From Slackia sp. ZJ119 (lineage in GTDB: Bacteria > Actinomycetota > Coriobacteriia > Coriobacteriales > Eggerthellaceae): a DNA stretch of 64,000 nt. Below are positions 1 to 64,000 of the stretch, piece after piece. Position numbers and translations under genes: made by a program. Within the stretch, counting starts at the first letter, position 1; each line of letters starts with the position of its first letter. Where the stretch lies: assembly GCF_011039175.1 (NCBI RefSeq), contig NZ_JAAKEN010000005.1, positions 62,001 to 126,000 on the forward strand, read 5' to 3'. Under the pieces are notes generated by a model. That model was given only the letters and a program-made list of their open reading frames with translations. It was not told the origin of the DNA and did not search any database.

Positions 1-229
1 TCATGGCGACGGAGCGAACGATGTTGCCCGGCAGGTGCGTCTCGACTTCGAGCAGCACCTCCAGGTCGCCGGCATCGGTCTTCGCGTTGATGCGCAACGC
101 GTTGTAGATAGCCGGCATCTTGTCAGGAGCGAACTCGACGTCCACGACCGGGCCGACGATGCGTACGACGCGTCCGTCTGCGCCACGGGTGGCTTCAAGC
201 TCCTCCTTCGTATAAATATGTTCAGCCAT
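1..229 (-). CDS. atpD: ATP synthase F1 subunit beta, N-terminal 76 codons (runs off window)
   Basis: Beta is the catalytic subunit of F1, which makes ATP from ADP and phosphate at the cytoplasmic face of the membrane. Only the N-terminal beta-barrel region is in the window; it reads MAEHIYTKEELEA and then GRVVRIVGPVVDVEF, the usual opening of AtpD. The P-loop lies outside the window. The ATG at 229 directly abuts the TAA stop of atpG, so translation is probably coupled. Identity rests on this N-terminus and on its place after atpG. Confidence 0.93.
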   Translation of the reverse strand, partial: MAEHIYTKEELEATRGADGRVVRIVGPVVDVEFAPDKMPAIYNALRINAKTDAGDLEVLLEVETHLPGNIVRSVAM

Positions 230-1138
230 TTATTCCTCCAAAGCAGCTGCGCCACCGACGATTTCCGAAATCTCGGTCGTGATAGCGCCCTGGCGTACGC
301 GGTTATACAGTCTGGTCAGCGTTTCAACCATCTCAGTGGCGTTGTCGGTTGCCGACATCATGGCGTTGCGACGTGCGCCCTGCTCGGCAGCCGCCGAGTC
401 GATGAGCGCGTGGTAGATCGTCGTGCGCACGTAGCTGGGAAGCAGCCGATCGAGCACGGCTGCGGCATTCGGCTCGAAAATGACGTCGCCTTCGAGCTTC
501 TGCTCCGCCGCTTCCTCGACCACGCCGTCCGTCGCCAGTTCGGCCTCGAGCGCATCGGTGTCCACCGGGAGCACGATCTCCTCGCGAAGCGTCTGCTCGG
601 CAGCGTTCTTCGCGTGGTTGTACACCACGATGACCTCGTCGATGTCGCCCTGCGTGTAACCGTCGATGGCATACGCGGCAACGGACGCCGCCTCTTCCAC
701 CGTCGGGTCGGCCGACAGGCCCGGGAAGCTCAGCACCGGATCCACCTTGCGATAGGTGAAATACCCGATGGCCTTCTTCCCGCATGCCACGAGCGAGACC
801 TCGGCACCGCCAGCCCGCTTCTCCTGCATGAGGCGCTCCACACGGCGCAGCACGTTGCTGTTGAAGCCGCCCGCAAGGCCGCGGTCGGACACCACTGCAA
901 TCAAAAGGACGTGTTTGACCTCGTCGTGCTTGCGCAGAAGCGCGTTCTCGGAGCCACCTACACGTTTGGCGACATTGGCCAGCATTTCGACCATGGACTC
1001 AGAGTACGGCGTGGCAGCCAAAACCCGCTCGCTTGCCTTGCGGATCTTGGCGGCAGCCACCATCTGCATGGTACGCGTGATCTGCTTCGTCGAGGAGACG
1101 GAGTTGATGCGCCGTTCGATATCGTGAAGGTTGGGCAT
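230..1138 (-). CDS. atpG: ATP synthase F1 subunit gamma
   Basis: Gamma is the central rotor shaft of F1, linking c-ring rotation to catalysis. The 302-residue protein has the family N-terminus (DIERRINSVSSTKQITRTM) and the conserved C-terminal helix (MSATDNATEMVETL). At 302 residues it is slightly longer than the usual ~285-290. The extra length is probably the acidic stretch around residues 190-215 (TDALEAELATDGVVEEAAEQ), between the Rossmann-like middle and the C-terminal coiled coil. It lies 12 bp downstream of atpA. Confidence 0.97.
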   Translation of the reverse strand: MPNLHDIERRINSVSSTKQITRTMQMVAAAKIRKASERVLAATPYSESMVEMLANVAKRVGGSENALLRKHDEVKHVLLIAVVSDRGLAGGFNSNVLRRVERLMQEKRAGGAEVSLVACGKKAIGYFTYRKVDPVLSFPGLSADPTVEEAASVAAYAIDGYTQGDIDEVIVVYNHAKNAAEQTLREEIVLPVDTDALEAELATDGVVEEAAEQKLEGDVIFEPNAAAVLDRLLPSYVRTTIYHALIDSAAAEQGARRNAMMSATDNATEMVETLTRLYNRVRQGAITTEISEIVGGAAALEE

Positions 1139-1150
1139 GATCTACCTACC

Positions 1151-2722
<1,572 letters not shown>

Positions 2723-2735
2723 TCACCTCCATCTT

Positions 2736-3299
2736 CTATGATTCTTTGAGCACGTTGCGAGCGTGTTCAAGCTGGGACGCAACGCTTGCATCGATGCGTC
2801 GGCCGTTCGCGCTCATTACGATGCCGCCGATGATTGACTTGTCGATCTTCTCGTTCAGCACAACGTCGGTGCCCAGATCGGCTTTGGTTTTGTTGATGAT
2901 CTGCTCGCGCAGCGCGTCGTCAAGCGGCACCACGGTGGTGACGTCGACGACGGTCACGTTCAGCTTCTTCTCGAGCTGCTCGGTGTAGCTGGCCCATACG
3001 CGCGACAGCAACGCATAGTCCCCACGCTCGGCCATGACGGCGAGCACCTCTTTCAGGACCGGGTTGGCGTCCACGAACACGTTTCGGACGATCTCACCCT
3101 TCTGCTCGGGCGTATAGGCGCTTTCCTCGGTCAAGGCCGTGGCAAGATCGAGATTGGAACGCGAGATGCGCAAGATGTTCGCCAGCTGGTTGCGCACGTC
3201 GACGGCGCACTGCTGGCCGCCAGCCTCGTTCGCTCCGTCAACGAGGAACGATGCGTAGGTGGCGACGGTCTCTCGGGCAAGTTCGCGTTTAGTTGGCAT
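2736..3299 (-). CDS. atpH: ATP synthase F1 subunit delta
   Basis: Delta is the stalk protein joining the F1 crown to the b subunits. I place the start at the ATG at 3299 (MPTKRELARETVATYASFL), giving 187 residues, close to the family length. The reading frame is open six codons further upstream (MRRAVS), but those codons lie inside atpF. With the chosen start, atpH overlaps the end of atpF by 11 bp. The C-terminal motif IIGGIVMSANGRRIDASV matches the conserved delta/OSCP signature. Confidence 0.93.
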   Translation of the reverse strand: MPTKRELARETVATYASFLVDGANEAGGQQCAVDVRNQLANILRISRSNLDLATALTEESAYTPEQKGEIVRNVFVDANPVLKEVLAVMAERGDYALLSRVWASYTEQLEKKLNVTVVDVTTVVPLDDALREQIINKTKADLGTDVVLNEKIDKSIIGGIVMSANGRRIDASVASQLEHARNVLKES

Positions 3300-3915
3300 T
3301 GAAACTGCCCGCCTCACTCACGTAACGCGCGATGATGGCGCGGTGTTCGTCGTCAGACAGATCCTGACCGATGATGCGCGACGCGACGGCGACCGCGGTG
3401 TCGGCGACCGAAGCCTGCAGTTCCGCGACGGCCGTCTTCTTGTCGGCCTCGATGGTCGCATGCGCCTTTTCGATCATGGCAGCAGATTCGACCTTCGCCT
3501 TGGCCGCGAGATCGGCTCGCACGCCTTCGCCGGTTTGCTTGGCGTCCGCCACGATTTGCGCCGCCTGGTTCTTCGCGTCGTCGAGCTGACGCTTGTAGTC
3601 GCTGAGGACTCGCTCGCTTTCGATGCGATCGCGTTCAGCCTTCTCAAGATCATTCTTGATGGTCTGCTCGCGCTTGACCAGCATGCCTTCGAACATGGGC
3701 CAGCCGAACTTCCACAGAATGATGGCCAACACGATGAAGGCGACGAGCATGGGGATGAACTCCACCATGTGAGGCAAGATGACGCTGATGCCGCTTGAGG
3801 CTTCAGCTTCCGCCTGCTCCGCAAACGCGAGCGTTGGGAAGGCAGCAACCGCGCCCGCCGCGCCCGCAAGGACGCCGATGCGCGCTGATGCCTTTTTCGC
3901 TCTCTTCTTCATCAT
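3289..3915 (-). CDS. atpF: ATP synthase F0 subunit b with an N-terminal signal-peptide-like extension
   Basis: Subunit b forms the peripheral stalk that holds F1 to F0. The start is the first ATG of ATGATG at 3915, placed by AAAGGAGG eight bases upstream, giving 208 residues. The usual single membrane helix is at about residues 50-70 (FIPMLVAFIVLAIILWKFGW), followed by the long charged coiled coil. Before it sits an extra segment with a basic start (MMKKRAKK), a hydrophobic run (IGVLAGAAGAVAAFPTLAFA) and an AFA-E junction resembling a signal peptidase site. Most b subunits begin directly with the membrane helix. Confidence 0.94.
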   Translation of the reverse strand: MMKKRAKKASARIGVLAGAAGAVAAFPTLAFAEQAEAEASSGISVILPHMVEFIPMLVAFIVLAIILWKFGWPMFEGMLVKREQTIKNDLEKAERDRIESERVLSDYKRQLDDAKNQAAQIVADAKQTGEGVRADLAAKAKVESAAMIEKAHATIEADKKTAVAELQASVADTAVAVASRIIGQDLSDDEHRAIIARYVSEAGSFNAN

Positions 3916-3973
3916 GAATGTAACCTCCTTTGATGCCTGGTATCCGGGCGATATGTTTCCGAATAGGCAGAAG

Positions 3974-4204
<231 letters not shown>

Positions 4205-4210
4205 TTATCT

Positions 4211-4233
4211 GGCTTCAAGTTCTCCTTGAAGCC
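4211..4233 (-). promoter_or_regulatory. mRNA hairpin just upstream of the atpE ribosome-binding site
   Basis: A perfect 9-bp inverted repeat (GGCTTCAAG / CTTGAAGCC) with a 5-nt loop lies in the atpB-atpE spacer, directly before the AAAGGAGGA of atpE. No T-run follows, so it is not a standard terminator. A translation-enhancing or RNA-stabilising role for atpE, whose product is needed in about tenfold excess, is inference. Confidence 0.5.
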
Positions 4234-4308
4234 GCTGACTATTCTCCCGGCCGGCACATGTCGGCCAAGGCACCAAAATAGGGTGCAGGATGCGTTCCTG
4301 CAAAACGA

Positions 4309-5079
4309 TTAGTGCTCGCTGGTGGCCAAGCCGATGTAGACCGCGGAAAGCGTGGTGAACACGTAGGCCTGCAGGAATGCCACGAGGCATTCGAGCGCGT
4401 ACATGATGATGAGCAGCAGCATCCAGCCGATCGGCGGCAAGAACATGAGGGCGTCGCCGGCAAGCGCGGTCTGGATGAAGATCGACGTGGCCAGCGCGAA
4501 GATGCCGAGCACCATGTGGCCGGCGAACATGTTGCCGTAGAGTCGGACGGCCAGCGTCAGGGCGCGAAGGCACAGCGAGATGAACTCGAAGAACCAGATG
4601 ACCGGCACGAGGGGCTTGGGCAGGCCGGACGGGGCGATGGACTTGATGTAGCCCAGGCCGCCATGGGCCTTCACGCCCCAGTAGTTGAAGTACACGAACG
4701 AGATGAGGGCCAGCGCCCACGTGATGCTGAGCGATCCGGTGGCCGCCTTCGCGCCGGGGATGAGGCCGATCACGTTGCAGATGAGGATGAAGAAGAACAG
4801 GGTCGCCAGAAACGGGATGTGGCGGCGATACCCATGCCCGATGGCGCCTTCGCCGATCTGCTGGCGAACCATGGCATAGCCGTATTCGACCATGTTGACG
4901 AACTTGTTGTGCGGCACGAGCGTCAAGCGCTTGCCCGCCACCATCACGACGACGATGGTCAGGATGAAGCACAGAAGCGCATACAGCGTGTACTGGGTGA
5001 AGCCGGCGCCCACCATGGCAGAATCGAACGACGATTTTAAGACGCCCGCCTCTTCCGAGAGCAATTCAATGGGATTCAC
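4309..5079 (-). CDS. atpB: ATP synthase F0 subunit a
   Basis: Subunit a contains the ion half-channels and the stator arginine facing the c-ring. The 256-residue protein has five or six hydrophobic helices. The critical arginine is in the RALTLAVRLYGNMFAGH segment. The final helix (LECLVAFLQAYVFTTLSAVYI) is also typical of the family. The start is GTG at 5079, preceded by AAAGG. A 116-bp spacer follows before atpE. Confidence 0.97.
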   Translation of the reverse strand: MNPIELLSEEAGVLKSSFDSAMVGAGFTQYTLYALLCFILTIVVVMVAGKRLTLVPHNKFVNMVEYGYAMVRQQIGEGAIGHGYRRHIPFLATLFFFILICNVIGLIPGAKAATGSLSITWALALISFVYFNYWGVKAHGGLGYIKSIAPSGLPKPLVPVIWFFEFISLCLRALTLAVRLYGNMFAGHMVLGIFALATSIFIQTALAGDALMFLPPIGWMLLLIIMYALECLVAFLQAYVFTTLSAVYIGLATSEH

Positions 5080-5081
5080 GT

Positions 5082-5381
5082 CTACCAGCCTTTCCTTTTC
5101 TCCTTGCGTACCAGTTTCATGACGCCATAGGTTATGGCGGTAACCACCAGCGCGATGACCTCAGCAAAAACGAAGGGGATCACCACGTCGCGAAATTGCA
5201 GCGCAACGACCACGAGAGGAAGAGCCAGAACCAACATGGACACCACAAGGCCCAAAAGGAGCGTGCTCATAGAGACCATGTTGTTGCCGGCATTGATCCT
5301 GCGCGTCAGGTGCAAGGCGCCGACAAGCGGCAAAAACCCCAGAACGCCTGTCACGATTCCGGCAAGTATCGAAAGTACCAT
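5082..5381 (-). CDS. AtpI-like small membrane protein at the head of the atp operon
   Basis: A 99-residue protein with about three hydrophobic segments (around residues 4-20, 38-58 and 66-88) and a basic tail (RKEKRKGW). By position, size and topology it matches the poorly conserved AtpI/ATP synthase subunit I group, proposed to help c-ring assembly; sequence alone does not prove this. I use the ATG at 5381 because the upstream part of the open frame is not hydrophobic and runs through the predicted promoter. Its stop lies two bases before atpB. Confidence 0.75.
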   Translation of the reverse strand: MVLSILAGIVTGVLGFLPLVGALHLTRRINAGNNMVSMSTLLLGLVVSMLVLALPLVVVALQFRDVVIPFVFAEVIALVVTAITYGVMKLVRKEKRKGW

Positions 5382-5431
5382 AGTCTCGCTCTCGTACGTC
5401 GCGCATTCACGCGGCCCCACAAACGGTGCGT

Positions 5432-5460
5432 ATGATAGCCCGGAAACCTTGTCCATGTAA
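5432..5460 (-). promoter_or_regulatory. Predicted sigma70-type promoter of the atp operon
   Basis: On the minus strand a -35 box TTACAT (5460-5455) and a -10 box TATCAT (5437-5432) are separated by 17 bp. They lie about 50 bases upstream of the atpI-like start. No other convincing promoter is seen before atpB. Confidence 0.5.
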
Positions 5461-5562
5461 CGGAAAGGTGACAAACCTTTAGAAATATGCCGTGAGCGGC
5501 ACGAAGGCGGGCCAACAAGGGGCGATGAATGCATATTCTTCCAGTTATATGCGATCGAGCGG

Positions 5563-6066
5563 TCACTGGCAGCAGCGCTCCCCGCACGGTTCCTTCCCCG
5601 TCCCGCCTTCTTCGAAGACGCGCATCTTGATGCCGGCCTCGACCAGCATGTCCATGGCCAGCTCGTCGGGATAGGGGTTTTGATAGACGACTTCGGTGAT
5701 GCCGGCGTTGATGATCATCTTTGCGCAGATGACGCACGGCTGCGTGTTCACGTAGATGGACGCGCCGGCGATGTCGATGCCGTAGCGGGCGGCCTGCACG
5801 ATGGCGTTCTGCTCGGCGTGCAAGCCGCGGCAGATCTCGCTGCGCTGGCCGCTGGGAATGCCGAGCTGCTGGCGCAGACAGCCCGTCTCCGCGCAGTGGC
5901 GCAGCCCTGACGGCGCCCCGTTGTAACCGGTGGCCAGGATGCGCTTGTCCTTCACGATGACGGCCCCCACGGTGCGGCGCAGACACGTCGTGCGCGTGGC
6001 CACCTCGTTGGCAAGCGTCATGAAATACTCGTCCCAGCTGGGGCGTTGCTCGTGCCTGTCGGCCAT
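5563..6066 (-). CDS. dCMP deaminase (ComEB-type zinc deaminase)
   Basis: It deaminates dCMP to dUMP, feeding thymidylate synthesis. The 167 residues carry the zinc-deaminase signature: H83-A-E85 and P110-C111-x2-C114. An internal segment around residues 47-80 (YNGAPSG...C) matches deoxycytidylate deaminases rather than tRNA or guanine deaminases. The start at 6066 is preceded by AAGGAGGG. It lies just downstream of glyA on the same strand; both genes serve nucleotide and one-carbon metabolism. Confidence 0.93.
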
Positions 6067-6090
6067 GGAAAGAGTCCCTCCTTCGTGAAC

Positions 6091-6126
6091 GCGCCCGGCG
6101 CCCAGCCCGGGCCAGACGCCGGGCGC
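6091..6126 (-). terminator. GC-rich hairpin between glyA and the deaminase gene
   Basis: Perfect 10-bp arms, GCGCCCGGCG at 6091-6100 and CGCCGGGCGC at 6117-6126, lie about 25 bp beyond the glyA stop. There is no T-run, so it may attenuate rather than fully terminate, or may only protect the 3' end. Confidence 0.35.
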
Positions 6127-6151
6127 CGGTTGGAAACGTGCGCAGGCGGCG

Positions 6152-7402
6152 CTACAGGCCCGGGTAGAGCGGATGGGCCGCCAGCATGTCTTCGACCCGC
6201 GCGTGGATCTCGGCCAGACGCTCGGCGTCTTCCGCGTTGAACACGGCTTCGGCGATGGCCAGGCCGATCTGGTAGAAGTCTTCGACCCCGAAGCCGCGCG
6301 TGGTGGCCGCAGCCGAGCCGACGCGGATGCCGCTCGTCACGAACGGGCTGCGCTTCTCGTTGGGGATAGAGTTCTTGTTCACGGTGAGCCCGACGGTTTC
6401 CAGCAGCTTTTCCGCATCCTTGCCGGTGACGTCGGCGGCGGTGAGGTCCACAAGGCACAGGTGGTTGTCGGTGCCGCCGGAGACGAGGCGCAGGCCGCCG
6501 TCGGTGATGCCGCGCCCGAGCGAGGCGGCGTTTTCGACCACCTGCTGTATATAAGTGTGGTATTCGGGCCGCAGCGCCTCGTCGAAGGCCACGGCCTTGC
6601 CGGCGATGACGTGCATGAGCGGGCCGCCCTGCGTGCCGGGGAACACCGCCTTGTTCACCTTCGCGGCGATTTCCTCGTCGTTGGTGAGGATGAAGCCGCC
6701 GCGCGGGCCGCGCAGGGTCTTGTGGCTGGTAGACGTGACGATATCGGCGTGAGGCACGGGGCTGGGATGTGCGCCGGCGGCCACGAGGCCGGCGATGTGG
6801 GCCATGTCGACCATGAGGTAGGCCCCCACCTCGTGCGCGATGGCGGCCATGCGCTCGAAGTCGATGACGCGGGGGTAGGCGCTCGCGCCGCCCACGATGA
6901 GCTTGGGGCGCACTTCCTTGGCAGCAGCTTCAAGCGCGTCGTAGTCGATGGTCTCCGTTTCCGCGTCCACGCCGTAGCTGACGATGTGGTACAGGCGGCC
7001 CGAGAAGTTGACTGGCGAGCCGTGCGTCAGGTGCCCGCCGTGGTCGAGGCTCATGCCGAGCACCGTGTCGCCGGGGTCGATGAGCGCCATGTAGGCGGCC
7101 AGGTTCGCGTTGGCGCCGCAATGGGGCTGCACGTTGGCGAACGCGCTGCCGAACAGCTCGCACGCGCGGCTTTTCGCCAGCTCTTCGACCATGTCGACCA
7201 CTTCGCACCCGCCGTAATAGCGCTTGCCGGGGTAGCCTTCGGCGTACTTGTTCGTCAGCACGCTGCCGACCGCCTCCATGACGGCTCGGCTCGTGAAGTT
7301 TTCCGACGCGATGAGTTCGACGGTGTCGCGCTCGCGGGCAAGCTCCTGGTTGAGGATGTCGGCGATGACCGGGTCCGACTTCTCGAGATAAGACAATGAC
7401 AT
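6152..7402 (-). CDS. glyA: Serine hydroxymethyltransferase
   Basis: A PLP enzyme converting serine and tetrahydrofolate to glycine and 5,10-methylene-THF in the cytoplasm. It has 416 residues from the ATG at 7402 ([11 protein letters not shown]), which is preceded by AAAGGA. The PLP lysine is K228 in [14 protein letters not shown]. The N-terminal [10 protein letters not shown] motif and the [10 protein letters not shown] motif near residue 60 are intact. The frame stays open 11 codons upstream, but without a ribosome-binding site there. Confidence 0.97.
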
Positions 7403-7463
7403 GGAGTTCCTTTCTGACGCGTGCTGGCATCGCACAGCGTAAAGCTGGTTTATCTAGCAAACG

Positions 7464-7901
7464 CTAGCTTTCAAGGGCGTGGATCTTCTCGACGCGCTGC
7501 GCATGGCGGCCGCCGGCGAAATCGGCAGTGAGGAACGCATCGAGGATGGCCTTGTTCTCGTCAAGGCCGACGAAGCGGCCCGACAGCGTGACGACGTTGG
7601 CGTCGTTGTGCTCGCGGCACAGCGCGGCGAAGTCTTCGCGCACGACGTTGGCGGCGCGGACGCCGTCGATCTTGTTGGCGGCGATGGCCATGCCGACGCC
7701 GGTCCCGCACACGAGCACCCCGCGCTCGGCAGCGCCGTTTGCCACGTCGCGGGCGACGAGGGCGGCGAAGTCGGGGTAGTCGACGCGATCGTCGGTTTGC
7801 GGGCCGCGGTCGACGACGTCATGGCCCTGCTCGCGCAGATGCGCGACGAGCGCCTGCTTCTGGTCGAAGCCGGCGTGGTCGCTGGCGATGCTTATGTTCA
7901 T
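7464..7901 (-). CDS. rpiB: Ribose-5-phosphate isomerase B
   Basis: It interconverts ribose 5-phosphate and ribulose 5-phosphate in the pentose phosphate pathway. The 145-residue length is typical. SDHAGF is at residues 7-12, the catalytic-base cysteine C65 is in VCGTGVGMAIAAN, and the ring-opening histidine is H98 (REHNDAN). The ATG at 7901 is preceded by AAAGGAGA. It sits 61 bp upstream of glyA and is probably co-transcribed. Confidence 0.95.
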   Translation of the reverse strand: MNISIASDHAGFDQKQALVAHLREQGHDVVDRGPQTDDRVDYPDFAALVARDVANGAAERGVLVCGTGVGMAIAANKIDGVRAANVVREDFAALCREHNDANVVTLSGRFVGLDENKAILDAFLTADFAGGRHAQRVEKIHALES

Positions 7902-7970
7902 GGGCTGGTCTCCTTTCGGGAAGCTGGGGCCATTGTAGGCGTGCGGATGCACATTTCCGACAGGCGAAAT

Positions 7971-8972
7971 CTAGTTTTCACGCAACGTTCGCTTCGGGGC
8001 GGGCGGGGCCTGCGAGGCAAGGCGGCTCTCGAGCCAAACGGTCACGTCGCGATAGATGCGCTCGCGGTCGGGCTCGTTGAGGATTTCGTGGCGCATGCCC
8101 TCGTAAAGCACAACTTCCACGTCGGCCACGCCGCATGAGCGGAACAGGTCGGCCGCGGCCGTCACGGCCCGGCCGCACTCCCCCACCGGGTCCTGCGCCC
8201 CGGCGATGAACAGCACCGGCAGGTCTTTCGGGATGCGCGACGCGCTCTTCTTCGTGACGATCTCGCCGGTGAGGTCGGTCAGCGTGGCATAGGCGCCGAC
8301 GGAAAACATCTGGCCGGACAGCTCGTCGGCCAGAAACGCGTCGACGACGGCCGGATCGGTGGACAGCCAGTCGTAGGGCGTTCGTGCGCCTTCAATGGCC
8401 TTGGCGAAAGCGCCGGCCCCGATCGAGTCGATGAACGCGCTGCGATAGTCGCGGCCGCGCACGGCGGCGAGCAGGCGGGCGAGCGCACGCCCCGCCTTCG
8501 ACGCCGCAAGCGGCTGGTTGCCGGTGCCGCAGACGACCGCCGCATCGACGCCCTGGCCGTGACGGGCCAAGTAGGCGCGGACGACGAAGCTTCCCATCGA
8601 GTGGCCGAAGATGACGTAGGCCGGCGCGTTTTGGAAACGCTTCTTCAGGACGAGGCGCAGCTCGTGCACGTCTTCGATGAGGATTTCCTTGCCGTTTGCA
8701 GGCATGACGCCGAGCTGCTCGGGCGAAGCGACGGTCCTGCCGTGCCCGATATGGTCCGCCGCTCCGACCACGTATCCGCACAAGGCCAGGCAGCGGGCGA
8801 AATCATCGTAGCGGCCGGCGTGTTCGGCCATGCCGTGGACCAGCTGCACGATGCCTTTGGGCGCACCGTCCAAGCCCGCCGGCGGCTCCCAGACGAAGGC
8901 ATGGACGAGCGATTCGTCATCGCGGGAAGGGTAGGCGATCTCGATGCGGTTGACGGCGTCGGCTGCTTCCAC
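7971..8972 (-). CDS. Alpha/beta hydrolase, monoacylglycerol-lipase-like
   Basis: A 333-residue soluble hydrolase of the lysophospholipase/monoacylglycerol lipase type (Hydrolase_4). It has the oxyanion region QLVHGMAEHAGRYDDFA, the nucleophile elbow GHSMGS, a probable acid in GAQDPVGECG and a terminal His in YEGMRHEILNE. I choose the GTG at 8972 because GGAGGTG precedes it; the open frame extends upstream without a signal. There is no signal peptide. The substrate is unknown. Confidence 0.85.
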   Translation of the reverse strand: MEAADAVNRIEIAYPSRDDESLVHAFVWEPPAGLDGAPKGIVQLVHGMAEHAGRYDDFARCLALCGYVVGAADHIGHGRTVASPEQLGVMPANGKEILIEDVHELRLVLKKRFQNAPAYVIFGHSMGSFVVRAYLARHGQGVDAAVVCGTGNQPLAASKAGRALARLLAAVRGRDYRSAFIDSIGAGAFAKAIEGARTPYDWLSTDPAVVDAFLADELSGQMFSVGAYATLTDLTGEIVTKKSASRIPKDLPVLFIAGAQDPVGECGRAVTAAADLFRSCGVADVEVVLYEGMRHEILNEPDRERIYRDVTVWLESRLASQAPPAPKRTLREN

Positions 8973-9094
8973 GAAACACCTCCAAGACGGGCGGACGGAC
9001 ACTGGTGAAGGTGCCAGTGTAACGCGCAGGCGGCGCCTGCGCACCGCCGGTCGGCCGGCAACCGCGCAATTTCCCAACAGGCGTCGCCAAACCG

Positions 9095-9733
9095 TCAGAT
9101 TGGACGGCCGAAGGCGCGAACGACGGCTTGAACGGCGGCTTTCGACACGTCCCCTTCGCGCAGGATGCGGGGGGCGGGCCCGGTGCAGTCGACGACGGTG
9201 GACGCCGTGCCGCTGGGGGCGTCGGCAGCGGAGTCGTCGGGCAGGGCGAAGGCGACCTGTTCGCGGATGGCGGGGTCGAGGGCGGCCAGCGCGTCGGCGG
9301 CAGGGGCGCCGGAGCGGTTGGCCGACGTGGCGGCGATCGGCTGGCCGAGGCGGCGCAGCACGTCGAGCGCCACGGGATGGTTCGGCATGCGAAGCCCGAT
9401 GGTGCCGGCCGCAGACCGAAACGGACGCGGCACGCGCGGCGAGGCCTCCACCACGAGCGTGAGCGAGCCGGGCCAGAACGCCTCGGCGAGCGCCTCGGCG
9501 CAGCGAGGCACGTTTTGCCCGAAGCGCCCCAGGTCAGAAGCGGCGCCGACAAGCCACGCGATGGGCTTTCCGCGGTCGCGCTCCTTCACGGCGTAAAGCG
9601 CGTCAGGGGTGCCGGCCGCCAGCGGCGCGACAGCGAGTCCGTACACGGTATCGGTCGGCACGCCGACGACCCGGCCTTCCTGGAGATGCTTCACGGCTTC
9701 TTCCAGAAATCTAGCGTTTGCTTGGTTTTCCAC
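9095..9733 (-). CDS. tsaC: L-threonylcarbamoyladenylate synthase (TsaC/Sua5/YrdC family)
   Basis: It makes threonylcarbamoyl-AMP from threonine, bicarbonate and ATP, the first step of the t6A modification of tRNA. It has 212 residues and the YrdC fold. Visible signatures are PTDTVYGLA, a K-x-R pair (AVKERDRGKP), WPGSLTLV, GLRMPNHP and the ATSANRSG loop. There is no C-terminal Sua5 domain. The start is GTG at 9733 with AGGAGG six bases upstream. A large palindrome lies just upstream. Confidence 0.93.
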   Translation of the reverse strand: MENQANARFLEEAVKHLQEGRVVGVPTDTVYGLAVAPLAAGTPDALYAVKERDRGKPIAWLVGAASDLGRFGQNVPRCAEALAEAFWPGSLTLVVEASPRVPRPFRSAAGTIGLRMPNHPVALDVLRRLGQPIAATSANRSGAPAADALAALDPAIREQVAFALPDDSAADAPSGTASTVVDCTGPAPRILREGDVSKAAVQAVVRAFGRPI

Positions 9734-9772
9734 ATCAAGCCTCCTGCCATACCGAGCCCTCTGCCATGCGTC

Positions 9773-9894
9773 GTGCCGCGATGCTTCGGGGGAGGGTCCA
9801 TGCTCAAACAGTCCTGAGCTCGCGCGAAACGTCCACTGGACGTTTCGGCTCGTGCGGAACTGCGCGTGGACCCTCCCCCGAAGAATCGCGGCAC
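9773..9894. repeat. ~122-bp imperfect palindrome between the B12 operon and tsaC
   Basis: The outer arms 9773-9806 and 9861-9894 pair over about 34 bases with few mismatches; both contain the core CGGGGGAGGGTCCA or its complement. Inside is a second nested palindrome centred near 9836 (GAAACGTCCA / CTGGACGTTTC). The whole segment could fold into one long cruciform or RNA hairpin. It lies 16 bp beyond the stop of the S-component gene, so it may end that operon. It could also be a REP- or MITE-like repeat. Confidence 0.8.
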
Positions 9895-9910
9895 GGCCCT
9901 TCCAACACCC

Positions 9911-10627
9911 CTAGCCCAACCCGAACTTCGTCTTGATGCGATCGAGCTTTCGGCGCCATGGTTTATAGAGGATACGCAAAAACGCGACGGTGGCAAGCCC
10001 GTGCACGACGTCGAACGGCGCGGCGGCCGCGAAGGCGAGCACCGCGGCTTCCCAGCTGAAGGGATGCACGAAGCCGATGACGTACCAGCCGTTCATGAGC
10101 AGCCCGTACACGAGCGCAGAGGCGAACCCGTAGGCGTAGAGCACGGCGTCGCGGCGGAAGGCGCCGTGCGCGGCCAGGACGCCGGCCCCGTAGCCGACCA
10201 CGCCCCAGGCATACATCTGCCAGGCGGTCCACGGGCCTTGGCCGAAGAAGAAGTTGGACACGAGGGCCGCCAAGGCGCCGACGAGAAAGCCGCTGTGACG
10301 CCCGAACGAGGCGCCGGCCATGATGCACACCGCCGACACCGGCTTCACGTCGGGCACGGCCGCGAACAGGATGCGGCCGGCAGCCGCAAGCGCGGCGAGC
10401 ACCGCCGTCGGCATGATCTGGCCAAGGCCGGGGCGCGAACGCTCGTAGCCCGCCAAAAACACCGCGACGGCGCCAAGCGCGACAAGCAGGCTCAAAGCCG
10501 CGCTCTGCTCGACGGACAGCGCGGCGCATCCGGCCAGCACGCACGGCACCGAAGCAAGCGCCAGCACCTCGACGACCAGGCGCAACCGGGGCCGCATCGG
10601 CGCAGCGGGGGTGTGCGGCGACGCCAT
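9911..10627 (-). CDS. ECF transporter S component, predicted cobalamin or corrinoid specificity
   Basis: A 238-residue integral membrane protein with about six hydrophobic helices, the substrate-binding subunit of an energy-coupling-factor importer. Characteristic stretches are GRILFAAVPDVKPVSAV and NFFFGQGPWTAWQMYAWG, shared by S components encoded beside ECF ATPase and T genes. The ATG at 10627 starts four bases after the ATPase stop. Predicted specificity comes from the cobalamin riboswitch and transcobalamin-like partners in the same operon, not from ligand residues I can identify. Confidence 0.85.
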   Translation of the reverse strand: MASPHTPAAPMRPRLRLVVEVLALASVPCVLAGCAALSVEQSAALSLLVALGAVAVFLAGYERSRPGLGQIMPTAVLAALAAAGRILFAAVPDVKPVSAVCIMAGASFGRHSGFLVGALAALVSNFFFGQGPWTAWQMYAWGVVGYGAGVLAAHGAFRRDAVLYAYGFASALVYGLLMNGWYVIGFVHPFSWEAAVLAFAAAAPFDVVHGLATVAFLRILYKPWRRKLDRIKTKFGLG

Positions 10628-10631
10628 GGCG

Positions 10632-12137
10632 CTACCCTTCCCCGCCCGGCGCGTCGTCTTCTTCGGCCCGCGTCCGCGTGTCCGCCGCCTCCTGCCGCGC
10701 ACGCCAGCACCGTGCAAAGGCGTCGTCGAGCGGGCGGTAGAACGCGTTGTCGCAGAAAAACGCCTCGGGCGCCTCGGCGGCGGCGACCCGCCCGTCGAAC
10801 AGCAGCGCGACCTGGGTGGCGCACAAACGCGCGAACGCCAGGTCGTGCGTGGCGGAAACCACGGTCGCGCCGGCGGCCCGCGCCTCTTCGATCAAGCCCG
10901 CCACCTCGGCTTTCGAGGCGCCGTCAAGCCCCTTCGTCGGCTCGTCGAGCAAAAGCAGCGAAGGTTTCGTCAGCAAAAGCTTCGCGAGCGCCAGCTTCTG
11001 CCGCTCGCCGCCCGACAGATCATAAGGATGCACGGCGACGCGGCTTTCCAGGCCGCAGCGCTTGAGCATCTCGTCGACATCGTCGTCGCCGTACCCGCAC
11101 GCACGCTGCCATTCCTGCAGCTCTTCCATCGCGCTGTCGCACATGAACAGCAGGCGCGGATCTTGCGGCAAAAACGCCTGCCCCTTTGCGAGCGCGTTTT
11201 TGACGAAGCCACGTTCTGGGCGCATGACCTGGGAAATTGCTTTCAGCAACGTCGTTTTGCCCGATCCGTTGCCGCCGAGCAGCGCCGTGTGCGACCCGCG
11301 CGTCACGGCCGCGTCGAGCCCGCGCAGCACCCAGGGCGACGCCTTGTCGAAGCGCACCCACGCGTCGCGCACGTCGATCGCGAGCCCGGCGCCGGCATGG
11401 ACGTCGGCACGAGGCGCGGCGTGCCCGCCTGCGTCTGCGAGCGGACGGGGCCGAAACGCGTCGAGCGGCACGCGGGCCAGGCTTCCCCCTTCAAGCGCGA
11501 CGGCGTCGGTCGCGTAGTCCGCCATGGCAGCAGGCGCGTGGGTGGCCACGACGACCGTCACGCCCAGTTCGCGGTTGACGCGAAACAGTCCGTGCAGGAA
11601 GTTCTTCCCGGCCACCGGGTCGAGCTGGGCCGTCGGCTCGTCGAGCAGCACGATGCGCGGGCGCAGGGCCAAACACGCCGCCAAGGCCAGCACCTGCTGC
11701 TGGCCGCCCGACAATTCGGCGGTTGGGCGGTGCAGCCACGGCTCGATGCCGAAAAAGTGCGCGACTTCGGCCAGGCGCCGGCGCATGAGGGGCGGATCGA
11801 CGCCGAGGTTTTGCAGGCCGAACGCCAGCTCGCGCTCAACCGTGTCGCACACGATGTGGGACGCAGGGTCCTGAAACACGTACCCCGCCGTCTGGGCCGC
11901 TTCGCGGGGCGGGCGGGCGGCAGGGTCGACGCCGAACACGCGCAGGCGCCCCGACCTTTCGCCGACAGGCGCGATGGCAGGGACCGCTTGGCGCAAAAGC
12001 GTCGTCTTGCCGCTGCCGGTCGCGCCGACAAGCAGCTGAAAGGCCCCCTCTTCCACCGTCCAGTCGACCGCTTCAAGCACCTGCGTTCCGTCTGGATACG
12101 AAAATCCCAGGTCAGATGATTCTATCGCCAGCGTCAT
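10632..12137 (-). CDS. ECF transporter fused double ATPase (EcfA-EcfA' in one chain)
   Basis: Two ABC ATPase domains in one 501-residue chain energise ECF uptake. Domain 1: Walker A GATGSGKTT at residues 38-46, signature LSGGQ at 142-146, Walker B IVLLDEPTAQLD near 162-173. Domain 2: Walker A GGNGSGKT at 288-295, then LSGGERQ and LLLLDEPTKGLD. All motifs are intact, so both sites could be active. The ATG at 12137 overlaps the end of the T-component gene by 26 bp and has AAGGAG upstream. The frame upstream of it is the T-component gene read in another frame. Confidence 0.93.
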   Translation of the reverse strand: MTLAIESSDLGFSYPDGTQVLEAVDWTVEEGAFQLLVGATGSGKTTLLRQAVPAIAPVGERSGRLRVFGVDPAARPPREAAQTAGYVFQDPASHIVCDTVERELAFGLQNLGVDPPLMRRRLAEVAHFFGIEPWLHRPTAELSGGQQQVLALAACLALRPRIVLLDEPTAQLDPVAGKNFLHGLFRVNRELGVTVVVATHAPAAMADYATDAVALEGGSLARVPLDAFRPRPLADAGGHAAPRADVHAGAGLAIDVRDAWVRFDKASPWVLRGLDAAVTRGSHTALLGGNGSGKTTLLKAISQVMRPERGFVKNALAKGQAFLPQDPRLLFMCDSAMEELQEWQRACGYGDDDVDEMLKRCGLESRVAVHPYDLSGGERQKLALAKLLLTKPSLLLLDEPTKGLDGASKAEVAGLIEEARAAGATVVSATHDLAFARLCATQVALLFDGRVAAAEAPEAFFCDNAFYRPLDDAFARCWRARQEAADTRTRAEEDDAPGGEG

Positions 12138-13053
12138 CGCCGCTCCTTCCACCCAGAGCGAGCGTCGCTGCGCTCGGAAGCAGACACAGCGCCGCCCAAG
12201 GCGCATACAGCCCCCACGGAGCCCAGCCGCGCAGGTGCGGATAGAACGCAAAGGCGTCTGTCGCGCACAAGCCGCAGACGAGGCTTGCCAGCGCCAGCGC
12301 CCCGACGAGCGCCAGGGCCAGCGCGTCGGTCCGCCGCAGGCCGCGGCGCCGATAGCGCGTGCGCGGGCCCGACCCCCACGCGCGAGCCTTGCACGACGCC
12401 GCGCGGTCAAGCGAGTCCTCCAAGCCCCAGCCGACCACGACGGTGAGAACGCGCAGGGGCTGGCGCAGCGACGCGGCGCCCGGCAGCGGCCTGCGGCGGC
12501 CCCGTGCGCGACAGGGATCGCCAGACGCACCGCCTGCGCCGCCCGATGCACGGACCGCCGCCGTGTTCGCCGCCATGACGTCGCGCACGGCCCGGCCCCG
12601 CCGCGTGAACTGCGGCACGAGCGAGCAGGTCATCGACGTCAGAAGGCCCGTCACCGGCAGCACGCCGCCGACGAGGTCGAGCACGTCGTCAGGAGTCGCG
12701 ACCGAAAACAGCGCCGAGAACCACAGCAGCATGGCCGACAGCGAAAGCGCCATGACGCACCCGAAGACAAGGCTTTCAAGGTAGAAGGCGCGAGCGCCGA
12801 TGCGGAACAGCTCGGTTGAGCCCTGGGCGGCAAAGACGAAGTTGCCCAGCGCGACGAGCGCCATGAGCGGCGCCTGCCACGCAAACGAAGCCGCCGTTGC
12901 GCGAAGGCCCCGACAGGCGACGTTGGCAAGCGCGGCGCCCGCCCACGACACGACGGCGAGCACCGGCTGCATGAACGCCATGGACAGCACGATGGTCGAA
13001 GCGCCCCAGGCGAACGCGACCGCCGGATGAAACAGCTCTCCGACCGCGCCCAC
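12112..13053 (-). CDS. ECF transporter T component (EcfT/CbiQ-type)
   Basis: The transmembrane coupling subunit linking the ATPases to the S component. From the GTG at 13053 it has 313 residues, with hydrophobic segments near the N-terminus (IVLSMAFMQPVLAVVSWAG), mid-protein and C-terminus. A cytoplasmic segment with SCKARAWG resembles the EcfT ARG coupling helix. The GTG begins one base after the DUF4430 gene stop; no strong ribosome-binding site precedes it, so coupling is likely. The start is less certain than the rest. Confidence 0.82.
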   Translation of the reverse strand: MGAVGELFHPAVAFAWGASTIVLSMAFMQPVLAVVSWAGAALANVACRGLRATAASFAWQAPLMALVALGNFVFAAQGSTELFRIGARAFYLESLVFGCVMALSLSAMLLWFSALFSVATPDDVLDLVGGVLPVTGLLTSMTCSLVPQFTRRGRAVRDVMAANTAAVRASGGAGGASGDPCRARGRRRPLPGAASLRQPLRVLTVVVGWGLEDSLDRAASCKARAWGSGPRTRYRRRGLRRTDALALALVGALALASLVCGLCATDAFAFYPHLRGWAPWGLYAPWAALCLLPSAATLALGGRSGDDAGDRII

Positions 13054-13054
13054 G

Positions 13055-14086
13055 CTACAGGTCGCTTCCCAGCTCGCAGGTATAGGCCCAGCGAATGTCC
13101 TCTCCGCCGGACAGCTCGTAGGACCCGCAGCTGGAAGAGGGGCTTTCGCCGTCGACGAAGTAGAGCCAGCCGCTTTCGGCGCCGCACGAGAACTCGGCCA
13201 GGCCGTCGATGGACGACACGTAGTCCGACGCGCCCCCCACGGCAGCGCCCGTGGCGACGAGCGCATCGTAGACCGTGGCGCCAGCGGGAAGCTCGATGGA
13301 GGCGCGGGGACGCGACACGTCGTAGCCGAACGGCTCGGCGCGGGACGCGTCGATGGCGAGCGTGACCGTGATGGTCGCCGGACGGGCGGCATCGCCTGAG
13401 ACGGTCGGCTTGGGAGCGGAAGGCGCCGCGGCAGGCGCAGAAGCGCCGGACGTTCCGGAAGACGTGCCGGCCGAAGCGCTGGACGCGCCGTTTGCCCCGG
13501 TCGATGAGCTGGAAGCGGCACCGCCCGACGAAGCGTCCGGCTCGCGCGAAGGCTCTGGCTGCGTCTGTGCGCCGCCGGCGGAAGCCTCGGCGGCAGGCGC
13601 GGCGTCCGCTGCGCTCGACCCTTTCGGCGACGACGCGGACGCGCCGGCCGAAGAGCCGTCCTGCCCTGCTGTCGCGCCCGCGGTCTCGTCGGATGCCGCC
13701 GGCGGCTTGTCGGCAGCCTTGCCGCCGCCCGCATCCGGTTTTCCGGCCGGCTTCGCGTCGGCTGCGTCGCGGGCGTGCGGCGCTGCGTCGCCGGATGCCT
13801 GAGCGCGTTCGGATTCGCCCGCGCCGGCCGTCGATCGAGGCGCGGCCGATTCCGCAGCGGCGGCCGCGTCTTCCGCTTTGCCAGCGGCCGCGCCGCCCGG
13901 CTCTGCCGCCGGCCAGACAAGCGCCGCAACGCCGCACGCGACCGCAAGCACGGCCGCCCCGGCAGCTGCAGCCAGCTTCCAGCGCAAAGAGGTCGCCTTC
14001 GCCCCTTCGCCCTCCCGTTCGCCCGTGCTCGCCGCTTCTCCGCAGGCGACCGGAGGCGCTATTCGTTCGTCGATTTCGTCGCTCAT
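13055..14086 (-). CDS. Membrane-anchored transcobalamin-like beta-domain protein (DUF4430)
   Basis: A 343-residue protein with a single N-terminal membrane helix (about residues 36-59), a long Ala/Ser/Gly/Pro-rich linker (60-234), and a C-terminal DUF4430 domain (about 235-343). The domain ends with GWLYFVDGESPSSSCGSYEL followed by an Asp/Ile/Trp/Tyr strand, the family signature. DUF4430 (PF14478) corresponds to the C-terminal domain of transcobalamin and intrinsic factor, which closes over cobalamin. The linker could span the cell wall. Its ATG overlaps the upstream stop as ATGA. Confidence 0.9.
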   Translation of the reverse strand: MSDEIDERIAPPVACGEAASTGEREGEGAKATSLRWKLAAAAGAAVLAVACGVAALVWPAAEPGGAAAGKAEDAAAAAESAAPRSTAGAGESERAQASGDAAPHARDAADAKPAGKPDAGGGKAADKPPAASDETAGATAGQDGSSAGASASSPKGSSAADAAPAAEASAGGAQTQPEPSREPDASSGGAASSSSTGANGASSASAGTSSGTSGASAPAAAPSAPKPTVSGDAARPATITVTLAIDASRAEPFGYDVSRPRASIELPAGATVYDALVATGAAVGGASDYVSSIDGLAEFSCGAESGWLYFVDGESPSSSCGSYELSGGEDIRWAYTCELGSDL

Positions 14087-15771
14087 GTGCAGTCCTGTTC
14101 AACGTCTTGGCACGACCCGTCCGCAGCCGCCCCGCGAAGACGGCGCCCGGCCAGCCCCACAGCGGCCGCAAGCGCTGCCGCCGAAAGCCCAAGCGCACCT
14201 GCCATCAGGCAAAACGCCCCGTCGCTTGTCTGCGCGAGCGGCGTGCTCTTCACCTTCGCCGCCTTCGCCCTCCCGGCTTGCGACGCCGCGGCCGAAGCCG
14301 TCGCCGCCGATGCCGGCGCCCCGGAGCCGCTCGCGCCTTCGTCGGTCGGCCGCCCGTTGTCGGTCGGCTCCAATTCGTCGCCAGGGCCGCTTGGCTCCTG
14401 GCTCGACGTCGCCGGATGCAGCGGGTCGTGCGCCGCGTCGCCCCCTGAGGATTCGCTGCCGCCCTGCGAAGGGTCCGGCTTCGTTGCGCCGCCTTGGCCG
14501 GCGCCGGGGCCTTCCGCACCGCCAGGGTTTTCGGACTGCGTCGGCGGAAACGTCGCGTCGCGGTCCTTCGCCTGCACGTAGATGTTGTAGGGCCCGTTCG
14601 TGTTCTTGAGGCCGCGATAGGCGGCAAGCGCCCGAAATCCCTGCTCAGTGGCTGAATTATTCGGCTTGCCGTTGTAGTAGAACGACGTTTTGTCCGGCGC
14701 GGCCTGGGCGAGCAGGGCCGAAAGCGGAGTCGATCCGTCGGAAGCGGCCCACGCGGTCGCGGGGTCCATGCCGAGCGCACACAGGGCCACGACGGCCATC
14801 GCAGTCGAATTGGCGTTCGTCGCCGTCTGCACGCCCATGCCCGTCGCGCCCCAGCCGCCGTCGTCGTGCTGCAGCGCATGAAGCGCCCCCACGGCTTCGT
14901 CCACGACGGACTGCAGCGCCGCATCGCCTTGTGCAAGAGGCGCCAACGCCGCAATGACCATGGCCGTCATGTCGGCGTCCGACGCGCTTCCGCGGTACGC
15001 AAAACCGCCGTCTTCCAGCTGCTTCGACGTCAACGCCGCGACGAGCTGCTCCTTTGTCAGCTTCGCGGCAGGCGGCACGTCATAGCCGCCCTCATAGGCC
15101 AAAAGCGTGAACGCCAGCACGTTGACGGGAGAGGCGGCCGTGACGGCGTCAGCCATGGCCGCGACGGCGTCGTAGGGGCTGCCCGCGGCGGCGTCGGGCA
15201 CCTTGGTCGCGTCTTCCCCCACCGCCGTGAGCGCGATGATCGTGCGCTGGAACGCCGTCGCCGCATTGGCGGCCCCGGGCGTTTGCATGGCGGACGCCGC
15301 GCCGTCGACGAGCGCCGTCTTCGACTCAGGCGACAGGAGGCCGACGGCCGCCATGTCCATGCAGGCCCAGGCGTCGCCGGTCGTCGCATACTGCCCGGCG
15401 ATGCTGGTCATGAGCGCGAACACGTCGGTTTCGCTGACCGACGCGGGCGGGACGTCGCGCACCGCCTCAACGCCGGCCGGCTCGTCGGTGGCATCCGGTT
15501 CGGGCGATGCGCCGTCGTTTGCGGCAGGCTCCGAAGGCAGCGCGTCGGCCTCGCCGCCGGCCGACTCGTCGGGCGCCGGCGCCGGATCGCCCGCGGCGGG
15601 CGCGACGACTTCCGCCGCCTCTGCCGGCGCAGGAGCCTCGGCAACGGCCGCGCGGGGCGCGTCGGGCTCGCCCGCCCACGCGCACGCCGGCGCCCACGCG
15701 CCGACCAGCGCGACGACGAGAAGCGCCCGTCCCAGTTTTCCCGCCGTCTTCTTCAAGCCGGCAACGCCCAT
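14083..15771 (-). CDS. Wall-anchored alpha/alpha-toroid protein, transcobalamin alpha-domain-like
   Basis: A 562-residue exported protein. Residues 8-33 form a signal peptide (hydrophobic run, AWA-GE site), followed by an Ala/Pro/Glu linker. Residues about 115-400 hold repeated helix pairs with prenyltransferase/terpene-cyclase-type repeats: QLEDGGFAYRG then DADMTAMVIAAL, and QHDDGGWGATG then NANSTAMAVVAL. The same fold forms the alpha domain of intrinsic factor. A Gly/Pro linker ends in LAQTS (512-516), a hydrophobic helix and RRLRG, a sorting signal close to the LAXTG type of class E sortases. Start: ATG at 15771, 28 bp after a riboswitch terminator. Confidence 0.88.
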   Translation of the reverse strand: MGVAGLKKTAGKLGRALLVVALVGAWAPACAWAGEPDAPRAAVAEAPAPAEAAEVVAPAAGDPAPAPDESAGGEADALPSEPAANDGASPEPDATDEPAGVEAVRDVPPASVSETDVFALMTSIAGQYATTGDAWACMDMAAVGLLSPESKTALVDGAASAMQTPGAANAATAFQRTIIALTAVGEDATKVPDAAAGSPYDAVAAMADAVTAASPVNVLAFTLLAYEGGYDVPPAAKLTKEQLVAALTSKQLEDGGFAYRGSASDADMTAMVIAALAPLAQGDAALQSVVDEAVGALHALQHDDGGWGATGMGVQTATNANSTAMAVVALCALGMDPATAWAASDGSTPLSALLAQAAPDKTSFYYNGKPNNSATEQGFRALAAYRGLKNTNGPYNIYVQAKDRDATFPPTQSENPGGAEGPGAGQGGATKPDPSQGGSESSGGDAAHDPLHPATSSQEPSGPGDELEPTDNGRPTDEGASGSGAPASAATASAAASQAGRAKAAKVKSTPLAQTSDGAFCLMAGALGLSAAALAAAVGLAGRRLRGAAADGSCQDVEQDCT

Positions 15772-15798
15772 GGCGCCTTCCTTTCTCGTCCGTGGCGC

Positions 15799-15842
15799 AA
15801 AACAGAAAAAGCCGCACGCCGCCTCATGAGCAAACGTGCGGC
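15799..15842 (-). terminator. Intrinsic terminator of the cobalamin riboswitch leader
   Basis: On the minus strand GCCGCACG (15842-15835) pairs perfectly with CGTGCGGC (15818-15811), followed by TTTTTCTGTTTT. It lies between the aptamer and the first gene of the operon, the standard arrangement for B12-dependent premature termination. Confidence 0.8.
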
Positions 15843-15914
15843 CCGTATTCGCCGCAAAATCGTTCGAGCATCTTCGCCCGGCGCCTTCGCGGTAGACCGC
15901 CGCGGCGGCGCCCT

Positions 15915-16008
15915 TTCGCTCGCGCAGTATTCTGGCTGACAGGAAAAACCTGATCACAGTGGCGGTACCGTGCGGGATTCCCACCCGCTTTCCATGCCGT
16001 CGAGCGTG
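15915..16008 (-). promoter_or_regulatory. Cobalamin riboswitch
   Basis: The minus strand carries the conserved cobalamin aptamer core: GGGTGGGAATCCCGC, then CGGTACCGCCACTGTGA (the GCCACTG B12 box), then TCAGCCAGAATACTGC. Order and spacing match AdoCbl-type riboswitches. The 5' and 3' limits are approximate. The leader is about 240 nt long and ends in a terminator, so bound cobalamin should switch the downstream uptake operon off. Confidence 0.9.
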
Positions 16009-16022
16009 TTCGTCCGCCGATC

Positions 16023-16031
16023 AGTATACCA
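16023..16031 (-). promoter_or_regulatory. Extended -10 promoter for the cobalamin operon
   Basis: The minus strand reads TGG-TATACT, an extended -10 element with a 5/6 consensus hexamer, about 15 bases before the riboswitch aptamer. No good -35 box is visible 16-18 bp upstream, as is common for TGn promoters. Confidence 0.5.
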
Positions 16032-16140
16032 TCGAACGGCCCCGCAAGCGTCGGCGCCGGCTCGTCTGCGCAGGGCCGGCGAAATCGATCAGCGCCTCCC
16101 CGGGAAGCACCGGCAGCGCGGCGGTGCGAAAGCCCCGTCG

Positions 16141-17883
16141 TCAGCGGGCGGCGTCGATGCTTGCGCACAGCGCCTCGGCGACGCGCAAGCCGTCGCAGGC
16201 CGCGCTCATGATGCCGCCGGCGTATCCCGCGCCCTCGCCGCACGGAAAAAGCCCGCTGGGGCGGTCGAAAGCGCCGACCCTTGCCTGCAGGTCGGCTTCG
16301 CGCAGGATGCGCACCGGGCTTGAGCTGCGGGTTTCCACGCCCGTCATGACCGCGTTCGGGTCGGCGAAGCCGCGCAGGCGCCTCTGGAGCAGCGGCAGGG
16401 CGTCGGCGATGGCGTCGGTCACGAACGGCGGCAGGCAGTCGTGCAAATCGCACCAGGCCACGCCGCGAGGGTAGGTAGGCTCGGGGACGTCGGACGGCCC
16501 GGCAGAAGCCGAAGCCGCCGCGCGATTGCCGTTGGCGGCCTCTGCGCCCGCGTTGGCGCTCGCCCGAGCAGCGCCGTCGGCGGCGAGGAAGTCGCCCACC
16601 CGCTGGGCAGGCGCCGCGTAGGCTTTTCCACCGGCGGCGCACGCCGCTTCGAAGGCCGCCCGCTCGATCCGACGCTGGAACGCCACGCCGGCCAGCACAT
16701 CGTCGCTGCCGAAGTCTTCCGGACCGACGCCCACGAGCAGGGCGCTGTTCGCGTTCTTCCCGTCGCGGGCGTGGCGGCTCATGCCGTTCACGACCACCCG
16801 GCCCGGCTCGCTGGCCGCCGCGACCACTTCCCCGCCGGGACACATGCAAAACGTGTACACGCCGCGCTGCCCGTCGCCGACGCGCTCGGGAACCTGCACC
16901 GAAAGCTTGTAGTCGGCGGCTCCCAAGGCGGGGTGTTTCGCCGCACGCCCGTACTGCGCCTCGTTGACGGCCTGCTGCGCGTGCTCGATGCGCACGCCGA
17001 CCGAAAACGGCTTCGGCTCCAAACGCAGGCCGCGATCCCGCAGAAGCTCGAACGTGTCGCGGGCCGAATGCCCGCACGCAAGCACCACGCGATCCGCATC
17101 GACCCAGCTCACAGCTCCGTCAGGACCGCAGAAGGCCGCCGCGCACACCCGGCCGTCCAAAAACCGCACGTCGCAGACGGTCGTGTTGAACCGCACCTCG
17201 CCGCCAGCCGCGACGATCTGCTCGCGCAGCCGCCGCACGACGCCGCGCAAAAGGTCGGTGCCGATGTGGGGCTTCGCGTCCACGAGGATCTCGCGCGGGG
17301 CGCCCGCGTCGACGAACCACCGCAGCACGTGCGGCGCGAACGGGCTTTTCACGCCGCAGGTCAGCTTTCCGTCGGAAAACGTGCCGGCGCCGCCCTCGCC
17401 GAACTGGATGTTCGTCGCCACGTCCAGGTCGGCCCCGGCGTCGAACGCCGCCACGATGCGCGTGCGCTCGTCCACGTCGGCGCCGCGCTCCGCCACGATC
17501 GGGCGCAGGCCCGCCTGCGCCAGGTAGAGCGCACAGAACAGCCCCGCCGGACCCGTGCCCACGACGATGGGCCGCAGCGACCCCGGCCCCGGGCGCAGCG
17601 CCGGAATCGCCAGCGGCTCATACGGCACGTGCCGCTTCACGCCCGGCAGGCCCTGCGCCAGCAGCGCCGCCTCGTCGGCCGGGTTCGCAAGCTCGACCGC
17701 CGCCGTCGCGACGACATGCACGTCGGACTTGCGCCGAGCGTCGACGCTTTTCCGTACCAACTCCGCCTTTGCTACCGATCCCTTCGCAAGCCCGAGCTTC
17801 TTCGCGACGGCGCGAGCAAGCCTCGCCTCGCCCTTTGCCAGCGCATCGTCCAAGCTCAGACGCACGTTCGCCACTTCGATCAT
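16141..17883 (-). CDS. FAD-dependent dehydrogenase (COG2509-type)
   Basis: A 580-residue flavoprotein of the uncharacterised FAD-dependent dehydrogenase group. After a ~90-residue N-terminal domain comes the dinucleotide motif VGTGPAGLFCALYLA and an acidic strand end (VAERG). Further conserved stretches are FGEGGAGTFSDGKLTCG, a GHSARD motif and a final FPCGEGAGYAGGIMSAACDG. An Ala-rich insert near residues 465-500 (AGAEAANGNRAAASASAG) is unusual. The start ATG overlaps the upstream stop (ATGA), so it is coupled to the next flavoprotein gene. The substrate is unknown. Confidence 0.88.
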   Translation of the reverse strand: MIEVANVRLSLDDALAKGEARLARAVAKKLGLAKGSVAKAELVRKSVDARRKSDVHVVATAAVELANPADEAALLAQGLPGVKRHVPYEPLAIPALRPGPGSLRPIVVGTGPAGLFCALYLAQAGLRPIVAERGADVDERTRIVAAFDAGADLDVATNIQFGEGGAGTFSDGKLTCGVKSPFAPHVLRWFVDAGAPREILVDAKPHIGTDLLRGVVRRLREQIVAAGGEVRFNTTVCDVRFLDGRVCAAAFCGPDGAVSWVDADRVVLACGHSARDTFELLRDRGLRLEPKPFSVGVRIEHAQQAVNEAQYGRAAKHPALGAADYKLSVQVPERVGDGQRGVYTFCMCPGGEVVAAASEPGRVVVNGMSRHARDGKNANSALLVGVGPEDFGSDDVLAGVAFQRRIERAAFEAACAAGGKAYAAPAQRVGDFLAADGAARASANAGAEAANGNRAAASASAGPSDVPEPTYPRGVAWCDLHDCLPPFVTDAIADALPLLQRRLRGFADPNAVMTGVETRSSSPVRILREADLQARVGAFDRPSGLFPCGEGAGYAGGIMSAACDGLRVAEALCASIDAAR

Positions 17884-19457
17884 GCTTCGCCTCCGTCCGC
17901 TTGCGCCGCGCACGCCAAGCTCGCCGCGTCCATGCCGGCCAGAAGCCCGCTCGCCCACGCCCAGTGCAGGTTGTAGCCGCCGCACGGGCCGTCGACGTCG
18001 AGCGCCTCGCCGGTCACGTACAGCCCGTCCATCCCGCGCACGCCGCCGAACCGCGCGTCCATCGCAGCGGTCGGCACGCCGCCGCGCACGAGCTGGCACT
18101 GGCGAGCGTCCCCAATGCCCGTCACCTCGAACGACCAGCGCTTGAGCGTGCGGCCCACGTCGGCCAGGCGGTCTTTGCGCACGGCGTCCTCGGGCCTGAC
18201 CTGGGCCGTTCGGGCGATCTCGCGGGCGACGGGATCAAGCAGCATGCCGCGCAGCAGATCGGCGTACGTCACCGTGCCGAACTGCGCCGCCAGCAGCTTG
18301 CGCCGGCGGAAGAGGAAGCTGTCGCAGTCGCAGGCGCGGACGTGGGGCAGCAGGTCGAGGACCAGCTCGTCGCCGGGACGCGCGAGGCGCGACAGGTTGA
18401 AGACCGCGATGCCCGACACGCCGTAGCGCCGAAACAGCACCTCTCCCGCCTCGCACGCCTTCACGCGCTGCGCCTCGTCGCGCAGGGCGGGGGCGGTGCA
18501 GACGACGCCCGCCTCGCAGGAAAGCTGCTCGCGGGCAGCCTGGCGGGCCTCGCGCTCGCACGGCTCAAGTGTCCGTTTTTCGGGACTCTTGTCAGACTTT
18601 GGGCCCCTGGCGCCGTGCGAGCCTCCTTCCCGGCCGGGTTCGAACAGCCACGCCCTGCAGCGCACGCGGATGTTGTCGAGCGACTTCGTGCGCCCGGCCT
18701 GGCGCACCGCGAGCGGGCCGAGCACCGGCACGGGCGGCGCCGCGTCCGCAGCCAGCGGCAGTTCCAGCGCGTCGACGCCTTTGCCGCCTACGGCCACCAC
18801 CACCGCGTCGGCCCCGACGACCGACCCGTCGGCCAGCCGCACGCGCCACGGCCGCCGCACAGCCGCGCCGGGCGCGACCACGGCATCCGCGTGCAGCCCT
18901 CTGGCGGGAGCGTCGGCCGGGCACCCGGCCGACGCGGCGCTTCGTTCGCGAGAAGCCGACGCGACGCCCGAAGCGCCCCCGTCCGCCCGCTCGACCGCGA
19001 CCGCCGCCGCATCGGTGCGCACGATGACGCCCGCCGCATCGAGGGCGGCCCGCAGCACGTCGAGCACGGTCGTCGCTTTGAACGTGGCCGGATACAGCCG
19101 CCCTTCGCCCTCTTCGCACAGCACAAGCCCCAGCGATGCGAACAGCGCATGCACCGGGTTTTCGTGCGACGACGCCTTCACCTGCGCAAACGGTCCACGC
19201 CGGTTGCAGGCGCGACCCGCCAGCTCGGCATAGACGCCGCCCACGTAGTCGCTGCCGCGGTACAGCGCCGCCGCCGGCCGCGCGTTCGAAACGTTGCACC
19301 GGCCGTTTCCCGTGGCCAGGATGGACTTCCCGACCCGCTCCGCCCGCTCCAGCACGACCACCTCGCACGCCCGGCCGGCCTCCCGGGCCGCGCCCGCCGC
19401 CCCGATGGCCGCCATAAGGCCCGACGCCCCGCCGCCGACGATCACCACGCGCTTCAT
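17880..19457 (-). CDS. HI0933/YhiN-family flavoprotein (BaiN-like)
   Basis: A 525-residue NAD(P)/FAD-dependent oxidoreductase. The N-terminal Rossmann motif is VVIVGGGASGLMAA, followed by the family hallmark GKSILATGNGRCNVSN. The C-terminal GLYVTGEALDVDGPCGGYNLHWAWASG is characteristic. The family includes YhiN and the clostridial bile-acid enzyme BaiN; the substrate here cannot be read from sequence. An Ala/Arg-rich insert sits near residues 165-210. The ATG at 19457 has AAGGGGAG upstream. Confidence 0.9.
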   Translation of the reverse strand: MKRVVIVGGGASGLMAAIGAAGAAREAGRACEVVVLERAERVGKSILATGNGRCNVSNARPAAALYRGSDYVGGVYAELAGRACNRRGPFAQVKASSHENPVHALFASLGLVLCEEGEGRLYPATFKATTVLDVLRAALDAAGVIVRTDAAAVAVERADGGASGVASASRERSAASAGCPADAPARGLHADAVVAPGAAVRRPWRVRLADGSVVGADAVVVAVGGKGVDALELPLAADAAPPVPVLGPLAVRQAGRTKSLDNIRVRCRAWLFEPGREGGSHGARGPKSDKSPEKRTLEPCEREARQAAREQLSCEAGVVCTAPALRDEAQRVKACEAGEVLFRRYGVSGIAVFNLSRLARPGDELVLDLLPHVRACDCDSFLFRRRKLLAAQFGTVTYADLLRGMLLDPVAREIARTAQVRPEDAVRKDRLADVGRTLKRWSFEVTGIGDARQCQLVRGGVPTAAMDARFGGVRGMDGLYVTGEALDVDGPCGGYNLHWAWASGLLAGMDAASLACAAQADGGEA

Positions 19458-19587
19458 CGCTCCCCTTCCGTCTTCCACGCCGCTTTCACCTGTTCGGACC
19501 ACCCTATCACATCCGCGCCGCGCAAAAGCCGCGCAACCGGCAGGCAAAAGCCGCCGTCAACCCCGCCCCTCCGTCAGCGCCGCATCC

Positions 19588-19618
19588 AACAAGAAAGCCG
19601 CCCGACAGCGAGCGGCTC
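19588..19618 (-). terminator. Intrinsic terminator downstream of the first AgcS gene
   Basis: On the minus strand AGCCGCTCG / GGGCGGCT form a hairpin around CTGTC, followed by TTTCTTGTT. It lies about 30 bp beyond the symporter stop. Confidence 0.65.
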
Positions 19619-19646
19619 TCTGGCAGAAGCATGTCGCGAACAGGCG

Positions 19647-21068
19647 CTACTTCGTGTCGAGGCGCGGAATGGGCGTCTCGTCCTTCTCGTCGAGATGGTC
19701 TTCGTAGACGTAATGGCGCGTCTCCTTCGCGATCATGCCGGAGAGCAGCAGCACAACCAGGATGTTCGGCACGGCCATGAGCGCGTTGGTGATGTCAGAG
19801 ACGGTCCAGACCACATCGCCCACGCCGATGGCGCCCAAAAACGCGATGACCACGTAAATGATCTGGTAGGGGCGGATGGCCCACTTGCCGAACAGGTACG
19901 TGATGCAGCGGTTGCCGTAGTAGGACCATCCCAGGATGGTCGAGTACGCGAACAGGATCATGCCGATGACCAGAATGGGCGTGCCGATGACCGGGATGGA
20001 CGCGAAGGCCGTGGTGGTCAGCTGGGCGCCGGCGGTGATGGCGCCGCTTTCCATGATGCCGGGGTTGGCAAGCATCGTGGACACGAGCACAAGGCCGGTG
20101 AGCGCACAGATGACGACGGTGTCCCAGAACGTGCCGGTCATGGACACGAGCGCCTGGCGGGCCGGGTTGCGCGTTGACGCGGCCGACGCGACGATAGGCG
20201 CCGAGCCCAGGCCGGACTCGTTGGAGAACAGGCCGCGCGCGCAGCCGAACTGGATGGCCAGCGCCACGCCCGAGCCGACCGCGCCGCCGAAGGCCGCCTT
20301 GCCGGTGAAGGCGCACTCGAAGATGAGCTGGATGGAGGGCCAGATGAATTCCCAGTTCATGCCGATGATGACGACGCAGCCCCACGCATAGGCGATGGCC
20401 ATGAACGGCACGAGCTTTTCGCACACCCGGGAAATGGACTTGATGCCGCCGAAGATGACGAGCGACACCATGATGACGATGGCCAGCCCGATGGCCCACT
20501 CAGGCACGCCGGGGGCCGACGACACGATGATGTCGGTCATGGCCGAAGACTGCACCGCCGAGCCGATGCCGAACGAGGCAATGGCCGCGAACAGGGCGAA
20601 CGCGCCGGCGCCGAGCAGCGCCCACCACGGGGTGTCGCCCTTGGCGTCCTGGAAGCCGCGGCGCCAGGCGTACATAGCGCCGCCGAGCATGTTGCCCTCG
20701 TGGTCTTCCACGCGGTACTTCACCGCCGCGTAGGTTTCGGCGTACTTCGTCGCAATGCCGAACACGCCGGTAAGCCACATCCACAGAACAGCGCCCGGGC
20801 CGCCCGACAAAATGGCCGTGCCCACGCCGACGATGTTGCCGGTGCCGATGGTGGCCGACAGCGCCGTGGTCAGCGCACCGAACTGGCTGATGTCGCCAGG
20901 GGCGTCGGGGTCCTTCGCAAAGGACAGCTTGATAGCCGTCGGGATCTTGCGCTGGATGAAGCCCGTGCGCACCGTGAAGTACAAGTGGCTTCCCAGCAAG
21001 ATGACGAGCATGGGAATGCCCCAGACAAACCCGTCTATGGCATTGATTACTTCGACAACCGCATCCAT
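19647..21068 (-). CDS. Alanine/glycine:cation symporter (AgcS family), copy 1
   Basis: A 473-residue membrane transporter with about ten to eleven helices, expected to co-import alanine or glycine with Na+ or H+. Conserved AGCS stretches include GTGNIVGVGTAI, MWLTGVFGIATKYAET, CARGLFSNESGLGSAPI and a C-terminal LGWSYYGNRCITYLFG. I use the ATG at 21068 (MDAVVEVINAI), preceded by GAGGAAAGG. It lies next to a close paralogue on the same strand. Confidence 0.93.
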   Translation of the reverse strand: MDAVVEVINAIDGFVWGIPMLVILLGSHLYFTVRTGFIQRKIPTAIKLSFAKDPDAPGDISQFGALTTALSATIGTGNIVGVGTAILSGGPGAVLWMWLTGVFGIATKYAETYAAVKYRVEDHEGNMLGGAMYAWRRGFQDAKGDTPWWALLGAGAFALFAAIASFGIGSAVQSSAMTDIIVSSAPGVPEWAIGLAIVIMVSLVIFGGIKSISRVCEKLVPFMAIAYAWGCVVIIGMNWEFIWPSIQLIFECAFTGKAAFGGAVGSGVALAIQFGCARGLFSNESGLGSAPIVASAASTRNPARQALVSMTGTFWDTVVICALTGLVLVSTMLANPGIMESGAITAGAQLTTTAFASIPVIGTPILVIGMILFAYSTILGWSYYGNRCITYLFGKWAIRPYQIIYVVIAFLGAIGVGDVVWTVSDITNALMAVPNILVVLLLSGMIAKETRHYVYEDHLDEKDETPIPRLDTK

Positions 21069-21196
21069 ACCGAACCTTTCCTCGTGAAGTGCCGACACAG
21101 CCAGGAACCTCTGCAGACGGAGGTTGCAAAAGGGTGCCGGACGGCTCGCGTCAACGTCAGTCCCCAGAACTTCCATGGCTGTGAAGAATTCGTTGG

Positions 21197-21202
21197 ATTA
21201 TA
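21197..21202 (-). promoter_or_regulatory. Consensus -10 box upstream of AgcS copy 1
   Basis: The minus strand has a perfect TATAAT hexamer 129 bases before the start codon, without a recognisable -35 at standard spacing. The 350-bp gap between the two symporter genes (21069-21418) contains no other gene I can support. Confidence 0.35.
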
Positions 21203-21418
21203 GGCACAAGGCCGCAACGCGATTGTTAACAGATGCGAAATTATCAGCGAACGGCCCAGAGTTTCCGCGCTTTAGCATAGTGGAGTGCGCAAGGCGCACA
21301 AGCGGCGCGTTCCCGGCAACGGCGTCCACGCCCGCGTCGCCTTCAAATTCTGTTTTCGTACTTGGTTCTGATTCAGCTCTCGCGCCGACAGCCGCAAGGG
21401 CGCCCGGTTCCGGCGGCG

Positions 21419-22873
21419 CTACTTCCCCTCGACGCGCGGGATGGGGTCCGTGTCGGGCTCGTCCAAATTCCCCTCATATATATAGTGTCGGGTCTCGCGG
21501 GCGATCATGGCCGACAGCAGCAAGATGACGACGATGTTGGGGACGGCCATGAGCGCGTTGCCGATGTCAGAGACGGTCCACACGAAATCGCCCACGCCGA
21601 TGGCGCCCAAAAACGCGACGGCCACGTAAACGACCTGGTAGGGGCGGATGGCGTAGCGGCCGAACAGATACGTGATGCAGCGGTTGCCGTAATAGGACCA
21701 GCCCAAGATGGTCGTGTACGAAAAGGACACCATGCCAAGCACCAAGATGGGCGTGCCCACGTAGGGAATCGTCGCGAACGCCTCGCTCGCGAGCATGGCG
21801 CCGGAATAGACGGCGGGGTTGTCCGCGATGGACGCCTCGATGGAGGGGTTCGCGAGCATCGTGGACACCAGCACGATGCCGGTGAGCGCACAGATGACGA
21901 CGGTGGACCAGAACGTGCCGGTCATGGCCACGAGCGCCTGGCGGGCCGGGTTGCGCGTGGCGGCGGCCGAAGCCACGATAGGCGCCGACCCCAGGCCGGA
22001 TTCGTTCGAGAACAGGCCGCGCGCACAGCCGAACTGCAGCGCCGTCATGATGCCCGATCCCACCGCGCCGCCGAACGCCGCCTTTGCCGTGAAGGCGCAC
22101 TCGAAGATGAGGACGGCGGCGTCCGCCACATACGGCCCGTTCACCGCCAGAATGACCACGCAGCCAAGCGCATAGGCCGCCGCCATGAAGGGGACCACCT
22201 TTTCGCACACCCTCGAAATGGCGCCCACCCCGCCGAAGATGACGGCGGACACCAGCACGACGATGACGACGCCGACGGCCCACGGCGGCACGGGGGCGTT
22301 CGCCGTGATGATGCCGGTCATGGCGCTGGCCTGCACCGCCGACCCCGTGCCGATGCACGCGACGGCGGCAAAGCTCGCGAACGCCACGGCGCCCATCCGC
22401 GCCCACCAGGGCGCTTTGCCGCCCACCGTGTCGGGCTTGCCGTCGGCGTCGCGGGAAAACGCCCGCTGCCAGATGTACATGGCGCCGCCGAGCATGCAGC
22501 CGTTGTGGTCGCGCACGCGGTACTTCACCGCCGCGTAGGTTTCAGCGTACTTGGTCGCCATGCCGAAAATGCCGGTGAGCCACATCCAAAAGACCGCGCC
22601 CGGGCCGCCCGCCAAAACGGCCGTCGCCACGCCGACGATGGACCCGGTGCCGATGGTGGCGGCAAGCGCGGTGGCCAGTGCCCCGAATTGGCTGATGTCG
22701 CCGGGAGCGTCGGGGTCCTTCGCCACCGACAGCTTGATGGCCAGCGGCAGTTTGCGCTGGATAAAGCCGGTGCGGAACGTGAAGAAGACGTGCGAGCCCA
22801 GAAGCAAAGCGATCATGGCCGGGCCCCATACGAATGCGTCGATCTGTTTCAGCAAGTCAAACATGCGAGCCAT
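21419..22873 (-). CDS. Alanine/glycine:cation symporter (AgcS family), copy 2
   Basis: A 484-residue paralogue of the downstream symporter with the same motifs (GTGSIVGVATAV, CARGLFSNESGLGSAPI, LGWSYYGNRCITYLFG). It differs by inserts after GGAMYIWQRAF (SRDADGKPDTVGGK) and near ANPSIEASIADNP. The two copies are nearly identical over long stretches, so they derive from duplication and may differ in substrate. The start at 22873 (MARMFDLL) has no strong ribosome-binding site; ATG at 22864 is an alternative. Confidence 0.93.
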   Translation of the reverse strand: MARMFDLLKQIDAFVWGPAMIALLLGSHVFFTFRTGFIQRKLPLAIKLSVAKDPDAPGDISQFGALATALAATIGTGSIVGVATAVLAGGPGAVFWMWLTGIFGMATKYAETYAAVKYRVRDHNGCMLGGAMYIWQRAFSRDADGKPDTVGGKAPWWARMGAVAFASFAAVACIGTGSAVQASAMTGIITANAPVPPWAVGVVIVVLVSAVIFGGVGAISRVCEKVVPFMAAAYALGCVVILAVNGPYVADAAVLIFECAFTAKAAFGGAVGSGIMTALQFGCARGLFSNESGLGSAPIVASAAATRNPARQALVAMTGTFWSTVVICALTGIVLVSTMLANPSIEASIADNPAVYSGAMLASEAFATIPYVGTPILVLGMVSFSYTTILGWSYYGNRCITYLFGRYAIRPYQVVYVAVAFLGAIGVGDFVWTVSDIGNALMAVPNIVVILLLSAMIARETRHYIYEGNLDEPDTDPIPRVEGK

Positions 22874-23002
22874 TGTAAACGAAGGCGCCGCAATGCGTTC
22901 CTTTTTTCAAGGAGCGGCGCGTTTTCTCGTGGGCAGCGAGGCGACGCCCTCGCTCGGGAAGCGCCGCCGCCTTTCGCTTCTTAGGAATTTTCCTTCGGCC
23001 TG

Positions 23003-23032
23003 TTGCAAACGGGCGGACGGCGTGCGTATACT
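23003..23032 (+). promoter_or_regulatory. Sigma70-type promoter for the FMN riboswitch-ribU operon
   Basis: TTGCAA (23003-23008) and TATACT (23027-23032) are separated by 18 bp, about 10 bases before the predicted start of the FMN aptamer. Confidence 0.65.
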
Positions 23033-23041
23033 GTGCGGCAT

Positions 23042-23208
23042 GGATTCTGTTTCAGGGCGAGGTGCAATTCCTCACTGGCGGTAATCTGGCCCTCCGTTCG
23101 AGGCGCCAAGAGTCCGCGACCCGCCTGCCGGCGTTTCAGGGCAGGCGGCTGACTGTGGTGCGATCCCACGACCAACGGTACAGTCCGGATGGAAGAGGCA
23201 GCGATCCG
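23042..23208 (+). promoter_or_regulatory. FMN riboswitch (RFN element)
   Basis: The conserved RFN order is present: AGGGCGAGGTGCAATTCCTC, ACTGGCGGTAATCTGGCC, a variable stem with CCTGCCGG/CAGGCGG, then GTGGTGCGATCCCACGACC, CGGTACAGTCCGGATGGAAG. The outer stem can be formed by GGATTCTGTTTC and GAGGCAGCGATCC. FMN binding should reduce expression of the riboflavin transporter genes downstream. Confidence 0.93.
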
Positions 23209-23249
23209 CAGCTTTCCCGCCTCGCGGCGGCAAGCACGGACCTATTTCG

Positions 23250-23292
23250 AAGCCTGTATGAAGAGGAATTCATGCGGGCTTGTTTTCTTTTT
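23250..23292 (+). terminator. Intrinsic terminator of the FMN riboswitch
   Basis: AAGCCTGTATGAA (23250-23262) pairs over 13 bp, with two G-U pairs, to TTCATGCGGGCTT (23269-23281) around the loop GAGGAA; TTTTCTTTTT follows. It ends about 60 bp before the ribU start. The ATG inside this hairpin (23272) looks like a start with a good Shine-Dalgarno, but it belongs to the terminator. Confidence 0.88.
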
Positions 23293-23349
23293 CGGCCGGA
23301 AAGCGACGCTCGTCTTTCAGTGCGGCCGACGCGAGAAAGGGGTCCGGCG

Positions 23350-23970
23350 ATGGCTGGCACCATGAAGACGGCAGGCTCGGCGAAAACGCCTGCCGCAAGC
23401 GAACGCGAATTCACGAACACGAACCGCTGGTCGACGCGCCAGCTCGTCACGATGGCGCTGCTGTGCGCTATCGGCGTGCTGCTGTCGTTCGTCGAGTTTC
23501 CGCTGCTCCCGGTCGTGCCGTGGCTGAAATACGACGCAAGCGCCATGCCCGCCATGGTGTGCGGCTTCGCCTTTGGGCCGGGCGCAGGCTTTGCCGTGGG
23601 GCTCGTCGGCGCGGTGCTGCACGGCCTTTTGCTGGCAGACGCGTCCGGCGCGGTCATGAACATCCTCGTGGTGGCCGGGTTCGTCGTTCCGGCGGCGATG
23701 GTGTATCAGCGCCGCCGCACGATGACCGGCGCGATCGTCGGACTGGCGCTTTCCGTCGTCGCCGCCACGCTCATGGCCATCGTCGGCAACCTCGTCGTCA
23801 CGCCGTTGTATCTGGGCGTGCCCCTCAATGCGGTCGTGGAAATGATCATCCCCGTCCTCGTGCCGTTCAACCTGCTGAAGGCGGCGCTGAACGCCGTTTT
23901 GACCATCGTCGTGTACAAAGCGGTGTCGAACCTCATCACGCCTAAGAAGCTGCAGGTCAAAGGGCGATAG
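23350..23970 (+). CDS. ribU: ECF transporter S component for riboflavin
   Basis: A 206-residue membrane protein that binds riboflavin or related flavins for ECF-driven uptake. After a ~30-residue soluble N-terminus (MAGTMKTAGSAKTPAAS) come about six helices. Typical RibU features are LLCAIGVLLSFVEFPLLPVVPWLKYDASAMPA (read in parts) and FGPGAGFAVGLVG. The start is the ATG at 23350 with AAAGGGG upstream; the earlier in-frame ATG at 23272 lies in the terminator hairpin. The FMN riboswitch supports the substrate. Confidence 0.93.
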   Translation: MAGTMKTAGSAKTPAASEREFTNTNRWSTRQLVTMALLCAIGVLLSFVEFPLLPVVPWLKYDASAMPAMVCGFAFGPGAGFAVGLVGAVLHGLLLADASGAVMNILVVAGFVVPAAMVYQRRRTMTGAIVGLALSVVAATLMAIVGNLVVTPLYLGVPLNAVVEMIIPVLVPFNLLKAALNAVLTIVVYKAVSNLITPKKLQVKGR

Positions 23971-24112
23971 ACGAAGCTGCGGCGACGCGGGTGGCACCGC
24001 AGCGGCCGAGTTCGCGGCGGTGCTGGCCGCCCGCCAAGCGGGCCGGCGTCTGCCGCGTCCGCCCGACTTCGGCACCCCTTCCCTTCCCCCCCCCGACTGA
24101 AAGCGAGGCTTC

Positions 24113-24940
24113 GTGGCGCTCATCGACATGGAACACGTCGGCTTCACCTACGACGGCGAGGCCTTCGTGCTGCGCGACATAAACCTGCGCATTCCGAAAG
24201 GCCAGTTCGTCTGCGTGCTCGGCGGCAACGGATCGGGCAAGTCCACGCTGGCGAAGCACCTCAACGCCCTGCTTCTGCCCGACGAGGGCGAGGTGCGCGT
24301 GGCAGGACGGGCCACCGACGACCCGCACGCGACGTATTTCATCCGCAGCCGCGCGGGCATGGTGTTTCAAAACCCCGACGACCAGCTCGTGGCAAGCCTC
24401 GTGGAAAACGACGTGGCCTTCGGGCCGGAAAACCTCGGCATTCCCGCCGACGAGCTGCGCCATCGGGTGAGCGACGCGCTGGCCGACGTGGGACTGCAAG
24501 GCTTCGACGGCCGCGAGACCCACGCGCTTTCCGGCGGGCAGAAGCAGCGCGTGGCCATCGCGGGCGTGCTGGCGATGGACCCGGAAATCCTCATTCTGGA
24601 CGAGGCGACGGCCATGCTCGACCCGCGCGGGCGCAAAGGGCTGCTGCGCGTGTGCCGCGAGCTGCACGGCCGCGGCATGACGGTCGTGATGATCACGCAC
24701 TTCATGGAAGAGGCCGCCCAGGCCGACCGCGTGGTGGTGCTGGATGCGGGGTCGGTGGCCTGCGACGGCACGCCCGCAGACGTCCTGTCGCAGCGCGACG
24801 TGCTGGAGCGGCTGAACTTGGACGTGCCGTTTTCGGCGGCGCTCTGCGGCGAGCTGCAGCGCCGCGGCGTCGACGTGCCGACGCTCGTGGAGACGGAACC
24901 GTTGAAGGAGGCGTTGTGCGCATTGCGTTCGAAGGCGTGA
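24113..24940 (+). CDS. ecfA1: ECF transporter ATPase A1
   Basis: A 275-residue ABC ATPase of the ECF module. Walker A GGNGSGKS is at residues 37-44, with the Q-loop in VFQNPDDQL, the signature LSGGQKQ and Walker B LILDEATAMLD. ECF-type features include FGPENLG after the Q-loop. The start is GTG at 24113 with a weak GCGAGG upstream; the ATG at 24128 is an alternative. It follows ribU by 142 bp on the same strand. Confidence 0.93.
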   Translation: MALIDMEHVGFTYDGEAFVLRDINLRIPKGQFVCVLGGNGSGKSTLAKHLNALLLPDEGEVRVAGRATDDPHATYFIRSRAGMVFQNPDDQLVASLVENDVAFGPENLGIPADELRHRVSDALADVGLQGFDGRETHALSGGQKQRVAIAGVLAMDPEILILDEATAMLDPRGRKGLLRVCRELHGRGMTVVMITHFMEEAAQADRVVVLDAGSVACDGTPADVLSQRDVLERLNLDVPFSAALCGELQRRGVDVPTLVETEPLKEALCALRSKA

Positions 24941-26007
24941 GCTTTTCCTACGTCGACCCCGTCTGCCAGGAGAAACGCCGCAAGAAGGCCCGGCGGCGGC
25001 GCGAAGCGGGCGTCATCGAGCAGCCGACGTCGCTCGCCGAGCACGGCCGGCCCGCCTGGGGCAGCGACCCGGAGGGAACCTGGGCGCTCTGCGACGTGAC
25101 GTTTTCCCTCGAGCCGGGCGAGTTTTTAGGGCTGGCGGGCCACACCGGCAGCGGAAAGAGCACGCTCGTGCAGCTGGCAAACGGCCTTTTGCGCCCGACG
25201 TTCGGCACCGTGCTCGTTGACGGGCGCGACCTGGCCGACAAAGAAGTCGCCGCGGCGGTGCGCGGGAAAATCGGGCTGGTGTTCCAGTACCCCGAAAACC
25301 AGCTGTTCGCGCCGACGGTGGCCGAAGACGTGGCGTTCGGCCCGCGCAACCTGGGGCTGCCCGACGACACGGTGGCGCACCGGGTGCGCGAGGCGCTGCG
25401 TTCGGTGCATCTCGACGCCGACGAGGTGGGCGAAAGGAGCCCGTTCGAGCTGTCGGGCGGCCAGCAGCGGCGCGTCGCCTTCGCCGGCGTGCTGGCGATG
25501 GAACCCGAGGCGCTCGTGCTCGACGAGCCCATCGCCGGGCTCGATCCGGTGGCGAAAGAAGAGTTTCTGCAGCTCATCGCCGAATTGCACAGCCGCGGCA
25601 TCGCCATCGTCATGGTGTCGCACAACATGGACGACCTGGCGCGGCTTGCCGAGCGCATCGTGGTGCTGAACAACGGGCGCGTCTTTGCGCTCGGCACGCC
25701 GGCAGAGGTGTTCGCCCACGGAGACGAGCTGCGCAACATCGGCCTGGACGTGCCGCAGGCGCAGAAGCTGGCGTGCGAGCTGCGCGAATGCGGGTTCGAC
25801 CTGCCGCGGGCCCTCTACGACGCGGCGACGCTCGCCGCCGATCTGGCGCCTCAGCTGGGCGGACGCGCGGAAAGCGCCCTGCCCGGCGCCGAGGCGCCGG
25901 CTCCAGCCGGCGCTGCCGCAGGCGCCCCGCCCGCGCCGGACGCATCCGTCGCCCCAGGCGACGCGGCGGGGCCTGGGGCCGACCCCCAGGAGGCCGGCCG
26001 TGGTTGA
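24916..26007 (+). CDS. ecfA2: ECF transporter ATPase A2, with an N-terminal insert and C-terminal extension
   Basis: The second ABC ATPase of the module, 363 residues. Walker A GHTGSGKS is at residues 75-82, with the Q-loop FQYPENQLF, signature LSGGQQRR and Walker B LVLDEPIAGLD. A basic insert (about residues 18-54, QEKRRKKARRRRE...) separates the first strand from the P-loop, and an Ala/Pro-rich tail of about 60 residues ends the protein; both are absent from typical EcfA2. Start GTG at 24916, with AAGGAGG upstream, inside the end of ecfA1 (25-bp overlap). Confidence 0.92.
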   Translation: MRIAFEGVSFSYVDPVCQEKRRKKARRRREAGVIEQPTSLAEHGRPAWGSDPEGTWALCDVTFSLEPGEFLGLAGHTGSGKSTLVQLANGLLRPTFGTVLVDGRDLADKEVAAAVRGKIGLVFQYPENQLFAPTVAEDVAFGPRNLGLPDDTVAHRVREALRSVHLDADEVGERSPFELSGGQQRRVAFAGVLAMEPEALVLDEPIAGLDPVAKEEFLQLIAELHSRGIAIVMVSHNMDDLARLAERIVVLNNGRVFALGTPAEVFAHGDELRNIGLDVPQAQKLACELRECGFDLPRALYDAATLAADLAPQLGGRAESALPGAEAPAPAGAAAGAPPAPDASVAPGDAAGPGADPQEAGRG

Positions 26008-26797
26008 TCTTTCCGCCTGCATCGGGCGCTACTGGCCCGGCACGAGCCCCGTCCACCGCATGGACCCGCGAGCAAAGCTGCTGCTGTCGCTTGCGGTGAC
26101 GGCCGTCGCCTTCGTCGCGCAGGACTTCTTCGCGCTGGCCGTGTGCGCCGCCTTCGTCGCCGGCTTCTTCGCGCTCTCGGGCATCCCTTTGCGCTCGGCT
26201 GTGCGCTCCATCGCGCCGCTCGCGTTCATCGTCGTCATAACGGCCCTGCTCAACGTGCTGTTCGTCCGCGAAGGCGCCCCGCTTCTCGAATGGGGGCCTT
26301 TGCGCGTCACCGACGCCGGGGTTCGCAGCGCCGCGTTCATCGCCTGCCGCCTGACCCTGCTGCTGCTCGCGATGAGCCTGCTCACGCTCACGACGCCCAC
26401 GCTCGACATCACCGACGCCTTCGAGCGCCTGCTCGCCCCGGCGTCCCGCCTCGGCGTTCCTGCGCACGAGCTGTCGATGATGATGGGCATTGCGCTGCGC
26501 TTCCTGCCGCAGTTCATGACCGAGCTGCAGACCATCCGCCGCGCCCAGGTCAGCCGCGGCGCCACGTTTTCCAACGGCCGCGCAAGCATGCTCGCGTCGC
26601 TGCTCGTTCCCCTGTTCGCAAGCGCTTTCCGCCACGCCGAAACGCTGTCTTTGGCCATGGACGCCCGCTGCTACCACGGCGGCAGCGGCCGCACCCGGCT
26701 GCATCCGCTGCGTTTTTCGCGCCTCGACCGCAACGGGATGCTCGTCGTGGCCGCCATGCTCGCCTGCGTCGTCGGCGCGAATGTCGCGCCGCTGTAG
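26000..26797 (+). CDS. ecfT: ECF transporter T component
   Basis: A 265-residue membrane coupling protein. Hydrophobic helices occur near residues 25-60, 70-90 and 115-130 and at the C-terminus. The coupling-helix motifs are present as SRGATF and, near residue 225, AMDARCYHGG (an A-x-ARG-Y variant with Cys for Gly). The start GTG at 26000 overlaps ecfA2 by 8 bp and has AGGAGG six bases upstream. It completes ribU-ecfA1-ecfA2-ecfT. Confidence 0.93.
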   Translation: MVDLSACIGRYWPGTSPVHRMDPRAKLLLSLAVTAVAFVAQDFFALAVCAAFVAGFFALSGIPLRSAVRSIAPLAFIVVITALLNVLFVREGAPLLEWGPLRVTDAGVRSAAFIACRLTLLLLAMSLLTLTTPTLDITDAFERLLAPASRLGVPAHELSMMMGIALRFLPQFMTELQTIRRAQVSRGATFSNGRASMLASLLVPLFASAFRHAETLSLAMDARCYHGGSGRTRLHPLRFSRLDRNGMLVVAAMLACVVGANVAPL

Positions 26798-26894
26798 CGA
26801 CCGCGACGACCCGCGGCTGACGTCTTTCACCGTCGACGAGCCGTGCGCGTGGCTCTGCGAGATCGACGGCAGCCGGACGCCGATCGCGCTGTAG
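26781..26894 (+). CDS. Possible 37-aa peptide overlapping the ecfT 3' end
   Basis: An ATG at 26781 opens a 37-codon frame in which almost every third base is G or C. The peptide contains TSFTVDEPCAWLCEIDG. I recognise no family. It could be a real small protein or the decayed remnant of a larger gene after ecfT. There is no clear Shine-Dalgarno. Confidence 0.3.
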   Translation: MSRRCSDRDDPRLTSFTVDEPCAWLCEIDGSRTPIAL

Positions 26895-26908
26895 GCGGCG
26901 CAAACCCG

Positions 26909-27229
26909 CTATTCGAAGTCGTAGAGATCCTTCGTGGCTTGGCGGAAGTCCGCATACACCTCGGCGGCGATGCCTTCGTCTTGCACCAGTTCAAAAGCGG
27001 ACGGCTGGCCGTCGTCGTCGAGCTCGGTCACTTCCAGCAGCACGACCTCGCCCGAATCGCCGGCATGGGCGCCCTCGTCGAGCGGATAGAAGAAGCCGTA
27101 GCGGCGGTCGTTGTGGATGATCAGCCCGAGAAACTCCAGCAACACGCGCTCGCCACGCTCGTCTTCCAGCTCGAGCGTGATGCCTTCCTCGACCGGCGGG
27201 CAGAAGTTCGGCGCAGATCCTTGGCGCAT
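26909..27229 (-). CDS. DUF1292 family protein
   Basis: A 106-residue acidic cytoplasmic protein. The segment ITLELEDERGERVLLEFLGL, then a YGFFYPL stretch and a strand EVVLLEVTELDDDG, match the small DUF1292 family, whose role is unknown. The ATG at 27229 (MRQGSAPNF) is preferred because AAAGGGGT precedes it; ATG at 27244 lacks a ribosome-binding site. It is a lone gene converging with ecfT. Confidence 0.72.
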   Translation of the reverse strand: MRQGSAPNFCPPVEEGITLELEDERGERVLLEFLGLIIHNDRRYGFFYPLDEGAHAGDSGEVVLLEVTELDDDGQPSAFELVQDEGIAAEVYADFRQATKDLYDFE

Positions 27230-27385
27230 ACAGACCCCTTTCATCGTGCGTTCGGCTGCATAGCCTAGCACAGCAAACGGGGCAGCGACAGCCGCCGCCC
27301 CTGAACAGCGGCAAATACGTACGAAGCCGTGCGGCGCGTGCGCAGGCGTGCCGCGCGGCCGGCGCCAGCGCCCCCGCACGCCAAA

Positions 27386-27417
27386 CAGGCCCCCAACCGC
27401 TTTCGGCTGGGGGCCTG
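27386..27417 (-). terminator. Hairpin terminator downstream of secDF
   Basis: CAGGCCCCCA (27386-27395) and TGGGGGCCTG (27408-27417) form a strong stem around a 12-nt loop. On the minus strand TTT follows. It lies 48 bp past the secDF stop. Confidence 0.65.
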
Positions 27418-27464
27418 CGCATGGCTGCGGGCTCGCGCTTCCCGCCTGCTGCGAGAGACGCTTC

Positions 27465-30269
27465 CTATTTCAGCGGGCGCTTGATGCGATCGGGGCCCTT
27501 GGGCTTCTTGCTGGCGTTTTGCGCCTTGTGCCGCGGCGAGTCGTACGTTCCGTCGGACTTCGTCGGCAGGCCTGACTTAGGCGCGGAGGGCGATGCGGCC
27601 GCCGGCGCGTCGGCGCTCTCAGCCGTTTCGGCGGCCTTCGTCGTCTCGGCCTCCAAGCGGGCCAGCGGCACCTGCGCGATCTCAGGCGAGCCGACATGGT
27701 CGAACTCGAACACGCCGACCTCGTCGCCGTACTTCTTCTGCAAACGCGCGTAGCGCGGCTCCTTCGTCTTCCACATCGCGTAGAGCGGCGTGGCGATGGC
27801 GATGGACGAATACGAGCCCGCCAACAGGCCGATCGCCATGGCGAACGCGAAGTCCTTCAGCGTTTCGCTGCCGAAGAACAGCATCGCCGCCACCGGCACG
27901 AACGAGGTGAGCGTCGTGTTGATGGTGCGCAAAAGCACCTGGTTGACCGAGTGGTTCGCCATGGTCATGAACGTGCAGCGGATGTTCTCGCCCTGCATGT
28001 TGTCGTTGATGCGGTGGAACACGACCACCGTGTCGTAGAGCGAGTAGCCCAGAATCGTCAGCAACGCGGCGATCGTGTTCGGGTTCACCTCGCGCCCGAC
28101 CAGGGCGTATATGCCCATGACCAAAATGAGGTCGTGGAACAGCGCCACGATCGCCATGACGCCCATCTTGTATTCGAAACGAATGGCGATGTAGATGATG
28201 ATCAGGATGATGGACACGAAAAACGCGATGGCCGACGAACGGATGACGCTCGAGCCCCAGTCCGGGCCGATCGTGGTGACTTCGAAGCTGTCGGTGGACA
28301 GGCCCAGCTCGTCCGCGACCGTGTTGGCGTGCGCGGCGGCTTCTTCGGGACTCGTGGTGGTCGTGCGCACGAGGAAGCCTTCTTGGCCGTTGGTCGTGGT
28401 GGTCTGGATGACGGCGTCGGGCTCGTCGGCGTTGTTGAAGGCGTCGCGCATCTGCTCGACGGTGATGTCGCCGGTGCCATGGAAGGCGATGGACGTGCCG
28501 CCAACGAATTCGATGCCGAAGTTCAGGCCGCGGAAGCCCATGACGACGAAGCTGAGCGCCACGACGACGGCCGCCGCCGTGAGCATGATCTTGCGATAGC
28601 CCATGAAGTTGATGTCGCGCTTGATGAAGCGGCCCTTGATGGCGCTGGCCGCCTTCTTGGCCCCGCCGGCCGCATCGGCGCCGTCGTGCTCGTGCGCGAA
28701 CTTGGCGCTTTCGGCGCCGTCTATCTGCTCGGCGAGCTCAGCCTCGGCGATGCTCACGCCTTCGGCCTCGGCCAGCTCCTTGTAGCCCTGGGCAGCCGCG
28801 ATGGAGTCGTCAATGCCCCAGAACTTCGGATGGCGGGCGATAACCTTCGGCGCGAGCAGGCGGATGAGCGGCGCCTTGAACAGCAGCATCATGACAATGT
28901 CGCACAAGATGCCGAGCGTCAGCGTCAAGCCGAAGCCCTTGACCGACGCGGCGGCCAAGAAGAACAGCGTGAGGCCGGACACCATGGAGACCAAGTCGGC
29001 GTCGATGGACGTGAGGATGGCGTGGCGCACGCCGGTGATGGACGCGGCACGCACGCTGCGGCCCATGCGGATTTCCTCGCGGAAGCGCTCAAGCGTCAGA
29101 ATGGACGAGTCAGCCGCCATGCCGATGGTCAGCACGATGCCGGCGATGCCCGCAAGCGACAGGCTGAACAGGCCGAACGACGACAGAAACGCCAGAATGC
29201 CCAGGTAGAGCACTGCGAACACCAGCATGGCGCCCGCAACGATCATGCCGAGGCCCTTGTAGAACACCAGCAGGTAGAGCATGACGAGCAGAAGGCCGAT
29301 GACCGCAACGATGACGCCAGAGGTCAGCGCATCCTGGCCAAGCGTCGGGCCGACCACCTGGGACTGCGCATATTCGAAGTTGATGGGCAGCGATCCCGAT
29401 TCAAGCACCGTCTGCAGCGCCTTCGCCTCGTCTTGCGTGTAGTTGCCGGTGATCTGCACCTGCCCGTTGGGGATTTCGCTCTGGACGGCCGGGGCCGATT
29501 CCACCTGGTTGTCCAAGATGATGACGATCTGGCCGTGCGTCGGCGCCAGCTCCTTCGTGGCCTCGGCAAACGCGGCCGCGCCCTCGCTGTTGAGCGTGAT
29601 GTTGACGGCGAAGTCGGTCGCCGTTTCAGACGGGCGCCCGATGGTCACGTTCTGGATCTCGTCGCCGGTCACGATGGGCGTGTACGTGCCGGGCTCCACG
29701 TCGAGGCGCTGCGTCTCGCCCGACGGGAAGGCGTTGCCGAACTCGTCGGTGATCACGCCCTCGCTGCCGAAGTTGCCGGACTCTATCTGGCTGCGGACCG
29801 TCTCGTCGGTGAACGAGTCCAGTCGCGCAAATTCCAGCTGGCCCGTCCTGCCGATGGTGGCGAGCGCCTCTTCAGTGTCGGACAGGCCGGGGATCTGAAC
29901 CAAGATCTGGTCGGTTCCCTGTAGCTGCACCACGGCCTCCGACGCGCCGAGCGCGTTCACGCGGCTTTCGATGATGGCGCGGCTCTTTTCCATGTCCTCC
30001 GTGGTGACCGGCTGGCCGTCGGTGCTTTTCGCCGTCAGAACGACCGACAGGCCGCCCTGGATGTCCAGGCCCTGGTTGATCTTTTGCGAAGGCGGCGTGA
30101 ACAGGACGACCGACACGACCACGAGCAGCGTCGTCAGAACGAGCAGCCACACGTTTCGCCGGTCCTTGTTGCTCACGCGGGGGCGGCGGTCCTTCGAGCC
30201 TGCGGCGTTTTGCGAGGCGCGTTGGCGACGCGCGTTTTTCGCAGCCTGCTCCAACTGAGAATCAGCCAT
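27465..30269 (-). CDS. secDF: SecD-SecF fusion, protein translocase accessory subunit
   Basis: SecDF uses the ion gradient to help complete Sec-dependent export. The 934 residues fuse both halves. SecD: first membrane helix at about residues 39-58, GLDIQGGLSVVLTA, a large extracytoplasmic domain, then five helices with GMAADSSILTLERFREE. SecF starts near residue 545 (INFMGYRKIM) with GLNFGIEFVGGTS and a second helix bundle containing LGYSLYDTVVVFHRINDN. The two are joined by a ~65-residue charged/Ala linker. The tail is basic and Pro-rich. The start ATG at 30269 has GGGGAG upstream. Confidence 0.96.
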   Translation of the reverse strand: MADSQLEQAAKNARRQRASQNAAGSKDRRPRVSNKDRRNVWLLVLTTLLVVVSVVLFTPPSQKINQGLDIQGGLSVVLTAKSTDGQPVTTEDMEKSRAIIESRVNALGASEAVVQLQGTDQILVQIPGLSDTEEALATIGRTGQLEFARLDSFTDETVRSQIESGNFGSEGVITDEFGNAFPSGETQRLDVEPGTYTPIVTGDEIQNVTIGRPSETATDFAVNITLNSEGAAAFAEATKELAPTHGQIVIILDNQVESAPAVQSEIPNGQVQITGNYTQDEAKALQTVLESGSLPINFEYAQSQVVGPTLGQDALTSGVIVAVIGLLLVMLYLLVFYKGLGMIVAGAMLVFAVLYLGILAFLSSFGLFSLSLAGIAGIVLTIGMAADSSILTLERFREEIRMGRSVRAASITGVRHAILTSIDADLVSMVSGLTLFFLAAASVKGFGLTLTLGILCDIVMMLLFKAPLIRLLAPKVIARHPKFWGIDDSIAAAQGYKELAEAEGVSIAEAELAEQIDGAESAKFAHEHDGADAAGGAKKAASAIKGRFIKRDINFMGYRKIMLTAAAVVVALSFVVMGFRGLNFGIEFVGGTSIAFHGTGDITVEQMRDAFNNADEPDAVIQTTTTNGQEGFLVRTTTTSPEEAAAHANTVADELGLSTDSFEVTTIGPDWGSSVIRSSAIAFFVSIILIIIYIAIRFEYKMGVMAIVALFHDLILVMGIYALVGREVNPNTIAALLTILGYSLYDTVVVFHRINDNMQGENIRCTFMTMANHSVNQVLLRTINTTLTSFVPVAAMLFFGSETLKDFAFAMAIGLLAGSYSSIAIATPLYAMWKTKEPRYARLQKKYGDEVGVFEFDHVGSPEIAQVPLARLEAETTKAAETAESADAPAAASPSAPKSGLPTKSDGTYDSPRHKAQNASKKPKGPDRIKRPLK

Positions 30270-30443
30270 AGGAGAATCTCTCCCCTTTCCATCGTTTTTT
30301 CAGGGCACAAGCCTGCCTTTTACACGAACTGTCCTATTGTGCCACAAAACCGTAGCATGTAAAGAGAAGACTCGGAAGATCGCCGGGCCGAAAAGCCAAG
30401 GAAGAGGAAGCCGTCCGCAGCCGCGAGAGGCGTTGCAAACGAA

Positions 30444-30481
30444 GCTGCAAGCGCAGCGGCCCTTCTCGCTGCGCTTGCAGC
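30444..30481 (-). terminator. Intrinsic terminator downstream of tgt
   Basis: A perfect 15-bp stem, GCTGCAAGCGCAGCG (30444-30458) with CGCTGCGCTTGCAGC (30467-30481), and an 8-nt loop. On the minus strand TTCGTTTG follows. It lies 13 bp beyond the tgt stop. Confidence 0.75.
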
Positions 30482-30493
30482 TACCTTATTATA

Positions 30494-32655
<2,162 letters not shown>

Positions 32656-32697
32656 GGCGCCGTCTTTTTGCCGATCGTCCGTCGCGCGTCGTTTCGA

Positions 32698-32725
32698 TTG
32701 CCCATCGCGTGCGTCATGGTAGTAT
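32698..32725 (+). promoter_or_regulatory. Candidate promoter for queH-queA
   Basis: TTGCCC (32698-32703) and TAGTAT (32720-32725) are 16 bp apart, 33 bp before the queH start, in the 102-bp divergent gap shared with the HAD-tgt operon. Confidence 0.4.
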
Positions 32726-32757
32726 ACGAGAGTTGCGACAGAGCGGAGAAAACCCCC

Positions 32758-33777
32758 ATGAAACTGTTACTGCATGCCTGCTGCGGCCCCTGCTCGCTCG
32801 AACCGGTGCGCGTGTTGCGCGAAGAAGGCGTCGAGCCGGCCATTTTGTTTGCCAACTCTAACATTCACCCGCGCGAGGAGTACGGCCATCGACTCGCCAC
32901 GCTGCGCGAGTGGGCGGCCGCAGAAGGCGTGTCCGTCGCAGAAGGGCGCTACGACGTCCGCGACTGGGACATGAGCGCCGGAGCCATCGGAAGCGCCGCG
33001 CTCGCAAAAGCCCTGGCGGGGGTGGCAAGCCCGGCCGCCGCAGCGACCTCGACCGAAGCGGCAGGAGCCGAGGCAGCGGCCCCAGGCAAAACGGCAGAGG
33101 CTGCAACCCCAGCCAGAGCTGCAGCCCTGACAGAGGCGGCAACCCCCGCCAAAGCCGCAGCCCCGACGGCCGCAGACGTCGACGGGGCCGGCACCGCCGA
33201 CCAGGCGGCCGTGCGCACGGCGCTCGACCCCCGGCTTCAAGCAGCGCTCGCCGTCGACCCCGACGCTCGCGCCGCCCGCTGCCGCGCCTGCTATCGGCTG
33301 CGTTTCGAAGAAACCGCACGCTACGCCGCAGAGCACGGCTTCGACGCCATCGGCACCACGCTTTCGGTCAGCCCCTACCAATACACCGGCGTCATCGAAG
33401 AAGAGCTGGACCGCGCCGCCGCCCGACACGGGCTCGACAGCGTCTTTCGCGACTTCCGCCCTTATTACGACGAGGCCACCAGGCGCAGCCGCGAGGCCGG
33501 CATGTACCGCCAAAACTTCTGCGGCTGCCGGTTCTCCGACGAGGAAGCCCAGGCCGAGCGGCAGCTGCGCAAAGCGATGCGAGCCGCCGAGCGGGCCGCG
33601 CACGCCGCCGAGCACGCCGCCGAACGCCAGGCGCAAGAGGCCCGCCGCGCCGAAAAACGCGCCGAGCGCCAGGCGTACCAAGACAAGCAGCAGCGCAAGC
33701 ACGCCATTCTGAAAGCCATGCGCAACCAGATGAAAGACCAGGTGAAAGAAGAAAACCGTGAAGACGAGCGACTTTGA
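32758..33777 (+). CDS. queH: Epoxyqueuosine reductase QueH, with a large Ala-rich insert
   Basis: It reduces epoxyqueuosine to queuosine in tRNA, the last step of Q synthesis, using an iron-sulfur centre. From the ATG at 32758 it has 339 residues. The conserved cysteines are C8-C9-x2-C12 (HACCGPCS), C175-x2-C178 (RCRACYRLR) and C255-G-C257. Between DWDMS (about 73) and residue 170 lies a low-complexity insert with repeats such as TPAKAAAPT; the usual protein is ~200-260 residues. Residues 262-339 form a charged, probably helical tail. Confidence 0.93.
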   Translation: MKLLLHACCGPCSLEPVRVLREEGVEPAILFANSNIHPREEYGHRLATLREWAAAEGVSVAEGRYDVRDWDMSAGAIGSAALAKALAGVASPAAAATSTEAAGAEAAAPGKTAEAATPARAAALTEAATPAKAAAPTAADVDGAGTADQAAVRTALDPRLQAALAVDPDARAARCRACYRLRFEETARYAAEHGFDAIGTTLSVSPYQYTGVIEEELDRAAARHGLDSVFRDFRPYYDEATRRSREAGMYRQNFCGCRFSDEEAQAERQLRKAMRAAERAAHAAEHAAERQAQEARRAEKRAERQAYQDKQQRKHAILKAMRNQMKDQVKEENREDERL

Positions 33778-34855
33778 TTACGACCTGCCCGCCGAGCTGA
33801 TCGCCCAAGAGCCGGCCGCCGTGCGCGACAGCTGCCGGCTGCTGGTGATGGACCGCGCGACCGGCGCCCTGCAAGACCGCATCTTCCGCGACATCGTCGA
33901 CTACGTGCGCCCCAAAGACGTGTTCGTCGCCAACGAGACCCGCGTGCTGCCGGCCCGCCTGCTCGGCGCCAAGCGCGGAACCGAAGGCGCCGCCGAGGTG
34001 TTTTTGCTGCGCGAAGCTGCCGGCCCGGAGCCGCGCACGAACCGCGTGGCGTTTTGGGAGGCGCTCGTGCGGCCGGGCAAGCGTCTGAAGCCGGGCACCG
34101 GGGCCGTCGTCGACTTCCGCGACGCCGCCGGGGCCGTCGCGCTCAGCGCCGAGGTGGTCGACTGGGCGCCCCACGGCCAGAAAGGCGAGCGCATCGTGAG
34201 GCTTTCCACGACGCTTCCCTCCCTCGACGAGGCCTTGCATGCAGTGGGGCACACGCCGCTGCCGCCCTACATCCACGACTACGCCGGCGATGAAGAACTG
34301 TACCAAACCGTGTACAGTCGCCGCGAATCGTCCGCCGCCGCCCCCACCGCCGGCCTGCACTTCACGCCCCAGCTTATCGACCGCATTCAGGAAGCGGGCG
34401 CCGCCTGGGAGACCGTCGAGCTGGAAGTGGGGCTTGACACGTTCCGGGTCGTGGACGAAGACGACCCGGCCGAGCACGCCATGCACACCGAGTTCTACAC
34501 GGTTCCCGAGCGCACCGCGGCCGCCGTGCGCCGCGCCAAGGAGTCCGGCGGACGCGTCATCGCCGTGGGCACCACCAGCGTGCGCAGCCTGGAAAGCGCC
34601 TGGGACCCGGCCGCCGACAACGGCGCCGGAGCGCTCGTCGCCTGCGATCGAGCCGCCACGTCGCTCTACCTGCTGCCCGGAAGCTCCTTCCACGTGGTCG
34701 ACGCACTGGTCACGAACTTCCACGTGCCCCGCTCCACGCTCATGATGCTCGTCAGCGCGTTTTCCACCAGGGAAAACGTCATGAACGCCTACGCCCATGC
34801 CATCGCCGAGCGCTACCGCATGCTCTCGTTCGGCGACGCCATGTTCATCTGTTAG
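33758..34855 (+). CDS. queA: S-adenosylmethionine:tRNA ribosyltransferase-isomerase
   Basis: It transfers and isomerises the ribosyl part of SAM to preQ1 in tRNA, forming the epoxyqueuosine acted on by QueH. The 365 residues are complete. The N-terminus FDYDLPAELIAQEPA, the SAAAPTAGLHFT motif and LVTNFHVPRSTLMMLVSAF are diagnostic. The start is GTG at 33758, giving a 20-bp overlap with queH. No standard terminator is seen directly after the gene. Confidence 0.96.
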   Translation: MKTSDFDYDLPAELIAQEPAAVRDSCRLLVMDRATGALQDRIFRDIVDYVRPKDVFVANETRVLPARLLGAKRGTEGAAEVFLLREAAGPEPRTNRVAFWEALVRPGKRLKPGTGAVVDFRDAAGAVALSAEVVDWAPHGQKGERIVRLSTTLPSLDEALHAVGHTPLPPYIHDYAGDEELYQTVYSRRESSAAAPTAGLHFTPQLIDRIQEAGAAWETVELEVGLDTFRVVDEDDPAEHAMHTEFYTVPERTAAAVRRAKESGGRVIAVGTTSVRSLESAWDPAADNGAGALVACDRAATSLYLLPGSSFHVVDALVTNFHVPRSTLMMLVSAFSTRENVMNAYAHAIAERYRMLSFGDAMFIC

Positions 34856-35153
34856 CAGGCTGCGGCACGCTTCGGCCGCCAAGCAAGCGCTGAGCGGCCG
34901 TGCCCCGGATGGGCGGCGTTCGTCCGGGGCTGCATCCGGACCTCACCTGCAGCTGTCCAAACGGCGGGCGACACAGCACAACCCCGCCGGCGGTCGTCCG
35001 GGCGGGCGCTGCCCTAACACGGCCTCGCCCCGGCTGCGGTCGTCCAAAAACGCCGCGCCGAGCAGCGGCGGCAGGCGGACTGCCCTTCGCTCCCAGGCTT
35101 GAGGCGGGTTTTCGCCCTCGCAAGCCGCTGGGGACGGTCTTGCGCCTTCTCAA
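34856..35153. other. Intergenic segment after queA, no gene supported
   Basis: About 300 bp of GC-rich sequence with several short inverted repeats (for example GGCAC...GTGCC near 34864-34910) but no T-run and no convincing frame on either strand. It ends at the AT-rich inverted-arm element starting at 35154. Confidence 0.6.
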
Positions 35154-35412
35154 TTATGAAAAATATGTGTAGTTGAGACAATTCGGGCTGTTTTTCTCCC
35201 CCTTCGCATCATTTTGCCTGAATTTTGGGCTTCGGAAGGCAAAAACTGCTCAAAATGCGCTCCTGCGACCCTTCTTTCGAGCCATCTTCGAGCAAAACTA
35301 TGGTATATATACCTAATTTCATACTATCCTCAAACGAGGACATACCGAAAATGATGCGACTCTCCACAAAACCCCCGCCTAAAGTCTCAACTACACGATT
35401 TCTTCACATGAA
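35154..35412. repeat. Inverted-arm element, copy A (~259 bp)
   Basis: An AT-rich block with mirrored ends. The left arm runs TTATGAA, TGTGTA (35166-35171), 33 nt, CGCATCATTTTGC (35205-35217). The right arm is its inverse: AAAATGATGCG (35348-35358), 33 nt, TACACG, then CTTCACATGAA ending at 35412. The arms also share GTGTAGTTGAGAC. No coding sequence is apparent inside. A second copy with the same boxes and identical 33-nt spacings is at 55079-55328. Confidence 0.85.
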
Positions 35413-35631
35413 CGGGCCACAGAACACCGCCAAACCCGGCAATTCCGCCTTTGCAACACCGCCGGCGCCCCTTTTCCACCCTTCCCCTTCCGCCCGGCCC
35501 CTTTTCCACCCCCCGACCACAGCTTGGGCGCCTCTTTTGCCGCCCCACCGGCGCCCAGCCGCGCCCTCTTTGCCGCCCCTGCCGCCCCTGATCGCCGCCC
35601 CGTTGCGCCCCCTGCCTTTCCCCGCACGCAC
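35413..35631. other. C-rich, strand-skewed segment, no gene supported
   Basis: On the plus strand this is strongly C-rich and G-poor, with repeated CCCTTTTCCACC, CCGCCC and CCCCTG tracts. Frames through it give only low-complexity Pro/Arg. As a plus-strand transcript downstream of queA it would resemble a Rho-utilisation region (inference). A comparable C-rich segment abuts the second element copy at 55.3-55.5 kb. Confidence 0.5.
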
Positions 35632-35664
35632 AAAAAAGCGCCCCTCCGAAGAGGGACGCCTTTT
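35632..35664 (-). terminator. Strong intrinsic terminator with UUCG loop
   Basis: On the minus strand AGGCGTCCCTC-TTCG-GAGGGGCGCTT forms an 11-bp stem closed by a TTCG tetraloop and followed by TTTTTT. The plus strand also ends in TTTT, so it may act both ways. It lies 23 bp beyond the stop of the 38-aa membrane peptide gene. Confidence 0.85.
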
Positions 35665-35687
35665 GCAGCCGATCTGTCGCTTGCGGG

Positions 35688-35804
35688 CTACTTCTTCATC
35701 TCGTCGATGAAGCCCTTTGCAATAAAGATGACGATGATGAGCACGATGACGGCCACAATGGCCCATACGGCCCACATCGGCACGACTCCCAAAATGCTGT
35801 CCAT
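35688..35804 (-). CDS. 38-aa single-pass membrane peptide
   Basis: ATG at 35804 with AGGGGA upstream and a TAG stop at 35688. The peptide has a short lumenal start (MDSILGVVPM), one hydrophobic helix of about 20 residues (WAVWAIVAVIVLIIVIFIA) and a charged tail (KGFIDEMKK). Good start signals and a strong terminator just downstream support a real gene. I recognise no family. It lies 88 bp downstream of ppk2 on the same strand. Confidence 0.7.
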   Translation of the reverse strand: MDSILGVVPMWAVWAIVAVIVLIIVIFIAKGFIDEMKK

Positions 35805-35892
35805 GTACGATCCCCTATCTATGTCATGCGCTCAGCCTGTTCCGGGCGCCGTTCGATTCGATACCAGCAGATACTGCGATCATACCGCTTCG

Positions 35893-37632
35893 TCAGTTCT
35901 CGTGCAAGCGCACATCCAAGGCATCGTTGATGATCTGTAAGGCTTTGATGCGGGCGTAGCGCTTGTCGTCGCTTTCGAGCACGATCCACGGCGCGAACGG
36001 CGTGGACGTCAGGCGGAACATGTCCTCGACCGCCGCCTTGTACTGCGGAAACTTGTCGCGGTTGCGCCAGTCCTCGTCGGTCATCTTCCACTGCTTCGAC
36101 GGGTCCTGCTCACGGGCGCGGAAGCGGGCCAGCTGCTCTTCAGGGCTGATGTTCACCCAGAACTTCAGCAGGATGGCGCCCCATCGCACCAGCTCCTGCT
36201 CGAATTCGTTGATCTCGTCGTAGGCGCGGGCCCACTCCGACGGGCTGGCGAAGCCCTCGACGCGCTCGACCAGCACGCGCCCGTACCAGCTGCGGTCGTA
36301 GATGCCCACGTGCCCGGCCTTGGGCAGGCGCGTCCAATAGCGCCACAAGAAGGGATGCATCAGCTCGGGCTTCGTCGGGGCGGGCGACGGGAAGATGGTG
36401 TAGGCGCGGGCGTCGAGCGCCTGGGCGACGCGCTTGATGTTGCCGCCCTTGCCGGCCGCGTCCCAGCCCTCGTACATCAAGATGAGCGGAATGCGCTTCT
36501 GATACATCTCCATTTCCAAGTTGAACAGGCGCTTTTGCTGCTTCTTCAGCTCGTGGCGGTACTCTTCGGGCTCAAGCGCCAAGTCGTGGCGGATCTCGTC
36601 GAGACGCGGGTAGTCGTCGATCAGCGGGAAGCGCGAGGCGCGGGGGGCCTTGGACGCGGCTTCGCGGGCGGCGGCCTCGGCCTCGGCGACGATGGCGGCC
36701 TCCTCTTCCGGCGTGCGGCCGAACAGCGGCGCTGCGGCCAGGGCGCCGGCGGAATTGGCCTGGGCCTTCGCGGCGGCTTGGGCGGCAGCCTCGTCGGGGC
36801 CCTTCTCCAGCGCGTCCTCGATGGCCTTTACGAGGGTGGACGCGATCTGCAGGTTCGCGCGGCGCTTGTCCTCGCCGTTGATCAGGTGCCACGGCGCATA
36901 GGAGAAGTCGCTGCCTTCCAGCAGGTTGTCGTAGAGCCGGTAGGTCTCCGAGTAGTTCGACGACCGCAGCAGCTTGTCCTTGTCCACGCGCCAGCGGGTC
37001 CTCGGGTCGTTGTACAGGCGCTTCAAGCGGTCGCGCTGGGCCTCGTGGGTCACGTGCACAAAAAACTTCACGACAACGTAGCCGTCGTCGACCAGCTGCG
37101 ACTCGAAGTCGGCCGCGCTGGTCAGGTAGCGGTGCAGCGTGTCGATGTGGCGTTCCTCGCGGGCCTTCTCCATGGCGAGCGAGACGGCCTTCTTCGACTT
37201 GGCCCTGCTGCGTTTTTGCAGCGCGATCTCGCCGAACACCGAATACAGCATGTGCTGCATGGCGGCGGTGTACCAGCCGCGGTCGTAAAACGTCATGGTG
37301 CCGCGCTCGCCCAGCGACCGCCAAAACTCCTCCATGGACGGATGCATGCCGGTGACGCCGTACAGCGAGCCCGGGAAGTCCTGCAGCGCCTTCACGTCGA
37401 GGTTTTCGGTCACGTGCACGCTGGTGGAACGCGCGTCAAGGCGGTACATCAGGTCCGAGATGCGGCTGCCCTTGCCGGCGCCGTTCCAGCCCTCGAACAG
37501 CACCACGAGCCCCACGCCGGCGCTGCGTGCCTGCTGCTGCAGCACGACGAGCCTGTCCATAAGGGCGTCGTGCTGTTCTTTGTACGAAGCCTTGTCCAAA
37601 GGCTCAAGGGAAAAGTCAACGGATTCGAGCAT
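35893..37632 (-). CDS. Two-domain polyphosphate kinase 2 (polyP:AMP phosphotransferase type)
   Basis: PPK2 enzymes move phosphate between polyphosphate and nucleotides; two-domain (class II) members mostly convert AMP to ADP. The 579 residues hold two PPK2 domains (about 1-270 and 350-579) joined by an Ala/Glu linker. The C-terminal domain has Walker A GWDAAGKGG and a DRSWYGRVLVERVEG lid/Walker B. The N-terminal domain also keeps a P-loop-like GWNGAGKGS (48-56, Asn for the usual Asp) and DRGWY. ppx and ppk1 lie divergently upstream. In the 367-bp gap to ppx I see only a -10-like TATGAT (37671-37666). Confidence 0.92.
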   Translation of the reverse strand: MLESVDFSLEPLDKASYKEQHDALMDRLVVLQQQARSAGVGLVVLFEGWNGAGKGSRISDLMYRLDARSTSVHVTENLDVKALQDFPGSLYGVTGMHPSMEEFWRSLGERGTMTFYDRGWYTAAMQHMLYSVFGEIALQKRSRAKSKKAVSLAMEKAREERHIDTLHRYLTSAADFESQLVDDGYVVVKFFVHVTHEAQRDRLKRLYNDPRTRWRVDKDKLLRSSNYSETYRLYDNLLEGSDFSYAPWHLINGEDKRRANLQIASTLVKAIEDALEKGPDEAAAQAAAKAQANSAGALAAAPLFGRTPEEEAAIVAEAEAAAREAASKAPRASRFPLIDDYPRLDEIRHDLALEPEEYRHELKKQQKRLFNLEMEMYQKRIPLILMYEGWDAAGKGGNIKRVAQALDARAYTIFPSPAPTKPELMHPFLWRYWTRLPKAGHVGIYDRSWYGRVLVERVEGFASPSEWARAYDEINEFEQELVRWGAILLKFWVNISPEEQLARFRAREQDPSKQWKMTDEDWRNRDKFPQYKAAVEDMFRLTSTPFAPWIVLESDDKRYARIKALQIINDALDVRLHEN

Positions 37633-37999
37633 GGCGTTCCTTTCGCTGCAGATGTCGAAGCTTTTATCATAGCAGATCGGGAAGGCGTCAGGCGCGGCGT
37701 TGAACCGAGAACGGGACGCGGAGCGTCCGCCAGCCGCCGGATCGCCGCCCGCGGCGTGCCGCCGCCCGCCCGGCGCCAGAACCAGGCCCCCAGCCGAAAA
37801 CCCGCCCCGTCAAGCCAAGCGCCCAACAATGCGGCTACGATTTTGCCCGCCGCATCCGCGCTGCGCTAAAGTGGGGCGGCACAATCAAAACCGCCGCGCC
37901 CGAGGACCCAAGGCCCGCCCGACAGCTGCCGCCCGGCAGCCCGCCGGGCGGGCCGCAGTCCGCACAGGCGCACGCAATTCGTCTGAGAAAGGAAACGCC

Positions 38000-38926
38000 A
38001 TGCCCCGCTACGCCGTCATCGACCTGGGAAGCAACACCATTCGCCTGGTGGTCTACGACGTCGACAAGCTGCGCAAGCACGAGGAAAACCCCGGATTCAA
38101 ACGCCTGGTCAACGACAAGGCCATGGCGGGTCTGGCCGCGTTCATCAACAAAAAGGGCGCCTTTTCGCCCATGGGCGTCGACCGCGCGGCGTCGGTGCTG
38201 AAAGACCACGTGCGCCACGCCCGCTACTTCGACTGCAAGCGCATCGACATCTTCGCGACCGCCGTCGTGCGCAACGCGACGAACTGCCGCGACGTGGTCG
38301 ACGAGCTGGAAGAGCGCGTGGGCGTGGGCGTCAACGTGCTGTCCGGCGAAGACGAGGCGCACCTGGACTTCGTGGGCGCCACGTGCGACCGCGTCATCGA
38401 CTGCGGCACCCTCATCGACATCGGCGGCGGGTCGACCGAGCTGGTGAGCATCCGGGGCGGGCGCGACCGGCAACGCGCGAGCGTGCCGCAAGGGTCGCTG
38501 TCGTCGTTTTCCGACTTCGTGGCCGGCATCCTTCCCACCGCTGACGAGCTGAAGGCCATCCGCAAGGCGTTCGCGAAAAACCTGGCCGCCACCTGCGACG
38601 CGTCGGCGTTTTCCGCGTCGACCCTCTACGGCGTGGGCGGCAGCGTGCGGGCGTCGGCGAAGATGCGGGCCGTCATGGACGGCACCGACGAGAAGCCGCG
38701 CACCGTGACGAAAGGCGACATCGCAGACATCCTGGCGGCCTGCACGGCGGACCCGAACGGATACGGGCACGGAGCGCTGAAGGCGTGCGCCGAGCGCGTG
38801 CACACGCTGACGCCGGGATGCGCGGTCATCGGGTCGCTCATGAAGACGCTCGGCGCCGACAAGCTGGACATCTGCAAGTACGGCGTGCGCGAAGGCTACC
38901 TCATCGAGCGCGTGCTGGGCGAATAG
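38000..38926 (+). CDS. ppx: Exopolyphosphatase / Ppx-GppA family phosphatase
   Basis: It removes terminal phosphates from polyphosphate or pppGpp. The 308 residues have the sugar-kinase/Hsp70-like fold with VIDLGSNTIRLVVYD at residues 6-20, a catalytic-region GEDEAHLDFVG and the second phosphate loop LIDIGGGSTELV. Only the two core domains are present; the longer C-terminal HD-type domains of E. coli Ppx are absent. The ATG at 38000 follows AGAAAGGAAA. ppk1 starts 139 bp downstream. Confidence 0.92.
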   Translation: MPRYAVIDLGSNTIRLVVYDVDKLRKHEENPGFKRLVNDKAMAGLAAFINKKGAFSPMGVDRAASVLKDHVRHARYFDCKRIDIFATAVVRNATNCRDVVDELEERVGVGVNVLSGEDEAHLDFVGATCDRVIDCGTLIDIGGGSTELVSIRGGRDRQRASVPQGSLSSFSDFVAGILPTADELKAIRKAFAKNLAATCDASAFSASTLYGVGGSVRASAKMRAVMDGTDEKPRTVTKGDIADILAACTADPNGYGHGALKACAERVHTLTPGCAVIGSLMKTLGADKLDICKYGVREGYLIERVLGE

Positions 38927-39065
38927 AGGCGAAGACGGCTGCGCGGGGCGGACAAAACGGCCCTAAAATCCTCCCCGGAACGCAAACACATCGCGTACAA
39001 TGGAAACAGCGCCCGACGCCGCTTTGGCCGGGCGCACCGTGTCCCTGCAACCTTAGGGGGTTCCT

Positions 39066-41615
39066 ATGGACAGCGCCGACGAAGCATGCGCACCCAAAGC
39101 CGACGAGACCGTCGCACCGTATCTGCAAAACCGCGAGCTCTCCTGGCTCACGTTCAACGAACGCGTCCTTGACCAGGGCGCCGACGAGACCGTGCCGCTG
39201 CTAGAGCGCCTGAACTTCATTTCCATCTTCTGGTCGAACCTGCAAGAGTTCTTCATGGTGCGCGTCGGCAGCCTGACAGACCTCTCGCTGGTGAAAAAGT
39301 CCATCATCGATTCCAAGTCGGGCATGACGCCGGCCCAGCAGCTCGACGCCATCTACAAGCGGTGCCACGAGCTCTACCCCATTCAGGAAGCCACCTACGA
39401 AGCGCTGCGCAAGCTGTTGACGGAAGCGGGCGTCAGCCACCTGCGCCCCGACGACCTGGACGACGCGCAGCGCGAATTCCTCGCCACCTACGTGCGCCAC
39501 AACGTCATGCCGTTCCTGTCGCCGCAGATCATCAATTCGCGCCACCCCTTCCCGCATCTGGAAAACGGCGCCTTGTACGTCATCGTGCGGCTTGACGAAG
39601 AAGTGGGCCCGAAGAAAAAGACCGGCAAGAAAAAGGGCAAGGACGCCGTCGAAGAAGAAGCCGCCGAGCACAGCGACAAGGAAAGCAAGAAGAACCTCGG
39701 CGCGGAAGGCGTCACGTTCGGGCTGGTGCCCATGCCCCGGCAGTGCGAGCGCGTCGTGAAGCTGCCCGGCGACGGCTTCCAATACATTTTGCTGGAGCAC
39801 GTCATCGAAATGGTGGCCGCCGACATCTTCAGCATGTACGAAGTGAAATACACCGACGTCATCTGCGTCACGCGCAACGCCGACCTGGACGCCACCGAAT
39901 CGACCGACGCGCAGGACGAAGACTACCGCGAGTACATGAAGCGCATTCTGAAAAAACGCGCACGCCTGGCCCCGGTGCGCCTGGAAGTCGAGCGGCCCTT
40001 GTCCGCAACGTTGGAAAAAGTGCTGCTCAAACGCTTGAATTTGAAGCATCACCAGGTGTTTGCCACGTGCGTGCCGCTGGACATGAGCTATACGTGGGGC
40101 CTGGCGAGCCGCGTGAGCGACAAGCAGCGCGAGCGGCTGACCAACACCCCGTTCACGCCGCAGTGGCCTGCCTGCCTCGACCGCAACCGCCGCATCATGG
40201 ACCAGGTGTGCGAAAAAGAAGTGCTGCTGTCCTACCCCTACGAATCGATGGATCCCTTCGTGCAGCTGCTGCGCGAAGCGGCCGCCGACCCCAGCGTCAT
40301 CTCCATCAAGATCACGCTGTACCGCCTGGCCAGCCAGTCGCACCTGGCCGAGGCGCTCATCGCCGCAGCCGAAAACGGCAAGGAGGTCACCGCGCTGTTC
40401 GAGCTGCGAGCACGCTTCGACGAATCGAACAACATCGAATGGTCGCAGCGCTTCGAGCAGGCCGGATGCAACGTCATCTACGGCTTCCACGACTACAAGG
40501 TGCACAGCAAGATCTGCTGCATCACGCGCCAGACGCCCGAAGGGCTGCAGCACATAACGCAGCTTGGCACGGGCAACTACAACGAGAAGACGGCGAAGCT
40601 CTACACCGACCTGTCGTTCATCACCACCGACCCCACGTTCGGCCGCGACGCCACCGAGTTCTTCCGCAACATGGGCCTGGAAAACGCCAGCGACAACTAC
40701 AGCATCCTGAAAGTGGCCCCGCTGCAGATAAAGCCCATGATCATCGCGAACATCGAACAGCAGATCTCGCTGGCGAAGGCGGGCCAGCCGTGCGGGCTGT
40801 TCTTCAAGACGAACTCGGTGACCGACAAGGACGTGATCGAGAAGATCGTCCAGGCCAGCCAAGCCGGCGTGCCGACGACCATGCTCGTGCGCGGCATCTG
40901 CTGCCTGGTGCCCGGCCTTGAAGGATGCACCGACAACGTGCGCGTGGTGTCGATCGTCGGACGGCTGCTTGAACACAGCCGCATTTACGGGTTCGGGCCG
41001 CGCGAGTCGATGAAGGTGTATTGCTCCAGCGCAGACCTGATGACCCGAAACATGGACAAGCGCGTAGAAATCGCCTGGCCGATACTGAATTCAGAGATCA
41101 AAGACCAGATCCTCGAATACATGGATCTATGCATGTCGGACACGGCGAAGCTGCGCGAACTGCTGCCGAGCAGCGAATACACGCGGCTCGGGGCGTTCGC
41201 GAAGCAGGACGAAAACGGCACGACGTCGCTGTTCGAAAGCCAGGAGTTCTTGATCAAGCGGGCGCAGAAGCGGCGCCTGGAAGCGGCCGAGAACGAAGCA
41301 GCCCGCCAAGTAGAAGAGCGCCGGCTGGCGGCAGAAGCGCGGGCGGCGGCCCAGGCCGAGCGCGAGGCGGCGATGGAGGCGGCCAGCAAGGTCGCCACGA
41401 GCGTGGCAGTGGCCACGGCGGTCGATGCGCAGGCCGGAGCGCCGGCGGACGCAGGAGAGCCGACAGACGCCGCCACACCGGCAAGCGCAGCGGCCGCAAG
41501 CGCCGGCAAGGCCGCAAGCGCCGCGACGACCACGGTCGCCGGAAGCGGCGGTGCGAACGCTCAGCACAAGCCGAGCCTGCTCGCACGCGTGCTGAGCGTG
41601 TTCGTGCGGAAGTAG
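39066..41615 (+). CDS. ppk1: Polyphosphate kinase 1, with C-terminal low-complexity tail
   Basis: It reversibly polymerises ATP gamma-phosphate into polyphosphate. The 849 residues carry the N-terminal NRELSWLTFNERVL and the phosphohistidine region YKVHSKICCI, with LGTGNYNEKTA and HSRIYGFG as further catalytic motifs. The head domain has a Lys/Glu-rich insert near residues 180-218. The last ~110 residues form a charged coiled-coil stretch, then an Ala/Thr-rich tail ending in SLLARVLSVFVRK, longer than usual. The ATG at 39066 is preceded by TTAGGGGG. Confidence 0.95.
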   Translation: MDSADEACAPKADETVAPYLQNRELSWLTFNERVLDQGADETVPLLERLNFISIFWSNLQEFFMVRVGSLTDLSLVKKSIIDSKSGMTPAQQLDAIYKRCHELYPIQEATYEALRKLLTEAGVSHLRPDDLDDAQREFLATYVRHNVMPFLSPQIINSRHPFPHLENGALYVIVRLDEEVGPKKKTGKKKGKDAVEEEAAEHSDKESKKNLGAEGVTFGLVPMPRQCERVVKLPGDGFQYILLEHVIEMVAADIFSMYEVKYTDVICVTRNADLDATESTDAQDEDYREYMKRILKKRARLAPVRLEVERPLSATLEKVLLKRLNLKHHQVFATCVPLDMSYTWGLASRVSDKQRERLTNTPFTPQWPACLDRNRRIMDQVCEKEVLLSYPYESMDPFVQLLREAAADPSVISIKITLYRLASQSHLAEALIAAAENGKEVTALFELRARFDESNNIEWSQRFEQAGCNVIYGFHDYKVHSKICCITRQTPEGLQHITQLGTGNYNEKTAKLYTDLSFITTDPTFGRDATEFFRNMGLENASDNYSILKVAPLQIKPMIIANIEQQISLAKAGQPCGLFFKTNSVTDKDVIEKIVQASQAGVPTTMLVRGICCLVPGLEGCTDNVRVVSIVGRLLEHSRIYGFGPRESMKVYCSSADLMTRNMDKRVEIAWPILNSEIKDQILEYMDLCMSDTAKLRELLPSSEYTRLGAFAKQDENGTTSLFESQEFLIKRAQKRRLEAAENEAARQVEERRLAAEARAAAQAEREAAMEAASKVATSVAVATAVDAQAGAPADAGEPTDAATPASAAAASAGKAASAATTTVAGSGGANAQHKPSLLARVLSVFVRK

Positions 41616-41786
41616 GAACGCAGAAAAGCAGGAAACGCAGCCAGGCTGCAACGCGATGCGGCAGGTTCTCTTTGGGAATCTGCCGCAAAACGCAGAGAAG
41701 TCGTAGCCAGAAGGCAACAACTCGGTTACAGTGCTGTTGGTGCGCATGCCGCCGAAGCGGCGACGCGGACTGCGGGAGGACGAGCT

Positions 41787-41948
41787 TGAAGAAAGGTTGC
41801 CTCGGTCCCCTCGGCCCATCCATCGACGTCCGGCTGAAGTGAAAGGTCGCCCGACGCCGGCAGCCACGCCAAGGGTCGAAGAACGAAAGGTTGCCCCTTG
41901 GGCGATGGCCCACACCGGACCCGCCAGGCATCGCCTGGCGGGTCCTTT
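41787..41948 (+). ncRNA. Candidate small RNA with three repeated motifs
   Basis: In the ppk1-glmM gap three similar motifs occur in direct order: TGAAGAAAGGTTGCC (about 41787), TGAAGTGAAAGGTCGCC (about 41835) and CGAAGAACGAAAGGTTGCC (about 41878). They end at a strong plus-strand hairpin. No reading frame fits. It could be an independent RNA or the structured 3' UTR of ppk1. I recognise no known RNA class. Confidence 0.35.
41917..41948 (+). terminator. Intrinsic terminator downstream of ppk1
   Basis: GGACCCGCCAGGC (41917-41929) and GCCTGGCGGGTCC (41933-41945) form a perfect 13-bp stem with a 3-nt loop, followed by TTTGCG. It is 300 bp beyond ppk1, so it may end a longer ppk1 mRNA or a separate small RNA. 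Confidence 0.7.
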
Positions 41949-42045
41949 GCGTGCAGAAACGAGCAGCGGCTGCGCCCACGAAGCTGCTAGAAGCCCGCCC
42001 CGCCGGCACAACCGCCTGCAGCAGGGCGAAATCCAGATCCCTGCG

Positions 42046-42072
42046 AAAAAGGGCCGCACCACGGCGGCCCTT
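42046..42072 (-). terminator. Intrinsic terminator downstream of glmM
   Basis: On the minus strand AAGGGCCGCC and GCGGCCCTT pair around a short GTGGT loop, followed by TTTC (TTTTT including the stem end). It lies 45 bp beyond the glmM stop and faces the ppk1-side terminator. Confidence 0.75.
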
Positions 42073-42117
42073 CGACTTGCTCTGACGTTGCGGCTCGCAC
42101 GAACCGCGTGCGGCCCG

Positions 42118-43452
42118 CTACGCTTCGCGCTCGACCACTTCCGCGATGGCGCGGGCGTGCCGCTCGGCGTCGGCCGCGTCGGCGGCTTCCACCATGACGC
42201 GCACGACCGGCTCGGTGCCGCTCGGACGCAAAAGCACGCGCCCGCTGTCGCCCAGTTCCGCTTCCGCCGCGGCCACGGCTTCTTGCACCGCCGCGCTCTC
42301 GTTGACGGCCGCCTTGTCGGTGACGCGCACGTTGATGAGCGTTTGCGGGAAACGCGTCATCACGGCCGCCGCCTCGGCGATGGGAAGCCCCGTGCGCTGG
42401 CACGCCGCCAGGAATTGCAGCGCCGTGACCAGGCCGTCTCCCGTGGAATTGTGCTCGAGGAAGATCATGTGGCCCGACTGCTCGCCGCCGATGACGAAGC
42501 CGCCTTCGCGCATGGCTTCCAGCACGTAGCGGTCGCCCACCTTCGTCTGGATCAGCTTGATGCCTGCGTCGGCCAGCGCGTGGTTAAGCCCCAGGTTGCA
42601 CATGACCGTCGACACCGCCGTGTCGCCCGGCAACGCGCCTCGGCGCTTCAGGTCGATGGCGCACACCGCTTCCACGATGTCGCCGTCTATCTCGTTGCCC
42701 GCGGCGTCGACCATCATCACGCGGTCGGCGTCGCCGTCATGCGCGATGCCCACGTCGGCGCCGATTTCCGCCACGAGCGCACGCAACGGCTCCAAGTGCG
42801 TCGACCCGCAGGCCACGTTGATGTCGCACCCGTTGTAGTCTTCGTTGATGACGGTGACCTCCGCGCCCAGCCGACGCAGCGCCTCGGGGCTGGTCACGCA
42901 CGACGCGCCATGGCCCACGTCAAGCGCCACCCGCAGGCCGTCGAATCGGACGCCCTGGTCGGCGACGGTCTTCACCGCATGCGCGATGTAGCGCTCGCAC
43001 GCGTCTTCCACCGGGATCATCACGCCGACCGCATCCCCCGCCGCCAGTTGTTCCGACGTAGCCCCGCCGGCTTCGATGAACGCCTGCATCTCGTCTTCCA
43101 CCGCATCAGGCAGCTTGTAGCCCGCTCCGTCGAAGAACTTGATGCCGTTGTACTCCGGCGGGTTGTGCGACGCCGAAATCATCACGCCGCCGTCGCAGGA
43201 CAGCTCGCGCACCTGCAGCGCGATGGCGGGCGTCGGGATGACGCCGGCCATGAGCGCCGTGCCGCCGACCGACATGACGCCAGCCGCGACGCACGCTTCA
43301 AGCATGTCGCCGGAAATGCGCGTGTCTTTCCCAATGAGAATGGTCTTGCCCTGGAAAACGGCGATGGCCTGCCCCAATTTGAATGCCAAGTCGCACGTGA
43401 GGTCGGTGTTCGCGACGCCGCGGACGCCGTCGGTCCCAAAAAGTCGTGCCAT
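42118..43452 (-). CDS. glmM: Phosphoglucosamine mutase
   Basis: It converts glucosamine 6-phosphate to glucosamine 1-phosphate for peptidoglycan precursor synthesis. The 444 residues are typical. The phosphoserine is S95 in ISASHNPPEYNG, the metal loop is DGDADRVMMVD, and the C-terminal phosphate-binding loop is RPSGTEPVVRV. The N-terminus MARLFGTDGVRGVAN is diagnostic of GlmM. The ATG at 43452 has GAGAAAGGTG upstream. Confidence 0.97.
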   Translation of the reverse strand: MARLFGTDGVRGVANTDLTCDLAFKLGQAIAVFQGKTILIGKDTRISGDMLEACVAAGVMSVGGTALMAGVIPTPAIALQVRELSCDGGVMISASHNPPEYNGIKFFDGAGYKLPDAVEDEMQAFIEAGGATSEQLAAGDAVGVMIPVEDACERYIAHAVKTVADQGVRFDGLRVALDVGHGASCVTSPEALRRLGAEVTVINEDYNGCDINVACGSTHLEPLRALVAEIGADVGIAHDGDADRVMMVDAAGNEIDGDIVEAVCAIDLKRRGALPGDTAVSTVMCNLGLNHALADAGIKLIQTKVGDRYVLEAMREGGFVIGGEQSGHMIFLEHNSTGDGLVTALQFLAACQRTGLPIAEAAAVMTRFPQTLINVRVTDKAAVNESAAVQEAVAAAEAELGDSGRVLLRPSGTEPVVRVMVEAADAADAERHARAIAEVVEREA

Positions 43453-43519
43453 AAAAGCACCTTTCTCGATCTGTTACGTCATCGAATGACCAGTATAGGC
43501 AACACATGAGAAAGGAATG

Positions 43520-43742
43520 TTACGATTATGGGAAAACCATCCGGAGAAGAGGGGACGCAGGGAGCGCGGTCACGTCGAGTCTCCATTCCGCGACTTCGAG
43601 CCTTTGCGCAAGTATATCATCCACGTGCGCCACGAAGGGGTCCCCGGCCGACTTGTCGCCGCTTCGAAGGTATCCCAGCAGCGCGGCCAGATCGGGCGGC
43701 GCAAGGCCCAAGTCGCCCGTCGCGTTGACGATGACGTCCACC
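43520..43742 (-). pseudogene. Remnant 1 of an Rpn-type (PDDEXK_2) gene with its 3' flank
   Basis: Bases 43600-43742 are identical, as far as I can read, over 143 bp to 45792-45934 inside the complete Rpn-like gene. They encode the internal VDVIVNATGDLGLAPPD to DDILAQRL segment. Both ends are cut: there is no catalytic N-terminus and the original C-terminus is lost. The 52-bp segment 43522-43573 matches 45311-45362 with 4 differences. Confidence 0.8.
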
Positions 43743-43816
43743 CTCGACCATCGAGAAAACAGGAGAATAGGTAGTCAAGGAAGACAACGGAGATCGCCCC
43801 CGTCATCCCCGTACGA

Positions 43817-44545
43817 TCACCTGGAGAGCACGGCGAGGGCGAACCGCCCCGCCTTGCGGTTTTCGGGATCCAGGCGCGTCCAAGAGCTGTCGTTGGGGTC
43901 GGCCAGGGCCTCCGCCGCGACCCTCAGCCGCTTCTTGTCCGAACCGTGCAGACGATTCAGGCAGCCTTTGTGGTCGGTGACCAAGCTGGCGAGCAGGGCG
44001 ACGTCGTCCAGGTGGCGGCGCTTGTCGCGCCTGTCCGCGCAATAGGCAGCGCTCTTGAGGACAAGCGCTCCGAGGAGGTCAGGAATGCGTATCCGAGTTG
44101 ATCCGTCCTCGTGCGCGAGCGCAAGGTTCATGCCTCGTTCGATCGCCTGCGCACCGCCCGCGATTTCCATCATCGGCCACCTGTTCACCTTGGCGGATTT
44201 CGCCTTGCCGGAAGGCAGGTGATCCGCCACCAGAATGTCGACGACGAGCGCTCCGCGGGTCATGCGATGGAAGGCACCGCCGCGCAGCCCGGATTCCCTG
44301 AGGGCAAACCCCATGCTCTCAAGCTGTCTCACCACGGCGGAAATGTTCGAGGTTGACGCCATTACGTCGATAAGCACGTCGACATCCACGGTTGCGCGGG
44401 ACTGGTGTCCCGCGATCATTGCGTGCGCTTGGGTCATGAGCCCGCCGACGAGCATCCACGCCCCCTCCGGGAGTCCGTCCCCAAGCTCTACGACGACGTC
44501 CCATGGCTTCATCAGCTTCGAGATCTTCAGCTCAGCGCATTCCAT
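43817..44545 (-). CDS. AbiEii-like nucleotidyltransferase, candidate toxin
   Basis: A 242-residue protein with a nucleotidyltransferase core: GG motif at residues 34-35 (MLVGGLMTQAHAM), D54-x-D56 (RATVDVDVLIDV) and a third carboxylate D103 (GALVVDILVAD). This pattern fits the AbiEii/DUF1814 toxin-like group, several of which modify tRNA or GTP. Its start at 44545 (MECAELKISK), with GGAAGGG upstream, overlaps the HTH gene by 14 bp. The pairing with a small DNA-binding gene suggests a toxin-antitoxin module. Confidence 0.7.
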   Translation of the reverse strand: MECAELKISKLMKPWDVVVELGDGLPEGAWMLVGGLMTQAHAMIAGHQSRATVDVDVLIDVMASTSNISAVVRQLESMGFALRESGLRGGAFHRMTRGALVVDILVADHLPSGKAKSAKVNRWPMMEIAGGAQAIERGMNLALAHEDGSTRIRIPDLLGALVLKSAAYCADRRDKRRHLDDVALLASLVTDHKGCLNRLHGSDKKRLRVAAEALADPNDSSWTRLDPENRKAGRFALAVLSR

Positions 44546-45239
44546 GCAGAAGCCCTTCCAGGTAGTCGAGCCCGCACCTTCGCTCACGCGCGTCCACCGA
44601 CATCGCGAGGTCCGCGGCGACGACGGGTTTGGGCATCTCGGCGGCGCCCGCCAGGAAATCCGGCAGATCCTTCGCGAACCTCACCGTGCATGGCCCCGAA
44701 GCGTCCTGCACGAGAAAGAAGTCTCGTTCGACCTCTTCCGGCGTCCTTCCGACCGCGTATCCGTCGAGGACGGGCGCCGTCGACGCAAGCCCCAGGCAAG
44801 AGGCGAAGGAGGAGGCCATTCCCGTGGCGACGAGCGCCTCTTTCACGTCGTCTTCGAACGACGGCGAGACGAGGTACCTTCTCGTCTCCATCCTGTTGCG
44901 GGCGAGCCAGACGAGCTCTTCTGCGCCGATTTCCTTCAGTTTCAGAAACAGTCGTCTCCTCTTGTGGTACTCGAGCCACGAAGCGTCGCCGCCGCCGAGC
45001 GCCAGCAACGCGGCCCAGGCGGTCTGCGAGTCCCATGGCCTTCCCTTGAATTGGGAGAGCGCCCTGCGGGCATGCACGCTGCCGGGATCGACGACGAGAT
45101 CTCCGGAATCCGTCTTCCAGGCGCGAAGGACACCGGTGCGCACGAGCCTCGCAACCTCGTGCCTCCCGACACCGAGGAGCCGCGCAGCCTGTGAGGCGGT
45201 GTAGCCGGAGGATATGTCGTATCCGCTTTCCATTTTCAT
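44532..45239 (-). CDS. Excisionase/MerR-type HTH protein, candidate antitoxin
   Basis: A 235-residue protein. Residues about 12-60 form a DNA-binding domain of the excisionase/MerR type (YTASQAARLLGVGRHEVARL...RTGVLRAWKTDSGDLVV). The remainder has no family I recognise. It is followed immediately by the nucleotidyltransferase gene. The -10 box sits directly against the start; the ATG at 45233 (MESGYD) would be the start of a leaderless transcript, and 45239 is the longest frame. It probably represses its own promoter through the palindrome at 45249-45266. Confidence 0.7.
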   Translation of the reverse strand: MKMESGYDISSGYTASQAARLLGVGRHEVARLVRTGVLRAWKTDSGDLVVDPGSVHARRALSQFKGRPWDSQTAWAALLALGGGDASWLEYHKRRRLFLKLKEIGAEELVWLARNRMETRRYLVSPSFEDDVKEALVATGMASSFASCLGLASTAPVLDGYAVGRTPEEVERDFFLVQDASGPCTVRFAKDLPDFLAGAAEMPKPVVAADLAMSVDARERRCGLDYLEGLLHGMR

Positions 45240-45241
45240 AT

Positions 45242-45270
45242 ATGATACCGTATGTTAATACATACGTAAA
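45242..45270 (-). promoter_or_regulatory. Promoter with palindromic operator for the HTH/nucleotidyltransferase pair
   Basis: On the minus strand TTTACG (45270-45265), 17 bp, TATCAT (45247-45242). The spacer holds a perfect palindrome CGTATGT-TAAT-ACATACG at 45249-45266, a likely operator. The -10 lies 2 to 8 bases before the candidate ATGs, so the mRNA would have no leader. Confidence 0.65.
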
Positions 45271-45310
45271 CTCTTCCTGAGTTACGAAAGACCGCAAAAT
45301 AAGGCACGGC

Positions 45311-45362
45311 ACGATTACGGGAAAACCATTCGGAGAAGAGGGGGCGCGGGGAGCGCGGTCAC
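45311..45362. repeat. 52-bp direct repeat flanking the TA-like module (partner 43522-43573)
   Basis: Both copies read ACGATTAyGGGAAAACCATy, then CGGAGAAGAGGGG and GAGCGCGGTCAC, with 4 differences in 52 bp and the same orientation. They bracket the 1.4-kb HTH/nucleotidyltransferase pair. In each case the repeat is the 3' flank of an Rpn-gene remnant. Confidence 0.85.
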
Positions 45363-45571
45363 TTCGCGTCTCCGTCCTTTGCGGCGGCGTCATGAGACTT
45401 GTCAAGGACGAAGAACTCGCGGGCTTGAGCAGGAGTCATCACTCCGGTCCTTACGGCCCTCTCCATAAACTCTTCGACAGCTTCTTCCCGCCCCTCTCCG
45501 CGGCCTTCCTCCCTCGCGCGGGTGGCGGCGCCCAAGCAGTCCCATGCCAGCTTTTCTTCGAACGTGATCAC
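45359..45571 (-). pseudogene. Remnant 2: C-terminal fragment of an Rpn-type gene
   Basis: A 70-codon frame beginning MITFEEKLAWDCLGA, which repeats the same motif in the full gene, then a Glu/Arg-rich helix and a C-terminal EFFVLDKSHDAAAKDGDAK. There is no nuclease domain, so it is the tail of a second Rpn-family gene. Its GTGATCACG start overlaps the stop of the complete copy, as expected of a recombination scar. Confidence 0.72.
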
Positions 45572-46383
45572 TTCGCGCCTCCAGAAACGTTTCGGTCCAA
45601 CGCCTCATAAAACGCCAGCGCCTGCTCTTGCGACATCGTGCCCGATTCGACAAGCTGCGCCACAGTCAGCTTGGCCCCTTCGCGCTCTTCCCGACGCCCC
45701 TTTTCAAAACCGGCCCTCTCGGCGCCCAAGCAGTCCCATGCCAGCTTTTCTTCGAACGTGATCACTTCGCGCCTCCATTCCTCGTCTTTTAGCCTTTGCG
45801 CAAGTATATCATCCACGTGCGCCACGAAGGGGTCCCCGGCCGACTTGTCGCCGCTTCGAAGGTATCCCAGCAGCGCGGCCAGATCGGGCGGCGCAAGGCC
45901 CAAGTCGCCCGTCGCGTTGACGATGACGTCCACCTGCCCGGCCGCATAGTCGAGCTGCGGCGCCTGGTCGACGCGCTTGCGGACGGTGCAGACGGGAAGC
46001 CCCAGCCCCAAGGGGTCGAACAGGCAGACGAAGATGACGTAGGCGTCGGGCAGGCCGCTGAACGGCTCGCTTTTGCGCAGGCACCGCGCGTCCAGCATGC
46101 TGTGGCTGTACCGCGCCCGGCGCGGGATGGCCGCGTCGACGGCCACCTGCATCTCCACGTCGAAGACCGCATGGGGGCTTCGCGCCAGCACGTCGCAGCG
46201 GACGCTCCGCTTGAGCACCTGCGTGACGCCGGCCTCGCCTTGCACGAAGTCGAGCCGCTCGATCTTGCAGCCGAGCACGCGCTCGATGATGCCCCGGCAG
46301 ATGTCCTCGTTGTCGCCCACGATGCTCGCGAACGCGAAGCAGTTCGTCAGAAAGCTGCGCCCCGACGGCAAAACGGTGTCCAT
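45568..46383 (-). CDS. Rpn-family PD-(D/E)XK nuclease / putative transposase
   Basis: A 271-residue protein of the PDDEXK_2 (Rpn-like, recombination-promoting nuclease) family. The N-terminus FLTNCFAFASIVGDNED, the Asp64 region (VRCDVLARS) and the E77-x-Q79 strand (VFDVEMQVA) fit the nuclease core. The C-terminal part has an ILAQRLKDEEWRREV helix and a short repetitive tail. The start ATG at 46383 has GGAGGGAGG upstream. Two partial copies lie within 2.8 kb. Confidence 0.8.
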   Translation of the reverse strand: MDTVLPSGRSFLTNCFAFASIVGDNEDICRGIIERVLGCKIERLDFVQGEAGVTQVLKRSVRCDVLARSPHAVFDVEMQVAVDAAIPRRARYSHSMLDARCLRKSEPFSGLPDAYVIFVCLFDPLGLGLPVCTVRKRVDQAPQLDYAAGQVDVIVNATGDLGLAPPDLAALLGYLRSGDKSAGDPFVAHVDDILAQRLKDEEWRREVITFEEKLAWDCLGAERAGFEKGRREEREGAKLTVAQLVESGTMSQEQALAFYEALDRNVSGGAK

Positions 46384-46767
46384 GCGGCCTCCCTCCGGCA
46401 CGCGGCCGCAGAGCCGCGGCCACGCCAGGATCATACCGCGGAAACCTTGCACGCCTTTGACGCAGAGCTTGCACGACGTGCCATCGAAGCTGTCCAGAGC
46501 CACGCCGCTTCCTTGGCCGATGCTCATCGGAAACGACGCCGTTTCTTGCGCGAAAGCAAGCAGAAGACAGCCCAGTCCTACGCGAAACCTTGCACGAATC
46601 CAACCCCGATCCAAGCAACGCCTGCGCCCGTTTTGAGCACCTGATCAATTTTGGGCAGGCTTTGCACAAACACGCAAGGGGAGTCGACCGAAGGAGGGGC
46701 GAAAGAGCGCAAGCCAAAGGAGAAGACTGGCGTGCTGGCACAAGAAGGGCAAGCGAGCACATACGAA
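46384..46767. other. Segment without a supported gene
   Basis: About 380 bp upstream of the Rpn gene. Open frames exist but lack ribosome-binding sites and resemble no family. It may hold the Rpn promoter, which I could not identify. Confidence 0.5.
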
Positions 46768-46808
46768 GATTTGTAAAATTTGGAGTTGTACTCCAAATGT
46801 TACAAATC
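46768..46808. promoter_or_regulatory. 41-bp near-perfect palindrome
   Basis: Arms of 19 bases (GATTTGTAA-A-ATTTGGAGT and ACTCCAAAT-G-TTACAAATC) around TGT, with one mismatch. The core TTTGGAGT-TGT-ACTCCAAA looks like an operator. There is no adjacent T-run, so a terminator is less likely. It stands between the Rpn gene and the surface-protein gene. Confidence 0.6.
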
Positions 46809-46865
46809 GTGGACGAAAGAATGGCGCCTAAGAAGGCAAAGGCGAAAAAGGGGCAGAAGATGGAT

Positions 46866-46892
46866 AGGCCCGGGAGAGGTTCTCCCGGGCCT
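46866..46892 (-). terminator. Hairpin downstream of the surface-protein gene
   Basis: AGGCCCGGGAGA (46866-46877) and TCTCCCGGGCCT (46881-46892) form a perfect 12-bp stem with a 3-nt loop. The T-run is weak on both strands. It lies about 60 bp beyond the stop of the large gene. Confidence 0.6.
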
Positions 46893-46950
46893 TCCGAAAG
46901 GTTAGCTGTCCGTCAGGTCAAGCTTCCCTATAAGGGACACATGAGTTGGA

Positions 46951-49900
46951 CTAGCGGGTAGCCGTCCACACGCCGGAGCCGTTGACCCAGTAGCGGCCGA
47001 CCCACTCGTTTTCGGCCATGGCGCCGGAGGCGTCCATGTAGTACCACTTGCCGCCGACCTGCTGCCAGCCGGTGAGCATGGCTCCGAAGGTGCCGTCGTG
47101 CTTGCTGTTCAGCAGGTACCACTCGCCGTTCACCTTGGCCCAGCCGGACTGCATGGCGCCGGACTTGTTGAAGTAGTACCAGTCGCCTCCGTCCTTCTGC
47201 CAGCCGGTGAGCATGGCGCCGTAGTGGCCCTTGTGGGACTGGTTGAGCATGTACCAGGTGCCGTCGGCGTCCTGGAACCACTTCGTGTTGGTCATCTTGC
47301 CGCTCTTCTCGAAGTGGTACCACGCGTCGCCGATCCACTTCCACTGGCCCTTGACGGCCTTGCCGTTTTCGTAGTAGGCCCAGTCGTTGCCGGAGCCGAC
47401 CCAGCCGGTCTTGCCGGCGGCGGGCTTGGCGGGAGCGGGCGTCACGGGCTTGGCCGCGGGCACGTAGTCCACGGTGGTCGAGCCGGTGTAGTTGCCGATG
47501 TAGGTGACGGCGATCTTCTTCTGGGCCGGGTTCTCGGCCGTCTTGAAGTCGACGTTCTCGGTCAGGCCCGGCACCGTCACGACCGGCGTGCCGGCCGCGG
47601 TGTAGGTGACGGTCGCGGTCTTGGGGCCGACGGCCTTCGCGATGGTGAAGGTCTTCTCGGCAGAGCCGGTCCAGCCGGCGGCCTTGTCGCCCGTCACCGT
47701 CACCTTGTAGGCGCCGGCGTCGGTGGCGTTGCCGTCCACCTTCACGTCGTAGGCCTTCGGGTCGACGACGACCTTCTTGCCGTCCGCCGTGTAGCTGACC
47801 TCGACCTTGGGCGTCTGGGCCTTGCCGTTGTAGACGGCATCCGCGACCGCGACGTCGGCCTTGGCGACGTCGTAGAGCACGTCGACGCTCTTCTCGACCG
47901 TGCCGGTGTAGTTGCCCGTGCCGGTGACGGTCGCGGCGACCGTGCCGGGAACCGTCGCGCCTTCCGCGGCGGCCGCCGTGTAGTCGGTGCCGGCCGCGAG
48001 CACGGCGTCGCCGAGCGTGACCTTCACCGCGTCGGCCAGGTCGGCGCCCGGCGCCACGGCGACGCTCTCGACGGTCGCCTTGGAGATGTCGGCCTTGGCG
48101 ATCTCGTAGGGGATCTCGATGGAGCCGGTCAGGTTGCCGTTGCGCGGCGAGAGCACGATGTAGGAGGTGCCGGCGTTCACGCCCGTGCCCTCCTTGACGG
48201 CGATGCTCAGGTCGTCATAGATATACGACAGAGGCTGCGCGGGATCACTAGCGAGCTCCTTGTTGGCCGGCTTGAACGCGGAGCCGTTCACCAGGACCTC
48301 GGGCGCCTGCTCTTCGCCGTTGTAGACCAGGTCGTCCGCGCCGTCCAGCTTGATGGACTTGCCTTCGACGTTGGACGCGTCGTTGATCTGCACCGGGGCG
48401 ATCTCGTAGGTCAGCGGGATGGAGCCGGCATAGTCGCCGATGCCCACGACCTCGACCGTCGCCGTTCCGGCGTCGGTGTTGCCGGTGTAGACGAGCTTGT
48501 ATTGGTTGTTTTCGGTCCATTCGGCGGCGCCGGCCGCGTTCGGCGTCACGGTCACGTCGGCCTCTACCTCAGCGCCGTATTCATAGATCAGCGTCTGGCC
48601 CTTGTCGACCTCGGCGGTCGCAAGCTTGGCGATGTCCTGGTTGACCGTCTTGAACGCGCCGGTGATGGTGCCGGTGAAGTTGCCCTTGCCCTCGACCACG
48701 AAGGTGTACGTAGTTGCGCCGCTGGCGTCGGTTGCGCCCTTGGTCACCTTGCCGATGGTGTAGTCGTCCTCGGTCAGTTCCACCTGCGCCCCCACGCCGG
48801 GCTTGTAGGTGACGACCGGGTTCAGCACGTCGGCCGCCGTCGGGTTCTCCGGGAAGCCGGCGGCAAGCTGCGACTGGGCCTCGGCTTCGGCGTTGTTGAG
48901 CGTCAGCTGGACCGGGGTGATCTCGAAGGGGATCTCGACGGTGCCGGAGTAGTTGCCCGTGAACGTCAGCGTGGCGGTCGCGGTGCCCTTGTCCTTGTTG
49001 TTGGCCCAGGAGATGTCGTAGTCCCAGGTCTCGTCCTTTTTCGGCTCGTCCGGCTTCTGCTTGAAGTCGTTGAGCGTGCCGGAGTTGAACTTCGCCGAAA
49101 TCGTCGGAACGGGCTCGAGCGCCGCTCCGCTGTACGGGATCGCCCAGACCTTCTTCGTGGCGTCGTAGACGACGCCGGCCGTGTTGCCGACCCAAGACAC
49201 GTTGTCCGCCGTCATAGCGAGCGGCGTGATCTCGAAGTCGAAGGACTGCGTGCCCACGTAGCCGCCGATGCCGGCAACGGTGATGGTGTACTTGCCGGCC
49301 TTGGTCAGGCGGTCGGTGCCCGCATCGGCCGCGACCTTGCCTTCGGCGTCGGTGACGGTGATCTTGTAGTTGTCGCGCTCCGCAAGGTCCTCGGTCGTGC
49401 CAGGGGTATCTTTGCTCTCCACCTGGGGAATGTTCAGAAGGCTTGCGACTTCATAGCCGTCCGGCTTGTCGGCTTCAGTATCGGACCCGGCGTAGGGCTG
49501 GCTGGCCTTCTTCAGGGAGAACTTGGGCAGGTCCTCGCCGAAGCTGTAGCCGATGGTGTCGGCGCCTTTGTACAGGCCGTTGCCGCTCGGCATGACGGTG
49601 ACCTCGCCGGTGCCCTGCACGGTGTTCAGCGGGTCGGTGACGGTGAAGGTCAGGTCGTCCAGGTTGACCGGGATTTTGGTCTCATTGAGCACCGTGCCCT
49701 TCAGGCCCGCCTTGATCTGGCTGATGACGTCGGCGCTGCGCTCGGCGTCGGTCAGGCCGGCCTTCCAGGCGAGTTTGACGCTCCCAGAAAGAGGAGCACT
49801 GTCAAGGTCTTGCCTGTTGAACTGGAAGTCGACATTGCTGGCGATGTCGGCCTGGACGGTCACGTCCAGCGTGGCGATGGGGCTGGAATTGCCGTCCATG

Positions 49901-51213
49901 GCGACGACCGCGCGATACTTGCCCGGGGCCGTCGGCGTCAGCGGCGTCTTGCCGTCCTCGGGATCGACGAGCGGGCTGCCCGCGGCGTCGGTGTAGGTCA
50001 CGCCCCAGCCAGTCGAAACCTCGGTGACGGCGCCGCCCTCGGTGGCGGCGGGAATGTACACCTGGATCGACTTTTTGATGTCTTCGGCAAGAGAGACTGG
50101 GGACTCGCCGGCGGGATTGTCGGCAACCCACGGAACCACGCCGCTCGCGCCCTCGTTCGAAGGCACGACCGTACCGCCATCGCGGTCCGCAACGAACTTG
50201 GCCTGGTAGTTGGAGGCTTGCACGATGTCGGCCGAGAGGGTCAGCGTGCCATTTTCGGTATCAGCGGCGCCTTCTTCATTGAGAGCGCCCACGAGCGTAT
50301 AGTTCTTTTTACCTTCATCGGTCAACGTGACTTTAACGGGCACAACGCCGGGCTTCTTGAATACGTCGCTTTCATTGGTAAGCTGTTCGCCCGGGTCGCC
50401 CGCCGTCGTATCGCTGTACTCAACCGCAATATCTGCTGGTTCGCCCAGCAGGTTGACCATCCCCGTGGTGTTGCCTTCCAAAGACACTTCAGCCTTGGTG
50501 GCCTTCGCCAGTTTTTCAGGCGTGCTCGCCCCCACGTATCCGGTGGCAACCTTGATGGCATCCTTCGTGATGGGTGCCCTGTTGACAACGATCTTGTCAG
50601 GAGTCTTCGTAGTTAAAAGCGAACCTCTAGGATCAAGCTTATTCGTCGAAGTGTCCACCTTCGGCGCGTTATCGGCTTCAAGAACGGTAGCAGTGACAGC
50701 ATAGCCCTCTTCATTGGCATTCTTAACGGTTATAGAAGAGCCGTCAGTAGCAACTTTAGCATCTTCATCTGTTGAGCCCAACTTAAATAGCGATGGATCG
50801 AGTTGGAAGGTCTCGGTGACTGACGTAGCACGGGTAGCAGGCGTATAGGTGACAGCCACCTCCACCGTGAATTGGTCTTTTGCAAATTTCTGATCCGCCG
50901 CATTGTAGACAGTAGCGGGGCATTCCACCGTCAACGCAAAGATCGCATCCTTCTGCTCAGCAGCCTCAGCGTACTGGGCAACCGGCGAAGTAGTGTCGCC
51001 GGCAGCTGGTTCCCAAGCATCGATGACCGGAACAGAAACTTCTTCTTCCGCAGGAGTATCTTCAGCCGCATAAGCCGGCGTCGCCTCCATCGCCGCCTGG
51101 GATAGGGCGACAGCCGGGGTCATACCGAGGGCGAGGGTGCCTGCCAGGATGACAGACAGCACCTTATTGCCGCCGCGGTAAGCGCTCGGCGCAATAGGTT
51201 CAATTTTCGACAT
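46951..51213 (-). CDS. Large secreted surface protein with Ig/MBG-like repeats and C-terminal cell-wall-binding repeats
   Basis: A 1420-residue exported protein. Residues 1-49 form a signal peptide (VLSVILAGTLALGM...AYA-AE). The middle (about 60-1260) is a series of beta-sandwich modules repeatedly ending in GxGNYTGTV-type strands followed by EIxPxQ/EIAKAD, as in MBG/YDG bacterial Ig-like domains. Residues about 1270-1420 carry aromatic repeats of the choline/glucan-binding (CW_binding_1) type: GWVGSGNDWAYYENGKAV, GWQKDGGDWYYFNKSGAM, GWAKVNGEWYLLN, GGKWYYMDASGAM. There is no sortase motif. An adhesin or wall-matrix role is inference. The ATG at 51213 has GAGAAAGG upstream. Confidence 0.88.
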   Translation of the reverse strand: MSKIEPIAPSAYRGGNKVLSVILAGTLALGMTPAVALSQAAMEATPAYAAEDTPAEEEVSVPVIDAWEPAAGDTTSPVAQYAEAAEQKDAIFALTVECPATVYNAADQKFAKDQFTVEVAVTYTPATRATSVTETFQLDPSLFKLGSTDEDAKVATDGSSITVKNANEEGYAVTATVLEADNAPKVDTSTNKLDPRGSLLTTKTPDKIVVNRAPITKDAIKVATGYVGASTPEKLAKATKAEVSLEGNTTGMVNLLGEPADIAVEYSDTTAGDPGEQLTNESDVFKKPGVVPVKVTLTDEGKKNYTLVGALNEEGAADTENGTLTLSADIVQASNYQAKFVADRDGGTVVPSNEGASGVVPWVADNPAGESPVSLAEDIKKSIQVYIPAATEGGAVTEVSTGWGVTYTDAAGSPLVDPEDGKTPLTPTAPGKYRAVVAMDGNSSPIATLDVTVQADIASNVDFQFNRQDLDSAPLSGSVKLAWKAGLTDAERSADVISQIKAGLKGTVLNETKIPVNLDDLTFTVTDPLNTVQGTGEVTVMPSGNGLYKGADTIGYSFGEDLPKFSLKKASQPYAGSDTEADKPDGYEVASLLNIPQVESKDTPGTTEDLAERDNYKITVTDAEGKVAADAGTDRLTKAGKYTITVAGIGGYVGTQSFDFEITPLAMTADNVSWVGNTAGVVYDATKKVWAIPYSGAALEPVPTISAKFNSGTLNDFKQKPDEPKKDETWDYDISWANNKDKGTATATLTFTGNYSGTVEIPFEITPVQLTLNNAEAEAQSQLAAGFPENPTAADVLNPVVTYKPGVGAQVELTEDDYTIGKVTKGATDASGATTYTFVVEGKGNFTGTITGAFKTVNQDIAKLATAEVDKGQTLIYEYGAEVEADVTVTPNAAGAAEWTENNQYKLVYTGNTDAGTATVEVVGIGDYAGSIPLTYEIAPVQINDASNVEGKSIKLDGADDLVYNGEEQAPEVLVNGSAFKPANKELASDPAQPLSYIYDDLSIAVKEGTGVNAGTSYIVLSPRNGNLTGSIEIPYEIAKADISKATVESVAVAPGADLADAVKVTLGDAVLAAGTDYTAAAAEGATVPGTVAATVTGTGNYTGTVEKSVDVLYDVAKADVAVADAVYNGKAQTPKVEVSYTADGKKVVVDPKAYDVKVDGNATDAGAYKVTVTGDKAAGWTGSAEKTFTIAKAVGPKTATVTYTAAGTPVVTVPGLTENVDFKTAENPAQKKIAVTYIGNYTGSTTVDYVPAAKPVTPAPAKPAAGKTGWVGSGNDWAYYENGKAVKGQWKWIGDAWYHFEKSGKMTNTKWFQDADGTWYMLNQSHKGHYGAMLTGWQKDGGDWYYFNKSGAMQSGWAKVNGEWYLLNSKHDGTFGAMLTGWQQVGGKWYYMDASGAMAENEWVGRYWVNGSGVWTATR

Positions 51214-51602
51214 AAGCTAACCTTTCTCGAAATGCTTTGTCTTTTGAACATAAATATTCAGTTCGACCGACGGACAGCCTTTCACTTCTATCCGCAAGCC
51301 ATAATTCGCGGGCTAGTATCTCACATGCAACCGGGTTTCTGCCCAACTTTTTCGCAATTCCCCAAGCCAGCCAAAGAACCCCACGTCAACCCGCCATCCC
51401 CCGCCCACTTTTGTGGACATACTGTGAACGAACCGACACCATCAGTCCAAAATCGTCCCACACCCCGGAGTTGACAGACGGGGGCTAGCAGACAGGACGG
51501 AGTTTCCGTCACGCCGGCAAGCCGGCCTGTCAGCCCCTCAAACCCCCTTCGGCAACCAACCGCACCAGCAGGGCGGAGCAACGTCCACCCCGCAGCAGGC
51601 GG
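51214..51602. other. Upstream region of the surface-protein gene, no gene supported
   Basis: AT-richer near the start codon, then ordinary sequence leading into the repeat array. I see no clean promoter pair for the surface gene. Frames here lack start signals. Confidence 0.5.
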
Positions 51603-51876
51603 TTCCGCCGCGGCGGCGCAGCTTTGGTCCCAGCCAAAGGCTTCTCGAGACCTCGGCTCGAGAAGCCGACGCGTCAAAGCGGAGCCGTCGCGGCGGAAGC
51701 GCCGTCCCACGGCTTCGCGACGATTTCGCAAGCCCCTCGAACCTTCCCGGCAATTCCAAGCGCCTGGCGGCCCCACAGGCCGGCGAAGCCTCGTCGCCCC
51801 CGGGCGACACGTCGATGCGCTACAATGTCAAAGCGGGACGGGCGGGGCTGCTTCTTCTTCCGAGAGGAGGCGTGCT

Positions 51877-51957
51877 ATGGTCACGTGGCCTGAGTTGTTG
51901 ACTCTGTTGTTGCTGATCATCGCGGCCGTGAAGCTCGGGAAGTCTCTGGGCGAGTAG
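51877..51957 (+). CDS. 26-aa hydrophobic peptide, copy 1 (candidate type I toxin)
   Basis: The peptide reads MVTWPELLTLLLLII, then AAVKLGKSLGE: one membrane helix with a short charged end. GAGAGGAGG lies upstream. A CTTCTTC tract before it can pair fully with GAGGAGG, so the ribosome-binding site may be masked in the mRNA. A -10 TACAAT is at 51821-51826. Size, hydrophobicity, masking and the antisense promoter match type I toxins; no homology was checked. Confidence 0.65.
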   Translation: MVTWPELLTLLLLIIAAVKLGKSLGE

Positions 51958-52071
51958 CCTGAGATGGAAAGAGAAAGGCCGCCCCCCAAGCTGGAAAGCG
52001 GCTCTTCAATCACAATAGGCAGAGTATTGTGAAGCAGCCGCCCGATAGCCGCGGGTTGCCGCCTGTCCCGT

Positions 52072-52099
52072 ATTGTAGCAAAGTTCGACCGGTTTACAA
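52072..52099 (-). promoter_or_regulatory. Antisense promoter, repeat unit 1
   Basis: Minus-strand TTGTAA (52099-52094), 16 bp, TACAAT (52077-52072). The transcript would run back toward the peptide gene through the TATTGTG/CACAATA hairpin and GCCGCTTTCC region, so it could pair with the 3' part of the peptide mRNA. Confidence 0.6.
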
Positions 52100-52410
52100 C
52101 CCCCGTCTGCGCGGCATCAAGCGCCCGCTCAGGCGCTTCCGCCGCGGCGGCGCAGCTTTGGTCCCAGCCAAAGGCTTCTCGAGACCTCGGCTCGAGAAGC
52201 CGTCGCGTCAAAGCGGAGTCGTCGCGGCGGAAGCGCCGTCCCACGGCTTCGCGACGATTTCGCAAGCCCCTCGAACCTTCCCGGCAATTCCAAGCGCCTG
52301 GCGGCCCCACAGGCCGGCGAAGCCTCGTCGCCCCCAGGCGACACGTCGATGCGCTACAATGCCCAAGCGGGGCGGGCGGGGCTGCTTCTTCTTTCGAGAG
52401 GAGGCATGCC

Positions 52411-52491
52411 ATGGTTACGTGGCCTGAGTTGTTGACTCTGCTGCTGCTGATCGTCGCGGCCGTGAAGCTCGGGATGTCGATAGGCGAATAG
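52411..52491 (+). CDS. 26-aa hydrophobic peptide, copy 2
   Basis: Reads MVTWPELLTLLLLIV, then AAVKLGMSIGE. It differs from copy 1 at four residues while many silent third positions also vary. The same GAGAGGAGG and CTTCTT leader are present; TACAAT is at 52355-52360. Confidence 0.65.
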   Translation: MVTWPELLTLLLLIVAAVKLGMSIGE

Positions 52492-52603
52492 ACCTGCGAT
52501 GAAAAGAGAAAGGCCGCCCCAAGCTGGAAAGCGGCTCTTCAATCACAATAGTCCTGGTATTGTGAAGCAGCCGCCCGATAGCGCGGGCTGCCGCCTGTCC
52601 CGT

Positions 52604-52631
52604 ATTGTAGCAAAGTTCAACCGGTTTACAA
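52604..52631 (-). promoter_or_regulatory. Antisense promoter, repeat unit 2
   Basis: Same TTGTAA (52631-52626), 16 bp, TACAAT (52609-52604), facing peptide copy 2. Confidence 0.6.
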
Positions 52632-52903
52632 CCCCCGTCTGCGCGGCATCGAACGCCCGCCCAGACGCTTAGCCACGTCGGCAGGGCAGAGCAACACCAA
52701 CCCTGCGGCAGGCGGTTCCGCCGCGGCGGCGCAGCCGAGGTCAAGCCAAAGGAGCGCCGAGACCTTGGCTCGGCGCGACGACGCGTCGAGGCGAAGCCGC
52801 CACGGCGGAAGCGCCGTCCGACGACTCCGGACGACACGTCGATGCGTTACAATATCCAAGCGGGACGGGCGGGGCTGCTTCTTCTTTCGGGAGGAGGCAT
52901 GCT

Positions 52904-52984
52904 ATGGTCACGTGGACTGAGTTGCTGACTCTGCTGCTGTTGATCGTCGCGGCCGTGAAGCTCGGGATGTCGATAGGCGAGTAG
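52904..52984 (+). CDS. 26-aa hydrophobic peptide, copy 3
   Basis: Reads MVTWTELLTLLLLIV, then AAVKLGMSIGE, differing from copy 2 only by Thr for Pro5. Conserved leader with GGGAGGAGG; TACAAT is at 52848-52853. Confidence 0.65.
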   Translation: MVTWTELLTLLLLIVAAVKLGMSIGE

Positions 52985-53097
52985 CCTGCGATGGAAAGAG
53001 AAAGGCCGCCCCCCAAGCTGGAAAGCGGCTCTTCAATCACAATAACTAGCCTATTGTGAAGCAGCCGCCCGATGGCGCGGGTTGCCGCCTGTCCCGT

Positions 53098-53125
53098 ATT
53101 GTAGCAAAGTTCGACCGGTTTACAA
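53098..53125 (-). promoter_or_regulatory. Antisense promoter, repeat unit 3
   Basis: Same TTGTAA (53125-53120), 16 bp, TACAAT (53103-53098), facing peptide copy 3. Confidence 0.6.
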
Positions 53126-53456
53126 CCCCCGTTTGCGCGGCATCGAACGCCCGCTCAGACGCTTAGCCACGTCGGCAGGGCGGAGCAACGTCAACCCCGC
53201 AGCAGGCGCTTCCGCCGCGGCGGCGCAGCCGAGGTCAAGCCAAAGGAGGCCGGACCCATTGGCTCGGGCGCGACGACGCGTCGCCCGTGGAACCTCCAGG
53301 CGCCCGGCCTTGCCGCTCCAGGCCCTCGTCGCGTGCAGAGGCACGCTTCCTCGGCCCTTCCCGGCAATTCCGAGCACCTGGCGGCCCCACGGGTCGGCGA
53401 AGCCGCCACGGCGAAAGCGCCGTCCCACGGCTTCGCGATGACGGCTTCCGCGCCCC

Positions 53457-54020
53457 CTACTTTCCGCGCTTGACGTGCTCAGGACGCAGGCAGACAGCCC
53501 CTTTGGGGCGCTCGGCGTCGGTCATGCGGGTGTTGAGTTCGGCGGCGAACTCGTCAAGCGAGATGCCGTAGCGCTCGAGCACGACCATGAGGTGGTAGAC
53601 CACGTCGGCGGCCTCGTAGCGCAAATGGTCGACGGCCGCGTCGTATTCCGGCGGCAGCTGGACGGCCAGCTCGTCAGGGTCAAAAGCGTGGCCGGCCGCG
53701 CCGGCAGTCTCGGCCGATGCCGAAGTTTCGGCGCCCTCCCCCCCTTTGGCCGCACAAGCGCTCTCAAACGCCACAGCGGCTGCGATAGAGCTGGTGGCCC
53801 ACGCTTCCACGTCCTTCGCCGCAAGCGCCACTTCGCCCGCCTCTTCCATGACCTTCTTCAACACCTTGTCCGGCGATGCCGCAAGCAAACGATGCGTGTA
53901 GCTTTCCTCGCCCGCGTCGCGCCTGTCGGCGATGGTCGCGGCCAGCGCCTCCAGCGTCGCGCCGATCTGGGACGCCGGCGCCTCTTCGCCGTCGGGAACA
54001 GAGATTTTGCCGTCTGCCAT
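53457..54020 (-). CDS. hisE: Phosphoribosyl-ATP pyrophosphatase, with Ala/Ser-rich insert
   Basis: It hydrolyses phosphoribosyl-ATP to phosphoribosyl-AMP, the second step of histidine synthesis. From the ATG at 54020 it has 187 residues against the usual ~90-110. The MazG-like metal motif is split: SYTHRLLAASPDKVLKKVMEE-AGEVALAAKD (41-70) and DHLRYEAADVVYHLMVVLER (131-150). Between them an insert (about 88-128) is rich in Ala, Ser and Gly. A C-terminal extension follows residue 165. No other his gene is nearby. Confidence 0.88.
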   Translation of the reverse strand: MADGKISVPDGEEAPASQIGATLEALAATIADRRDAGEESYTHRLLAASPDKVLKKVMEEAGEVALAAKDVEAWATSSIAAAVAFESACAAKGGEGAETSASAETAGAAGHAFDPDELAVQLPPEYDAAVDHLRYEAADVVYHLMVVLERYGISLDEFAAELNTRMTDAERPKGAVCLRPEHVKRGK

Positions 54021-54109
54021 GGTCTCCCTTTCTTGTTCGCGGCGACGTTCGGCCGCCTTCGCGCGGCCGGCCGCTTTCATCGCACGCCCGTTTTCGTCTT
54101 GTCGTCGCG

Positions 54110-54952
54110 TCACAACCGCGGCATGATCTTTTTCTGGATGACCTCGTCGATCTCTTCCAGGTCGATCTCGTTGCCCGTCGCAAACAGGTATATCATGCGG
54201 TTCCACTCGCACATGCCCGCGCTTTCGTAGATCTGGCGGCGCGACTTGAAGCCCTCGACGTAGCCCGGATCGTCCATCATGCCGCAAAACTCCAGGTAGA
54301 ACTCGTCGCCGTTGCGGTCTTGGAACGTGAAGTCGGGCGCCATTTCGCAGCCGCCGACCGTGATTACCTGCTCGTAGCGGTATGGGACCTGGAAGCGGGC
54401 CAGGCGCTCGGCGATGAGCAGCTCGGATTTCGAGCGCATCATGGTGCCGTTGGACGCGCGCAACGTCAGGCTTTCGGGGTATTTCTGCGAGCGCTCGTAC
54501 GGCTCGCGAGCCCACTGCTCGTGCTGGACCAGGCGGCGGTTCATGTCTTCGTCGATGCCGAGGAGCACGAGCGCGACCCGGGTGTTTTCCAGCTGGTCGG
54601 TGGGAAGGCCGGCAAAGGCCTTGCCCAGGCGGGCGTTGATGTGCTCGGTGTCGCAGGGCACGTAGTCCGCCTGCGCCCGGGTGATGGCGGCCAGATTGCC
54701 CTCAAGGATGTCCTGGGCGGCTTCCAGGTAGCCTTTGCGAGCCATCGCCTGCAAGACGGCCGGCTTCTTGCCGATGCCCTTGCGGCGGTAGGTGCCGTCC
54801 AGGTCGCAATACGCCTGGTAGTAATGCGGGCGGCCGTTTTTGTCGTGCCAGCAGATGAGGTTGCCGTCGGGCAGCATCGACAGCTCGGCCTTGCAGGTGA
54901 TCAGGGCTTCTTCGGTCAGTTCGGCAAGCTTGTGGAACGGGTCGGCAATCAT
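54110..54952 (-). CDS. Uncharacterised protein with a nuclease-fold-like C-terminal domain
   Basis: A 280-residue cytoplasmic protein; start ATG at 54952 with AAAAAGGAG upstream. The N-terminal part is helical and charged. The C-terminal ~120 residues (from MRSKSELLIAERLARF) contain PDFTFQDRNGDEFYLEFCGM and a later IYLFATGNE strand, resembling PD-(D/E)XK endonuclease folds, but the usual catalytic Lys after the Glu is not evident. I do not recognise a named family. It lies 89 bp upstream of hisE. Confidence 0.75.
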   Translation of the reverse strand: MIADPFHKLAELTEEALITCKAELSMLPDGNLICWHDKNGRPHYYQAYCDLDGTYRRKGIGKKPAVLQAMARKGYLEAAQDILEGNLAAITRAQADYVPCDTEHINARLGKAFAGLPTDQLENTRVALVLLGIDEDMNRRLVQHEQWAREPYERSQKYPESLTLRASNGTMMRSKSELLIAERLARFQVPYRYEQVITVGGCEMAPDFTFQDRNGDEFYLEFCGMMDDPGYVEGFKSRRQIYESAGMCEWNRMIYLFATGNEIDLEEIDEVIQKKIMPRL

Positions 54953-55078
54953 GGCGGGCTCCTTTTTCGCGAGGCGGGCGGCAGGCAGGGCCGCTGCGGC
55001 GCACAGGGCGGCCGAAGCCGAGGCCGAGGCGCCTGGTGACACGCCCGAATGCGTCGCGATGTCTGTTATTGTAACGAT

Positions 55079-55328
55079 TTATGTGAAGGATTTGTGTACT
55101 GGCGATTTTGGGGCCGAGTTTTGCGAAGGTGCGCATCATTTTGCGTGCGAAAGCGGGCCGAAAAGCGGAAATCGGCCCGGAATTGGGTGTGAATTCTGCA
55201 TATATGCGGTAGCTAGCACGAGCTCGAGGGCCTTGGCGGGCCATTTTGCGCTTGTTTTTCGGCAAAATGATGCGCGAACGGGGCTTTTTGCGCTTGAAAA
55301 TCTCCAGTACACATTTTCTTCACATGAA
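55079..55328. repeat. Inverted-arm element, copy B (~250 bp)
   Basis: Left arm: TTATGTGAAG, TGTGTA (55093-55098), 33 nt, CGCATCATTTTGC (55132-55144). Right arm is the inverse: GCAAAATGATGCG (55262-55274), 33 nt, TACACA (55308-55313), CTTCACATGAA ending about 55328. The arms share TGTGTACTGGnGATTTT, which differs from copy A while keeping left-right match. The interior has AT-rich tracts and no supported gene. It lies between the rpoC terminator and the start of the 54110-54952 gene. Confidence 0.85.
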
Positions 55329-55335
55329 ACCAGCC

Positions 55336-55500
55336 TGAACCGCCCCGCCGGCCGCCAAACGCCGGCCCCGGCGGCCCTGCAACCCCCGCCGGCCGCCAAA
55401 CGCCGGCCCCGGCGGCTCTGCGGCCCCCGCCGGCGGCCCTGCGGCGGCCGCCCTGCGACCCCCAGCCGCCCTGCGACCCCCGGCGATTCCACCTTCCCGC
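55336..55500. repeat. C-rich segment with a 41-bp tandem repeat
   Basis: CCGCCGGCCGCCAAACGCC plus GGCCCCGGCGG occurs twice with a 41-bp period (from about 55345 and 55386), then degenerate CCCTGCGACCCCC repeats. It is strongly C-rich on the plus strand and non-coding by appearance. Confidence 0.7.
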
Positions 55501-55506
55501 GCCCGC

Positions 55507-55547
55507 AAAAAAGGCCCGGCCGCAGCTTGCCGCTGCAACCGGGCCCT
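55507..55547 (-). terminator. Intrinsic terminator of the rpoBC operon
   Basis: On the minus strand GGCCCGG and GCAGC pair with GCTGC and CCGGGCC, followed by TTTTTT. It lies about 70 bp beyond the rpoC stop. Confidence 0.88.
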
Positions 55548-55614
55548 TGCCTTGCTGTGCCGCAGGCACGCAGGCACGCAGGCGCCGGGATGCCCAAGCG
55601 CCTGCAAAGCTCGC

Positions 55615-63549
<7,935 letters not shown>

Positions 63550-63606
63550 ACGAGGCGTTTCCTCCTTTACCGACGCGAGTGTGAACGCAAAAAATCGCGA
63601 ATGTAC

Positions 63607-63635
63607 AAAATAGGACCCGTGTCAACCCCTGTCAA
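63607..63635 (-). promoter_or_regulatory. Strong promoter upstream of rpoB
   Basis: Minus-strand TTGACA (63635-63630), exactly 17 bp, TATTTT (63612-63607), 58 bases before rpoB. A second TTGACA overlaps the spacer but has no suitable -10. This gives rpoBC its own promoter here. Confidence 0.75.
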
Positions 63636-63815
63636 GAAACTTTTTTACGAATGATGGATTTTTGCAGGAGATTGCGGCAAAACGGGCTGCCGCGCGTCGA
63701 TGCCGCAGTCCGGCGAGGTGCCGGGCGCTTCGCCGGGGGCGTGGCGGCGGCGCTGGCCCGATGCGGGACGTGTGGGACGAATTTATCCCTTTTACCACAA
63801 GAAAGTAATCCGTCT

Positions 63816-63831
63816 GGGGTATATTTACCCC
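63816..63831. promoter_or_regulatory. 16-bp palindrome GGGGTATATTTACCCC in the divergent gap
   Basis: A near-perfect symmetric site 74 bp before the divergent gene at 63905, a possible operator. The rest of the 63636-63904 gap contains no supported gene. Confidence 0.4.
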
Positions 63832-63904
63832 ACTATTCCGAATCTAGGCACGGCGGCCTTTCCCCTTGCGCTACACTCGACGGGATCCAGCAGGAGGAGG
63901 CAGC

Positions 63905-64000
63905 ATGTACCACAAGACTTTGCGCATCTCGCTGTTCGGCGTCAGCGAGGCCGTTTGCCAGACGATCGACGCACAGGAGCCTTACCCTCGGTTTCGGCAC
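63905..64000 (+). CDS. Start of an unidentified gene (runs off window)
   Basis: ATG at 63905 with AGGAGGAGG upstream opens a frame of at least 32 codons beginning MYHKTLRISLFGVSEAV, with GC-rich third positions. It is too short to assign. It is divergent from rpoB. Confidence 0.6.
   Translation, partial: MYHKTLRISLFGVSEAVCQTIDAQEPYPRFRH

Follow-up and report, generated by a model that had tools for sequence, protein, structure and literature searches.

A possible modular surface relay for B12 capture ahead of a CbrT-type ECF importer in Slackia sp. ZJ119 and other Coriobacteriia

We analyzed a 64-kb stretch of Slackia sp. ZJ119 DNA (here called the window) and found five co-directional genes behind an AdoCbl riboswitch. 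Listed from the head of the operon, the features are as follows.

15877..16019, minus strand: AdoCbl (cobalamin) riboswitch aptamer, RF01482, at the operon head (cmscan)
14083..15771, minus strand: exported toroid protein, 562 aa (sequence, weak PF13243/PF00432 matches, AlphaFold2 model, and fold matches)
13055..14086, minus strand: anchored DUF4430 protein, 343 aa (PF14478 match, family profile, anchor and linker)
12112..13053, minus strand: EcfT, the predicted transmembrane T component (family profile against EcfT chains; CbiQ-matching homolog)
10632..12137, minus strand: predicted double ECF ATPase, a single fused chain with two ABC domains (PF00005, ECF_ATPase_1)
9911..10717 (TTG start) or 9911..10627 (ATG start), minus strand: predicted CbrT-like S component (phmmer, and profile against 6fnp)

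The toroid and DUF4430 genes share 4 bases (ATGA), the EcfT gene begins one base past the stop of the DUF4430 gene, and the ATPase and EcfT genes overlap by 26 bases. These coordinates, together with the RF01482 match, confirm a preliminary description of the locus as a co-directional, overlapping gene set behind a cobalamin riboswitch. A search for the same operon order in other Coriobacteriia, suggested in that description, found it in many of them, with a cobalamin riboswitch heading the relatives' operons. Because the order recurs so widely, the arrangement is not due to chance. No relative was found among viral contigs.

The riboswitch in the window scored above the RF01482 gathering threshold (54.6 bits versus 50; cmscan E value of 2.9e-7 for the whole window), and its alignment contains the B12 box GCCACTGTGA. 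Operons of relatives are headed by the same kind of element. Our own covariance model gave 22 matches at E values up to 1 in 1.27 Mb. Of these, 20 sit directly before the gene that opens the operon, among them all ten with E values up to 0.03; three of these either served as seeds for the model or duplicate a seed.

We found that the S component matched the CbrT chain 6fnp_A at 4.9e-11 by phmmer. With the S family profile, 6fnp (5.3e-13) was favored over the next S component (4hzu_S, 0.003) by about ten orders of magnitude, and RibU stood at 0.26. The ATG at 10627 is a more likely start for this gene than the TTG at 10717. The EcfT family profile matched the EcfT chains of 4hzu, 4huq, and 5d3m/6fnp in the PDB at 9e-8 to 1.6e-7. 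The window EcfT protein itself matched no Pfam family, and a homolog at the same operon position in a large-genome actinobacterium matched PF02361 (CbiQ) at 1.1e-7. The fused ATPase matched PF00005 in two stretches (E value of 1.4e-48) and ECF_ATPase_1 at 5.1e-71, short of the equivalog cut-off. These Pfam, phmmer, and profile matches uphold the earlier assignment of ECF T, fused ATPase, and S subunits. By homology, the transporter is of the CbrT type, with predicted corrinoid transport, and its S component is nearest to that of an ECF transporter with demonstrated cobalamin import rather than to one with an unrelated ligand. Homology to ECF-CbrT of Lactobacillus delbrueckii (6FNP), which takes in cobalamin and cobinamide using ATP (PMC5997447), extends across the entire S component and includes EcfT. 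In contrast to that system, the T component and fused double ATPase here are dedicated, lie in one operon with S, and are joined by putative surface capture proteins.

A ligand other than a corrinoid, such as cobalt or another small cofactor, seems very improbable. CbiO/CbiQ-type modules were first tied to cobalt (cited in PMC1796856), and Pfam labels the S component as riboflavin-type (PF07155), but the S profile favors CbrT over RibU, the operon is headed by a cobalamin riboswitch, and the surface domains described below are related to cobalamin carriers. Riboflavin, as read from the Pfam name, was rejected on the same profile comparison. Cobinamide or other cobamides are possible ligands beside cobalamin. 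Because MetH is present in the genome and CbiC, the one synthesis gene searched for, is absent at 99.9% completeness, the host probably needs imported corrinoids.

The anchored DUF4430 protein consists of an N-terminal hydrophobic anchor, a low-complexity linker of about 180 residues, and a C-terminal domain (residues about 235 to 340) that matched PF14478 with an E value of 2.7e-14 (53.8 bits versus a curated cut-off of 23.8). The protein has one hydrophobic segment and is membrane anchored as previously described; the anchoring element may be a membrane-spanning helix or, if translation begins at a TTG further downstream, a lipobox (LAVAC). When the family profile was run against all PDB sequences, haptocorrin (1e-4), a bacterial DUF4430 protein, and the transcobalamin beta domain (2.4e-4) led the list, and transcobalamin was matched at 0.0045. 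Judged by these profile matches, the DUF4430 domain is a real relative of the transcobalamin/haptocorrin beta domain, in agreement with the proposal that it is the counterpart of the C-terminal domain of the vertebrate carriers. Neither this protein nor the toroid protein matched PF01122 at E values up to 1. A literature search, conducted without most subscription journals and preprints, found no paper on the function of bacterial DUF4430 proteins.

The toroid protein comprises a signal peptide, a low-complexity linker, an alpha/alpha toroid (about residues 112 to 400), a second linker, and a tail of LAQTSD followed by a hydrophobic helix and RR. Its PF13243 and PF00432 matches fall below the curated cut-offs, and thus the toroid call rests on the AlphaFold2 model (pLDDT 91.4, pTM 0.90) and the profile. 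The signal peptide, toroid, and helix with RR fit the claim of an exported toroid with a wall-sorting-like tail; the motif itself fits less well, as it lacks the canonical Gly. A congener has LAQTDD, other relatives have MPATGD or LPKTGD, and a sortase is present in the genome.

The fold matches of the toroid model were terpene cyclases, intrinsic factor, haptocorrin, and transcobalamin. A structural match to the intrinsic-factor alpha domain was thus found (2pmv_B, TMt 0.62; 3kq4_A, Z 18.4, rmsd 4.0, 243 residues aligned), though cyclases match too: Z was about 21 for terpene cyclases and 18 to 19 for both intrinsic factor and sugar epimerases. In the model, then, the toroid shares the general fold of the alpha domain and not specifically so, since cyclases and other toroids fit about equally. 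The sequence profile matched cyclases and not cobalamin carriers, and squalene-hopene and drimenyl diphosphate cyclases are the best matches in both sequence and fold. These matches would suit a secreted enzyme, either a terpene-cyclase relative or a corrinoid-processing one. However, the DXDD motif of class II cyclases is not conserved (DADM in the window opposite DVDD of squalene-hopene cyclase; DADV, DVDM, and DTQT in relatives), and the protein is exported and cotranscribed with a B12 importer. We rejected a terpene cyclase on the lost motif and give the enzyme reading as a whole hardly any credence.

Across Coriobacteriia, the first operon gene encodes a toroid in 14 loci, a beta-propeller in 28, and both in none. 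Either head is usually accompanied by an anchored DUF4430 protein, and the head proteins mostly bear DUF4430-like domains of their own. In relatives, the toroid shares its chain with a further pair of DUF4430-like domains (the DD module). In Slackia sp. ZJ119 and one congener, we found the DD pair at a separate locus, with its own cobalamin riboswitch and with wall-binding repeats. The DD module aligns with the N terminus of the toroid chain of locus L077 at 40% identity over 322 aa; it stands alone in two genomes (G000 and G002), is on the toroid chain in two others (G001 and G007), and is never both. Each stand-alone DD gene sits behind a cobalamin riboswitch. RF01482 scored these at 42 to 46 bits, just below the gathering score of 50, and the one in the window species passes RF00174. 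A single-chain model of the L077 DD-toroid protein had a pTM of 0.52, and its linker came out disordered. The model therefore gives no position for the DUF4430 domains relative to the toroid, and fold searches with it matched the toroid only. An apparent toroid-DUF4430 fusion in Raoultibacter timonensis (L072) proved to be an artefact in which a run of N joins two genes in frame.

Since the DD pair lies on the toroid chain in relatives and at a second riboswitch locus here, it rivals the operon DUF4430 protein as a candidate partner for the toroid. The preliminary description had the operon toroid and DUF4430 proteins clamp one corrinoid like the halves of intrinsic factor, which would leave the DD locus irrelevant. 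The two genes are indeed adjacent and overlapping, and their products have the alpha-domain fold and beta-domain homology, respectively. We nevertheless regard this literal pairing as quite improbable, because the fused partner of the toroid in relatives is the DD module and not the anchored DUF4430 protein, which pairs with propeller heads too.

The anchored DUF4430 protein accompanies toroid heads, propeller heads, or no head, and it therefore looks like the constant partner of the transporter. Head-less operons with this protein (L090, L095, L098, L113, L114, L116, and L125) show that it can do without the toroid. Its linker measures 73 to 257 aa in operons with a head protein, with one exception of 17 aa, and 15 to 28 aa in head-less operons, a comparison that ignores kinship, as the head-less operons come mostly from Olsenella-like species. 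These head-less operons, the interchangeable heads, and the ability of a lone transcobalamin beta domain to bind Cbl (PMC5599065) would also suit an anchored DUF4430 protein that is by itself the B12 receptor of the transporter. The toroid and DD protein would then serve otherwise, for example, by binding the wall, mucin, or a host or neighbor cobamide-protein complex. We consider this unlikely but worth keeping in mind. Against this reading, the head gene comes first behind the cobalamin riboswitch, mostly with DUF4430-like domains of its own, and in a distant actinobacterium (L170), a toroid gene lies behind a cobalamin riboswitch with no ECF gene detected.

We think that the operon and the DD locus probably form one cobalamin-switched system for corrinoid (B12) capture and import. 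Low intracellular AdoCbl would permit operon expression through the riboswitch. We infer that each surface protein binds corrinoid and that the ligand is clamped and relayed as follows. Surface DUF4430 (transcobalamin-beta-like, beta-grasp) domains would bind the corrinoid, assisted by the larger head protein, which in this operon is an intrinsic-factor-type alpha/alpha toroid. In Slackia sp. ZJ119, the head is encoded apart from its tandem DUF4430 module, which comes from the second riboswitch locus and would be kept in the wall by choline-binding-type repeats. The anchored DUF4430 protein, on its long linker, would take over the corrinoid and pass it to the CbrT-like S component, through which EcfT and the double ATPase would power inward transport. 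The alpha and beta domains of transcobalamin bind Cbl when isolated and come together in its presence only, with the beta domain first (PMC5599065, PMC11107200); because they assemble as separate pieces, a multichain clamp is chemically plausible. We tentatively propose, at somewhat less than even confidence, that Coriobacteriia may use a modular surface B12 relay built from a head that can be swapped (either a toroid of the intrinsic-factor type or a beta-propeller), a tandem DUF4430 module, and the anchored DUF4430 protein as a shuttle. Brought together by corrinoid, these parts would make up a multichain clamp delivering B12 to an ECF importer of the CbrT type. One lineage would divide the head chain over two riboswitch loci and so would present the animal intrinsic-factor architecture in bacteria as separate parts.

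Bacterial transcobalamin-like SLBB domains that share a chain with toroids or a propeller, in CbiO/CbiQ operons, have been described, with B12 scavenging proposed and a transfer of a toroid version to animals (Burroughs et al. 2007, PMC1796856). Our system shares with that clade extracellular, paired DUF4430 (SLBB) proteins, toroid or propeller partners, CbiO/CbiQ-like operon genes, and a host without B12 synthesis genes (here, CbiC alone was searched for). It differs in that different proteins carry the toroid and the DUF4430 domain, the DD module is at a second riboswitch locus, and a single place in the operon holds either a toroid or a propeller; the text of that paper does not mention any riboswitch, and CbrT was characterized only in 2018. 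The general idea thus dates from a 2007 proposal, and the novelty claimed earlier for a Gram-positive counterpart with a vertebrate-like binder was overstated; the new detail, which is testable, lies in the distribution of the parts over several chains and in the interchangeable heads. The corrinoid control, corrinoid importer, DUF4430/beta-domain kinship, and toroid fold of the earlier interpretation stand, and its toroid-DUF4430 pairing is weakened by the DD module.

Vertebrate intrinsic factor, haptocorrin, and transcobalamin likewise combine an alpha/alpha toroid with a homologous beta domain, whereas the Slackia proteins are separate, cell anchored, and outside PF01122, with a toroid sequence nearer to terpene cyclases. 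The SCO2321-SCO2322 families of actinobacteria (NCBIfam NF053823 and NF040672) show a toroid, a small second surface protein, T, ATPase, and a CbrT-like S component in the same order. Their second protein, however, belongs to the SCO2322 family, which has no detectable DUF4430 similarity (rejected as a DUF4430 protein at an hhalign probability of 0.65%), and the two loci that we examined had no riboswitch reaching the gathering threshold. BtuG/BtuH of Bacteroidetes are also surface B12-binding proteins supplying an importer, as predicted here; our system differs in its Gram-positive-type surface, its ECF importer in place of BtuB/BtuCDF, and its DUF4430 domains. The propeller heads of relatives are reminiscent of BtuG.

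To our knowledge, B12 capture by Gram-positive gut bacteria ahead of the importer is largely unstudied, and we are not aware that ECF importers are usually thought to require an extra binding protein. If the proposed relay is correct, it would give a defined protein set for gut B12 competition by relatives of Eggerthella, Gordonibacter, Adlercreutzia, and Olsenella. The contrasts of fused with divided species and of toroid with propeller would be a natural experiment, making the 2007 proposal directly testable, and the system would provide a bacterial reference for the assembly of animal B12 carriers from parts.

We found that the genome containing the window (G000; 2.84 Mb) carries five closely packed minus-strand genes behind one AdoCbl riboswitch, and the preliminary description had both the coordinates and this gene set right.

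Features of the operon in the window
16019-15877, minus strand, AdoCbl riboswitch at the operon head
15771-14083, minus strand, toroid protein, first gene after the riboswitch
14086-13055, minus strand, DUF4430 protein, ATGA overlap with the toroid gene
13053-12112, minus strand, EcfT, third gene
12137-10632, minus strand, double ATPase, 26-base overlap with the EcfT gene
ending at 9911, minus strand, S component, last gene

The window also holds an FMN riboswitch at 23044-23204 on the plus strand (88 bits).

The sole good PDB sequence match of the S component was CbrT of ECF-CbrT (4.9e-11). A profile of ten relatives again matched CbrT (5.3e-13), with another S component at 0.003 and RibU at 0.26. 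ECF-CbrT was demonstrated in 2018 to import cobalamin and cobinamide (PMC5997447). EcfT is divergent in sequence; its family profile matched solved EcfT chains at 1e-7, and its homolog from a large-genome actinobacterium is CbiQ. The genome of the window (99.9% complete) encodes a B12-dependent methionine synthase and lacks CbiC, the only synthesis gene for which we searched. Both observations fit a host that would have to import corrinoids.

The toroid and DUF4430 proteins had been read as a split intrinsic factor that clamps a corrinoid and hands it to the S component. We found that the operon DUF4430 domain matched PF14478 (2.7e-14). In the PDB, its profile matched the cobalamin carriers haptocorrin (1e-4), transcobalamin (0.0045; its beta domain, 2.4e-4), and intrinsic factor (0.09), as well as the bacterial protein RUMGNA_00854 (3.4e-4). 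The predicted model of the toroid protein was of excellent quality (pLDDT 91.4) and matched terpene cyclases (Z 21), sugar epimerases (Z 18-19), intrinsic factor (Z 18.4, rmsd 4.0, 243 residues; second entry, Z 19.0, rmsd 8.1), and haptocorrin (Z 17.9). Among the Foldseek matches listed, the best target-normalised TM score (0.62) was that of the intrinsic-factor alpha-domain chain. Thus, the intrinsic-factor-type fold is present, but it is not specific, since cyclases and epimerases match alongside intrinsic factor. We rejected the toroid as a terpene cyclase, the DXDD cyclase motif being lost.

In close relatives, the toroid chain starts with two DUF4430-like domains (DD); the window toroid is without them. 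In G000, we found DD as a stand-alone gene at another switched locus.

Second switched locus
contig C23:167269-169394 (L137:11269-13395), minus strand, stand-alone DD gene and its cobalamin riboswitch

Directly after the riboswitch, this gene encodes a signal peptide, the DD pair, and choline-binding-type wall repeats, and the pair is 40% identical over 322 residues to the N-terminal DD of a relative's toroid chain (L077). The congener G002 is likewise divided: an AdoCbl riboswitch scoring 44.3 bits precedes its toroid operon, and another (42.5 bits, E 1.5e-4) precedes its DD gene, which lies far from that operon. In two related genomes, G001 and G007, a single chain carries both DD and the toroid, and neither genome has a separate DD gene. 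That the two occur fused or separate, each with the same switch type, is good evidence that they work together. Because DD is the toroid's fused partner in relatives, the missing half of the window toroid may be something other than the operon DUF4430 protein. Near the second locus lies a lysine riboswitch (L137:8992-9227, plus strand; L154:104-336, plus strand), and the gene downstream appears by eye to encode an ion-antiporter-type transporter.

The operon order recurs in other Coriobacteriia, at many loci with a toroid or propeller gene first. A named-genome scan with the S component as the query gave 80 Coriobacteriia loci, and head proteins were counted in the 72 with EcfT on the same contig. 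The first gene encoded a toroid in 14/72 and a beta-propeller (PF13570/PF13360) in 28/72, and no locus had both. A DUF4430 protein without a head was found at 9 loci, and neither was detected at 21, mostly Collinsella or contig ends. By automatic count, a small anchored DUF4430 protein adjoins EcfT at 47 of the 72; the toroid or propeller chain itself often includes between one and four DUF4430-like domains. Operon heads in relatives bear cobalamin riboswitches, as judged by Rfam models and our own model. The linker from anchor to DUF4430 was 15-28 residues in head-less operons versus 73-257 in all others but one (rank test, p 1e-5, with loci counted without regard to kinship).

The toroid's place is taken at L055, L074, L100, L108, and 24 further loci by a large beta-propeller protein with DUF4430 repeats; we take these proteins to resemble BtuG of Bacteroides. 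A variant operon (L047:5281-13891) encodes a propeller protein, a DUF4430 protein, and two EcfT-like genes flanking the S component and ATPase; its S component is divergent, as is that of L041. A raiA RNA (L053:2914-3168, 171.8 bits) lies directly downstream of one relative's B12 operon.

In the SCO2321 family of more distant actinobacteria, the toroid is likewise its own chain, followed by an SCO2322 protein, EcfT, the ATPase, and the S component; in large-genome actinobacteria (L168 and L169), the SCO2322-family gene lies between toroid and EcfT. The N terminus of SCO2322 (YWSFW...DGDVQGFRF) is similar to the C-terminal half of DUF4430, and the C terminus of SCO2322 to the N-terminal half. 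As hhalign gave no significance, that SCO2322 might be a circularly permuted DUF4430 is only a lead. Another actinobacterium has a toroid gene (L170:5726-7212) immediately preceded by a cobalamin riboswitch (RF00174, 32.5 bits); we detected no ECF gene near it.

The novelty first claimed is lower, as Burroughs et al. 2007 (PMC1796856) described bacterial transcobalamin-type beta-grasp domains fused to toroids or a beta-propeller, CbiO/CbiQ-like genes in the operons, second extracellular copies, and hosts without B12 synthesis, and proposed that these systems scavenge B12 and that the toroid form was transferred to animals. Neither in that paper nor in the other literature searched did we find the riboswitches, the CbrT link, the separate toroid and DUF4430 chains, the alternation of toroid and propeller in one operon slot, the second switched locus with its DD gene, or the linker-length pattern.

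Studies of transcobalamin showed that either domain, alpha or beta, binds Cbl when isolated, that binding begins with the beta domain, and that domain assembly requires Cbl (PMC5599065, PMC11107200). By this analogy, a multichain corrinoid clamp in Coriobacteriia is plausible: beta-grasp domains would first take the corrinoid, the toroid would then shut over it, and the anchored DUF4430 protein may ferry it on its long linker to the S component. For a natural single-chain DD-toroid protein, the separate domains were modelled with their relative placement not fixed (pTM 0.52), and no clamp was seen in this model. The direction of the original interpretation, corrinoid capture by transcobalamin-like parts feeding an ECF importer, stands; its parts list missed the DD locus, and its core, a clamp of toroid and operon DUF4430 protein, is unproven. 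Collinsella loci (L105, L111, L115, L119-L123, L126-L129, L131, and L132) have a CbrT-like ECF operon with no detectable DUF4430, toroid, or propeller, and such operons are a natural comparison for the contribution of the surface proteins.
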